Shown here piece by piece: positions 1 to 64,000 of a DNA stretch of 64,000 bases (its first letter is position 1; every line of letters starts with the position of its first letter). Origin of the DNA: Phlegmacium glaucopus (lineage: Eukaryota; Basidiomycota; Agaricomycetes; Agaricales; Cortinariaceae); NCBI GenBank assembly GCA_015039465.1, contig MU130497.1, positions 1,266,528-1,330,527 of the forward strand. The letters run 5' to 3'. A program made the translations under genes and the position numbers. The notes below the pieces were generated by a model. The model was not told where the DNA came from. It worked only from the letters and a program-made list of their open reading frames with translations, and searched no databases.

Positions 1-40
1 AAGTACTCGAACTTGTATGTTTTCCCTTAGTTCGAATATC
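1..40. repeat. Edge repeat shared with 63961-64000
   Basis: The first 40 bases match the last 40 bases of the window in direct orientation with only a few differences: both begin aagtactc and end agttcgaatatc. The sequence beyond the left copy is T/C-rich with ttccgtt motifs. I cannot name the repeat family. Confidence 0.8.
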
Positions 41-244
41 AACTTTGTTTCCTCCTCTTGTTCGTCCTCTAAAGTCACTGAGGTCTTCCGTCTTATTACT
101 TCTTCTTCCGTTCCAAAATCAGGACACCTTAGGAGCTGGGCGGCACAGCACACACGCTGAGGCCAACGTCCTTTCCGGGTTACTGTTCCGGTTCCGTTCC
201 GTCCGTTCCGGAGTAACTCCGACGTGACTTCCTTGTTTTAAACT

Positions 245-323
245 TAACAGTCTGGTCTTTTGCAGTCTGGTCCGGTCTTTTTGCAGTCTTTTTCCAGTCC
301 TGCAACTGGACTTCCAAACACTA
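245..323 (-). mobile_element. Terminal fragment of a hAT-like MITE
   Basis: Read on the minus strand from 323, the sequence begins TAGTGTTTGGAAGTCCAG and follows the left end of the complete MITE at 42171-42719 for about 80 bp before diverging. The opposite terminus is not visible before the window edge, so this copy is truncated or rearranged. It lies directly in the helicase reading frame, just after the DEAH box, and so breaks that gene. Confidence 0.75.
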
Positions 324-1100
324 GGTAGACCATACAGAGCAAAGCCAGCAGTATAAAATGAGTGAGCCTCATCAACACAGAACCGAGAAATCAGAGGCTG
401 AAATGTAGGCTGTCGTAGTAGCATAGCCATTCGAGGGAAATGTCCCTCTGGGGATCAGAAAATTTGTTCAACTGTAACCACGAGGATTTGCTCATGCATT
501 TCGACGCCGTGTTTAGTGGAAAATATATTTTCCTACAAACATATAGGTATATGCGCATGAAAAATGTTGTGAACAGACCACTTACAGACCACCAGGTGGG
601 GTCTCATGGTGTGTCTTCATTGATAGCAACAGCACAGATTCCAAAATGCATTGCGAATTCAGCGGCTTGACTTTTTTGGAGTCGCTTGAGAGGAGATACA
701 ACGATGGTGACCTTTTTCTTCGCTGGGTTGTTGAGCAAGGTACAGATAGCGATTGGCAAAGTTTTGCCACTTCCAGTTCCTGCAGAAATCAAGCTGTCAC
801 AGCCTCGTTGGTTGGCAAGAATAGAGCGAAGTTGCATTTCTCGAGGTACTATTTTCCCTTGAGTAACTGCCCAGCACACTAAAGAGCTTCGAAGACATAT
901 TATCTGATCAGATGCTTCCAGTCCTCGAAGGTAATCTTGTGGTAGGCAGGTACACAGCTCCGAAATTGAGTTGACCAGAGCTGATACAGTTGAATTTGGA
1001 GCCTTTCAAATGAAATCTAGTCTTTCACTCAGAGTCGGAACATAGTCAATTGGTTTGGAAGCCATTGAGCTCAACAGTACGTGCAAGAGAGGCGAGGTGT
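324..1100 (-). pseudogene. RecQ-like DNA helicase, 5' half, broken
   Basis: The minus strand encodes the N-terminal half of a RecQ-family superfamily 2 helicase. At 879-606 the frame shows a Q-motif-like region (PREMQLRSI), motif I GTGSGKT and motif Ia (VVSPLKRLQ). At about 430-324 it shows the Walker B/DEAH box VDEAH (376-362) followed by a typical RecQ stretch. A probable intron with GTAAGT donor and TTTGTAG acceptor lies at about 545-592. A TGA breaks the frame just upstream of the DEAH exon. The C-terminal helicase half is absent because a hAT fragment begins at 323. Similar helicases occur at 18248 and 52800, both next to DUF6589 genes, so this is probably the remnant of a third such unit. 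The exact start was not fixed. Confidence 0.75.
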
Positions 1101-1289
1101 TCCAAAAATACACTCCTTAAAATTAGAAATGATGGTGTTGCCTACATTAGGAAACGACAAACAATGCCGGCTGATTGCTGGAGTGATAAGGGATTCACTG
1201 CTAATTCAAACTCAGTTGTACCGGTCCCTCTATCGAGGAAACCCTCTGGGTTCTTGTTTCCTCTTTAGGAAGGGACCAGTCACCAGTCT
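1101..1289 (+). repeat. Terminal repeat of RecQ/DUF6589 element, copy 1
   Basis: This stretch, starting tccaaaaatacactcc and ending near gtcaccagtct, is about 90% identical (hand estimate, mostly transitions) to 24301-24311 joined to 24856-25033. Here it lies just outside the start of a minus-strand RecQ gene. The other copy lies just outside the start of a minus-strand DUF6589 gene. In a convergent gene pair these would be the two outer ends, so the two copies behave as long terminal inverted repeats. Confidence 0.6.
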
Positions 1290-1706
1290 AGTTAAAGTGC
1301 ACATTTTGAGGGTCTATCTTGACATAGGAGGCACTAATCAAAATTTTGGACTGGTGGATCAATTGGAATTTAAATGTTAAGAAAAATCCTCCTGCAAATC
1401 ATGCTCATAGGTGTTGTGGTTGAAGGGATAATGTCCAATCTCTTTGGAGCCCCATATTTAGCAGGCAATTGAGATTCATTTTGCATTTTTGGGTTAAATA
1501 TAATGTTTTCCTGCAAGGAATATCTTAGGCATGTATAATTACTTTTTATTATTGTTAAATACAACATAATTTTTCTTGTATCTCAGAGGTGTGGAGACCA
1601 CAAATGTGAAAATTGGCCGTGTCATGATGTGACACCACATGTGACTGAATGTCACACATTCAGAGTTCTCAGTATTTAGAACTCATACTGAGGATTGTGC
1701 AACCCC
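1290..1706 (+). repeat. Dispersed repeat, inverted copy at 34588-34950
   Basis: The reverse complement of this block is found at 34588-34950. Shared landmarks include the stretch around gtgcacattttgagg, the 'gattggacattatcccttcaacc' region (given here in part) and an end reading ggattgtgcaacccca. That end resembles the terminus of the 9.2-kb element (tgccgaccccca at 50755-50766) and the end at about 44990-45006, so this is probably a non-autonomous relative. No coding capacity is seen. Confidence 0.6.
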
Positions 1707-3009
1707 ATATTATCATTGTCTTTGTAGTATAGTAAATTATTATTGTTGTTATAGTATAGTACTATGTACCCAAGCCACCTGCAAGAAGGCTGGGCACAAC
1801 ACCTGCCTTGCATGAGCAGGAGTTGCTTGCCAGCAAATTTACGAGTAAGATCCAGCCTTCGAAAGAAGGTGGTGGTTTGAAATCAGAAATTTTCCCACAC
1901 ATTAAAATGGTTAGCATTATCTATCAAACACCCTTGAAACTGTCAAAAGATAGGTCCCCTATAAGAACGAGACTTACTAATGTAAGACTTGTAACTCACT
2001 GTGATATTGTCTCATTTGACCACTGAAAGCACTCCCCTCTGTGTCTGACTGTCATCCTGGTGACTGAGATATGGAGGAAGATTGCAAGTTGTTCCTCAAG
2101 TGATAAATATTTTGATCTACCATGACCTAGTTACTGTAGTTCCTGAATTAACTCCAAAAATACATGCTGATGGACTCCTAACTCACAGCAGATGTGCTTA
2201 GGATGCCGGCTAATAACTCCATTACCCACCCTTGGCCAGTGAGGATGGAAGTATGATATGGTTCCTATTCTGTAAGCAATAGCAATAGACTAGAAGTTGT
2301 GGGTTCATTCTCTCTGCATTTTCAGGCACAATGAGTGCAGATGGTGCCAGAACCAAAATAAGGGTACCAGGAACCAGTATTTTATTTTTGGACTATTACT
2401 TATTTTTAATACATGTAGATTGTATAAAATACCTCATATTATGAGGACTAAGGTCATTTTATTGATGGTTGGTGATTTTGACTAAAGCATGAGTGTGGTA
2501 TAAACTAAAGCCCTGGATGGAGCTAAACCAATCAAGATCTTGTTGCTAACAAGGTCAGGTTTGTGACCAATGGTATTAATTAAGTCTTTACATAATCAAA
2601 AATATATTATTCATAAATTTAAATATAAAATTTGGTAATAAATGGGGAGTGGTAAAAAGTAACAAGGAACCAAATAAGCATATACCTTCTAATCTAGAAG
2701 ATCTCATTCCAATGCTTCCTTATTCTCAGGATTTGTACTAGTTATGTCTTTCATAACTAATTGGCATAAAATAGGTTTTAATCTTCCATTTATACCAGTT
2801 GTCACCAGTGAGTTTTGAGAGAGAGTTTATAATAGCATGATCCATGTTGCCTTAGAAGAGTAATAGATGCTCATAAGTAGTATAACTAAATGTGATGTTG
2901 ATCAAAAATATGAAAATAATATAAAAAAGGCATGAACAAAACACAAAAATACATGTAAAAGCCAAATAAATGTGGATATGTGGACTTGAAGAAATTAGAT
3001 GCTAGTGGG
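1707..3009. other. AT-rich noncoding stretch with repeat remnants
   Basis: I see no gene. Bases of about 2280-2500 match the reverse complement of 17436-17700 (shared landmarks caatgagtgcag/catggtgccagaacc and ggtaccaggaaccagta), which marks a dispersed repeat. The rest is A/T-rich without recognised structure. Confidence 0.5.
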
Positions 3010-3293
3010 GCCTATAAACCTGTCAAAATATTAGACTGAGTGATAAAGCAGCAGGATGGATGGTAAACAAGCAATGAGCTACAAATTCAAAGTGAAGTGT
3101 AGTAGCAGAGTACTAATCAAAATTATGTAAACTGTGGTTGTGTATGGCAAAAGTCACATTTCAACAGATGAGAGATTTGTAGATCAGATCAGATCAGATG
3201 TAATCTAAGATGTAATTTAAGATGACAAGTGAAATGAAGTAAGATCTGATAAAATAACTTAAGATTTTAAAGACTAATGAGGTAGTTTTAACA
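3010..3293 (-). repeat. Copia-type LTR remnant
   Basis: Read on the minus strand it starts TGTTAAAACTACCTCATTAGTC at 3293, very close to the LTR start at 63449 (TGTTAGAATTGCCTCATTAG). It contains the agatcagatcagatcagatg tract diagnostic of this LTR family. The purine run agaggag precedes it on the minus strand, as a polypurine tract should. Its lower boundary is approximate. It would be the 3' LTR of the copia remnant at 3560-3800. Confidence 0.55.
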
Positions 3294-3559
3294 CTCCTCT
3301 ATGATCTTACAAGTCTTCAATAGGAAGGATATGGTTGACTATGAATGGGTTTAAAAGCAGGTTGCTTTTTGATAGCTGTTGTTAATTGGAAGAATATTAA
3401 ATAACTTTATTATTATTAAACTTATTTGATGCAACATCCACCTCTCTTAATATTTGATTAATTTTCCACTATTCATATACCTTAGTAAGGTGTAAAATAT
3501 ATCCTGTCTATAGACAAGTACTGAAACTAAAAGGGTATGTTATTCAGGTAGTAAGCTGG

Positions 3560-3800
3560 TTCAATGATATTTTTGTGTTTCAGTTCTTTGGTGAGAAAGG
3601 GTATTGATTTGACTCGGTAAATGAATGATTGTATGTTGTTAAAAATTCATTAAGAATATTATGCATCCAACAAATTTTCTTGCCAGCTTTCACAGCTAAA
3701 ATATATTCTACTTCAGCAGTGGAAAGTGCAATAATTTGCTTGCCTAACCAATGGCACCACTGGCAAATATTGTAATATAACCACCAGTAGATTGTCAACT
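3560..3800 (-). pseudogene. Copia RNase H fragment
   Basis: The minus strand shows WLGKQIIALSTAEVEYILA followed by AGKKICWM, the C-terminal RNase H signature of Ty1/copia polyproteins (usual form ALSTAEAEY...A..E..WL). Only the end of the polyprotein is recognisable. Upstream on the minus strand (3800-4250) there are scraps suggestive of copia pol but no intact frame. The LTR at 3010-3293 lies downstream as expected. This is an old, dead copy. Confidence 0.7.
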
Positions 3801-5423
3801 ATCTTTGCAACCATTATATACAGAATTATTATATTTATAAGCATTCTCTAGAGGTTCTAAGAATTTATAACACTTTTCTAGCTCAACTTCAAGAGAAATA
3901 ATTTAAGCCTCCATATCTGCAAATTATTACTGGTAGGCAATCTTATAATGCTTTACTCCAAAACCCTTTGTTTACCTCTCAGTTTTGGTGGCACCAAACC
4001 CTAAAGTCCTAGCAATTTGACAAGAATAACAAGCATTATAATTTTTCTATTATTTCTCATATACAAGGAAGACCCATTCAAGTAGCAAGTGTTGGTGCTC
4101 TTTGTATTTTGAGTTGTATGTTAATTGACCACTTGCATAACCAACAAAGCATGCCTTGAGGTTGAATTTCTTAGCAACAAAATAAGCATAGTATTGAATT
4201 TAGTCATAAAGAGTGACAGTGTAAAGACTGAGAAGTAGTAAAAAAGTACAAAATTTTAAAAAGGTGTCTTTAGATGGAAGAATTTGATAGAGGTGTTTGA
4301 CAGTATCAATGTTAGAGTGGACAAATTTGAAACATATGTTGAGTATTAGAGCTCACTTACCAATCCCTTTCTATCTTCAACCATCCATTCTTTACTTCAG
4401 ACTCCGCTACCTAAGTACTTATATAAACTGCCAACTATACTTAGGTAGCCCCCAGTGAAAATACACCCATCATTATTGTTTTCCTCTGTGTGTCAGAACA
4501 ACACCCCTGTTACTCCTTGTCACAGCTGTCACTTCTGCCACATTTTTTTTGACGACTAGAGCAAGAAGATGGTTCAATAAAAGAATAAGTTCTGAGTCTT
4601 CAGAAGCTAAACAAATGAATTAGAGTAACAACAAAACAAAATAAATAAAAAAGGAGAACATACCTATATTGACAATAGAAAAGCTAGTTAGGCTACTGTA
4701 TTTCACAAGAAAAACCAACTATTTGTCAAACATGCCAACAGAGCCAAAGCCGTCATACTTATTTCTTAAATATACAAGTTATCTACTCCAGACTTCAGCT
4801 TATTATAACTTCTGTGCAGTTCCCTTCTGCCATGGATATCATAAAAAGCTTGCTATATGGATGTTGCCTTGGTCCTAGTTCCATGTCACTTACACCTATT
4901 ACTATTCCACATACTATGCTATGTATCTAATGTAAGATATTGCAAATATAGCTCTAAAGCTTAAATTTGAGTATAAATTGGCACACTAAATAATTTTTTC
5001 AATAGTACTATGGTCAAGCCACCATGTAGCCACGTCAAGATAGGCTTTGGAATCAATAGCATATATACTATATTCCTAGTAGCTGTGGTCATCTTCCATC
5101 GTCCTGACTTTGTATATGCATCTCACCTCTCATTCCATTGCCCTTTCAATATTTCAGGACAAGGAGACACTCTTCACTCGCTCTTTAATTGAAATAGATG
5201 TAAAAAAAAACTCATTAAGTTTTTGTTAAAAGTAAATAACTAATGATAATATAGCTGTAAGAGGACACTATGTAGGTACACACACACACACTTACACACT
5301 CCATCCTGCTTTCCCACTAGTATGGTACACAAACAGTTACTAGTAGTTTAGACAAACATTCCTTAGTACTGCACCCATGTGTGACTCTGAGTAGATTTCT
5401 ATCGCACATTCCTAGGAATGTGC
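3801..5423. other. AT-rich noncoding stretch
   Basis: No gene could be supported. 3800-4250 may hold decayed copia pol on the minus strand. 5281-5300 is a short cacacaca microsatellite. Open frames here (for example 4669-4878 and 5010-5192) are short and have no recognised motif. Confidence 0.4.
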
Positions 5424-7773
5424 TAGGGTTACCAAAGTTCAGTTCAGTTTAGTTCTTCACCTCCTCAGCCTGAACCGAACTGAACTGTTTGCATATGGTC
5501 CTGAACTGAACTGAACTGAAGAACCATCATAAGATCTGAAATTTTACCTTTTTCTGAAAATTTATTGTTCAAAGACCTTCCTTAGCCCTTAGCCACTTGA
5601 TTTCCACGCCGGCACTTGTTTATTTTTGAACTCAGCCATATCACTGACATCGGCCATTTACTGCCATATGGACTTTACTAATATGGCACTTTGCTGTACC
5701 GTACCTGTACCGACAAATACTCTTCCAGAGGGCTCACGGTACGCTACCTGTAACCCGTAGATATGGCTATGGCACACAGCCCTATATGGAGCCTACCACC
5801 ATCCGGATTGGCTTGAAATCTATCTTTCAAGTTGGTTGCTAAATTGGTTAAAGAACGCGCCGGTTTTGCAGCTGGAGGAAGAATCTTGAATTAACTTGAG
5901 CATATAAATGTATTCCCTCAATCTTCCAATTGTGATTGAATCATGGCCGCGTCATCACAGAATGGCTTATCGCTTTCGCAATCCCAATACAAATGAAGTT
6001 AAAGGGCGTCATACATTTGGCACCTATTCAATCAATCAATAACATCATCATCATAGAATATCAACCACTGGACAACTAACCATGTTTGTCAGTCCATGGT
6101 GCTCCAAAGGTGTTGTTGTTGTTAGCCAAGTACCTGCGAAAGGGGGATCCACTGTCTAGTAGTGCAATAATGGCCGTTGACATCATAGTAATGAAAGGTT
6201 CACGTTGGGACACCCCTTTATGCGAGGGCAGAATCCACTCAACATCACGAATCTTCCTAGTCAATATGTCAGATGTTAGGTCGAAAGAGATATTTGTTCC
6301 AGGTGTCTTTGGATAACCAATGTTGGGCAATAATTGTGAAAACATAATAGCAATTACCAGTCCCAACCGGTGATGCGTCTTCTTTCCATCAAAATTATCT
6401 TGGACCCACAGGTAGGTGGCTTCAAGATATTCCACCTCTTCAGCTTTTGAAAGGGAAGCAGCCGAAATGTTCCATTGAGATGGCAAAACATTCTTCTCCC
6501 ACAATGCACCCATCCCACATAGATTTGAAGGGATACTCCATGGTGCAGATGGATCCTGGTTTGCTCTCGACGTTGCTACAACTGTAGTTCCAAAGGAAGG
6601 GTTTCTGAACCTGCTGATGACCGTGTAATAAAGAGCCAGCATTCATGTGTTGTCGACTTTGCATGGCGGTTGTTCCTATGCCAAGGTAAAAAGTGGATAC
6701 GCAAGGCTTGAAGACCACGAGACCACAGTACATATGTTGTAGTCTCTTTCTTGAGTTGGTCTAATGTCATTTCTGACGCAGCTCACAAAGCCATAGGACA
6801 GATCCCATTCTTGATTAATAGGGCCTGAATGATGATTGAATTTGGATTCAATGAGGATTGAGTACGACCCATCTTCACTAGATGTTGAGCGAAACTTCCA
6901 ATACATACATCCCAGAAACCAGTGACCCCATTGCACAATGACAAGTCAGAACCGAAAAAACACTCATTAAGAACTGATGTCACGTGATCTTTGCAAACCT
7001 TTTGTAATGAGTGCTGCACTGACAATCGAGATTTTGGGTTCATTAGAAAGCTATTCTTAAATAGAATCGATCTATAGCATTTTTGTGGCTTAGGTGAACA
7101 TCCGTTAATGTGAATTCTTGCAATCTTTATGGGCACTTCCAATTCTGCACTGAGATTGGCATTGTTTGATAAGATTGGCTACCTACTCAGCTTTCTCCAC
7201 TCTTCTTCCTTCAGAGAACATAGTCAATCTATGGTCCCAGCAGCTACTTCTGTACAACTTAAATAGGCATCAACAAATGGCTTCCTTTCATTAAGGGTTA
7301 CAAATCTGTTAAAGGGATAAGGACAGAGTTATTTAATTTCGGGTTGAACAAAATGGCGCATATCTAAAAAGGATAATTAAGAGTCCATAATATATGCCCA
7401 CTTTTGAGCATTTTTTGCATCTCTACCTGTTGCATCAACATAATCTTCCCATACTGATATGGTCTTTGGTGTTGAACATACTTGATCTGAACATACTTGA
7501 TCACAATGCCTGAACAGGTTATCCTTGCAACTGCCAAACCATTCCAATGTTCATAAATTACTGAAGGATCACTTTCCAGAAAATGTTAAGTCAAAAGAAG
7601 AGAATTGCCTGGCCTTCTATGACCTAATGGTTCAGCAGTTCAGTTCAGTTTGAACTGCATGAACCATAAATCTCTAAATGCCTGAACCTGAACTGAACTG
7701 AACTGAATTATCAGTTCAGTTCAGTTCAGTTCAGGTTCATGAGTCAGTTCTGAACCGAACTTTGGTAACCCTA
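5424..7773. mobile_element. hAT-like element with 8-bp target duplication
   Basis: The left end reads TAGGGTTACCAAAGTTC and the right end is its inverted copy, with about 24 bp of inverted repeat and one mismatch. The flanks are gaatgtgc (5416-5423) and gaacgtgc (7774-7781), an 8-bp duplication differing by one transition, as hAT elements make. Both subterminal zones carry arrays of the hexamer-like unit agttcagttcag, likely transposase binding sites. The interior holds no transposase I recognise but does hold a minus-strand reading frame of unknown function. The element is therefore non-autonomous. Confidence 0.85.
6076..7142 (-). pseudogene. Unrecognised ORF carried inside the hAT-like element
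   Basis: The minus strand has a 188-codon frame at 6642-6076 preceded by related open segments at 7142-6783 and 6770-6576 in other frames, so the original gene was longer and is now frameshifted or interrupted by introns I could not place. The protein is not low-complexity. It contains a hydrophobic stretch (GLVIAIMFSQLLPNIGYP) and ends ...APWTDKHG. I recognise no domain. It could be captured host coding sequence or an accessory transposon protein. No transposase signature is present. Confidence 0.45.
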
Positions 7774-7781
7774 GAACGTGC

Positions 7782-8480
7782 CATTTCACTTACATATGAT
7801 TGTTATCAGGACCAAGGGTAGTTATCTTGGTCCTTTTGTATATATGGTAGCAGGTGTTGTCCATAGATGACACCTTTGTATAAACTTGGTTTACAGCAAC
7901 CTCCTCTTCTCTAAGTCTACAGTAGTGACTACTATAGTAGATGTCCCCTAACAATAGCAATTTTTTTATCATTTCTGTGAATTTATAATTTAAATTTATA
8001 TCTGACTTAGTCATATAATTTTATAATATTCAAAGTTCATTAATATAATATTAATAAATATTTCCTTTTTTAGAGAATTTTATTAAAAGCTATTTTACAA
8101 AAAATCATATAAAAATAAACATTAATTTAAAAATCATCATATTTGAACAAGTATGCATTAAACTTAGCTGATTTATCATAGTGTCAGTTTAAACTGATTA
8201 TATATTTCAATCACTGAGTGCATGTTTTACCTACAGTCTAACACAACAGCACTAATTTCCCACCTTAGGGCAGAAAGGTACCACAACTGGTATATATAGT
8301 TAGAACCTAAAAACTATAACTGTTACAACTTCAAAAGGTTTAGAAGTGTTCTGACCTTAAACAGTTGTGAAGAGATTGGTTTGTTTATATAGTGAGCTCA
8401 GAAGAGTGCCAAGAGGTTGTCTTTTGGTATTGTCTTAAGAGTTTGAGAGAGATCAAGTAGAAAGTAGGTACTATTCTCAA
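7782..8480. other. AT-rich noncoding stretch
   Basis: No gene or element boundary recognised. 8030-8120 is very A/T-rich. 8280-8460 is ordinary noncoding sequence. Confidence 0.4.
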
Positions 8481-9411
8481 CATCAGGGAAAATGACTTCT
8501 GCCCTAGGCTGTTCTGAAATATCCTGGGGTGCCCCAAGCAGCTCAGGGCACTCAGATCAAGAGGTTGCCTTGGGGTGCAAGTTACCTATGTATGAAAAGT
8601 CTTAGGCTGTCCTGGGGCAACCTGAGGCAACCTGAGAGCATCCTGAGGCAACCTGAGAGTGTCCTGAGGCAGCCTTAGTCCCTTTAGATCTGATGCTAGA
8701 AAACATATATAAACCAAATATTTGAGTGGTCTCACACAACAGAATAATAATAATAATAATAAAATTATATTCAATTATTCTAAACATCATATATACTAGT
8801 AATAAAATAATAATAAAATGGTGACATAAATATACTAGTATAATACTGGGGAAGTAGGAAATAAGAAAACAAAATTGTGGGTGGTTTATATATCTTTTGG
8901 ATGGCGCACAGACCATTGGTCACATGATTACAGATAAGCATGATTTCAAGCATATGGTGCTGGGTCAGGGTAGGTTACATAAATTCCAAAAAAGGAATTT
9001 TTAAAAAAAAAGATGGTAGAAAATTGTTTTAGGACCCTGAATATGTTTAAATTATATTAATAGCAGCCTCCTTATTGAGAAAACTGCAAAATACTTTCCT
9101 GGACGCGGCAGTTAAAGATTTTCTAGCAAAATTCATAAATTCTAAGGGACTCCCAGGGCCTCCAAATGTAATTTAATCCAGATGGTCAATGCACCAGGAT
9201 ACACTAAAGGTGTCCTGAGAAAATGGGTGACACTCAAAACTTTATCTATGCTGTCCTAGGTTGTCCTGAGGTGTCCTTGGATAAGTGTGTAACTCAAATT
9301 TTACCTGTGCTGCTCTAGGATGTCCTAGGGTGTCCTGGGATGTCCTGAGTAGTGATGTGATACTAACAAATTACCCAAGGCTACCTAGGGCCAAAATCAT
9401 TTTTCCTGATG
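8481..9411. mobile_element. Probable MITE with imperfect terminal inverted repeats
   Basis: The left end catcagggaaaatgac (8481) and the inverse of the right end (catcaggaaaaatgat, from 9411) match imperfectly over about 25 bp, both continuing to a ccctagg motif. Both subterminal regions contain many copies of a gtcctgagg/ggtgtcctg unit (8500-8690 and 9230-9360). I could not identify a convincing target duplication and see no coding region, so the boundaries are tentative. Confidence 0.5.
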
Positions 9412-9449
9412 AAGAACTAGCTGAAGAAAGTACAGTGAAGTAAATACAG

Positions 9450-12400
9450 TAGGGACTAGCGCGGTCTGGTTATTTCCATGGGATTTACCGTAGTTTAGTT
9501 ACCGGTAGCATTCGGTATGGTTCTGTGGTTATTAATAGAAATCCGTGGTTTTCCGGTACTGCCAGCTCATTATTAATGACATTGTGTGATTTTTAATCTA
9601 AATCGGGAGCGCTCAGCGCTCAAGCCTTGTACTGCGTATTGAGCGGTAAAAAAGCTGTTCCCCCCTCTGCTCCTGCTACCATGGCACCTAAAACCAGGGG
9701 CGGAAGCTCTCAAGGCCATCATGGCCAGCCATCCACTCAACACCAGCAACTGCAGCCAGCCACAGAGCCTGATACCAGTGCTCAGGCTGCTGTTCCTACT
9801 CCCCCAGACCCTGTAACTCCCATTTGTCGCACAGCACTGTTTCATGTGCCTCCATATAATCCACGCCCTATCCCAGCCCGACCCTCATCTCCAGACGAGG
9901 AGGAGTTTGATTTCGATGAAGCAGATGCCATTCCAATCACTGCCCCTCCAGCAGCTGGTGCTTTGGGGTCACCTGTAAAGTGTGCACGTGCTGTGGGGAA
10001 AAATCAGGAGAGCCTTCATCGGAAAGGAGATCTTGAGGTTTGGGATGAAAGTGATGAGGATATAATAAGTACGTGATTGTCCTTGGTAATATAATCAATG
10101 TACTAATATTATGAACATAGATGCTGCACGAAAAATCTGGCGATCAAATGTGTATGATCATTATATCACCACTGTCAACCGCATATGCGACCCCTTCTCT
10201 CACCAGCCTCTAAAGATTGAATTTGTATTTACCTGTAAGACCCACCCTGAGAACCACCAACAACCACTGCGCCGTGATCGGAATAAGACTGGAGATGGAA
10301 CTACCAAGTTTTTGAAGGATGTTAGGATGTGTGAGGAGAAGCAGGGTATCTATCAGTGACAACCTGCATCCAGATCTATCCCTTATACCCCTGAAACCCA
10401 CCGTGCTCTTATTGCTTTGCGCTGTGCAAAGCATTCCCGCCCAATCAATTCAATTCTTGACGACGACTACCAAACTGAAGTTGAAATGCTTCGTCCTGGG
10501 ACTCCTATACCTCATCCAACAACTGTACAATGTGACCTTGTCAGTATATATATCCATATGTCAACCTTTGTCATGAATTATTTTATGGTAACATTAATAT
10601 TTTTCCACTCCTTTTTCAAGATGCTGAAAAATATTCCCAGACACTTGGTACTGCTATTCATATTGCACTTGATGGATGGACAAGTCGCCTTGTTACTTCC
10701 TACCTTGGGCTTGTTGTTATCTGGTATGCAAATGGTACAATAAATCGTGCAGTCTTGGAATTTATTCGGTATGTATTTCATTAATACATATATATTATTC
10801 TAATATTTTTTTTAGTCTTACCTGTAGTCATACAGGAGAATATTTGGCAGAAGTTACAGCTGAATGTCTCAAACGCTATGGTTTGGATAAATTGGTAAGA
10901 GACATTTTTGAGTTATGCTTGCTATTGCTAATATATATTAGATTTTGGGATTATGTATGGACAATGCTAGCAATTGTAATCGCCTTGCTAGTATTCTCTC
11001 AACTCGTATCCCACACTTTGGAGGAACACATGCAAGGCTTCGTTGTCTTGCCCATATCATCAATCTTATTGCAAAAGCAAGTTTTATTTTATTTTTACCT
11101 GCTAGCTACTTTGATTTATATTGTCTGGTTAGATATTTTTATCATTTTTCTTCAAGAAACCCAAGCAAGAAATCAACAACTCCCATTCCATCTGATGACC
11201 CAATTGTTGATGATGATATAGCAGCTGTTGAGGAGGCAGAGTATGATGCCCAGGTAGAACAGGATGATGAAGGGCAAATTGCACATGATGAGCCAACAGT
11301 TCGGTCTATTCATGATCAAGCTATTGAACTTATGAGAGAACAGAGGGTTGAAATGACAGTGAATGAGGAGGAATTAGCTCTGAACTTATTTCCCAAGGTG
11401 AGTTTATTTATTTCTTTTGTTCTCTTCACTTCGTGAATGATATAGAATTAAAGAATCAAAACATTAAAGATGATAGTAAATATTGTAAGAATTGTAATCT
11501 ATGGATAATAAAGAACTATGACAATGAGAAGAAGGTAACATCGAATGAATAGTGTTCCGTAGACAATTGTAGTTGAGGTGGGGTGAAGAGATTGCAATGT
11601 ATCAAATAATCGCAAGAGCTCCAGGGCAAAGGGCGATGGGGATGACGGTGGATAACCCCAGCGCCCAACTCTACAACTGTCCAGGTGAGGGAGGGTGGGA
11701 AAGAAAATTTCTTAATGATAGATGTTGAATAAGATGTTGAGAAAGGAGATTGAAGATGGTAGTTAAGAAATGAGGATGAGGTTACAAGTCAACAGTCACA
11801 CGGAACAAGACATAACACTTGATGGTTACTCAGTCACATAAGACATAAGACATCGCTCATTGTCATTTGAGATGTGTGTCTCTATTTTGTCTTTTAATCT
11901 ATTAAAAATCCTGTATTAGGTTGCAGGGCTTGCTCGTCGAATTCAGGATTCTTCACCTCTCAAGGAAAAGTTTAAGGATCTTGTTTCACAGGATCCTGAG
12001 CTTCAATCTAGCATGAGGGACTCTCTTGCTCGGCGTGTTCCAACCCGATGGAATTCTGACTTTGACTGCCTTTATTCACATCTATATTTCAAGACAGTTG
12101 TTCAGAGCATGACAGGTGTAACAGAAAACAAACTCAAAGCCTATCGCCTCAGTGAGGATCAATGGGACCTTGCAGAAGACCTTCAGGCAGTCTTAGTGGT
12201 AGCTTCTTTGTTTCCTGTTTTCAGTTAGCATTCTAATCTTATCTTTAGCTTTTCAAAGATCTTACAGAGCTCTTTTCAAAGGCTGATATCCCTCTTGTGG
12301 TTGAAGCTGTTCCTATGCTCCTTCTACTTTGCAGCAGATTGGTGTTGTTTATTGAAGACACTCTAATGGCAAGTAGTGCTGGTTGTGATGACTCTGATTC

Positions 12401-13587
12401 AGATGGGCAGGACACAGACAGTGAGGAAAATGGTCTTGATCATCCCACTCCAGCTGTTATCCGCATTGCTTCACAAGCAGCTGTTCTGTTGATTGAAAAA
12501 TATCTTGATTTACTGTGGGACTGTGATATATATATCATTGCAATTGGTATGTAATTTATATCATCTCTATATTTTCATTTCTCAAATTTGAATGTCATAG
12601 TTATGTGTCCTGATCGCAAAACAGGATGGTTCAAGGAGCATTTGAAATATTCAGCTGCAGAAATCAAGAGGATCAAAACAATAGTTGTTAAGACATGGAA
12701 GTCAAAATATGCACCCCAGGATCAGCCAGAGAGCTCACAGGTTCAGAAGAAGGACAAGAGTCGCAAAGGGAAATTGGTATATTTCATCTCTTGATCATAT
12801 TGTTACCTTTAACTCACATCACCTAGGAGTTTTCAAAGTGGGCAACCAACCCTGATCAAGCACAGAAGAAACATGGATATGATCATATTGAAACCTACCT
12901 CAGTGAGCCCACACCTACCAAAGAATCTATTACTGCAGCTGGTGGTTATCTCAATTACTGGGCCACTGCTTGCAAGACACGCCCTTCAGTTGCTCAGATG
13001 GCACTGGACTACATTTCTGCACCTGGTATTTCTAATATTATCTTCATGATTTTATCTAACCATATATACAGCAACATCTGTGGATGCAGAACGTGCATTT
13101 TCAACGGGTCGTCGCCAAGTAAACTTCATGCAACATAATATGAGTTCTCAGACCTTCCAATCACAAATGGCTGTTGGTTCATGGGTTAAAACACCCCTGA
13201 ACCCTGGCCTCTCCAAAATTTCCAAAATTATTGCTGATCAACATCACTCAAAGTAATGTAGAAAATAAAGTAGTTCACACAAATTTGTACAACTCTAACT
13301 CGTTTATGGTCATTTAAATTCTATTTCACATTTCATTCTCAATTTATGTGTGTTGTCCTGATCAAACACTCTCTAATGCACCTAATTTTAAAGAAATTGG
13401 TCCAGTATTGGGTCCACAATGAGGGCAACAAAGTTGCAGCCCCACCATGAACCCTATGTGGACCCTGAGCTACCTAAATTAGTATGGTAGTTCCGGGAAC
13501 CGTGGAAACCGTACCGTACCATACCGTATTTGGTTGAACCGCGGTTGTCACACCGGTTGTTACCGGTTGTGACCATGCTAGTCCCTA
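9450..13587 (+). mobile_element. Complete hAT DNA transposon (4.1 kb)
   Basis: The ends are TAGGGACTAGC at 9450 and its inverted copy ending at 13587. The element is flanked by a perfect 8-bp duplication aaatacag (9442-9449 and 13588-13595). Subterminal regions are rich in accggta/ccgtacc units. The interior carries one spliced hAT transposase gene on the plus strand. Ends, duplication length and protein agree on the hAT superfamily. The transposase has an in-frame stop, so this copy needs help from another source to move. Confidence 0.95.
9681..13256 (+). pseudogene. hAT transposase, spliced, one nonsense codon
   Basis: Ten exons can be joined in phase with GT-AG introns: 9681-10068, 10121-10543, 10621-10768, 10816-10894, 10942-11397, 11920-12195, 12249-12546, 12601-12776, 12827-13025 and 13072-13256, giving about 875 residues. 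The N-terminus is proline/glutamine rich and acidic. A degenerate BED zinc finger follows (FVFTCKTHP ... EE). The core has DGWTS, SYLGLVVIWY and MDNASNCN, typical of hAT catalytic regions, and an RRVPTRWNS segment. The C-terminus has the dimerisation block SVDAERAFSTGRR. The start is the first ATG in a proline-rich frame after the left terminus. Codon 209 (10357-10359) is TGA in the original frame, so the gene is inactive unless read through. Intron 5 is unusually long at 522 bp. Confidence 0.85.
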
Positions 13588-13595
13588 AAATACAG

Positions 13596-14895
13596 TATTT
13601 ATACTGTAAAGATGAGTCACATGTAGTAAATGAGCCATAGGTAAAAGTAAAGGTAATTCATGCAATGAGTCATATGCATGTAGTGTAAGTTATAGATGAA
13701 ACATATGTGAAACTCTTTCCAATGCAATTCTTATATCAGTCACTTTATCTGTAAAATCACAAACTTAATCAATGAAATCAAAGAATTCTTTATCAAAAGC
13801 TTTGTGTTCTTTAGAGATGAAAGGCATGTTTTCATGTTTTTAAAATGGCAAAGTTTAAAGTTGATGTGATTGTTTATAGTTTGCCAACATGTCAAATGTG
13901 TTCTTGATGTTGACTTCTACATTGCTTCAGAGATTGGATATCCTTTCCATCAGATTTTGTATTGATATCTGTGACCTCATTTTTTGTGTCCAATGATTGC
14001 TTCTACTTTGTATTCTTCTTCTCCACTCACAATTTCAGTGGGTGGTTTCAGAAAATCGGGTCCATGAACTTCATTCTTGATGTAAGGCATGAGGAGATAT
14101 GTGTGAAAAACATTATGGATCTTCCATGTTTCAGGGAGATGTTGCCAGTCAGAGATGACATTTCTGATAGAATCTGAGGGAATAGTGGCTTATTAGCATA
14201 GCTCCTTTATATTGAAAGGCTGCCAAAGAAACTTGCCTTCTTTGAAATTTTCTCAACAGGCAACTTGCCTTTAGGGTGCATTGCCAGCAGAGCTTATTGT
14301 GAGACTGCAATGGTGATGGAGAGTAATTGAATCGTCAACTGATTAAAAAGAATAACATATTACAAGATCTGTGGGCAACCTGCCATTGAGGGAGCTTTGC
14401 TGGGGCTATCTTTGGTTGCTGTGCGGTAACAGGGACCTTTCCATTGCCATAAAGTTCATGTTAGCTGACCAATGATCTTTAAGAATCATTACCGATGGAT
14501 CTTCCAATCAATTTGTTGCCAGCAGCACCATATATCAATCTGTAGCTACATTTCCCATCAAGATTACCTGCTGTACAATCCATAGATACACCAACATAAG
14601 ATGACATTGAATATTGACCATATATCTGGCAGCTTCTGGCTCATCTAACCCTGGTGAGCAATAGGAAAACATTAACTGAACTGTTCTTTACCAAATCATT
14701 CCCTTAGCATACCCATTTGCCTACTTCAACACCCAACCATTTTCCACCTATAATTCCTCTTGTATTATCCATTTCACTCAATTCTCCCTTGAAGAATCTC
14801 TAAGTACATTCCATCCATAGAAGTAATAGGTTTTTTACTGATCATATGTAGCAATGGTGAATCCACAAACCTTTAAAGGCCTATGAAAGGACTTT
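13596..14895. other. Noncoding stretch, no recognised feature
   Basis: No gene supported. A 71-codon frame at 13962-14177 has no recognisable motif. Flanking elements begin at 14896. Confidence 0.35.
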
Positions 14896-16943
14896 TTGAT
14901 AAGCGAGAAGTCCACATATGCTGCTGGTGTACAAGAAGGATACAGTGGAGATGCTCTGACTAGTATTCAATGCTGTTACTTCAAGAGATTTCCAATTGAC
15001 TTGCCGCATGACGAAGAACCATTAGCCAATTATCTGTCAAGTGTGGATGATAATGCTGCAGACACAGATTTAAAGGTACCAGATGCAAATAAAATGAGCC
15101 AAGAGGGATATGATGAAGCCATAGAAAAATTGAAGGAAAGGCAGAAGCTCATTGATTATCACAAAGCAGTGAGTTTTTTGTTTGAAGTCACATGCTGTGC
15201 TGACCAACAATGTAGCAAATCAAATGCTGGATAGCCTACCAGTACACCAAGGATCAAGACATGGATCCTGTTGACTCTGGTGCCAAGAACCCCTATCAAA
15301 TCCTTTTACACCAACTTACAGATTTTGGGAATACTCGTCCATGCTGCAAGACAGCCAGAAATATCTGGTGTAAAAGCCACAACCAACTCATCAATGATAC
15401 CATCAAGAATAAACTGAAGGTGCCTCACACCCAACAAGCTGCATTAAGGGACAAAGTTGCAAAAGAATTATTTGAAAGACTACCTCAAGTGGAACAGGAC
15501 CAGTGAGAGCAACAGGCAAAAGAAGAACACACAGAGGGGTTGGCCCAATGGCAGTACTTTACCCTCCCCCACACATTCTGCTTGGATCTGAGCAGATCTG
15601 AGCAGTCCAAGCAGAGTCCAAGCAGAGTCCAAGCAGATTCCAAGCAGATTCCAAGTGGATCCAAGCAAATAAGACACAAATTTATTAGGAAAATACTTCT
15701 GTTAAGGTTTTGTTAAGGTTCTGTTAAGGTTCTGTTAAGGTTAGGGAGGTATATAATTTGTTAAGGTTTTGTTAAGGTTTTGCTAAGGTTTTTGTTAAAG
15801 TTGTGTTAAGGTTAGGGAGGTATATAGTTTGTTAAGGTTTTATTAAGGTTTTTGTTAAGGTTTTGTTAAGGTTTTGTTAAGGTTAGGGAGGTATATAGGT
15901 TCCATTTCTAGCAGTCTGAGCGGATCTGAGCGGGTCTGAGCAAATTCTGCTTGGAATACACTTAAAAAGTGCTCAGATCTGAGCAGATTCCACTTGGAAT
16001 ATGTGGGGGAGAGTAAAGACCTCCCTAATGGGAGAAAGAACAGCAAGGCAAGGTTTCAATGGAACCTGCTGATCGTCAACGGCTAGTATTTCCTACTTTT
16101 CAATGACCTTTTCTAAATTAATTTTCTAGCTGCATCCAAGGTCTAGTTTGTTTTGTGGAACCCATCTTGGATATTATCTGCCAAGCAACTGGATGGAAAG
16201 CGACTTTGATTGCAGGAGGTCCTGAGCCTGCTCATGGTGATAGGCTCAACATGATTGTGTGAATTTTCTATCTATAAATAGCCCTGTAGTGACTGACATT
16301 GCTATATTCTAGTGTGTGTTCTGGAAAAATGATGGGTGATGTGCCTTTGACTTTCAGAAAAATGGAGCAAGCACAATACAAGCAATATATTGTGCCAACA
16401 TTTGGGTGATTCCTGCAATCCTGTTACAGTATGCCCTTTCCCTCTCATATTCTACACAAAACTTCTAAAATATGTTAAACAGCGCCAGAAGAATGTTGCT
16501 TGTGTGCATTGCCACAAGAAGAAGGTTTTGAAACTTTGGAGGCTCTAATGACAGAATCATCACAGACTGAGGCAGAGTATGATACCATCCAGTTCCCACC
16601 TCATGCTGATCAAGATTCAACAAGCCAGTCACCTTCTCCAGAAGACGACCTTTTGCCAGCAAGCTCTACAACCTCAGTGGGACCACAGGCCATGCCAGAA
16701 GGATCACAGTCCCCGACAATCCAAATTGACAAAGACATAGCAAGCATTCAACGTCAACTAACCCCCTCACCACATGACATTCCTCAACATGAACCATCTA
16801 CTCTATCTGGTACTCCCACTGGCCCTTTCGCCGCCTCTCCTTCCCTAAGTTATGTTTCATCGCCTCATCATTCTGCACCTCCAAGTCTGTTGGGGAGCCA
16901 TGCCCAAACTCCCGGTATTCCCCTGACACCAACTGCACGGTGA
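14896..16943 (+). pseudogene. Decayed gene of a large basidiomycete repeat family, function unknown
   Basis: Segments of one protein are visible across three frames. 14896-15175 has GYDEAIEKLKERQKLI. 15261-15505 has NPYQILLHQLTDFG and LRDKVAKELFERL. 16130-16420 has QGLVCFVEPI and IAGGPEPAHGDRL. 16500-16943 is a serine/proline/threonine-rich acidic tail. From memory this order matches a highly expanded mushroom family that I associate with mobile DNA but cannot assign a biochemical role. A TGA at 15504-15506 and the MITE at 15552-16023 break it. The first exon has no ATG in frame, so the 5' end is missing or upstream. Introns are likely near 15170-15255 and 16260-16330. Confidence 0.55.
15552..16023. 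mobile_element. MITE of the TTTACMCTCCCCCACA family
   Basis: The left end is cagtactttaccctccccc and the right end gtgggggagagtaaagacctc. The flanks are cccaatgg (15544-15551) and cctaatgg (16024-16031), an 8-bp duplication with one transition. The subterminal regions consist of repeated gatctgagcag and gtccaagcag units. The middle (about 15700-15895) is an imperfect array of gttaaggtttt. No coding sequence. It belongs to the same terminal family as the elements at 24312-24847, 26805-27782, 26829-27272 and 45144. Confidence 0.85.
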
Positions 16944-18247
16944 TGTATCTGCACAGAGGTTGTTGAGAAAAGGTGTATTTTCAAGATTATAAAAATCTCT
17001 ACTCAAAACAATAACTCAATCAATACTTTATACAATCTTAATAATGCAAGTTGGGTTTTCTAGAAAGTATAACCTTTCCAAGATTTTGAAATTCACTTCA
17101 ACTAATACACACAACAACAACAATAATTTGGATCAATTGAAGGATGATCAAACTTTTAAGTGGTTTTGCAATTTATGGCTTGCACCAACAATCAGTCAAA
17201 GAATTCCTAAGACTTTACTGATTGATTTAAACTTGTGTACACAAAAGTCCAAGACTTTGTTACAACTTCAACACAATTGCATACACAAGAAGTCCCCTTG
17301 CTTCTGTTATGACTTCAACACAATTGCATACACAAGAAGACTCAAACTTCTGCTATGACTTTAACACAACACAACTTTTATAACAATTCAACAATTGTTA
17401 CAACAAGTTCAACACTCTGAGAAACTGATTTATTTTCAATGCCCAAATCTCAAAGACAAGTGTTCTTGCTCAATGTCTAAGACAGTGAGCTGTACTAGGT
17501 TGCAAATGAGGGGGGAAAGAAAGAATCCAATTTTCTGACTATTTTCAAACCCTGGGAGGTATTTTATACATTTGAGATATTTAAAAATAGATAATGTCCA
17601 AAAATAGATATACTGGTTCCTGGTACCTTTACTTTGGTTCTGGCACCATGTGCACTCATTGTTCCTGAAAATATAGGGGTTGTCTATTTTTAGCCCCATG
17701 TTACTAATTTTAGGTAGTTTCCACCCCTCTTGATGGTAACTGTGCCTATTGTGCCTGGAAACAATCTTTATGATTGTTCAGCACTCCCCCTATCCTTAAT
17801 CATCATGATTCCCACACAATCACATGGTTCCACTATCTTGGTTATTCTGCTTCCACTGTTGCTAGGGCACCAACTTCCCCTGAATATTTATTAATAATAT
17901 TCTGTTGCTCCAAAATCACACCCCATGACATTTGCTAACCCAATATTGTTTATTTAACTTTTCCTGTGCCAAGTCTATAAGGATATTCATGGATTTATTG
18001 GTTTTAATCCAGACATGCAATTTGTAGTGTAACAAATGATAGTCTATTGACCACACTTATTAACTATATGCATTTAAGTCACACAGTAATAGGTCTAATC
18101 AGCAGTTGTAGGGTAGACAACTCTGATTCCCTTGTCTATTATCAGTTGTATTAGCCAGTTATTGGTGCATTAATTAATATTTATGCTGAAATAATAGATA
18201 AAAATTGCAAAAACCATGCTTATGCAGATTTAAATCATATCACCATC
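16944..18247. other. AT-rich repeats between genes
   Basis: No gene. 17273-17365 holds an imperfect tandem duplication of a 46-47-bp unit containing cacaattgcatacacaagaag. 17436-17700 is an inverted copy of the repeat at about 2280-2500. The right boundary is where recognisable helicase coding sequence begins. Confidence 0.5.
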
Positions 18248-19659
18248 TATACCTTGGCATTTCTTCTTGGCGACTTTTCCACCGCACATTCTGAATTTAA
18301 TCAAGGAAAAATTGCTCAGGCCCAGTTTCAACTACATCCATGTTACATTGAATCATCCATCATTTACGCAACCCATCCAGTCGAAAACAGTATCGAGGAC
18401 GTTCGCAACTATGAGTGCTTTCTCCAGTCACCATTCAATCTTGAATCCCAACCTCACGTTCTGATATTTTTTGATGACAAGTAACTTACAACGAAGGTTG
18501 AAGCGCATCTTGAATCTTGCCTTCCACCTCAAGAGCATGGAAAGGCATTATTTGATATTACCACTCCTTCATGTCGAAGGAATACCTCGAAAAAGTTCAC
18601 GACAATTTCATCTCACCCACTGGGACATGCAAAATTCTGATCGCGACTTCAGGAGAATCTGTTGTAAGATGTATCTTGATATCACCTTCTTGCGCGCTAA
18701 TACTTCCCATTGTTTCGAGGGAATTGACTTTCCAAACGTTAAAATTGTGTGCACAGTGGGCCTTCCAACGAATATTGTGGATGCCCTCCAATGGGGAGGT
18801 CGGGCAATCCAAATAGGAGATGAGCCTGCACTCTTTGTTGTGTTCTACAAATCCTGGGCACTCGAAATCAATCTCAGGGAGTACATCGATGGCAATGGCG
18901 GCAACAATATTGATGACCCCGACCGGTGGTACACTGAAAGTTAACTCTCAACGACGAGAGCGTGCGCCATATTCCTCAGTCCATCTTGTGCAGTGCCCGA
19001 CCTGCTTGTGTCAGTTTTACGGAGACTACCTTGATGATAAATCAGCTACTGGTGAGTGGTTCCAAGTCACTTATTCTATATCATTATTGACTAAAATATC
19101 AGCAGTTAATTACACGAGTGAATTTTGCTGCGATCGACATGGCGACGAGTTCAACTTGCAAATCTTTTTGCCTGGCACCATCTATAAGGCAACAGGAGAG
19201 AAACAGAAAGCCGACACCCAGGCAGATGTCACCTCAGCAAAGCTTCAACCAAAAGCTAACCAAATTATTCTTGACAGCAAAATCACTGAATGGTTGAAAG
19301 GTGAAACTGCTCAAGACCCAATTGGTCGCCCCTACTACCACATTCTTTCTGACGATCATAAGAAAGCACTAGTACGAATCACCTCAAAGGACCTTCATTC
19401 CGCAACAACTATCATGGAAGCCTTGGAAGAAACCAAAGAATGGGGCACACAGTGGGCAGATAAACTATTTCATTTAATTTCCAAGCATGACATGGCTACC
19501 AAAGCAGCTGCATCTAAGGCGAAGGCCCAGACTGCAAAGGCCCATAAGGTTGCAGCTTCTAGCAGTGGTTTTATTATTGCTACTCCTGATACTTATTTAA
19601 ATCCCAAAGCAAGTACTAGTGAAACAACTCCAAGTCGCAAGAAAACAAAGCTTAATTAG
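18248..19659 (+). pseudogene. RecQ-like DNA helicase, C-terminal half, broken
   Basis: The plus strand begins at motif III (LATFPPHIL, about 18262) and continues through motif IV-V and VI. At 18714-18810 it reads EGIDFPNVKIVCTVGLP and then QWGGRAIQ. The last motif VI arginine is glutamine (CAA, probably from CGA). Motif I and the DEAH box are absent, so the 5' half was lost. A cysteine-rich segment follows (QCPTCLCQFY, then FCCDRHG), resembling a zinc-binding module, and then a lysine/alanine-rich tail ending at 19657-19659. Several frame changes occur between 18430 and 18950. It converges on the DUF6589 gene, whose end lies 9 bp away, the same layout as at 52800-57950. Confidence 0.75.
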
Positions 19660-20619
19660 ACTTGTAATTACTCAACATCATCTTGTACACTAGTTACCAC
19701 AGAGCCGTCTGTATCAATAACCACCTCTTGAAATTCTGCGGGTGAGATATCATCAGTTTTGTCAGCATCAAAGCCCCTGCCCAGCTTCAGTTCCTCCAGC
19801 TTCTTGTTGTATGTTGTGAGTGAGGACATTGCAAATTTTTGGTACCCCACTTGGTGAAGATTAGGAACTGTCTTCGTTTGAACTTTGCACCAGCTTTGGA
19901 GCTCATGTTGTAATTTAAGCTCCTGAGCATGGTCAGCAATACATATTATGAGAGCAATTGTTGGGGTATTTTTGTGCGTTGAACCCTGGTAGCTGGTCCC
20001 CAAGCTCCTGTCACGCGCTTCTTGATGAGCTGGAGATAATTGACAGCTGCTGAAATATTCCCCAGACGATCCCAGTCAGCATAAATTCACTTTGCAGCAA
20101 ATAAAGCCTGGAGAAAAGTGTGGTGAGTATAAGGCAGCTAATAGTGAAAAGGCAAACCTTTCAAATATCCGATAAGGTGTTCGATATTCATGTCAATCCC
20201 CATGGCGTGACCTTTGAGCCCAGATGGATTTACGAGCATAATATCATGCATAATATTCCTGGAACTAGTAGTTAGGCAAGCATAATAAACATGAATAATA
20301 AAACCTACGCGAGCTCTGGTGTCCAAACTTCTTTGATGTTGAAAATCAAATGCAAAATTTTGGTTGAATAGTTGTTCAAACCGGCACCTCGAAAAATGCA
20401 TGCAATGTCAGGTAAAATATCTTCTATCCGTCCAAAATCTCCACTAGCAATGGCATCAGTGAGCTTGATGACATAAAGCAGGTCATGAGTAAGCAGGATC
20501 GTGCTTTCATAGACAGAGTCGACTGGAGAAGTGTGCTCAACCTCATCCTCCAAGTCAGAGTTGTTGGATTTTTTCGACTTCTTAGGCTTCTTGGGAGGAT
20601 CAGATTTGGGTATATCGGA

Positions 20620-20884
20620 TGTTGAAATTATCAGTTACAGTGCAAGCTGATCGTATCGATATGGACCAGAGTAGATAGCAGGAATAAGTAGCCAATAGCG
20701 ATATGTACTCGTATCTACATAGCCACGACACATATGTATATGTATAAGTACTAAACCTTTGGGGATGGAATACCCCATTGGTTTGAACCAATATACTGCG
20801 GATTCCCTCTCTAGCTTAAGCTCCACATCGTTAGCGCTCTCGTCTAGATACGTATACTTCAAACCGACATTACAAATTTCAACA
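20620..20884 (+). repeat. 5' LTR of the gag-only element
   Basis: 265 bp with TG...CA ends inside an inverted TGTTGAAAT/ATTTCAACA pair. It differs from the 3' LTR by a 6-bp tatgta duplication near 20732 and a few base changes. Confidence 0.93.
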
Positions 20885-20913
20885 CAAACCGATCAACACT
20901 CGACGCTCCCAGT

Positions 20914-21598
20914 ATGTCTGCCTCTACAGTCCCCACTAGCGAGTCTCGAGATACCGTTGTCGCTGCCCTGGCTTCCAAACCCAATTTCACGGATCCTCAG
21001 ACGATCACGTTACATAACTGGGTTATACGTCTTGTCACTGGGCTATTCAACTATACATCACAATATGTGAGGTATTTTTTAGACGTTTTATCAGTCTCAA
21101 CGACCGTATCCACGTCCTCAAAGATAAAGCCGGGATCGATCCCGCTGCACCTTCATCCCCTGCACATCATTCTGCACCTTCATCCCCTGCACATCATTCT
21201 GCACGTCCATCGAAATTGATCAGATGTCAGAAATGTCATGCACTTGGTCACGACAAAGACTCATGTCGCACCAAAGACCCCACCCTCATAAGAAAACAAG
21301 TAAACAACAACAGGAGACAAAGGATACAAGCGAATCGAGTAGAACCACCCCCTCTTTCCTTTCCTTACTATCCCAACAACTACTTCAACCCTTATGATCG
21401 CCACCAGCGAGTGGAGTCCACCATGCATCCGACGGGAGGACGCACTATGCAAACCCGCTCCATGACACAACCTCTAACATCGCTTGTAGCCGACGCTAGG
21501 GAACTTAGGAGGAGAAAAGCCCAATCGACACGGGATAAGCGCCACAATCCAACGACACCACCTGAATCCCAGCCGACCTTGTTCAGCTCGAGGAGGAG
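20914..21598 (+). pseudogene. Small Gag-like protein with CCHC zinc knuckle
   Basis: The frame from ATG 20914 begins MSASTVPTSESRD. After a poly-T run at about 21074-21079 the protein continues in another frame through APSSPAHHS, present twice because of a 26-bp tandem duplication, into a zinc knuckle CQKCHALGHDKDSC (about 21225-21270). It ends with a basic, arginine-rich tail that runs into the 3' LTR. Either one base was lost at the T run or the two frames are joined by frameshifting. The CCHC knuckle and position between LTRs identify it as a nucleocapsid-like Gag. Confidence 0.75.
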
Positions 21599-21857
21599 TG
21601 TTGAAATTATCAGTTACAGTGCGAGCTGATCGTATCGATATGGACCAGAGTAGATAGCAGGAATAAGTAGCCAATAGCGATATGTACTCGTATCTACATA
21701 GCCACGACACATATGTATAAGTACTAAACCTTTGGGGATGGAATACCCCATCGGTTTGAACCAATATACTGCGGATTCCCCCTCTAGCTTAAGCTCCACA
21801 TCGTTAGCGCTCTCGTCTAGATACGTATACTTCAAACCGACATTACAAATTTCAACA
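21599..21857 (+). repeat. 3' LTR of the gag-only element
   Basis: 259 bp, near-identical to 20620-20884, preceded by a purine tract and followed by the tcgga duplication. Confidence 0.93.
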
Positions 21858-24311
21858 TCGGAAGTCGGTGTGACATATTTCTTGATAATACATTGTGCTA
21901 TCAAAATAATGTCCTTGGGCTTGGGGTTTGCTTTCGCAAAGTCAGGTAATGATGTCTGACCACATTCCTCTTGCCACGCATTGAAAATAAGGCCTTCAAG
22001 TATTTGTGTAAGTGCTGTCAAGAGGGTATGGAAATCCGGTTTTTCACAAGCTAGGCAAACTTTTTCAAGGATATTAAAATAGTATGCGAGTGAGCCATGT
22101 TGAGATATTGTTCCACGGTGGACATTGAGGAGTGCCCAGATCAGATTCATCAGGAGGTGAAATGTCCCAAATGCCAGCATGAAGATTTTGCGTTGTTCCC
22201 AAGCAGAGAAATCTTTGGCGTGAAGAGCCTGCACACTGCGTATCCTAGAATTAGTTAATTGATTGTTTAGACAGGGAATGGCATAGTCGTTCAGTTCCTG
22301 GGGATCTCGCTTGAGCTGATGAACATAGACCTTGTTGTGTACGTGGAGGTTTCCCATGATACTTGCTTCCTCAATGGTTGAAGTGGAAACAGGGTAAAAT
22401 CTTGTTTTTTTTTCAGGAGGCAGTTGGCGTTGTGGTCGGTTCTGGAACAAGGGATCAGAACCAAAGTCTGCAAGCTCAGGAACATATTTGAAAAGGATTT
22501 TTGAAATGTTGACAGTGGTCTGTGAGAAGTAAGAAGTAGCTGCCTCGACAGAAGGTCGCAAGTCCTGCTTTTGAGGGGTTTTGCATTTTTGAGGTTTTTC
22601 ATCATCGGCACCAAGCGCATATCTTCAAGTCGAGCATGTGGAAGTTTATAAATAACTGGGAAGGTGCCCGATTGGACTTTACTCATAGCATCAGGACGTT
22701 GTTCCACGAAAATCGAGCTCTTTATATTCATGTTGTCGTATGCAAACGCATGAGGTCCATGAGAAGCCTTAGCAGCCTGCTCCACGGAGAAGTTGGCTAG
22801 AGTGGAAACAGTTGTGGAAATAGATGAGAACGATGTTGTCAATGCACATCTTTGAAGGACGCCCATCAAATTACGTGAAGCCCCAGTTGACAAGGCCATC
22901 AGTCTGAGGCCTATTTGGACCCTGCACAAATTATGAGACCGTAGGTAGTGAACTTGAGTGCTTATGATGTTTCTTGTCTAGAGAATAATAAAACATAATT
23001 AAGAAGAGCAGTAAGGGTCAAGCTTACAGTAGGACGATTGCGAGATCCCTTTTCACGAGATCCTCTTGGTTCACTTGCAGCATGAAGAACTGAAGACCAG
23101 GTAGGGGTGATATCCACAGCGATCGGATCCATTATCTTGTTGATATCCCATCCTCGATGAATTCGGGAGTTGTTTGTGTGGTCGTCATAAAAGACTGGGT
23201 TTAGCAGCCTCCATCTCATCGTTGACCAGGTCACAGACAATGTTGATAGCATGAGGAACCATCCATTTCTTGAGAATTCTAGAGCCTCTATCGTCCTCAA
23301 GAATGGCTGACAAGAGCTGACAGATGTTATCTTTGTTTGTTCGACGGAAAAAAGCATTACGGGCCAAGTCATTAGAAGTCCTGCGATCAAGGAGATGCAA
23401 CAAGAGTAGTGTTGGAGTCAGGTCAGCATCAAGAAGCATATTCTGCACAGTCTTGATGGCCTGGGATTTTGTGATCTTCTTCTTTCTAGTTCGTGTCCTT
23501 GTTTCTGTAGGAGAATCCAGTTGTAGAGGCTTTCCAAGAATGTTATCAAAGGCAGGAAGCAATTGGCAGTTGTCAATCACAAGAGGTGACAAGTCTTCGG
23601 CAAACATGGGATCGTCATCATGAACAAGTCCGTAATTGGAGTCAGGTAAGCAAGAATGAGACTCTGGAGAAGCCTCAGGTGAGAACTTGTGATGATGATG
23701 CAGTCTGGATTTGTTCCAATCTTGGAATGGTGTGTCAGTGGACAATGGGGTGACTGGCGAGAATCTGAATGAGTTTGGCACAGCAAAGTGACTGGATTTT
23801 TGAAATCAGACAGTGAATTAAGTACTCGGAGTTCGTAAACATACCTGGAATAATGGTCAGGATATCTATAAAAGCTATCTGCAAAATGTTCGGGGATTTG
23901 GGGCATTGCAGACATGTTTCCTTGACCAGGCCAGTCATGAGTTCGGAAGTCAACATCCATCATGAAAGCATCCGGCGTTTTGGGGGTCATTACACCATGT
24001 GGTGCAAAGTATTGGGGTTGAATTGATCCAGAAGCCTCCCAACGTTTATTATGAACAGTTTCAAGAACAAGGATCAAGTTCTTCTTCAGTCTAGCATTTT
24101 GTTCTGCTGCTTTGCTGCCCAAGATCACAAAGGACGGTTGAGTGTTGTAGCCAGTATTTTCATTGGGCTTAGCATGCTGTGGTCTGACAGAGAAAGATGC
24201 AGGTTTGTACATTATAACCAGTGAGAAATGTATTGGAGCGGGGTATGGGTGACAGTAAAGAGCAGTGTATGTCGACGGTATGAACAACCTCTAAGGCATG
24301 TTCCAAAAATA

Positions 24312-24847
24312 TGTGTACTTTACAGTCCCCCATGTTGTCCGGCCGGAGTCCGCCGGACTGCCAAAAGTCCGGCGGAAGTCCAGCGGACTCCACTAAAATT
24401 CTGGTAAAATTCCGGTGAGAGTCCGGTGAGAGTCCGGTGAGAGTCCGGTCAGAGTCCGGTGAAAGTAGAAAATGCCTGGACTGTATGTCTGGTCACAGTC
24501 CGGCGGACTTCCACCGGACATCCGCTGGACTTTTGATGGAATTTAGGGTTATATTTAGATTTAGAGGTTAGGCTTAGGGTTATATTTAGATTTAGGGCTT
24601 AGGCTTAGGGCTTAGGATTAATATTTAGGGATGGGGATATTTTCTGTCCGTGCGGTAGCGCGTTCTTAAGTTAGGAGGGTTAGGAGGGGATACAGGCATA
24701 TTTTGTACTTCCACCGGACTTCCGCCGGACTTCCACCGGACTCTCACCAGACTCTGACCGGACTTTTCTGGAGTCCACTGGAGTCCGCCGGACTCCGGTC
24801 AGTCCGGCGGAATTCCGGCCAGACAATGTGGGGGAGTGTAAAGACCT
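24312..24847. mobile_element. MITE with TCCGGCGGA arrays
   Basis: The left end is tgtgtactttacagtccccc and the right end gtgggggagtgtaaagacct. An exact 8-bp duplication caaaaata flanks it (24304-24311 and 24848-24855). Subterminal arrays of tccggcggactcc and gagtccggtga surround an ttagggttatatttagattt array. No coding sequence. It is inserted in the terminal repeat of the RecQ/DUF6589 element. It is the same subfamily as the outer MITE at 26805-27782, in the opposite orientation. Confidence 0.9.
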
Positions 24848-25033
24848 CAAAAATACACTCCTTAAAATTAGAAATGATGGTGTTGCCTACGTTAGGAAAC
24901 AACAAACGATGCCACCTGATTGCCAGAGTGATAAGGGATTCACTGCTAATTCAAACTCAGTCTCACCAGGCCCTCTATTGAGGAAACCCTCTGGGTTCTT
25001 GTTTCCTCTTTAGGAAGGGACAGTCACGAGGCT
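24848..25033 (+). repeat. Terminal repeat of RecQ/DUF6589 element, copy 2
   Basis: With 24301-24311 it restores, across the MITE, a sequence about 90% identical to 1101-1289. It lies outside the 5' end of the DUF6589 gene and faces outward. The end near gtcacgaggct abuts a different dispersed repeat. Confidence 0.6.
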
Positions 25034-25381
25034 ACACTTTAACATGGTTTGAGGCCAGGTAATTAAAATTTTGAACTTGTAGAATGGAAGCCATATACAA
25101 GTAGATTTTATCTTTGAAAATCTAATCCTAAATCCCATCTGTTGTGAATAAAATAGCCCATGGAAATATACATCTAAACATTCTCTACATTTTACAATTA
25201 TATTTGTCCAAAATGGTGAAGGAATGAGTAATCTATGGGCCCACCATGGTAGATCAATAATCAATGTGCAGGGAGTAATAGCATGCTTCATATTGAATGT
25301 CTTCCTCATATGTTATTTATCTGAGTTCCAAAACAGCTACTTCAAAAATTTCAAAACAAACAAATGACAACAACTGATTGC
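25034..25381 (+). repeat. Dispersed repeat related to 34930-35290
   Basis: Shared landmarks with 34930-35290 are acactttaacatgg, taatcctaaatcccatctg and cccaccatggta. The repeat is the host of the gypsy insertion, and the last five bases (attgc) are the left target duplication. 34420-34460 is a related piece (atgacaacaac...attgctgg). Confidence 0.6.
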
Positions 25382-25762
25382 TGTTACGATTGTATACACG
25401 ATATGTACGCACCTTTTTCATTTCCTTTTCCATTATCACACATGCGCACTCCATGCAATGTTCATTGTTTCATTTACATGCTGTTACGGTTTACTTTTCA
25501 TACATGTGTCGAACACATGTTGTACATACCTTTACCGCATGCCTTTCATTTCCTACTTTTGTATATAAACCTACATATCTTATATATTGTTCGATACCTA
25601 GTCTTTAATAGACAATCTTCCTACTCTTATTCTCTCTCAAAGACGACCGCTGCTCTAGACCTTTACAAGTCTACGAAGCACAAGTCCTCAGACTGAACCC
25701 AAACTCCAACATAGCGACGACTGTTAACAATCAGTGTATCTGAATCGTTCGAAGTCGTAACA
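25382..25762 (+). repeat. 5' LTR of the Ty3/gypsy element
   Basis: 381 bp beginning TGTTACGATTG and ending AAGTCGTAACA, so the ends form an inverted TGTTACGA/TCGTAACA pair. The left flank is attgc (25377-25381). The first 151 bp match 32716-32866 forward. The remaining 230 bp match 34109-33880 read backwards without complementing. Confidence 0.95.
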
Positions 25763-26804
25763 AAAGACTAGGTGTCTACATGAACTCGCATACTTTCTAT
25801 AGTTGCGATTACCTGAAACAAAACAAAACAAAACCGAATGTCGAAACTTGGTGAAAGACCCGATCGACACCTAAACCTCTGAGCAACAGCATCAAGTTCA
25901 AGAAACAAAAGAGGGACTTTCAGATATTCTCAGTCCTCTGAATCAACAAATGATACTGAAGGAGATTTTTCTACTCCTCCCAAACCCACAGTCGAACCAA
26001 CAGAAGAAGCGCTAGAACAAGCTCTTGCTGCACTCAGCGCATCTAGAAACCCATTGGACTTTTCACGAGAAGAATCTAACCCATTCCAATTGTTCTTTGA
26101 TCCTACTGAAACCCGAACTGAACCCGATCTGTGGTCTTTACCACTACCCAAAACAAGAACCCTGACCACGACATCCAACAGAATGGATGAAGAAAACCAG
26201 AACTGCCCGATTGCTTGTTCCAAAGCAAAAGAAATTAAACTGAACATGCCGAAACCCTTTACCGGCAAACGAGACAAATTGAGGAAGTTCCTCCTCGATG
26301 TAAAACTCTACCTGACGATCAACGACAAGATCTACGATGACAACTTAAAAAAAGATTGCCTTTCTTTACTCACTGATGACGAAGCAGCTTCTTGGAAAGA
26401 AGAATATGTTGCGAATATCTTTGACAACACGGTCACTGGAACTAAGCCAAACTTTGGCACTATTCTCAACTTCTTCAAACTCCTTGAAGAATCCTTTGCA
26501 CAATACGACACGAAGGGCGATGCCCTAAATGACTTGAAATATCTCCGACAGGAGAAAACCTCGATCGACGAGCACATCGCTCAATTCAAGATCTTGGTGC
26601 AGAAGAGTGGTCTCAAAGACGAGATTGCTATAACCAAACGATTTGAAGACTCGATCATTCCTTCATTACGACAAAGAATCCTGACGTTGGAAAAACCCCC
26701 CTCGACAATCGCTGGATGGTACGAATGGGCTTCACGCCTAGACCATCAATGGAAGAGGATGATGAACTCCTTTTCCCGAGGAAACACAAACCAGAACAAA
26801 ACTG

Positions 26805-27782
26805 AGGTCTTTACACTCCCCCACATTGCTGTACTTTACAGTCCCCCACATACTCCGCTGGACTCCACCGGACTCCACCAGACTCATTTGTGACTCATTT
26901 GTGACTCCCTGTCACATACTGGACTCCACTCTGTTAAGGTTCTGTTAAGGTTCTGTTAGGGTTCTGTTAGGGTTCTGTTAGGGTTGTTAAGGTTCTGTTA
27001 GGGTTTTGTTAAGGTTAGAAAGGTATCATGTGTCCAATTTTATTAGATTCCACCAGAGTCCACCAGACTAGTCCAATGGAGTCTGCTGGACTTAGTCTGG
27101 TAAGAGTCCACCAGAGTCCATGGACTCTGGTGGACTCAAAATTGAAATTTGTCCCATGTAACATTCACACAGTTTAGGACTTGAGTCTGCCAAAGTCCGC
27201 TGGAGTCCACCAGAATTTAGTGCCAGAGTCCAGTGGATTCCGCCGGAGTATGTGGGGGAGTGTACAGTCCTCCCACATTGTCCGGCCGGAATTCTGCCGG
27301 ACTGACCAGAGTCTGGCGGAAGTCCGGCGGACTCCAGAAAAGTCCGGTCAGAGTCTGGTGAGAGTCCGGTGGAAGTCCGGCGGAAGTCCGGTGGAAGTAC
27401 AAAATATGCCTGTATCCCCTCCTAACCCTCCTAACTTAAGAACGCGCTACCACACGGACAGAAAATATCCCCATCCCTAAATATTAATCCTAAGCCCTAA
27501 GCCTAAGCCCTAAATCTAAATATAACCCTAAGCCTAACCTCTAAATCTAAATATAACCCTAAATTCCATCAAAAGTCCAGCGGATGTCTGGTGGAAGTCT
27601 GCCAGACTGTGACCAGACATACAGTCCAGGCATTTTTCTACTTTCACCGGACTCTGACTGGACTCTGACCGGACTCTCACCGGACTCTCACCGGAATTTT
27701 ACCAGAATTTTACTGGAGTCCGCTGGACTTTTGGCAGTCTGGCAGACTCCGGCTGGACAACGTGGGGGACTGTAAAGTACAC
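26805..27782. mobile_element. MITE in gypsy gag, itself carrying a second MITE
   Basis: The ends are aggtctttacactccccc and gtgggggactgtaaagtacac. The perfect 8-bp duplication caaaactg lies at 26797-26804 and 27783-27790. Without the inner insertion (26829-27272 plus its 8-bp duplication) it is about 526 bp, close to the 536-bp relative at 24312-24847, which it matches in opposite orientation, including tccggcgga arrays and the taaatctaaatataaccct block. Confidence 0.92.
26829..27272. mobile_element. Inner MITE nested in the gag MITE
   Basis: The left end is ctgtactttacagtccccc and the right end gtgggggagtgtacagtcctc. The 8-bp duplication ccacattg is perfect (26821-26828 and 27273-27280) and consists of outer-MITE sequence. 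The interior has gactccaccagag units and a gttaaggttctgttagg array like the MITE at 15552. It transposed after the outer MITE. Confidence 0.9.
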
Positions 27783-28151
27783 CAAAACTGGTACATCAAA
27801 TAAAAACCAGAACCCACAAGGAAGACGATGGAACTTCCAGAAGAAAGACCCGAATGCGATGGATGTGGACGCAATGTCCATAGATGAACAAAATGATGTG
27901 ATGCAAAAGGGGCTCTGTTTCAAGTGCAAACAGCCCAGACACCTTTCCCGAGACTGCACAAAGACAGTCTCTAACCAGAACAATATGAAAAGCTGGCAGA
28001 AGAAACCAGAAGTCCCCGAAATCAAGAAGATGAAGGGAAAAGAATTACACTCCCACATCCAAGCCTTGATGGCAAAGATGGATGAAGATGACAAAGAAGA
28101 GTTCTTCAAACAGGCGGATGACCAGGGTTTTTAATACGGAGAACTTCCTCG

Positions 28152-31100
28152 ATGCAAGTCTCTCCCAGTCTGGATATTTACTCTGTCTGTAGCACTACGA
28201 TAATGAACAATTCAATTTCCATTCCAATCATTATCGTAGGACAGACATCAAGTAAGGAAGACATTGAAACCCAAGGACTCATAGACACTGGAGCTGGAGG
28301 AAAGTTTATCGACCAGAATTACGCAAGAAAATCTGGATTCAAGATCGAAAAACTTGATGAACCACTGAAGGTCTTTAACATAGATGGAACACCAAACAAA
28401 TGCGGAACTATCAAGACATTTGTTGATCTTGATCTTATTGTAAACGGACAACGGAAAACAGAACGACTCTTGGTCACAGGCCTTGGAAAACAGAGGATCA
28501 TCCTTGGTTTTCCTTGGTTACAAGAAACCAACCCAGGGATTAACTGGAAGACTGGAGTATTCTCCTGGAGAAATGAAAACACGGACACTGGCAAACAGCG
28601 CTTCTTTAAGTGAAACATGAAAAAGGACACCTCGAAACAAGAATTCCTGAAATCTTCAGTTCAAGATGAAGATGACAAAGAAGAATATTTGAATTCTACA
28701 CTGAACCCCCTTGATGACGACGAACTATCAGTACTCATCGCTTTTATAACTGGTGAATCAGACAATGACTTATGGATCAACACAAAAACATCTGCATCGC
28801 AAACACTTGCACAGAAATATGATAAAAAGGAAGATATTCCGGTTGAAAAACTGGTTCCAAAAGAATATCACGAGTTCCTTGATGTATTCAACAAAAAGAA
28901 AGCAGACAGATTTCCTGACAAACGGCCCTGGGATCACAAAATCAAGATGAAACCTGGATTTGAACCAAAATCCTTCAAGAACTACAATCTCACCCCGGAA
29001 GAACAAAAAGAACTGGACAAATTCCTCAGAGAAAACCTCGAACGACGTTATATTCAAAAATCAAAATCACCAATGGCATCTCCTTTCTTCTTCGTCTCTA
29101 AAAAAGATGGGAAGTTACGACCTTGCCAAGATTACCGATATTTAAACAAACACACAGTCAAAAATGCTTACCCTCTACCTTTGATCTCCAAAATTATGGA
29201 CAAACTAAAAGGCGCAACTTGTTTTACCAAGTTTGATGTCCTTAGAGGTTACAACAACGTCCGGATCAAGAAAGGTGACAAGTGGAAAGCAGCATTCAAA
29301 ACGAACAGAGGACTTTTCAAACCGACAGTTATGTTCTTTAGCATGTGCAACTCCCTGGCTACATTCCAGGCAATGATGGATTCAATTTTTGAAGATCTCA
29401 TCGAAGGTGATTATGTCATTGTCTACATGGACGACATCTTGATTTTTGCGACATGTGAAAAAGATCTCAAAGAAATCACAAAGAAGGTCCTACAGCGATT
29501 ATGAGAAAATGACTTATACTTGAAACCGAAGAAATGCGAATTCAACAAGAAGAAAATCAAATATCTCGGAATGATCATTGAAGAAGGCAAAGTCTCTATG
29601 GATTCCACAAAACTCAAAGGAATTAGAGATTGGCCTACACCTACTACCGTCAAAGAAGTACGATCATTCCTTGGATTTGGAAATTTCTACCGCAGATTCA
29701 TTAAGAAATTCTCGGAACTCGCTGGACCTCTCAACAATCTTTTAAAGAAAGACAAAACATTTGAATGGACACAGGAATGCCAAGACATGTTCGAAACCCT
29801 GAAGAAATGATTCACTGAAGAACCCGTCCTGATGATGCCAGATCATACGAAACCTTTCCAGATTGAATGTGACGCATCAAAATACACATCAGGTGCAGTC
29901 CTCACACAATTGGACTCAAATGGAGACAGACATCCGGTCTCTTTTATTTCGAAAACATTCTCTCCAACAGAACGAAACTACAAAATTTATGACAGAGAAT
30001 TACTTGCAATTGTTTAAGGACTCCAAGAATGGCGACACTACATTCAAGGATCCTCTCATACAATGATTATATTGTCAGATCACAAGAACTTGACATATTA
30101 TTGGGAAGCAAAGAAACTGAACCAAAGACAAGCAAGATGGTCTTTATTCCTCTCTGAATTCGACGTGAAATTGGTACATTTGGCCGGCAACAAAATGATT
30201 CAATCAGACACCCTCTCCCGACGACCCGACTATTGTCCTAAAGAAGACAATGACAATGAAGATATCATATTACTCCCTGATAGTCTTTTCCTCAATCTAA
30301 TCGACACCAACTTACAAGAGTGAATTGCTTCCGCCAATGATTTAGATCTCAACGTTGCTGAAGCAATAAAACTGTTACTTGACACTGGGTCTTCTACTAT
30401 ACAGAAGGATCTCAATGACTGGACGACCGAAGAATTTGAAGGAAAACAAGTTCTCTTTTACAAGGGAAAGAACTATATTCCTAAAGATTTTGAACTACGA
30501 CGGGACATAGTCAAGATGTTCCACAATCCTGAAATGGCCAGACACCCTGGAGAACTTGAGACTTATAATGCAGTACAACAGCATTACTGGTGGCCTGGAC
30601 TCCGAACATTTGTTAAGAATTATGTCCAAGGATGTGGAACTTGTCAACAATTTAAAATTGACAGAAATCCCTCGAAACCGGCCTTTATGCCTGTAGAAGG
30701 AGCGAAATCAACACGCCCATTTGCCAATTGCTCTATGGATTTCATCACTGACTTACCACCTGCCGAAGGATACAACTCTATCTTGTCTGTGGTCGACCAA
30801 GGTCTTACAAAGGGGGTAATTCTCCTACCTTGCAACAAAATGATTACCGCCGAAGAAACTGCCCAACTTTTACTTGAAAATCTTTACAAAAGATTTGGTT
30901 TACCTGACCAATTATTATCCAACCAAGGACCTCAATTTGCTTCTCAATCATTTAGAGAGCTTTTGAAACTACTCAGAATCACATCCTCCCTCTCGACAGC
31001 TTATCATCCTCAAACTGATGGAGCTACTGAACAAACGAACCAAGAAATCGAAGCTTACTTATCAATTTACTGCGCATCACATCCAGAAGAATGGCCAATT

Positions 31101-31769
31101 GCCTTGAATACTTTGGAATTCACCCACAACAACCGAAGACATGCTGACCAATTACACACTCCATTCAAACTCATGTTTGGAGAATCCCCAATTGCGATTC
31201 CCTTATCTTTTGAAAACACGAAATATCCATCAATCAAAGACAAAATGAAGACACTGATCAAGAACCAAGAAGAAGCTCTTGCAGCACATGAACTTGCATG
31301 CACACGCATTGCAGAACGCAGACGATTGAATTTCATCCCGTTCAAGAAGGGACAGAAAGTTTGGTTAGACTCACGCAACCTCAAAACGTTGTACCACAAG
31401 AAAATGGCCCCAAAATGCGAAGGACCTTTCAAAATCACAGAAGTCTTAGGACTGATCACTTATGAATTACAACTCCCCTCCTCATGGAAGATACACAATG
31501 TCTTCCATGCATCTTTACTCCGACCGTACAAAGAAAACGACATCTACAGAGAAAACTATACTTGACCCTCTCCTGAACTTCTAGAAGGCAAAGAAAAAGA
31601 AGTCTACGAAATCGAAATGATACTCAAACACAGACGACGAGGACGAAACATCCAATACTACATCAAGTGGAAAGGATATCCAATCTCCAAAGCATCGTGG
31701 GAAAACAAAGAAGCCTTCTCTGACGACGGAGATTTGCTGTTAAACTATAAACAACAACATCAACTCTAG
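28152..31769 (+). pseudogene. Pol polyprotein: protease, RT, RNase H, integrase, chromodomain
   Basis: A single frame with six internal stops: 28611, 29502, 29808, 30015, 30321 and 31563. All but 30015 (TAA) are TGA. The protease has the catalytic DTGA (GLIDTGAGGKFID, about 28278-28317). The reverse transcriptase has [21 protein letters not shown] and the YMDDIL catalytic loop (29425-29442). RNase H starts near IECDASKYTSGAVL (29863). The integrase has a GCGTCQQ zinc-binding end, then SMDFITDLP (first Asp), then LLSNQGPQFA, where family members carry Asp at the Asn position, and the Glu region ATEQTNQEIE. A chromodomain (YYIKWKGYPISKASWENKEAF, near 31660-31715) ends the protein at TAG 31767. 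It would copy and integrate the element, but this copy cannot. Confidence 0.93.
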
Positions 31770-31789
31770 AAGATCACTAGAAGCACAAC

Positions 31790-32715
31790 ATGCAGTACAC
31801 ATCTTACGCACATGAAATGCTCGATTGGGAGTTTTTAAAGTTCATTGACAAAGTGGCTATTGCAACTGACAAGTTGATGAATATAAGAGAGAAGCTTGAA
31901 GAGGAAAAGGATAAGAACTTCATCCTTCCCCAATTTGATTTCAAAACTTACAACCCTCGACTCGACAATTCCCCCTTTCTTTAACCATGCCTCGAGAAAA
32001 TTGACTCCGTCAACCCTGGGCACCTATTCCTCATCATCCACACGCTCACCAACTTTCCTCCTCTCCCCCTTCTTCTGCTGAAAATGACATCTTTTCTAAT
32101 GTTGAATATTTCGACTCACACGAACTCGACTGTATACTTAAAAACGAAAACAACCTCAAATCAATCAAAGACCTCCTTTGGAACCATAGCGACTTGAACT
32201 GTCAATTTCGCCATTACTTTGAAACCAAACAGACAATATGACGACTAGAGAAAGAAGTCAAACGACAACAAATAATGTCAAACCTTCTCTTCGACCATAT
32301 GAGAGAAGGCGGTCTTGTCTTGAAACTCACCCCATTGATCAGACACCATCGAAAGCATCAATGGTCTCCAGTCACTTTCAAGAACACCCCTCAGATGACA
32401 AATATACCAGTCTCTGATACTCCTTCTCCAACTCCATTGTCTGCAAAATCCATTCCTATTATTCCTTTCAACACGATAGTCCTTCCCGTCACTCCCCATG
32501 TTTCCATTTCTGAAATCCCGACTCGATATGCTATTGCTTCAGAAGGCAACAGCTCCAAAGACAGTCCAATCTACATTCCCAACGATGAAGAATATCAACG
32601 ACTTCAGACTCTCGACTCCATGCAAACAATTCGGAACCATTGCATCCTCTGCAATAAAGGCGGTCACATCCAGTCGTTGAAACCAGGAGTTTTCAACAAT
32701 CTAGCGGAGGGGTAA
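31790..32715 (+). pseudogene. Third ORF of the gypsy element, function unknown
   Basis: Between the chromodomain stop and the 3' LTR there are about 925 bp with open frames. 31790-31984 begins MQYTSYAHEMLDWEFLKFID and is charged and helical. From about 32069 another frame continues (SNVEYFDSHELD), with a TGA near 32240, into 32275-32715. That part is proline/threonine-rich and ends with a knuckle-like HCILCNKGGHIQS. It may be an extra Gag-like or accessory protein. No envelope-type signal or transmembrane pattern is seen. The purine run before the LTR overlaps its last codons. Confidence 0.5.
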
Positions 32716-32866
32716 TGTTATGATTGTATACACAATATGTACGCACCTTTTTCATTTCCTTTTCCATTATTACACATGCGCACTCCATGCAATGTTCATT
32801 GTTTCATTTACATGCTGTTACGGTTTACTTTTCATACATGTGTCGAACACATGTTGTACATACCTT
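32716..32866 (+). repeat. 3' LTR of the gypsy element, forward part only
   Basis: 151 bp, starting TGTTATGATTG, nearly identical to 25382-25532. Identity stops abruptly after tacctt at 32866. Confidence 0.95.
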
Positions 32867-34109
32867 AAAATGACTCTTATACTAAGACCACTATTATAAA
32901 CATATAATTTAAATGTAACAAATTGTCCTTGTATCACTTTGACGTTTGTCCCTTTTCCCTATGTATATATATAGTATGGTTTATTATGACCGAGTCATGG
33001 TCAACTTCTCCATATTTAGAACTTGGATCAACTTGAGTATAAAAAAATTTTTGTAATAAATCGAAAATGGTCAGTAAAAAATTGGGGTTAAAGTTGTCTA
33101 AAACTTAGTGTCATTGAGGTTATAAGAATTGGAAGATAGGACGTCACGAGAGAGTTGAAACTTCTTAGTTTCCGTCGTCAAGTCCTAAAACGTCTATACA
33201 TTCAATAATATTAGGGACGTGTTTGTATAGAGTTTGTATAAAGTGATCTTTCAACAAATCATTCTAGGATACGAAAAGTGTTTGTCTAAAGGTTGGGAGT
33301 AAGTGAGTACCCAAACACTACCTATAACCGGAGGTAGAGTAATAAATGTTGGTATAATTTGACCTGGTGTAAGAGGTTCTTGTTGTTCTTAATCCTCGTG
33401 TATGTTTGTAACAACTTAAGGTCGGGTCATTTTGAAATTGGAAGTACACCTATGTAGGATCACGTGTAGGTTACCCTCAACCTCAAAGATTGGTCACAGA
33501 GTCGACTTTAGTGGAGTTTTGATACTTTGGTTGAAGGTTAGTTGAGTTGAGTCTTTAATGGAATTTTAGATGTCATACGTTAAAAACTTTTGTGAAATAA
33601 AGGGAGCTCTATACCTGGAAGTTGATCCCCATTACGTGTTCCCCGTACCTACCGAAAGTGGTTACAATTTTTTCTACTCTTAAATTACCTATGTCGGATC
33701 TCTGAAATGTAGTCACTAAGACAAAAAAAAAAACACCATAATGTAAGTTTAAGAATAGTACTTTTGTTACTGGTTGTTGACTAAGGACCGTTTTACAACA
33801 ACAGAAAACAAACATAGGTGTTACTTTTTCACAAATCTTTCGTCTGTATTTGTTCTAACTTGTTGAAGAAAGACCGTTAACAATGTTGAAACTTGTTAAG
33901 TCTATGTGACTAGCAATTGTCAACAGCGATACAACCTCAAGTCCAAGTCAGACTCCTGAACGCGAAGCATCTGAACATTTCCAGATCTCGTCGCCAGCAG
34001 AAACTCTCTCTTATTCTCATCCTTCTAACAGATAATTTCTGATCCATAGCTTGTTATATATTCTATACATCCAAATATATGTTTTCATCCTTTACTTTCC
34101 GTACGCCAT
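32867..34109. other. Mirror-image (reversed, not complemented) DNA block
   Basis: Read from 34109 down to 32867 without complementing, this block starts taccgcatgcctttc and continues the interrupted LTR. 34109-33880 backwards equals 25533-25762 with about 8 transitions in 230 bp. Next comes attgc (33879-33875), the expected right target duplication, then flanking repeat sequence resembling 34420-34460. Undoing the reversal at exactly these two points restores a 381-bp LTR and joins the far end to the poly-A run at 34110. CpG is frequent and GpC nearly absent inside, the opposite of the surroundings. Any open frame here, on either strand, is meaningless. Confidence 0.95.
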
Positions 34110-34587
34110 AAAAAAAAAAAAAAAAAAAAAAAAAATTATTATTACTATTATAATTTTTATATATATAATTTTATTGAGAAAATATTCTTATGTGTATCAA
34201 CCTCTTTACATTATTGTGGCCAGAGCGCCTCCATAGGACCCAAGGAAGAAACACCTTTGAACTCAGAAACCTGTCATTTAGCTTCCAAAACAAACAACAG
34301 TGACTGGTCTTCAATTTTATGAGGTTTCATAGGGATGTTTTTGGGTAAATGGATAAGCACAAGTAATGGGTAGTAAATTAATAAGTGAACATTATAAATT
34401 ATCTCAAGAACCTTTTCAAAACAAATATATGACAACAACACATTGCTGGAAATGAGTTATTGATCATTGTTTGCTTCCTGGCTCCCATCATGATAGTTAG
34501 TCAAAAATAAGCAAACTGGAAAAAGCCAATAACCTAAGTATGAACAGACTCTGAGTCACATCACCTGATACATGATTACTACTAATG
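34110..34587. other. Poly-A tract and repeat sequence
   Basis: An uninterrupted A run of about 24 begins at 34110, followed by an A/T-rich region. 34420-34460 matches the sequence around the gypsy insertion site (atgacaacaac then attgctgg). No gene. Confidence 0.5.
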
Positions 34588-34950
34588 GGGTTGCACAATC
34601 CTCAGTGTATGTGACAGCCAATTTCTTGAGACATTGCATTTGTGCTCTCCACACCTCTGAGATACCAAAAAAAATGTGCTGCATTTAAGAATAAGAAGTA
34701 ATTATACATGCCTAAAATATTCCTCACAGGAAAAACATTATATTTAACCCAAAAATGTGAAATGAATCTCAATTTCCTGCCAAATATGAGGCTCCAAAGA
34801 GATTGGACATTATCCCTTCAACCACAACACCCATGAGCATGATTTGCAGGAGGATTTCACTTAGAATCTAAACTCCAATTGATCTACAAGTCCAAAATTT
34901 TAATTAGTGCCCCCTCTGTCAATATAGATCCTCAAAATGTGCACTTTAAC
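34588..34950 (-). repeat. Inverted copy of the dispersed repeat at 1290-1706
   Basis: It starts ggggttgcacaatcctcag, the inverse of the end at 1706, and follows the reverse complement of 1290-1706 with scattered changes to about tcctcaaaatgtgcac. Confidence 0.6.
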
Positions 34951-35290
34951 ATGGTTAAGGGCCAGTAATTAAAATTTTGAACTTGTAGAATTGAAGCAAT
35001 ATACAAATAGATGATTTTACCTCTGCAAATATAATCCTAAATCCCATCTGTTGTGAAGATAATAGCCCAAGAAGGCACAGGTGGAAGTAGGAGATGCACT
35101 GGTGATTGCCATGGGTAAACTATAAAAATTTCCAGGTTTGGACCCATGGACATGTATGTCTAAACATTCTACATTTTGCAATTTTATTTGTCCAAAGTGA
35201 TGAAGAGATGAATAATCTATTGGCCCACCATGGTAGTTCAATAATTGATGTGGAGGGAATTGAGTTGCCTAATTTGGACATATTTTAAAT
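34951..35290 (+). repeat. Dispersed repeat, second copy of 25034-25340
   Basis: Parallel to 25040-25310 with an internal insertion of about 60 bp at 35060-35140. It is the type of sequence into which the gypsy element inserted. Confidence 0.55.
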
Positions 35291-36176
35291 GTGACAAAAC
35301 AGAGCAACCATGCAGGAGGTGTAGCCAGGCCATTTTTCAACAGATTTTGAGAAAAGAAATTGCAAAAAATGAGCAAAAAAAGAGCTACATGGTTCAAGGC
35401 AGAATTTTTTTGAAAATACACAAATTCCTTGTGATAAATCCTAGAAGGATCTGAATATCCATACCCTTACCTTGTTCCTCATATCCTTCACTTAGGCATC
35501 TTTGGTGCTTGTAAGCTCATCCTTGATAAGGTTAGTGGGACTGGAAGACATATTACTGAGATGATAAGCAGGATTGGGAGGATATAGATGATTGACATCA
35601 GAATGTATAAGATCTTTGTCATAATATTGCAATTTTCCTAGAATATTTTATTTATTTAGGGGTAATATTCAAATTTAATGTATTATATACACTGTAATAT
35701 GTATACTTCACAAAAAAAATGGAGGGAAACAAGTCAAGAACTCAAGGAACTGCAACTGTATCAGTAAATGTGACACCAGTGGCTGTGTCACACAGTGTGA
35801 CTGGGTCAGGCTGTTACCGGTACTACTACTAAGACTAGTAAAGTATGTAAACAGTAGGAGCAAATATACCTCTCCATTCCCATGTTCATTTTGTAATCCT
35901 TTATTAATTTATCTTTTGTTTTTCACTTCTATCTGACAACAACAAAACAGCTAATTGCTTGTAAAAAGCAAAATATATTACATTTTGTAAAATAATTATT
36001 AATAATAAATTATTTTATAGATAAATATTATTTTAATTAAAAAATAATAAGTATTCTATATAATAACCGTAAGACTTGTATTGCCATGCAAAGCAACGGC
36101 CCACATCTCTAGTACTGTGCTCTGTATTGTGACAAATTACATTAATATATAGCTGAAACTTAGTTATTTCCAACAA
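35291..36176. other. Noncoding stretch
   Basis: No gene recognised. 35760-35830 has gtgacaccagtggctgtgtcac-like sequence recalling the subterminal part of the 9.2-kb element and of 1620-1706. 35980-36060 is very A/T-rich. Confidence 0.35.
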
Positions 36177-36930
36177 ATGCTTTTTATCTTCTTGTCTGCA
36201 CTCTTCTACACAAAATATGTCCACTTACCCACAGCTGATGATTCTGTCCTACCTGAGATCCATCAGAAACCAAAATTCTGGTTGTATTTTAAAGATGCAC
36301 TTGGGGCATTGGATAGTAGCCACATCCACAGCTCTCCTCCTGCATGTGAGCATGCTTCCTATTGAAATTGCAAAGGTTTTATGTCACAGAACTGTCTCTT
36401 TGGATGTTTGTTTGGTCTTCAATTTGTCTTTTCCTATACTGGGGTGGGAAGGGTTGGCAACAGATGTGAAAGTATATGAGAATGCTATTTTAGATGGTCT
36501 TGATATTCCTGAGGGAAAATACTACCTTGCAGATACAGGTTTCCCACCTTGCAACCAGCTTCTTATTCCCTATTGTGTAGTATGTTATTATCTAGCTGAA
36601 TGGTCATGCAAACACCAGGTATGTTTCTTAGTTTATTACTATCAATCCATCATGCATCAGCTTGCAAGTTTTGAAACACTGTTTCTGGATTCTTCTCCTT
36701 GCTCCTGAGTACAGTCTACAGATCCAGGCTAGAATTCCTGCAGCACTATGTGCCATCCATAATTTTATTTATTTATATGATCCAGCTGAAAATGAAACTC
36801 TTTCAGATAATGACAACACAGACAATGATACACAAGTGGACCATGACCATGAAGCTTCTTCTACCGTTGCTGCTGAGCTTGATACGCCATCAACAGAACA
36901 AGATCACATTGCTCAGGCCATGTAGGATGA
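36177..36930 (+). pseudogene. PIF/Harbinger-type transposase remnant
   Basis: Across two or three frames the plus strand shows the DDE_4-type nuclease of PIF/Harbinger elements. The pieces are LPTADDSVLPEIHQKPKFW, then FKDALGALDSSHIH (first catalytic Asp region; families have D-G-S-H), then GWEGLATDVKVYENAILDGL (second Asp region), GKYYLADTGFPPC and LLIPY, and finally YSLQIQARIPAALCAIHNFI (C-terminal Glu-bearing helix region) at about 36710-36770. An acidic tail follows. Frame changes at about 36365 and 36560-36700 (one may be an intron at 36619) make it non-functional. The N-terminal DNA-binding part is not visible. Confidence 0.75.
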
Positions 36931-37498
36931 CTACCTAGCAATCCATCAAGAAAGGGCTATCAGTGATAAGGATAACTCAGGAGGTGAATCAGATGCAGAA
37001 GTTGATAATTGAGGGGTCAGTGATGACCTTTTTTATGTATATGTCTTATGCCTTCCCCCCAATACAAGTGTTTCAGTATGAATATTGAAAGCATTGAGAT
37101 ACCATTGCAAGAAATACAGCATAGGTCCTACATACAACATATACTAGTAACAGCAACAATATACAAATAAGATGGATATTGAGAACTAGCCCTGCAACTC
37201 CTGTAGCTGTTTTTATAACCATGGCTACCTAAGCTCATTCTGTTTGAGGAGTGCAACGTAGGTTTGAATAGCTGCATAATATTTCCCCAATTAAAGCAAT
37301 CTTATTGGTGGCTGAGAGACTGTTGTCTCTGTCTGACATGTAATGGATAGCTTCTTGTTGAAGTTTAGCAACAGGGTCAGTTGATCCAGACTCTCATACA
37401 GCAAGAGTTGATCAAGCCCTGTATTTCATGAGCAATGATAGTAGGTGTCATTTTGGTGCTTGTCAACTGTAGGTGAGATTTCAGAAACTCAGGTTTAT
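36931..37498. other. Noncoding stretch
   Basis: No gene recognised between the Harbinger remnant and the LTR. Confidence 0.35.
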
Positions 37499-37748
37499 TG
37501 ACACAGGAGCTAGGGTAAGCTAAAGTCCAGAGTGAGTAACTGAGGACTTCTGGCAAGGTAGCTACTGATTATATATAAAAGAAAACAATAAGAAAGCTAT
37601 CTGGAGATATTTTGACAGTGTGTGAAAGGATCTGATCTGAGATCAGATAATATATTCTGGAGATCAGATCAGATCAGATCAGATGTAATATAAGATGTAA
37701 TCTGAGATGAAAAGTCAAATGGAGTAAGATCCTAATGAGACAATTACA
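37499..37748 (-). repeat. Copia-type LTR, degenerate
   Basis: Parallel to the LTR at 63152-63449. It starts tgacacaggagctagggtaagc, has ctactgattatatataaaag, tctggagatattttgacagtg and an agatcagatcagatcagatc tract, and ends near caattaca. Internal deletions shorten it. No clear 5-bp duplication. Confidence 0.75.
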
Positions 37749-39990
37749 ATGAGCTATCTTGATTTGGATCTGACCAATCCCTTACCTTTTTTGGATATCC
37801 AAATTGATGATGGCATCAGGAGTAGCAGGAGTAGCTTTTCCCAGCAACAAGACAATGAGGACCTGGGACACCAGTCAGCTTAATTTATGCAATGTTCTAT
37901 GGCTTGGTGACCAAATACACTAGATTAGAAGATGTAACTGGGCATATATGGAGGTTCAATGGGTTTATGGCAATAAGAAATGTGTATTGAACATTTTATA
38001 GGATTGAGTATGTACAGCTGAACAAGAAAACACATCAATTTCACCAACTTCATGCTTCACAGAGTGAATTGAGGAGGTGCAGCTTCAAGGCATCACTACA
38101 AAGATACAGGTGACAATGGTCACACCTTTCAACAAGGCCCAACCACTCATATTCAGATACCTCCTCACCAAGCAAAATATTTTGTGATATGTCATTGATT
38201 TCAACAAATTCCATTTTCAAACCAGAGTCAACAAGTGCAAGCTTGATACGGATGAACCAGCTACCAGGTGTTGGGTGGGAATGGGAGAACAGATTGCTGA
38301 GAGACTGGAGGGGCTGGAGGAGCTGGATAGACTTGACAAGGTACATCAGAGCTGTCATTATGCTGCACACTTGAGTGTTTATAGAAAGAAGAGATGGTTT
38401 TAGAGGGTTCTGCAGGGAATTTTGTTATCAATGGAAAACCTGTTGTTCCCTGCTATTTTAGTGGGTGTTGGTAGGCAAATATATGAAGAAGAAAGTTGCA
38501 GTCCACAGAGTTGGTGAGTGCCTGGATAATTTGAAAAAGTATGGAGTGATGTCAAAAAAATTGTGTCAAATTTTCCTTTTGAAGTTTTTAAAGGCAAGGA
38601 TTCTGGTGGATACAACACTGACATTAAATGGATTGAGCACATCTGAGGTCAAGATAGTCAATTGAGCTGACAATAATTTGGAGAGTTGAACAGCCCCAAT
38701 GCAAGGGAGCTCAAGAACATGTTCTAGCTGAATTGTCTTAAGACAAATCAGTATGGACAACCTTTTGTACAGTACCATTAGTTTTCATCATGGACTCATC
38801 TCTATAATTTGTAGATGTGCTCTTAGGACAAAGACAGATCTGAACCATCTGATTCTTTGATGAATTTGACATTGACTACCTCACCACTCTAATCAATAAT
38901 GACCAACAACAATTTTAATTCATGAGAATATAGCAAAGGACTGCAGCTATGGACCTCTTTATCCCTGTCACTTTAGTGCATCACCAAGTGAGCAGAAAGC
39001 AATTATGTCATATGTTGCCATCATGATCATGATATTGGTTCCAAAGCTTATGTCTTTTTTCTTCTGTTAGCATATTGGCATTGATTTCCATCAGATAGCA
39101 AACTCCACCATGGTGTACTGTGCAGACAAGGAGATAAACCATGTTCAACACAGTTCAATATCTATTATACCCTTCTTGATTTTTCATCCTGCTCCCTTCT
39201 TTTCCCATTAAAACTCCTTCATTACTTCTGAATGTCCTAACATCAATGCTGAAAGATCTATGCTGGAAACTTGCTGACATAACACTGTAAGGGGACACTC
39301 CATTCTACCTACACTGCCTAATCAGGATTTACTTCTCAACCAACACCCATCCAGAACTGATCAAGTATGGGGACCCAAGTCTCCCATATTGGCTCGGAAG
39401 ATACCTTGACTGGTTGTTGGCTCAACAAAATCAGCAGGTGGACCAACCAGTTGGCAACCTGTATCCCACCCCACCATTGACCTTAGCATCTTGTCTCCCA
39501 ATCCTCGTTCAGGCCTGGTCCCAACTCTCTTTACTTGGAACTTCAACTTGTTATTATTTATCTATTTTCATATGTCTGTTATGTCCATATTCATACTTTC
39601 CCATCCTAGCAGTGTTTTTCCCCATCCTTTCCTTTTTGGAGGTGAGTTAGCTGTAGTTGATACTTATAATTTTTGTATCTCCTGCTAGTCCTGGCTTCCA
39701 CCTGATTTTTGGTTACATTCAGCCCCAACCGAACTCCTGAATTTTGGATGAAATAAATCAATGCTTGACTTGAGCTTCATGTTCAGCCTGTGCAAGCATC
39801 TGGGTTAGAATAAAGTCTCCAATCCAATGCTTTCTGACCTCCATCTATCCTTAGGAAACTTGGATCATGTCCAGCATCACATAAACATCCTTCATGATGA
39901 GTTCTTCCCATGTGGAACAGGATGGGATGGTAGGTAATATCCAATAGTGCAAAATAATTTAATTTTTTAATTTGAACCTTACTAGGCACT
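37749..39990. other. Stretch without recognised genes
   Basis: Only short open frames (38050-38370 minus, 38400-38642 minus, 38465-38665 plus, 39414-39688 plus). They show no domain, no consistent codon bias and no link to the named elements. I cannot support any of them as a gene. Confidence 0.35.
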
Positions 39991-40545
39991 GTGCAACTCT
40001 GCAATGAGCACAAAAGCATTACTGTCTGTGATCAGCCTGTAACACATTACCATCAAATGGCTTCATCAATCAATCACAAGTTGACATTGATTTTATTTAA
40101 CAAGACCATTGATTTATGGGATGCTCTTTTAGTAATTGTTCAGCGTCAAGTTACTATGAATGAAGAGAGAGCCCCATCAAAACAAAGAAAAATAAGGTGT
40201 AGTCAATAGTTACAAGAAAAAGAAGATTTCATAGAACTTACTCTGGGAAATGCAGTAGTACATACTGCAAAAGGCTATTCTTCAATGCAAGCCCCTACCC
40301 TTGCAAGCTCTCAAGTTCAATCTCACCTCCCTGATTTTCAACCAACAATGACCTCTGTCACATCATCCCAGGTATATGAGGCATGGACAGGAAGCACAAC
40401 ATCTGCACTTTGGGAGAACAATGTTCAACTTGAAATTCACAGTGTGCCAAGCAGAGGCCCATCCATTGCACCAGCAGCTTTCACTAGCAGTGGTAGCAAT
40501 ATCCCACAGTCTGGACTGGTTCAGAATGAACTTCAGCATCCCTAA
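39991..40545 (+). other. Unrecognised open segments
   Basis: Two plus-strand open segments, 39991-40209 (ending KQRKIRCSQ) and 40285-40545 (serine/threonine/glutamine-rich), could be pieces of one protein separated by a stop and frame change. There is no motif I can name. They end where a copia fragment in opposite orientation begins. Confidence 0.25.
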
Positions 40546-40552
40546 GATTCTG

Positions 40553-40612
40553 CATTATGCTTGACTCTGAAGACCCAACCAGATCCAATTGCCTTCTGCC
40601 TAGGTGGAAGTT
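40553..40612 (-). pseudogene. Copia reverse transcriptase scrap, inverted
   Basis: On the minus strand it reads RQKAIGSGWVFRVKHNA, matching the copia pol at about 59497-59542. The plus-strand copia segment at 41180 resumes at exactly the next residues (NADGSIE). The two pieces are therefore adjacent halves of one gene, now in opposite orientations. Confidence 0.75.
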
Positions 40613-41179
40613 CAACGAGAGAACAGAACCAGAACCAACTGAACCAAACCATGGTTCTGGTTTGGTTCTGGTTCTTGATTGGCCAGAAATATGAGAATGA
40701 TTTCTGAACTGGTTCAAACCATTATCCCAGGGCAAACATTTAAGTAATAAATTTACTTATTTGCACATTGTACCTGTATCTGTAATGAAAATATTTATTC
40801 AAGTCACCACACCATATATTTCAAATCAGAGGTACATCATGTGTTGGTCTGGCATAGTACATAATCAATAATATGTCTCATTTACTTTATAACTTCAATC
40901 CAAAGTTGTCACTGGTTGGCAAAATGATTTAGTAGTATTTTTTTTTTATGTTTACTTTTACTGATGTCATAGTTATAACACCAATACTACAAACTTCTGG
41001 CCTCAACTTTTAAGATATCTTTATTTCTAAGAAATAAGATGTAGAAAATGAAATTAAAAATGAAAATTTCTTGGATATCCTAACACAATTCTATTTTTAA
41101 ATGGTTCTGGTTTTCCAAGTGGTTCTGGTTCTGACAGAATAGGTGCTGAACCAAACTGAACTAACTTTGGCATCTCTAA
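40613..41179. mobile_element. Possible hAT-like MITE with GGTTCTGG arrays
   Basis: Both flanks of this A/T-rich block carry ggttctggttctgg-type arrays (40620-40680 and 41100-41130). The right end tttggcatctcta recalls the inverse of the hAT-like terminus at 5424. A matching left terminus and target duplication are not convincing because the surrounding copia gene is inverted here. Confidence 0.35.
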
Positions 41180-41580
41180 TGCAGATGGTTCTATTGAATG
41201 TTATAAAGCTAGAATTGTTGCTAAAGGCTACAGTCAGTGACCAAGCATTAGACTACACAGAGGTCTTTGCCCCTATATTTAAACCTGCCACACTATACGT
41301 GATCCTTGCTCTAGGTACACAAGACCTTGGGGAGGAGATATATATGACTCAACCAGAGGGATTCCATCAAGGTGAACACAATATGGCAAAAATCTATATG
41401 GTTGAAAGCAGTCTGCTTGTCAATGGAATAAGAAACTTCATGATGCTTTCAGTGATATGAATTTCAAACACATTGAATCCGACCACTCTGTTTACATTTA
41501 CACTAATGGAGAGGTTAAGATCATTGTACATTGACAATATCATCTTTGCATCTACTCCTGCCATTGAGAAGGCTATAAAT
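41180..41580 (+). pseudogene. Copia reverse transcriptase, 5' portion of a split copy
   Basis: The plus strand parallels 59540-60015: DGSIECYKARIVAKGYSQ, then QALDYTEVFAPIFKPATL, then EEIYMTQPEGFHQG. Frameshifts occur near 41240, 41390 and 41525. It stops at AIEKA (41580), where the 9.2-kb element begins, and resumes at 50775. The insertion proves that this copia copy is older than the element. Confidence 0.85.
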
Positions 41581-42170
41581 GGGGGTCGGCAATCTCAGGC
41601 AGTGTGATGTACCGTAACATCACAGAGTGACATCACGGTCACCCTCAAATAAGTGACCCACGGAAATTGTGCTTTCCACAATGGCTTGCAGCCCATCCTG
41701 GGTGGTTTTATTACATCATAAGTATCAAAACAATTTAATTTGAGGTTTTAAATGTTTGTAGGAGGTATAGATGTTGCTGAGTGACAGTAATCCCTGCCAA
41801 AAGTGCTAAATTAAAAAGCTAAAATTGAAGCTTTATAGACTCTGCAGGAAGCCATTTAAACAACACGCTCTAGTGAGATAAAATGTTTCTTATGTATGGA
41901 ACTTTAATTCCTCTTGATTACTTTTTTTACATAGTAACTTTTAGTGAAGATAGCAGTGTAATTTCCATAAAAGGAAGGTTTAAAAAATAGGGAAAAATAT
42001 TTTGATCAAGAGATATTGTCCAGATTGATGAAAAAATGATACTTTGTTATTGGACTGAAGCACCATATTGAGTTCCTGATAGTGTCTATAGACAATTTCT
42101 GTTTGCGCTGCCAAATTCAGCCTGAGAGCTGCTTTGTAAGCAGCTCTCATCCACCAATCTGACTTCCTTT

Positions 42171-42719
42171 TAGTGTTTGGAAGTCCAGTTGCAGGACTGG
42201 AAAAAGACTGCAAAAAGACCAGACCAGACTGCAAAAGACCGGACCAACAGTCCGGTTTTTTGGTTTTTGAGAATCAAAGACTGGTAAAAGACCGGTAGTT
42301 TTGTAGCCCTTATTTTTCCCTTTTGAACGAGATAAAGACCGTATTTATTGGTCAAATATTCACTGAGAAAAAAATAAAACAGTAAAAATGTACACAAAAT
42401 AGTAGGAAACCAATAATATCACCATAAAATTGTCAATTCCCAACGGAATTTAACGTTCTTGAGCTTATTATAAAGGTATATATTACATCTACATATTTGT
42501 CTGATGTTATATATGAAAATATGACTGGTATTTGTCAAAAGTCCGGTCCTGGACAGTCTTGGACCAGGACTGGTCCAGGACTGCAAAAAACCGATGTGGA
42601 CCGGTCCTAATTGGTCCAGTCCGGTCTTTTGACCTTCTAGAAGCTAGGTGAACCGGTTGTGGTCCCGGTCCTGTCCAAAAATACCAAAAACCCGGACTGG
42701 ACCAGACTTCCAAACACTA
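42171..42719. mobile_element. 549-bp hAT-like MITE
   Basis: The ends are TAGTGTTTGGAAGTC and its inverted copy (15 bp perfect). The 8-bp duplication cttccttt is perfect (42163-42170 and 42720-42727). Subterminal arrays of actgcaaaagaccgg and ggtcctggaccagg units occur on both sides. No coding sequence. A fragment of the same family interrupts the helicase at 245-323. Confidence 0.95.
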
Positions 42720-43032
42720 CTTCCTTTCACTTCTACCTCCACCACATTGTTCTCTCATCTGTCCTAGCTATCAAATATTGTTCATTTAGTCATATAGTGC
42801 TGGTAAACAAGCCTATTCTACCTCTAAATTATACTTAGCCTTCAAGATTTAGCTCTGATCTTGATCTGATCTTGATCTGATTGGACTGATATCCTGGTAT
42901 TGCAGTTTTTGATATCTAAAAACATGTAAGTTTTAATTTCCTTATGTTTCTCAAGTATATTAAAGCTCTAACTGTTCAAAACTTCAGTTACAATTCACCA
43001 AATTTCCTCACATTTTTACCTTTTGACCAGTC

Positions 43033-44820
43033 ATGCCCCCAAAAGGAGCTCAAGCCCGAACAGCTAACCTTGAAAATCTCCAAAAGGCAAGAGATGCTAA
43101 CCTTCTAAAAGATCCTGCAGCTTCAGCCTCAGCTTCTGCTTCTGCAAACTTTGAGAGTACAGTAATTCAATATCAGCAGCAACTTGCAGATATGGAGGCT
43201 CAAATTACTTCTCTTGAAGTTGAGCTAGAAAAGTCTCATGAGCAGTGTTCTAAATTCTCAGAGCTTCTGGAGAATGCTCAAAAATATATTGAGCAGTTAA
43301 GATCTGCACTTGAAGTTGAAAAAGATTGTTACAAAGATCTTTATCGCCAGTTGTGAAATGAATGTTGTGCTCAGCAGCATGCCAGTAAAGGCAAAGCTGT
43401 TCTTAAGGAGATGGTTGCTGAGTTGGTGGAATATAAGCAGAAAATAATGAAGGAGGCCAAGGAGCTCCAAAAGCATTCTGCTCTTGATGCTCAATATGTA
43501 GATGTTCTAAAGTCAGACAATGAACATTTGCAGAAAGAGCTCTCAAGCAATTCAGAACACTATGCAAAAGAGCTTGCATATACTTGTGAAAAGCTGAAAT
43601 CATCACAAAGTGCATTGAAAGGCTCTAAGTCAGAGGTATACAATCTAAAGTGAAAATGTGCAAGGGCTACAGCAGTCAAGGAAAATGCTGTTCAGAAAGC
43701 TAGGTCTCAGATTTTACTGGAAAAATCTACCCTCTATCTTTTGAAGAAGGGGGTATATTCAGAACAGACTCAGAATCTTGTCTGCATTCTTGTTCAAGCT
43801 GGTGTCTCAGCTAAAAATATCATGGGTGTCATTAAGGCTGTTTTAGGTATTGCAGAAGGTAAAATCCTCCTGCTATAATGCAAATAGTTTATAAACTATG
43901 TCATAGCTGTTACATTTGGCTCAGATGGAACAGGCCATAAAAACCTAAATTACAACTCTCACTATGCTCACTATAAGGTTAGGGATGCTGATGGTGAACA
44001 AGCACAGGTCACACACTTTCTAGGGCTTCATAGATCCTTAGATGGAAGCAGTGAGCAAGCTATGAGGGACTGGGATGATCAATTACAGAAAATATTTGAT
44101 ATTTACAATGATAGTCCTGGACAAGTCATAGTAGCTAGATATTGAAGGGAACCAATTGCACTAAGGTAGGGGACACTCTTCATGAATGTCTCTTCCTCTG
44201 GAGTTTTAGGACTCATTTGCTTTGTTAAGACAGTCCCAGGCGCCATAGGTGTGAGGACAGGATGACAGTCACTCATACCATAACATTCAAGTATGTCAAG
44301 GATGAACTGGCACTGATGAAGTCTGATGGTGTGAGATTTGCGATCTCTAGTGATCCCAACACCAAGCAAATATTCTGTAGGTCCACTTGCCAAAGAACAA
44401 AGTAGCTTCACATGTCTTATCAATGTCTATTCAAAGCTTGCAGGAATGCATGCAGATCACTGTGCTGAAGAAAAGAAAGATTATGAGTAGATGGGGAAGA
44501 AGAAAACAGACACAGTTTACTAGGTACTTGGTAAAAGGAGGATTATTGATGATACAAATGAAGAGCTTATGCCTTTTTTTCTTTCTGCACATAAAGAAAT
44601 GGTGGAAAAGCTGGTGGAGAGGCTGATTGGAGCAATCAACAAAGGTGAAAGAAATCCAACAGGGACTTTGAGATGCAGTTGATCTCTATGAGAAAGGAGA
44701 ATGGAAGATAGAACAAGGCCTCAGCAACAATGATAGTGATTCAGGAGAGGACTTTGACTTCAGGGTACCAATTGATGATGATAGGAACATAGATTGGAGC
44801 ACAGATGATGATTAGGCTTA
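43033..44820 (+). pseudogene. Coiled-coil transposase-like gene, copy A (internally deleted)
   Basis: 43033-43355 starts MPPKGAQARTANLENLQKAR and becomes a long coiled coil. It continues past TGA 43354 through 43411-43653 (MVAELVEYKQKIMKEAKELQ). 43730-43870 has LLKKGVYSEQTQNLV, aligned with copy B's KGVFTDETRNVV. 43910-44100 has FGSDGTGHKNLNYNSHYAHY (candidate first catalytic Asp). A copia fragment interrupts at about 44118-44390. It then resumes (GMHADHCAEEKK-like, LMPFFLSAHKEMVEKL) and jumps to an acidic C-terminus (44660-44813). The catalytic core found in copies B and C is deleted. The family is widespread in mushrooms. I infer an RNase H-fold transposase, not proven. Confidence 0.7.
44118..44390 (-). 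pseudogene. Copia reverse transcriptase fragment in copy A
   Basis: The minus strand reads GPTEYLLGVGITRD, HQCQFILDILECYGMSD and ETFMKSVPYLSAIGSLQYL, nearly identical to 60050-60315 of the copia pol on the plus strand. It is a short, clean insertion without LTRs, so it arrived by recombination or template switching and not by normal integration. It breaks copy A between DIYNDSPG and the next conserved block. Confidence 0.85.
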
Positions 44821-45006
44821 TTACAATGTAAATAGTTCATTATTTTGACATTTTTGAGCATGTATGTGTTGCCAACATCTCATAGTATGTATATTGTGCA
44901 AAAAAAATCATGAGTAAAGCTTCAAAACTCATCAAACAAAGCCTGTCTCAAGATTTATGCCGTTTTGGGCTGTGTGACAGAATTTGCACAGCCACGGCCA
45001 TATTGG

Positions 45007-45143
45007 GCATTGTGCAACCCCATTGACACAGGAGCTAGGGTAAGCTAAAGTCCAGCATGAGTAACTGAAGACTTCTGGCAAGGTAGCTACTGATTATATA
45101 AAAACAATAAGAAAGCTATCTGGAGATATCTTGACAGTGTGCA
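45007..45143 (-). repeat. Copia-type LTR fragment
   Basis: From about 45022 the sequence parallels 37499-37630 (gacacaggagctagggtaagc ... tctggagatatcttgacagtgtg) and stops at a MITE-like terminus. The preceding bases (gcattgtgcaacccc, 44991-45005) resemble the end of a 9.2-kb-type element. Confidence 0.65.
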
Positions 45144-45319
45144 GAACTTTACACTCCCCCACCAAGTCCTGACACTCCACTAGGATTCCTAGTATAGTCC
45201 TGCTATTCCTAGTATAGTCCTAAGAGTCCTGGCATTGTCCTGGTCATTCCCACCATTGTCCTGGCCATTCCCACACCATTCCTAGTTTGGTCCTACCTCA
45301 TTCCTATTTAGGGAATATG
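45144..45319. mobile_element. Truncated MITE of the TTTACACTCCCCCACA family
   Basis: It begins actttacactcccccacc and carries tcctagtatagtcc and attgtcctgg units in array, the same architecture as the complete family members at 15552, 24312 and 26805. No right terminus (gtgggggagtgtaaag) was found, so this copy is incomplete. Confidence 0.6.
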
Positions 45320-45515
45320 GTGATGTTGTATATTGTTCTGATGGGGTTTTTGAGCTGAGTTTTAAAATGTGGTTTATAATCTTAAGACAGTGATGTTATA
45401 CACCATTCTGATGGGGTTTTCAAGCTGAGTCTGAAAATGTTGTTTATAATCTTAACACAGTGATGTTATACACCATTCTGATGGGGTTTTCAAGCTGAGT
45501 TTGAAAATGTTGTTT
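45320..45515. repeat. 70-bp tandem repeat, about 2.8 units
   Basis: Units start at 45320, 45390 and 45460 with gtgatgttrta and contain ttctgatggggttttcaag. Units 2 and 3 are nearly identical, unit 1 diverges more. It lies between the truncated MITE and the KDZ remnant. Confidence 0.9.
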
Positions 45516-45622
45516 TCTTAGTTATGTGACATTTTCACCTTACCAATTGGGATATTGCAAATACAGTAGAAACAAATAATAGCAAACAAAAGAAATTGGG
45601 AACAATTTTTTGGAAATACAAA

Positions 45623-46610
45623 TTATGCTTCATCACTACCTTCTGCATCTTCTTCATCATCATTTTTCATCTGTCTCTTAATTACATGTTGAGTGTGGTA
45701 GAACAGCATTGTATGTAAGAACCAGTTAAAGTGTCATTCTTTTGAGAATAGTTTCAAATCCACCAATCCAAGCATTCAATTGTTCACATGCCTATGAGAA
45801 GCAAGTCAACAAACAGATAACTTTTGAAATACAAATGACCTTGGCTATCAGTATCAGATATTACCAAATTTGGGGCAGATCCATTTAATGGGGCAGGATT
45901 ACACCACTTGCAGCAAAGATAATCATCAGTATGATGATTAATATAATGGTAGCTATCAACAATAAACTGAGTTGTTTTTTCCATACTCTGTCCCAGCTTC
46001 CATTTGTAATGCAAGTACGCAGAACTACACAAGCTTTATCAATGCATACATAGTCAGGTCTTGATTCCTCAGTAGGATAAACAGACTCCAAAAATTGTAA
46101 AATTTGTGTTGGAGACTCTGATTTGTCAAATTTAGTCCATGCAATGACAACACCACAAGGAGCACAAATTGTCTCCACACAGTAAGTTTGTTGAGCACTA
46201 AAGTAATTCTTAGACCTCTGAACATCTGGTGCAGGTTGATCATGTGGCTGAGCAACTCTTTCTGTTGTTGGCTGCCAAGGTATATTGTTACCAGGTTGTC
46301 ATAGCATTTGTTTCATACCAGAATATATAGTTGGCTTATTATGATTGAACTCATGTTTTGACCATTCTTCTTTATGCTGAGGACATGCTGTGTTCCACTC
46401 ATTTTTAGAGAAAGACAACCATGCACTCTGCAATTTGCTCCATACTTCTATGTCATGAACTGAGGAGAACAAGAATTTGCAATCACCAAAGGCACAGTGC
46501 TGTCCCATCACAATACCATCCATTACAACCAATTTGACTAGGGCTAGTTCATTATCCACAACATCAGTTTGATTTTCTCTTGGTGCAATATCTGATGTAC
46601 TAGACTAAGT
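45623..46610 (-). pseudogene. KDZ transposase remnant with cysteine-cluster region
   Basis: The minus strand from about 46610 shows HCAFGDCKFL, then CPQHKEEW, ICAPCGVVIAWTKFDKSESP, FLESVYPTEESRPDYVCIDK, TTQFIVDSYHYINHHTDDY and LCCKWCNPAPLNGSAPNL, and ends ACEQLNAWIGGFE-like, FLHTMLFYHTQHVIK and EDAEGSDEA before TAA 45623. The ordered Cys pairs match the CxC5/CxC6-type clusters attached to Kyakuja-Dileera-Zisupton transposases of basidiomycetes (recalled, not searched). The N-terminal transposase part is absent. TGA or TAG codons and frame changes occur near 46299, 45960 and 45784. It joins copy B directly at about 46610. Confidence 0.75.
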
Positions 46611-46619
46611 CAAAAAGAA

Positions 46620-48905
46620 ACTCCATTTAACCAACTCCAAACTCAAGACTTCTCAGAATGAGGCTGCTCGTCTTCGGAAAACCTGTAGTTGTTCAAGGGC
46701 TGTGCAGGAGCGTGCAGTCATGACTGCTCATCAGAAGGTTCTGAAAGAGAAATCAGTTCATGGATTGATGAATAAGGGTGTATTCACTGATGAGACCCGC
46801 AATGTTGTCCGCCTGCTTGTGAAAGCTGGATGTTCACAGAACTACATCAACCGTGTTCTCCATGGTGTTCTTTCAGCTGCAGGAATCAAGACCATTGGCA
46901 CTATCAGCCGGCCTACAATCACACGTATTATGCGAGAAGGCTACTATGCAGCCCAAATTCAACTTGGATATGAATTGAAAAATGCTGCAAGCATGATATT
47001 CAGTGCAGATGGCACAAGTCACTGCAGTATAAACTACAATTCTCGACATGTCAATCTCAAAGCTGAGGTTTATGGTGCTGATGTTCCTGAGAAGGAGCGA
47101 GTCACTCGTTTCTTTGGAATAAAATCATCTTGTGATGGTTCGAGTGAGCCATCCTGAATGACATAATTGATCTCTACAACAGAAGTCCCTTTGGAAAACG
47201 GACTGGTGGTCTTCTCCGCATCATTGATATCCTCATTGCTCTTGCTGGCATGCATTCAGATCATCGTGCAAAGGAGAAAAAGGATGCACGGTTGATGGAG
47301 TTGCTTAAATCTGATGCTATTGATCATGCACTGGGAGAAGAAGCAATCCTGGAAAAGACAGTGGCAGAATTGGATATACTTTTTGAGGATGCAACCAAAA
47401 AGATGACAAAAGCAGCTGGTGGAAAAACAAAATGGGATGCTCTATCTAATGATTCTCAAGCTGAAAAACGAGCCACCATGATGGAATTACTTGTTGCTGA
47501 GCTAGGGAAAGAGGCATTTGAAATGTTGTCTGCTGATGAAAAACGCACACTCAAGTTATTTATCTGGGCAGGCTGTGGATGCCACAAAGACCTCAATACT
47601 GTCCGAGGTGGTTATGTTGAAATGGCTCAGTGGTGGCATGTCAATAATGTTGATGGACCAATCCTTCTTGCCAATCGTGATAATGCACTTGTTCTAGGAG
47701 AACGGGAAGCACAAATAGCCCAGGATGACACTACAACACCTGCTCAGGATCGAGCTTTTGATTCAACCTCCCATGGTGCAATAAAAGCCACACAATTAGC
47801 TGGTGCAATTTTAAACCATAAAGATGACAAAAAGGGCCACCATGATACTTTCCGATGGTGGTGGTTTGAGAATGTTGGGACTCAATTCACATTTCCTGAT
47901 ACTTCCAACACTTGTTTTCAGTCTTATTGTGATGGTGCTGCCATGCTACTTTTACACCTTCCCCACTTCATCAGCTTTCTTGAAAGTTTATGTGACAACA
48001 AGCAGAGCTCACAATTCAACCATATGGAAACAATGTATGGAATGCACTTCATTGTAGTGCAACAAAGACAGAATTTGCAGTGCTAGCAATATATGCCCAG
48101 GCTGTCTCCCACCCTTACATGAAAGCAGTCTGTGCATCTGGTGAAAAACAGCAGAATATGCTTGATTTAGGTGATCTACACCAAAAGGTTTATGATCATA
48201 TGCAGCAGCTGATTGAAAATCCAGACCTACTTGTTGGAGGTGCACCTGATTTATTCAAAAAGGGATCACTCAATGGAGAGGAGTGGCAGAATCCAGATGT
48301 TGTAGATATGATAATAAAGATGGTACCTAGTCTTCCTCATTTCAAGGAACATCTTGTTGCTTTTCTAACAGGTGCTATTGAAACATGGAAGTGATTCACC
48401 TCAGAATTTGCTCCAGGAGGACTTATTGAAGCAACTGTTGAAGAAAAGGAACTTGCTTGGATGCCAGCAACCAATGATGTCAATGAAGGAGCACTTGGGT
48501 CATTCCGGGTTTTAATGCGGCGACAACCACAGCTAACCTTGCTTGGCCACAATGCCTTGACAATGTATTTCCGAAATGACACAGAGGCATTCATGGCTGC
48601 AAAGTTCACCAAAGAAGAGGACCATGCCCACTTGCGTTATCTTGGACGCCAGCCACAAGGAGATAAGAAGAAACGGAGGAGGGAGCATGTTGAATTTCAA
48701 GAGGAGCATCGTACTGTAAAATTGGCAAAACGTGCAAAGCGACAGCAGACAACAAAGAATAATTTAAATTGGTTGGCATGTACAGCACTCATACTGGACA
48801 AGGAAAAAGTCACAGCATTGAAAGGTTTAGCCCTCAAAGACCAGTTGAAGGTTTATCAGCTTGCTGGTGCACCAAATTTGCAGCATATGAAACAACCTTG
48901 ATGAA
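46620..48905 (+). pseudogene. Coiled-coil transposase-like gene, copy B
   Basis: The frame enters from the KDZ junction without its own start and includes VMTAHQKVLKEKSVHGLMNK. Landmarks are GVFTDETRNVVRLLVKAGCS, ISRPTITRIMREG, MIFSADGTSHCSINYNSRH (46995-47050), NDIIDLYNRSPFGKRTGG, AGCGCHKDLNTVRGGYVEM (47570-47625), GQFTFPDTSNT-like, LAIYAQAVSHPYMKAV and PATNDVNEGALGSFRV (48462-48510). Conserved Asp in SADGT, Asp in HKDLN and Glu in NEGALG are candidates for a DDE triad (inference). Frameshifts lie near 47150 and 48035 and a TGA at 48392 stands where relatives have Arg. It runs straight into copy C at about 48903. Confidence 0.75.
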
Positions 48906-50507
48906 TCTGCACAAAAAGAGCACAAAGCAGCAATGTTGGAAAAGCTTACAACAGATCTTGGTCAAGATGCATTTGAAAAACTATCTGATAAGGAGAAAGC
49001 TATTTTCAAGCTATTTGTCTGGGTTGGATATGGGTGTCATAAGGATCTAAATACTGTACTTGGAGGTTATATTGCTCTGAGAAAATTTTGGGTTGAGCAT
49101 AGGCTGGAGCCACCTGTCTTACTTCCAAACAAATTCAATGAAGCCATAATTCAGGAGGCTGCTAAAGAAGACAAAAATGATTCTGAGGCTGCCCAACAAG
49201 CTGTTAAAAATTCCTCACAAGGTGGTATTAAAGCAACAAAACTTGCAGGTGATATCTTGAACAACAAAAATGACAAATCTGGGCATCATGATCAATTCCG
49301 TACCTGGTGGGAAACAAAAGTAGGCAAAAAATTCACCTTTCCTGATACATCCAATACACATTTTCAATCCCATTGTGAGGCTGCAGCAGCATTAACACTC
49401 CACCATGATAAATTTGTTGAATATCTTAAATATGCAAAAGACAAAAAGGAGCATGCATGTTATAGCCATATGGAGGAAAATTTGTGGAAAGCCCTTCATG
49501 ATATTCCAACTAGAACAGAACTTGCTGTTTTGGCTCTTTATTCTCAAGCAGTTAGCCATCCCTATATGAGAGCAATACAAAAAGATGCAAGTTTAAATGC
49601 TCTAAACCTTGGACCCTTGCATAAAAAGATTGAATCATTTTTGGTGCAAATTATAGAAGATCCTACATTTCTGGTTGGTGAACATGTTTCACATACAGTT
49701 GGGACCTTTGATGGCACACCTTGGCATTCACAGGAGGTTATTGATAAGATCAATAAGCTTGCACCTGATTTTCCACATCTTAAGCCAGCTTTAGTTGCAT
49801 TCTGTACTGGAGCACTGGTGACCTGGAAGCGTTTCACATCTGAATTTGCACCTGGTGGCTTAATTGATGAGGCTACACAGGAAGAAAGAGATTTAGCATG
49901 GATGCCTTCAACTGATGATATTAATGAAGGAGCACTGGGATCATTCCGTGTTCTGATGCGGCGTCAACCTCAACTTACTCTTCTACAGTACAATGCACAG
50001 ACAATGTTCTTCCAGAACAATACTAGGGCATTTATGAATGAAATGTTCTCAGATACAACTCATCAATATATCCGAGCAGTTTCAAGAGAGAGAGATGCTT
50101 CTGAGAAGGAGCATCTTGAAGGAATTGTTCAGCATACTGAGGAGAAAATTGCCAAGAAGGTAGCTGCTAAAACAAAGCATACAGAATGTGCAGTTCAAGT
50201 TGTAGATCATATGATATTTCCAAAGTTGCACTAATTTTCAAGGAGGATGAGATTGACAAGCTGAAAGGAGAAAAACTGAAGGATCATTTTCAGGCTTTCA
50301 AGAAAGCAGATGCTCCAAATCTTGGCACAATTAATAGCAAGTCAAAAGTTGCAGAGAAGAGAGAAGCTATCAAAGCAGCAATCAGATCATATAACAAGGG
50401 AGAATGTAGATCCTGGAATACAGAATGAAGATGAAGGAGATGTATTTGATGGATATAATGATTTTCACTCCTCAGATGAGAATAGTGGCTGGGAGGATGA
50501 TGAATAG
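48905..50507 (+). pseudogene. Coiled-coil transposase-like gene, copy C (3' half, 433-codon frame)
   Basis: The longest open frame in the element, 48933-50234, starts within the gene at MLEKLTTDLGQDAFEKLSDK and carries GYGCHKDLNTVLGGYIALRK, FTFPDTSNTHFQSHCEAAAA, SHMEENLWKALHDIPTRTEL and STDDINEGALGSFRVLMRRQ. After a frame change near 50220 it continues through KLKGEKLKDHFQAFKKADAP to an acidic end (DENSGWEDDE) at 50507. The 5' half, with the first candidate catalytic Asp, is missing. Less decayed than copy B. Its 3' flank leads without a break to the element terminus at 50766. Confidence 0.75.
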
Positions 50508-50774
50508 TAATTTAGTAATGCTAGTTAGATGAAGATTTCTACTTGTTCTCATTTTTGAACCATATTTTAGGTACTATTTCTACCTCTGAGCATCTGAAAG
50601 TGTTGTACAGCTTATAACTATACCATATTATGCTTTATACAGTGAAAAAATCTTGTGAAACAGTGCAGAACTCATTGAAAACATGTTGTACCAGGTTTGG
50701 TGACCGGTTGTGTGACATGATGTGACAAAACATTGCCACGGCTATATGTGACATTGCCGACCCCCACTATAAAT

Positions 50775-51100
50775 CAACTTGCACAACATTTCAAATGTTA
50801 AATCCCAGGACCCATCAGACTTCATCTGCACCAGTTCATTCTTGACATATTTGAACATTCTGGTATGAGTGACTATCATTCTGTCCTCACACTGACTGTC
50901 TTAACAAAGTAAATGAGTCCTAAAACTCCAGAGGAGGAGACATTCATGAAGAGTATTTCCTACCTTAGTGCAATAGGTCTCTTCTAGCTACTATCACCCA
51001 TCCAGACATTGCATACACTATGTCTTATTTGGCATGGTTCAACTCTAATTCTGGCCCTAGTCATTGGACAGCAGTAAGGTAGAAGCAAGCCATATTCATC
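50775..51100 (+). pseudogene. Copia reverse transcriptase, 3' portion of the split copy
   Basis: It continues the gene interrupted at 41580: QLAQHFKC-like, then LHLHQFILDIFEH-like sequence, MSPKTPEEETFMKS and ...YTMSYLAWFNSNSGPSHW, aligning to 60017-60385 and extending a little beyond it. Short deletions near 50810 and 50900 shift the frame. Confidence 0.8.
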
Positions 51101-51154
51101 CAATGTCACATACATGATAAAGAGTGACAAATGAAAGACATCTATACTACATTT

Positions 51155-51215
51155 GGTAGAATTGCCTCATTAGTCTCCTGACATGTGATCAGATCTATTT
51201 GTCCCTTGGCTAGCT
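51155..51215 (+). repeat. Copia-type LTR start fragment
   Basis: The sequence agaattgcctcattagtctcctgacatg matches the first bases of the LTR at 63449 (minus) but in plus orientation. Only about 40 bp are recognisable. Confidence 0.6.
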
Positions 51216-51938
51216 ATTCAACAAAGCGATCAATCTACTATTTGCATCGGTCATTGGTTTGATCATATCTATGGCCCATCATTTCAAGAACAGCCCCTTT
51301 ATGAATGCATCAACTACATCTCCCATTATGTAAAAGGCTTTGTCATCGTTGTTGTGGCTATGGACCCACAAGTCTTCTATCTACCTTGCCATACCTTGCT
51401 CCTGGATCGCACTCAGTCCCCTATCCTCAATTATCTACCTTGTATCTTATCATTCACTGCCAAACCAACATTCACACGGTACCTGAAGCCTTCCCACCCT
51501 CTTTATGACAATTTAGGAAGTCCAGGAGGATCACAACTAAGCCAGGAGTTGCAGATGAATCAGCAGCAGAGGATTATTCTCACAGAGTGTCAAGTGTTAT
51601 CAAGGCTGCGCGACATGGGATCATGGGCAAGTAGTATTTTCTCGGGAACAAGGCTGCACCTTTCAAGTGTTGACTCAGGACCTTTCACGCACTTAGACAC
51701 TTTACAGATTTTTTTTATTGTTCCTTCTTCTTTTCCTTTGTTCTTTTCTTCTCGCAGCTGTCCTCTCTTCTTCCAGGATAGGTAGTTCCCCATATCTATT
51801 CTTTCCCCCTACCTCTGTGTGTTACAAGTCTAAGGTTATACCTTCCCTAAACAAACAACAGGGAGGCTTTTGACTTAAAGACTAGTCCATTGCTCTCTGG
51901 TTGGTGTTATATAATAACACTCACAACAATTTATAACG
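51216..51938. other. Unrecognised stretch with one open frame
   Basis: A 143-codon plus frame (51354-51785) rich in Leu, Pro and Ser has no recognised domain. A pyrimidine-rich region (51705-51780) follows it. The stretch is bounded by copia pieces. Confidence 0.25.
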
Positions 51939-52197
51939 TCATAAAGGTTTTGAAGTTCATATCAATTCAAAATGCATGAATTTCATCCACAATGGTGCTA
52001 CTTTGTTCTCTGCTTCAGTTACAGAACTGACAATAAATTACTTTGAAGTTGTGGTACATGTAAGACTCTTGTCCATTCTACAGATCTCCATTTATAATTG
52101 GGCAAACATGCACAGAACCTGTTGAAGCTGGCTAGTAGAGTAGCGTGCAAGACGGCTGTGTGCGAGATTCCAGGAACTCAGGGTAAGTGACACAAGA
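51939..52197. pseudogene. Copia fragments joined head-to-head
   Basis: 51939-52018 (plus) reads RHKGFEVHINSKCMNFIHNG, the gag-protease to integrase linker. From about 52019 the sequence matches the other strand (SLTCTTTSK... region of gag-protease, as at 61570-61640) and then the untranslated leader (gaagctggctagtagagt...) next to an LTR. These are deletion and inversion products of the same copia family. Confidence 0.65.
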
Positions 52198-52517
52198 GCT
52201 ATGATAAGCTGAAGTCCAGAGTGAGTAACTAAATACATTGAGTAAAACAACTAAGTACTTGCCTGAAGTCCAGAGTGAGTAACTGGGGACTTCTGGCAAG
52301 TTAGCTACTGATTATATATGAAAGAGAACAATAAGAAAGATATCTGGAGATATCTTGACAGTGTGTGAAAGGATCTGATCTGAGATCAAGTAATAGATCT
52401 GGAGATCAGATCAGATCAGATATAATCTAAGATGTAATCTGAGATGTAATCTGAGATGAAAAGTTAAATGGAGTAAGATCTGATGAGACCCAGGAGACTA
52501 ATGAGGCAATTCTAACA
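52198..52517 (-). repeat. Copia LTR, 320 bp
   Basis: It starts tgacacaagagctatgataagc and ends gaggcaattctaaca, so on the minus strand it is TGTTAGAATT...TGTCA. It contains the agatcagatcagatcagata tract. The leader on its left is the same as beside the LTR at 63152, so it is a 5' LTR of a minus-strand copy. The right flank is a gag-like scrap. Confidence 0.85.
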
Positions 52518-52790
52518 GAACCAACCCCAACAGCATACACAATGGTATTGTCTGCTAGCTTGATTGCGACATGTCCTGTGCTATGTACTCCCCAGAGGTA
52601 GTTGTAAAAGCCTACACAATTATTTGAAGATTTTCCCAGACATGTAGTAGAGGCAAACCACAAAACGGAGACAAAAAATGGTGATCGGTTGGCCCCAACA
52701 TTGTCTGAGACATCCACCTGCGGTATATTGACCTTTTTCAAATGTTGAGATGTCCCCGACAACGCCATTGCTAGTGCCAGCAATATTCTC
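52518..52790 (-). pseudogene. Copia gag-protease scrap
   Basis: On the minus strand 52566-52518 reads IKLADNTIVYAVGVGSV, matching IRLADNTIVYAVGVGSV in the gag-protease at 61650-61700. The region farther right (52780-52570) is open but diverges from that protein. It abuts the start of the RecQ gene. Confidence 0.6.
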
Positions 52791-52799
52791 CTTCAGAAA

Positions 52800-54897
52800 T
52801 TGACCTTGAACATATTTCCAACCTTGCCTTTGAAGAACTTGGTCAGCACGTGAAGCAACTGTGGCCATATTGACAGGGAATGATGTCGTCTTTGATGTTG
52901 GCACTGGCTGTGGAAAAAGTCTCTGCTTTTCACTTCCCCTCCTTTGCAGCCAAAGTGATATAAGCCTCACAGCTTATGATAGATCAGGTAAGTGTACTAC
53001 CAAATATAGTCACATCTATCCATCTCATACTCTCACTTTGAAAGGCCAGCGCAGCAAAAATTTCAACTGTGGCAGTTTGTAAAGAAACCTTATCTCAGGT
53101 GGGGAACTGACCAGCTCTACCAGGTAGAACCCAATTTCATTTGATGAACTTGAAGTACTCAGGATATTGTGGAAGGAAATTTCCATCAGGTCATTGTCTC
53201 ACCAGAGATAGTAACATCATCAGAGTTCCACAGGGCTGTAACATCAAAGGTCATGTTCACAGATTGCCTTCGGGTTGTCAACATTGATGAGGCACACTGC
53301 ATCAATATATGGGGGGGAAGCTTTCGCCCAGACTACTCAGAACTAGGCATTCTTCGAGGGCGCATCCCCAAGAATGTACCTTTCCTGCTTGCTTCTGCTA
53401 CCTTACCAGAGCATGTCCTAGATGACATCCGGCTTAAGCTCCAGCTTCCAAAGGATGTCAAAATGGTCCGTGTTACCAATGCACAACCCAATGTTGCACT
53501 TTCTGTAAGGGCCATGCAGAAAAAGGAGAAGTTGTTGGGAGACCTGCGGTTTTTGATCCCCCCAGATGCCAACAAGCCTGAGGACATCCCAATAACCCTT
53601 GTCTATTGTAATCAGTGTGTGGTAGCAGAGGAAGGGGCTGATTATGCACGTGATTGGGCAGAAGAACATGGCATTCCAACAGAAACAATTGCTTTTTATC
53701 ATGCACTAATTGGCGAGAAATGCAAGCGTGAGATTGAAGAGAAGCTGAGATGGGGTGAGATTCACATTCTATTCTGCACAGATGCAGTTGGGATGGTAAG
53801 TTTTAGTCCATAATTAACTGTAGATACTGACCTCAAAAAATTCAGGGATGTGATTCTCTGGGGTCTTCCACCGACATTTTGCTCCTTAGTTCAGTGTGCT
53901 GGTCGTGCAGCACGAGACTAACAACTGCTGGTGAAGCCATTTTGATTGTACCACCTGGAGTGCTGAAGGAGGGATCCACAGAGGAGGATATAGTAGCGTC
54001 AGTTGAGAGTGCAACACTTGAACCAGAGGCTCTCAATCGAGACCTTGAGCAGCCTGATCTCATGATTGTTGCTGAGTCCCTTGATGAGGAAGGGATACGA
54101 CTACGTGGTGTTGATGTCTCAGAGTCTGAGGATGAAGAGCCTCCAGGAAGCCTGGCAAAGAAGCAAGGAAAGAAAAGGCAGAAAAAAGACACTCACATTC
54201 GGGAGGTACGTGCTCTTTCTGAGTTTGCACAGACCAAAGGCTGCCGGCGTATTCCTTGGGACAACTTCTTTGAAAACTCAAAAAAATGTGAGTGGCTCAA
54301 ACCGAAATGAAAGAGACTCAGCAAACATGATCAGTGCCTTTGCGCTACCCAGAAAACACAATGTACCAGCCAACCCCAGGCACACGGTGCTGTGATAACT
54401 GTCAGCCCAGTCACTTTGTTGTTGAAGTTGTCAAATCAGTGAATCCACCAGGCTTGAAACGTGGGAAGAAGAAAGAGACACCTGGGGAAGACAAGGGATA
54501 CATCCGGAACAAGCTGATGCAATGGCGTGATAATGTTCTTCTTGACCAATATTATGGCGGCTTGACGAGCATCTCTGCGGGCACAGTCATGTCTAACGAG
54601 GTAGTGGAGAAGATTGTGGGATGTGGTGAACGTCCCCGCAATTATGCTGAGCTCCGGCGACATGTGGTTTGGGCACTCATACATGATAGTGACACAGATG
54701 GTCCTAATGAATGGGGGGAGAAATTTATATTGGCGTTGCAGGATATATACAAGGTATTGGATACACATGATGAGGAGAGGGCCCAAGAAGAGCGAAGGGA
54801 AGAGGCAGATAGACTTGATGCAGAGGCACAGGCGCAATACCGGGCAAATGTGCAGAAGGAATTTACTGTCCTAACACCAAAATCTTATTCTCATTAG
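52800..54897 (+). pseudogene. RecQ-like DNA helicase, nearly full length, frameshifted
   Basis: Ordered RecQ motifs are visible: WSAREATVAIL, motif I VGTGCGKS (52900-52920), SPEIVTSSEF, DEAH box IDEAHCINIWGG (53283-53315), motif III LLASATLP (53388-53408), TLVYCNQC (motif IV region), LFCTDAVGM (motif V), WGLPPTF and QCAGRAARD (motif VI, about 53893-53919). A 50-bp GT-AG intron lies at 53796-53845. Frame breaks occur at the intron junction, near 53920 and after 54309. The C-terminus has a Cys-rich RCCDNC (54388-54405) and a long acidic helix ending at 54895. It would unwind DNA with ATP. It converges on the DUF6589 gene, whose end is 40 bp away. Confidence 0.85.
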
Positions 54898-54936
54898 TTC
54901 ATAGTTAAATATCTATATATGGTTGAAAATTGTACC

Positions 54937-57900
54937 TTATCCATAACGATCAAACTCATCAAGGACATTCTCAACAGTTGCTACATAATCACCGAGGTCA
55001 GATTGGAGGGGATACTCGTCATCGTCGAGGAGTAGGTCATCAAGCTCAGTCCTCAAATCAGAGCCAAAATCAATATCATTATCCTCTGTGACTCCATCCA
55101 GGCCACCATCAGCTTCATCTTCCTCGGAATTGGTTTCAGTAGCGCAACCTGGAATACCAAGATTTTTGAGGTTATACTTCACATGCTTGAAGTTTTGGAA
55201 TGCAGTGGGCTTGTTTGCATATGCAGCGCCAGCTTGGATAAGGTCACGGGCCTCAAGAGAGTTGCTATTATTCTCGCGGCTAGAAGTAGCTTTGAATGCG
55301 CTGGTTTTTGAGGTAGTTGCACAGCGTCTGGATGTCAGTGGCTGTCGAGGGGCTCGTATGAGACTTGCTGTTAAATGGCGTCATGTATTCTTTCTGCACC
55401 GTCTGGATAACATCTCAGAGTGCAAAGATGGAAACGGACACCATTGCCAGCCATGACCACCGCCGATTCGACCCTTTTGCATTATAGATAATCTATGGTG
55501 ACATCAGAATTTACATCGCAGAGAGAGGAATACTGTAGCTGTACCTTCGCCCAGAAATTGAAATGTTCCTGAAGCAGGTCCATCTCCTTGAAACCATCAG
55601 GCTCATTACTGAGATTTGCAAGCCAATTCATGAGCCACGCCTTCCTGTGAATATCATCACTATCGTGTACAAGAAAACCAATAAGAAAACCCACTGAACC
55701 TTTGGGTCCATTCGCTTGAGACGAACTGTGAGGCTGAACAAAGCATCAGCATATTTCAGGGTTTTGCCAGTCCCTCGAAACGCCAGCATGACATGCTTGA
55801 TGATGTCCAGAATGGCTCCAATATCTCCACGCTTGATTGCATACTTGAGCTGGCGCAGATAAAGGCAGTTGCGCTTGAATAGACAAATATTTTCAAATGG
55901 TACATCACGTTTCAGAGGAGACTGCTGGCGTAACTTTTCAACTCGACGGCCAGAGCAGAGCTCATTCAGGATCCACTGGGCAACGCTGGCAATTTCATCA
56001 ATGGACTGGACAGAGTCTACCCACTCCTTGAGGTCGTCCTTGGGACAATAAATACGGAAAGCATCAAGAATGTTTGCGGGTAATGCAAAAGTCAGTAGGA
56101 GTTCATATGAGGGACGGAATGGAGGCGCAGACTTTGCTTTCCAGCCAGCCGAGAAGGCTCTGCGACCCAAGAGGGTGTTAACCTTCCACAGTGACCAAGG
56201 TGACTTCGCATTTGGCTTGCCCCAGTACTCATTGATGAGCATACGTGAGCTCGACATGGAATAGCCCGTCCTGCCCCTCCGTGTAACGGCTGACATTGTC
56301 CATGAAGTCTGTGTCATTGCAACGAAGACCAGAGCACTAGCTATGGATTAGAATGGGAAATGAAGTGAATAAAGTTATCAACATACCTTGTCAGCAATGA
56401 CAGCGTAAGCTGATCTCCTGCACAAATGACGAGCCCATTGCCCTTAATGTCGTCCTCAGTCAGCTTCAGCGAGGTCTGAAAGATTGTACTCAGGACACTA
56501 AGTGTACCTTCAAGACTTGACTCGTCGATGTGCATTGCTGGCAAGGGATATTGTTCAGTCTTGTGGACAGGGATCGGCTCAACAGTTGGACATGGGGAGA
56601 TGCTGGCACTCAGACGTTTGCGGAGATCAGGATAGGCATCATACAAGATATCCTGAATGTGCCATAGCTGTCCAGCTTGGACATGAGCTGCTTTGTCACG
56701 AGTTGGAAAGAGGTTGACAGCAGAGAAGTCGAGTACTGGTACACGGGTGGTCCGGTATGGCTTCAATGAGAGTGGGAGGCCACCATACTCGACACCATAT
56801 AGAGGAACCAGGGTCGCAGTCGTTCCATTGTCAAAATGGTCCTTAGAGTCATGGCGCTGCTCACTGACTCGAAACGTGATGTTGAGATTATCCCAGATGA
56901 TCATGAAAGCCTGGGTGCGGGCTATCTTCTGTGTCTGAGCCAGTCACTCTTCCCCAAGCTTCTTGAGCTTGCTTACGGCTTGCGTGTAGGACAAAGTGAT
57001 GCCAGTGTGGTTCAACACATCGAAGAGAGAGCAAGAGGTGCCGCACGCCAAGAGGTAGAAGCACATAGTGGTCTGAAAGTCAGTTGCATGGTCGTTGCGA
57101 GACTTGCCAAGTATGCAGAGGGTGGTTGCAAGGATCTGAGTAGAGGGTGAACTGCGTGTGTGGGAGGTGAAGAACAAAAATGACTCACAAGCTCCCGGTT
57201 CTTGCCTGTCGTTTGCAGTGAATTGTTCCCATCCAGCAAAGTAACTCCTTGTGAGCTGCAGGGAAACGCAACCTGTCAAAGGATCTGATAGATTGTGGGT
57301 GCAACTGATGCGGCTTCCAACAGGAAGCCCTTCAAAGAAAATTGTTGCAGAATTTCGGTGATCGAGGTTCCCTGTGGACAAAAGCACTGAGCAAGCTCAT
57401 CGCTCTCCTTGAGGACAAGCTCACGAGTGGTTGAGAGTGCCCAGTCGTTCGCAACCTCGGGTCGTTGGCGGCGGACCCCCTCGAGAAGTGAAAGCCCATG
57501 ATGGTCGATCATCTGGCTGACCTGGGAGGAGCGCATAGGATTGTCAGTGTTCATCAAAGCATCAAGGAAGCTGTGGAGGGTCTTAAAACCAGCCCCTCGA
57601 ATGCCCTGGAGTGCTTCGTTCAGTTGTGAAGTTTTCTGTAGCTTCTCGAGTTCGGCATCCCGCTCCTTGACCTGCGCTTGTTCATGAGCTCACCGTTCAG
57701 CTGCCTCGTGCCGGATTTCAGCGAGTTCCTCTTCAGTGTGTTTCCTCGCAACACGCCGTTTTTGGTCCACTGGCGTGAAGCCATCAAGTAAGCTGTCCGT
57801 ACGAATGAGGGGAGTTGATGGTGTGAACAAAGTGGGCTGTTGGGGTTGAAGGGGTGTGCGAAACGGGTCCCTCGGGGTGCTGAGAACTCGAGCTGGGGTG

Positions 57901-57950
57901 CCCACATTCTCATTGTTGTATAATTGTTTGCAAGGAGTCGACGATGGCAT
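54937..57950 (-). pseudogene. DUF6589-family protein gene
   Basis: ATG at 57950 opens MPSSTPCKQLYNN. After a TGA at 57690-57692 the frame continues through a coiled region and NPMRSSQVSQMIDHHG (57545-57500). The core is IIWDNLNITFRVSEQRHDSK (56901-56842), NGTTATLVPLYGVEYGGLPL, YPLPAMHIDESS (about 56540-56510), VICAGDQLTLSLL (56430-56395) and LKYAIKRGDIGAI, then RGTGKTLKYADAL and GFKEMDLLQEHFNFWAKV (about 55590-55545). It ends in an acidic tail at 54937. Introns are likely near 57165, 56340 and 55490. Asp residues of WDN and GDQ could be nuclease residues (inference). Function is not established. The 5' end abuts copia DNA exactly at 57951. Confidence 0.8.
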
Positions 57951-60395
57951 GACAATTCAAAATGCATGAATTTCATCCACAATGGTGCTACTTTGTTCTC
58001 TGCTTCAATTACAGACAACAATGCTGCCATGCTGGATGGTGTCACAGAACCTATTTCGGAGTATGCCAACATTGTCTCAACTCTTCCTCTTGATATCAAT
58101 CTCTGGCATCGTCGTTTAGCACACCATAGCTTCAGAGATGTTCAGAAGATGATCAATGAAGAGTTGGTAACTGGACTTGTATTAGATACAAAGCAAAAGC
58201 CAGATCCTATATGTGAACCTTGCCTGTCAGGCAAAATGCATTCAAATCCATTCCCTACATCTCCCAGTCAATCCTTGCACCCTTTGGAATTGATCCACAC
58301 TGATTGACATGGTCCTCTTCCTGTTGCAACACCAGAAGGCTATCGCTATTGGGTTGTCTTCATTGATGATTGCACAAAATTCAGAGTAGCTATGTTGCTC
58401 AAACAGAAGAGTGATACATTTGAAGCATTCAAAACATTCAAAGCTTATGCTGAGAATCAATTGAATTGCAAGATCAAATCCATGCAGGATGACAAAGGTG
58501 GTGAATACATGTCAAATGCTTTTATCAGGTTCACTGATAGTTGTGGAATTATGCGTCATCATACCACTCGCAACCGCCCTCAAATGAATGGAGCAGCTGA
58601 AAGAGCTAATCGCACTATGAGTGATGATATTACTACTATGCTCTTAGAGTCACGCTTACCTGCTTCATTCTGGGGTGAATGTCTTGCTGCTCACATGCAC
58701 ATATGGAATTGTCTTCCTACTGCATCATTACCTCACACTACACCTTATGAGGCATGGTTCAAAAGGAAACCTGATGTAGAGCACTTGCGAGTTTGGGGAT
58801 GCACTGCATATGTCTACATACAAGGGGACAAACGTAAATCTCTTCAGTCACACATGGAGAAATGCATCTTTGTTGGTTATCCTTCTGGATATAAAGGATG
58901 GAAATTCTATAATCCTACCACAAAGAAGTACATCATCTGTGAACGTGCAGAATTTGATGAACGTTACTTCCCCGGCTGATCTATTGGTCCATTGTCTAAA
59001 ATCAATCTTCAGGTTCCTTCATCACCTGGTGCTAATCTGTCACCCTTGCCTAATTTTGGGGGGGATGATGAACCATTGAATATGATACTTCCTCCAATTT
59101 CAATTCCAATTCCACAAAGTCCTCTAATTCTACCCCAATCACCACCACCCATTGTAGCACCTGAGCTATTACCACTACCAGAAAGGCCTCCACTTCCACC
59201 TCAATTACCACTCAATGCACCTGAGCCACAATTACCTAGGTGCTCTACACGCATTTCTAAACCTCCTTCAGATTGGTGGAAAGTGAGAACCCCTCCTCCT
59301 ATACTGGAGAGTGATGGTGAGGATGATAGGTTGGAAGAAGTCCAGTTTGCAGGATTAGCAGTAGGAGCTGAGCCACGTACCTATAAACAAGCAATGAAGA
59401 GTGATGATGCAGAGCGCTGGGCAGAAGCTGCTAATGCTGAATACAACACTCTCTTGCAAACTGGCACATGGGAATTGGTTGAACTCCCACATGGGCAGAA
59501 GGCAATTGGATCTGGTTGGGTCTTTAGAGTTAAGCATAATGCAGATGGTTCTATTGAACATTATAAAGCTAGAATTGTTGCCAAAGGCTACAGTCAGCGA
59601 CCAGGCATTGACTACACAGAGGTCTTTGCTCCTACATTTAGACCTGCAACACTACGCTTGATCCTTGCCCTAGCAGCTACACAGGACCTTGAATTGTGTT
59701 CCCTTGACATCTCCTCTGCTTTCACCAATGGTGACCTTGAGGAAGAGATATATATGACTCAATCAGAGGGATTCCATCAAGGTGGACACAATATGGTATG
59801 CAGACTGCAAAAATCTTTGTATGGTTTAAAGCAGTCTGCTCGTCAATGGAATAAGAAACTTCATGATGCTCTCAGCGATATGAGTTTCAAACGCATTGAA
59901 TCTGACCGCTCTGTTTACATTTACACTAATGGAGAGGTTAAGATCATTGTACCCATTTATATTGACGATATCACCTTTGCATCCAAGTCCACTCCTGCCA
60001 TTGAGAAGGCTATGGATCAACTTGCACAACATTTCAAATGTCAAGTCCTAGGACCTACAGAATATTTGCTTGGTGTTGGGATCACTAGAGATCATAAATC
60101 TCACACCATCAGACTTCATCAGTGCCAGTTCATCCTTGACATACTTGAATGTTATGGTATGAGTGACTGTCATCCTGTCCTCACACCTATGGCGCCTGGG
60201 ACTGTCTTAACAAAGCAAATGAGTCCTAAAACTCCAGAGGAAGAGACATTCATGAAGAGTGTCCCCTACCTTAGTGCAATTGGTTCCCTTCAATATCTAG
60301 CTACTATGACTTGTCCAGATATTGCATACACTGTGTCTTATTTGGCACAGTTCAACTCCAATCCTGGCCCTAGTCATCGGGTCTTGCACACCACT
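57951..60395 (+). pseudogene. Copia pol: integrase and reverse transcriptase, truncated
   Basis: It begins at the linker NSKCMNFIHNGATLFSAS, then shows a GAG-pre-integrase LWHRRLAHHSFRDV with the CEPCLSGK zinc end (58200-58235). TGA 58305 follows. The integrase core has VFIDDCTKF, KSMQDDKGGEYMS (second Asp region) and NGAAERANRT (Glu). TGA 58977 is followed by a proline-rich linker and the reverse transcriptase (AIGSGWVFRVKHNADGS; EIYMTQSEGFHQGG; catalytic YIDDI at about 59957-59971; ILECYGMSDCHP). It is cut off at 60385 before RNase H. It lacks gag and protease, which lie on the opposite strand at 61532-62709. Confidence 0.9.
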
Positions 60396-60760
60396 CTACT
60401 CGCCTGCTTCAACACATTGTCATGGTCAGCAGATCTTAGCAGCTGCATCTCTTCCTCTAGAACTCCTTGTTTGTCCAAGCCACGCCGAGTAGCTTGTCTC
60501 TGCATACGGAGCTCATGGTAGAGAGAACCTTGTGTTTGGATTGAACAGCCTTAAGCTGTAATTTCAAACTCTAAGCCTTAGATCTAGCAAGAGAAGCAAC
60601 TAGATCGGTGCATATAGCAGTCTTTGTACTCAATGCAGCATCAAGATGTTCTTGAGCTTTGAGTGCCTCTCTAAGCTCAAATATGTAAGAACAAGCTGTC
60701 TCTGGAATTGCTTGGCGTCTGAAGCACAGACAGTTGTTCCAGGTTAGACACAGTTCTAAT
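60396..60760 (-). pseudogene. Coiled-coil piece, possibly of the transposase-like family
   Basis: The minus strand has open segments with heptad-like character (SYIFELREALKAQEHL; LYHELRMQRQATRRG-type) resembling the N-terminal coiled coil of copy A at 43033-43650. A stop and a frame change interrupt it. The resemblance is by eye only. Confidence 0.35.
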
Positions 60761-61255
60761 AAGCATGCACATCCTTCCTTACTGGTTGGTAATATGTGTT
60801 GTGAAAACTAGTACTAAAAGAGCAAGTTTGTACAAGTTTGAAATGCTATCTGCCTGTGAAACATTGTCCAATCCATACCACACTCACACATCATACTAAT
60901 GTGCTCACACACTTATACACCTATACACCACATTCCAGCATGTCCTTACCCAACTCCTCACCATGCTTCACCAAACTTAATTCCACTAACTACCCAACTT
61001 GGGCTGGTAATATGGAAGCTTGGTTTCACTCCTGTGGTCTCTCTACTCCATTGCCTACTCTCTCTGAAAAACCAACAGATGCACAGTTACTTGCAGTTGA
61101 GACCTGGGAGACAATGTTGTTGAATTTGCTGGAAATGCAAGTGCTCTTTCTTCTACTTTTGATCCCTCCAATCCTTCCAACTCTTTACCAACAGATGCTG
61201 ACTTTGATTGGAATGCAGACACAGGGGCCAGTTCTCTTATGACCCCTCATTGTTG
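60761..61255 (+). pseudogene. Copia gag, internally deleted plus-strand copy
   Basis: The leader (60761-60840) matches 63040-62900 in reverse. ATG 60941 opens MSLPNSSPCFTKLNSTNYPT, as in the intact gag. After TDAQLLAVETWET (61115) the frame jumps to the protease-proximal part: LPTDADFDWNADTGASSLMT in another frame (61180-61245). Most of gag, including the zinc knuckle, is deleted. Confidence 0.8.
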
Positions 61256-61282
61256 CTGGATTCAAAACTATTAGACTCGACT

Positions 61283-61400
61283 CCAGTCTCCTTGGGTTCA
61301 ACTGCTTCCTAGAGGCAGATTATGTAATGGGGATGACACATCTTTTGTGAAAACGGAAATGGACAGTGTGATGGCCGGTAATTGAACCCAAGGAGACTGG
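61283..61400. repeat. Hairpin element with 19-bp perfect inverted repeats
   Basis: CCAGTCTCCTTGGGTTCAA at 61283-61301 is exactly inverted at 61382-61400, enclosing about 80 bp. It looks like a very short MITE or foldback. No clear target duplication. It lies between the two copia gag copies. Confidence 0.7.
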
Positions 61401-61407
61401 TAGGACT

Positions 61408-62709
61408 TTACTGTAACCGGGTACATGGCAGTTTCAAACCCCAACTATCGAGCAAGAAAGGAAATAACTTTGCACGTGCAGCCGCAATGCGCCAACGCGT
61501 TTTAATGTTTATCATTATCAACTTAATGATATGAACTTCAAAACCTTTATGACGTGTCAAGTACAGAACTGACAATAAATTACTTCGAACTTGTGGTACA
61601 TGTAAGACTCTTCTTGTCCATTCTACAGATCTGACTTCCTTTCCATTTACAATTGGGCGAAAACGCACAGAACCAACCCCAACAGCATAGACAATGGTAT
61701 TGTCTGCTAGCCTGATTGGTATGCTTGTTTGGACATAGTTTCGAATCCAGTGACGATGAGGGGTCATAAAAGAAGTGGCCCCTGTGTCTGCATTCCAATC
61801 AAAGTCAGCATCTGTTTGTAAAGGGTTGGAAGGATTGGAGGGATCAAAAGTAGAAGAAAGAGCACTTGCATTTCCAGCAAATTCAACAACATTATCTTTG
61901 GCTTTGTTGGCCTTGTTACCACCTCTGCACTTTTTGGCATTATTCTCCTTTGCAGACTTCTGAGCATTGATGAATTGATAACATTTCTCCATGATGTGGT
62001 TTGTCATACCACAGAAGTCGCATTTTTCTTTGGAAGTTGGAGTTGAAGAAGATGATGCAGAAAAGGCTGTACCAACAGAAGGCATGTCTGAAGCGCGACG
62101 GCGGCATTGGGTTTCCTCTCCAACAAAGGCCTGATGAATTGTAGCTTTGTCCAATTTATCTAGCAGGAGGAGTGATGAAGTGAATGCACTGTACTCATCT
62201 GGGAGAGCACAAATCATTGCCATTGAGGCAAGCTCATCATCAAGCTGCTTCAGGTCACAGCCAGCAGGGCGAAGATCCTGAATGCGACGTAGAGCTGCAT
62301 CCACTCTATTCATGAGTGTTTGCAAAGATTCATCCTCCTGCTTTCTAATTGAGAACAAATCATCATAGGCATTGAACCTGTGACCAGGACGCTTCTGCAT
62401 ATGAACTGCTTGAAGAGCAGTCCACATAGCAACTGGGTTGTCTCTGATTTCATTGAAATGGACTTTCTGATCATCCTCTACCATCAAAAATAATGATCCT
62501 GCAGCTTTGTCTGATTTCGTCTCCCAGGTTTCAACTGCAAGTAACTGTGCATCTGTTGGTTCTGCAGAGAGACTGGGCAATGGAGTAGAGCCATTTACGA
62601 TGCGCCAGAGACCAGAGGAGCGAAACCAAGCTTCCATATTACCAGCCCAAGTTGGGTAGTTAGTGGAATGAAGTTTGGTGAAGCATGGTGAGGAGTTGGG
62701 TAAGGACAT
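61408..62709 (-). CDS. Copia gag-protease, intact frame ending in foreign sequence
   Basis: ATG at 62709 opens MSLPNSSPCFTKLHSTNYPT and the frame is open for over 430 codons. It shows the UBN2-type Gag region (WAGNMEAWFRSSGLWRIVNG; DDLFSIRKQEDESLQTLMNR), a zinc knuckle CDFCGMTNHIMEKCY (62033-61989) and the retroviral-type protease start DWNADTGATSFM (about 61805-61770). Past GFEVHI (about 61532) the sequence no longer matches copia, and the frame runs on by chance to 61408. The missing continuation (NSKCMNF...) is the start of the plus-strand pol at 57951. It is the best preserved gene in the copia pieces. Confidence 0.85.
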   Translation of the reverse strand: MSLPNSSPCFTKLHSTNYPTWAGNMEAWFRSSGLWRIVNGSTPLPSLSAEPTDAQLLAVETWETKSDKAAGSLFLMVEDDQKVHFNEIRDNPVAMWTALQAVHMQKRPGHRFNAYDDLFSIRKQEDESLQTLMNRVDAALRRIQDLRPAGCDLKQLDDELASMAMICALPDEYSAFTSSLLLLDKLDKATIHQAFVGEETQCRRRASDMPSVGTAFSASSSSTPTSKEKCDFCGMTNHIMEKCYQFINAQKSAKENNAKKCRGGNKANKAKDNVVEFAGNASALSSTFDPSNPSNPLQTDADFDWNADTGATSFMTPHRHWIRNYVQTSIPIRLADNTIVYAVGVGSVRFRPIVNGKEVRSVEWTRRVLHVPQVRSNLLSVLYLTRHKGFEVHIIKLIMINIKTRWRIAAARAKLFPFLLDSWGLKLPCTRLQ

Positions 62710-63151
62710 GATGAAATGTGATGTATAGGCGTATAAGTGTGTGAGCACGTATAGTACGACGTGTGAGCGTGGTACGGTGAATTGCACGATGTTCCACAGG
62801 CAGATAGCTTTTCAAACTTGCAAAACGAAGCAGAGAGCTAAACTAAGTGTAAACTATTTAAATGAAATTTTGTATTCAAATGCGGAGTCCAGATGGTTGT
62901 TCCGGGTTAGACGCAGTCCTAATGAGCGTGCACGTCCTTCCTTACTGGCGGAAGCAATATAAGGCTCGGCCTGGTAAGGGGGTACAAAAATAGAGTGGTA
63001 ATATGCTTTGTGAAAACTAAGTACTAAAAGAGCAAGTTTGTAAAACGCTTAATTAGGGCGCTTAGAGCGCGGGACCCATAACCTGTTGAAGCAGGCGAGT
63101 AGAGTGGCGTGCAAGACAGCTGGGTGCGAGATTAGAGGAACTCAAGGTAAG
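62710..63151 (-). other. Copia untranslated leader
   Basis: Between the 5' LTR and gag ATG on the minus strand. It contains ggttatgggtcccgc (inverse of 63070-63085) close to the LTR and shares sequence with 60725-60940 and with 52100-52197. No coding potential. A primer-binding site could not be fixed. Confidence 0.55.
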
Positions 63152-63449
63152 TGACACAAGAGCTATGGTAAGCTGAAGTCCAGAGTGAGTAACTATATAT
63201 ATTGAGTAAAACAACTAAGTACTTGCCTGAAGTCCAGAGTGAGTAACTGGGGACTTCTGGCAAGCTAGCTACTGATTATATATAAAAGAGAACAATAAGA
63301 AACCTATCTGGAGATATCTTGACAGTGTGTGAAAGGATCAGATCTGAGATCAGATCAGATCAGATGTAATCTAAGATGTAATCTGAGATGAAAGTTAAAT
63401 GGAGTAAGATCTGATCACATGTCAGGAGACTAATGAGGCAATTCTAACA
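63152..63449 (-). repeat. Copia 5' LTR, 298 bp
   Basis: On the minus strand it runs TGTTAGAATTGCCTCATTAG to CTTGTGTCA. It includes the tgatcagatct and agatcagatcagatcagatg tracts. It stands upstream of the gag leader, as a 5' LTR should. Relatives are at 3010, 37499, 45007, 51155 and 52198. Confidence 0.9.
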
Positions 63450-63451
63450 CA

Positions 63452-63960
63452 ATGTGGCTGATTCAAAACTCTGTGAAGGGAGTTAATACATTGATGAAAG
63501 TCAATGAACATCTCAGCAGTGAACTATCACAGTCACTGGGTCTCTGGACTTGTAAAATTGAAGAAGCATTTGGATGTAAAATTGGAGGAACAGTTCAATT
63601 TTCATCTACTCCCACCACAGCAGCAGGATGTTACATTCCATTATATGTTACTCCGGTCCAGCTCCGTCGGAGTTGTTTCTGGTAGTCCGTACTCTGTTCC
63701 AGTACTTTCCCTTGTCTCCGGTTCTACTCCGCCTATGTTCAACTCTGAGACTTTTCCATATCATTCCGGCTCTTCCAACATCACTCCAAACTCATTACCA
63801 CATCTTCACCACCACCACTATTCTTTGTCATCATCCTTCCCACCATCAGTCAGCATACCCGCCATGGATTATTCACCCAAGAATGCAGGAAGTTTTCCTG
63901 GAGCAGAATGCAGCACTTATATCTATATTCTATATTTCGGTTGCTATTCCTTTTATATTT
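63452..63960 (+). other. Unrecognised open segments
   Basis: Two overlapping plus-strand frames: 63452-63685 (VKGVNTLMKVNEHLSSELSQ) and 63504-63962, rich in Ser, Pro, His and Tyr. The first is helix-like, the second resembles a low-complexity tail. They may be pieces of one gene interrupted by a frameshift near 63590-63640. I recognise no domain. Confidence 0.3.
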
Positions 63961-64000
63961 AAGTACTCAAAACTTGTATGTTTTCCTCAGTTCGAATATC
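63961..64000. repeat. Edge repeat shared with 1-40
   Basis: Direct repeat of the first 40 bases of the window. See the entry at position 1. Confidence 0.8.

Follow-up and report, generated by a model that had tools for sequence, protein, structure and literature searches.

Mirror-reversed sequence beside gap marks in the Phlegmacium glaucopus assembly points to a probable error of gap patching

A Ty3/gypsy element with a reversed end

The window, i.e. the whole stretch of 64,000 nucleotides analysed here, corresponds to C171:1266528-1330527, where C171 is the contig that carries it in an assembly of 60.5 Mb and 259 contigs. It contains a Ty3/gypsy retrotransposon, recognizable by its pair of long terminal repeats (LTRs), its target duplication, gag, reverse transcriptase and an integrase that follows the reverse transcriptase, the coding parts lying in separate open pieces (Pfam PF03732, PF00078 and PF17921/PF00665). 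The second LTR and the right duplication of this element are complete only if the adjoining block is read backwards. The features of the locus are the following.

25377-25381, + strand: left target-site duplication attgc, from the sequence; it recurs backwards after the mirrored LTR
25382-25762, + strand: 5' LTR of the Ty3/gypsy element, 381 bp, from the LTR comparison and the element proteins
26054-31565, + strand: coding fragments of the element by Pfam, namely gag (26054-26893), reverse transcriptase (28617-29504) and integrase (30516-31565)
32716-32866, + strand: first 151 bp of the 3' LTR, correctly printed, on the contig side of the break
32867-34109, no strand: mirrored block of 1,243 bp, presumably a gap-extension patch of the left contig, from mirror matches, junctions and CpG/GpC content
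32867-33874, no strand: 1,008 bp of the repeat adjoining the insertion, backwards, from forward copies elsewhere
33875-33879, no strand: right target-site duplication attgc, printed backwards as cgtta, from the sequence
33880-34109, no strand: last 230 bp of the 3' LTR, printed backwards
34110-34135, + strand: 26 A, probably a gap placeholder of 25 bases written as A and followed or preceded by one further A that is there by chance, from run-length counts

When its uncomplemented bases are taken in descending order, from 34109 to 33880, the block agrees with 25533-25762 of the 5' LTR at 222 of 230 positions, and all eight differences are transitions, in agreement with the initial annotation, which had counted about eight. 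These transitions are confined to the last 83 bases of the mirrored part, the first 147 bases being equal to the 5' LTR without a difference. A mirror scan of the whole window returned a single pair, the block against the 5' LTR, with an E value of 5e-106 that rules out chance. The plain and reverse-complement self-scan of the window listed no match that joins the block to the 5' LTR, and an inversion by reverse complement is therefore rejected. The reversed alignment and the scan thus confirm the earlier claim that 32867-34109 is the plain reverse, and not the reverse complement, of the expected sequence.

The LTR fixes both ends of the block to the base, as had been proposed. The forward part of the 3' LTR matches 25382-25532 with 98% identity (3 mismatches in 151) and ends at the last base before the block, and 151 and 230 bp add up to the 381 bp of the intact LTR. 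The five bases after the mirrored LTR, read backwards, are ATTGC, the left target duplication; these observations likewise bear out the initial annotation. Set backwards, the block is continuous with the right flank (34136 onward) in forward paralogs, and eight matches cross its left junction, while none do so as printed. The 26 A stand directly after the block. The forward paralog at locus L015 has roughly 80 bp of other sequence at this place, counted by eye in the one paralog printed. Over 4,001 bases that include the block, the assembly copy and the window agree in every letter, so the mirror is present in the assembly itself.

The nucleotide composition of the block fits a sequence history in forward order. 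Eight forward copies of the flank repeat contain 0-5 CpG and 20-22 GpC; the flank in the window contains 1 CpG and 22 GpC when set backwards, and 22 and 1 as printed. The whole block as printed has 30 CpG and 9 GpC. The direction of CpG decay could not be taken from single substitutions, because the events were too few (CpG/GpC 0/0 in the window block and 0/2 in the block on contig C164), so that only the dinucleotide totals are informative. Private differences of the window block amount to 10 substitutions and 2 indels, compared with 3-38 substitutions and 0-9 indels in the forward copies.

Further to the right, the window holds a Copia-type reverse transcriptase (58992-60521; RVT_2, PF07727) and two open reading frames, 47250-48086 (278 aa) and 48933-50234 (433 aa), both of which are identical over long stretches to a single annotated hypothetical protein of P. 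glaucopus at NCBI (P0014, 708 aa, no Pfam match). This protein contains, letter for letter, residues 5-261 of the 278-aa frame and 256-418 of the 433-aa frame; the latter frame has 669 relatives.

Mirrored stretches elsewhere in the assembly

The initial annotation dealt with neither a placeholder character of the A run nor the extent of the phenomenon in the genome, both of which are added here. With the block flank set backwards (1,012 nt) as query, 33 genome matches were found; the eight best have 92-97% identity, and six of these eight span 1,000 nt or more of the query. The block as printed also matches two other contigs, C164 with 95% over block positions 18-916 and C214 with 84% over block positions 1013-1145, which belong to the mirrored LTR. 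A second repeat, mirrored at C214, gave 60 first-look genome candidates in its mirrored form; 40 of these 60 were scored, and 40 of 40 match at 88-100% on 32 contigs, the query's own place included. For the forward form there were 757 first-look candidates, 40 of which were scored.

The sequence read comprises the entire contig C214 together with 69.5 kb of C164 and 134 kb of C171, in total 280 kb, or 259 kb without N. About 18 kb of these 259 kb are reversed, a share that is biased upward because C164 and C214, two of the three contigs, were picked for matching the mirror. A 6-mer direction model, which makes no use of homology, flagged seven segments, among them the window block and blocks on C164 and C214; its segment ends are blurred, and some span N. 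Junctions speak for the same direction: 7 of 7 tested patches continue their contig when un-reversed, with 2-8 matches across the join, while 0 of 7 do so as printed. Based on eleven patch intervals, some with approximate ends, all 138 mirror matches (100 bp or longer, 80% identity or higher) have exactly one member in a listed patch, while all 472 plain matches have both members or neither there. Since the intervals were partly set from the same matches, this parity is a test of consistency and not an independent proof. The presumed extensions that are affected are those of the left contig (window, C171, C164 and C214) and of the right contig (C164 and C214).

Two other features were seen around these patches. 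The right-side mirrored patch at C164:414772-417703 (locus L013, 2.9 kb) continues a tandem array of roughly 126-bp units at 417704-418389, so that the array is present in both directions. At one gap, 95 identical bases occur on both sides (C171:1242245-1242339 and C171:1248830-1248924), and the left patch of C171, read backwards, resembles the right contig (98.8% identity over 2,256 bp); this hints at either a copy in tandem or a gap that is not real.

Mirrored stretches stop at gap marks. Two of them end at C171:1244887 and C171:1338687, directly before N runs whose first bases are C171:1244888 and C171:1338688; a third starts at C214:43142, where it abuts an N run ending at C214:43141. Runs of A take the same position. 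The 26-A run at C171:1300637 bounds the window block (with its two neighbours, C171:1300636-1300663, it is listed among the 26-A runs), a 27-A run at C164:414745 has mirrored sequence on both sides, and runs of 42 A at C214:29888 and 25 A at C214:61211 each bound a mirrored stretch. In all seven patches with mapped ends, the far side abuts an N run or a run of at least 25 A, and the contig side joins correct sequence. Loci L003 and L021 add two more cases, with mirrored sequence that begins directly after 37 and 25 A, respectively. The 44 A at C214:61259 lie within or next to a mirrored stretch whose forward copy starts with 18 T, and they could thus be a genuine tail.

By our own reading of the 280 kb, 9 of the 16 edges of eight gap marks are mirrored and the other seven show no visible mirror; for one of the nine, at C214:61236, the evidence is the direction model together with matches whose start lies 49 bases further inward. 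Ends are approximate at the left of the patch before C171:1338688 and at the right of the patch at C214:61236. No mirrored edge was seen at the fourth N run (C171:1264789-1266527), and at locus L018 a run of 25 A has no mirrored neighbour in sight.

The lengths of A runs suggest that these runs are marks in the file. Counting every window of 25 A gives 827 on the printed strand against 194 on the other strand. Runs of exactly 25 A number 157 on the printed strand versus 1 on the other, those of 26 A 72 versus 1 and those of 27 A 25 versus 1, and the count at exactly 24 A is 0 versus 1. In real DNA neither a preference for one printed strand nor an avoidance of length 24 would be expected. From the counts at 25 and 24, the run of 25 A looks like a gap placeholder. 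A model in which every run has a constant 25 A and is lengthened only by adjoining A that occur by chance predicts, when fitted to the lengths 25 and 26, 24.8 runs of 27, and it gives about 264 such placeholders in the assembly.

The copies of the second repeat were also compared by their proximity to A runs. With exact-25 runs alone the signal was weak (within 5 kb, 3 of 22 mirrored versus 0 of 31 forward copies), so the comparison was widened to runs of 26 and 27. Of 40 mirrored copies, 9 then lie no more than 2 kb from a listed run of 25-27 A, against 0 of 40 forward copies (Fisher p 0.0024); the counts are 9 and 1 within 5 kb, and 10 and 1 within 10 kb. Of the four distances tabulated, 2 kb is the only one to which Fisher's test was applied. 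The other 31 of 40 mirrored copies are more than 2 kb away from any listed run of 25-27 A, in a comparison confined to A runs of these lengths and covering 100 of the 158 exact-25 places.

Origin of the reversal

The position of the block beside 26 A, together with other backwards stretches beside gap marks, makes a software error in gap patching likely. Judged from sequence, the block is almost certainly an artefact of the assembly at a patched gap and not a biological feature. We propose that the blocks are extension patches and that the placeholder is N turned into A. In such a process a gap patcher would extend the left contig into a scaffold gap, the extension would be written in reversed order without complementing, and a 25-base placeholder, printed as A, would then precede the next contig. 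The 25-base mark would stand where extensions had met without overlap or had exceeded the gap, and larger remaining gaps would stay N. In the fungus itself, the block would stand in normal order. The Ty3/gypsy element, for all its typical 381-bp LTR, 5-bp target duplication and proteins, is simply where the defect comes to light; other patches sit in other repeats.

The program was probably PBJelly, as used at JGI after ALLPATHS-LG. According to extracts of a paper that covers Cortinarius glaucopus (PMC7550596), Illumina reads were assembled at JGI with ALLPATHS-LG, and hybrids were patched with PBJelly; this statement is a general one for hybrid assemblies, and we assume hybrid status for Phlegmacium (Cortinarius) glaucopus. 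PBJelly, in the extracts available of its description (PMC3504050), treats 25 or more N as a gap, adds extensions of the flanks and can leave overfilled gaps. The likeness to the present case lies in contig ends that are extended into gaps, in the 25-base gap unit, at which the A-run lengths start sharply, and in gaps that are reduced and not closed. In contrast, the same extracts describe neither a reversal without complementing nor marks printed as A. A literature search, at the level of listings and hence no proof of absence, brought up no apparent report of an assembly defect that is reversed but not complemented.

Within the explanation by faulty gap patching, it is also quite possible, though we consider it somewhat less probable, that the reversal arose in a step other than PBJelly, either in a later file conversion or in an in-house gap closer that complemented minus-strand patches without reversing them. 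Complementing alone would yield the same letters from a minus-strand patch, and N printed as A would suit a two-bit or similar conversion of the patches. In addition, the block shows no excess of indels over the forward copies and thus no error pattern of raw long reads, as might be expected of a PBJelly patch; corrected reads would give the same. What is described for PBJelly in the extracts of PMC3504050, however, does fit the mark of 25 bases and the extensions that reach only partly into large gaps.

The initial annotation had left the choice between a data-handling error and a deliberate edit, and the first of these is sustained by blocks that occur on many contigs and stop at gap marks. 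A deliberate edit of the window or of the genome copy, for example a planted test, would account for a reversal that is perfect and for the agreement of window and genome over the 4,001 bases compared. It is nonetheless very improbable: such blocks occur far outside the window, together with gap marks on many other contigs and in divergent repeat copies, and a plant would not need 157 exact runs of 25 A.

Even more improbable is a mirror that is real in the molecule, by copying in parallel polarity or by systematic exchange of A with T and C with G. In its favour, the reversal is exact to the single base and reappears across the genome, and sequences of systematic exchange ("swinger" sequences) have been claimed in print (PMC4942731, PMC7027195); a mirror is indeed equal to A-T plus C-G exchange on the opposite strand. 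However, stretches that stop at N runs and strand-biased runs of 25 A are properties of a file and not of DNA, and the CpG content fits the forward order. Swinger segments would have limits independent of assembly gaps and would follow several of 23 exchange rules, whereas the segments here end at gap marks (N or 25 A) and reach 80% identity under complement and reverse only. Among 48 transforms of letter exchange and direction, off-diagonal matches of at least 80% came from the two normal and the two mirror transforms alone. A first run had given long matches for C-G and other swaps, which we read as mostly same-place alignments of sequence with biased composition. After same-place forward matches were dropped, 13 other transforms kept 1-15 matches of at least 100 bp, with a maximum identity of 76.4%. 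A missed hairpin adapter, present in about 1% of PacBio reads according to extracts of PMC3504050, or an ordinary inversion in long reads has a negligible probability, because either would give reverse complements, and no such match of block and LTR was listed.

Implications for the public reference

In conclusion, this locus brings no new biology; what it reveals is a genome-wide quality defect in a public reference. By the estimate from run lengths, this reference appears to hold some 260 placeholders of 25 A together with many kilobases of reversed sequence. A mirror scan and a strand-wise count of runs of exactly 25 A should expose the defect in other assemblies. We speculate, as a possibility that we regard as rather unlikely, that all contig-extension patches of the assembly stand in reversed order and that the same silent defect, recognizable by strand-biased runs of exactly 25 A, occurs in other published genomes from the same pipeline, filed there as orphan repeats, solo LTRs or unknown sequence. 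Repeat annotation, LTR dating, gene models and screens for horizontal transfer that touch reversed stretches would be wrong.
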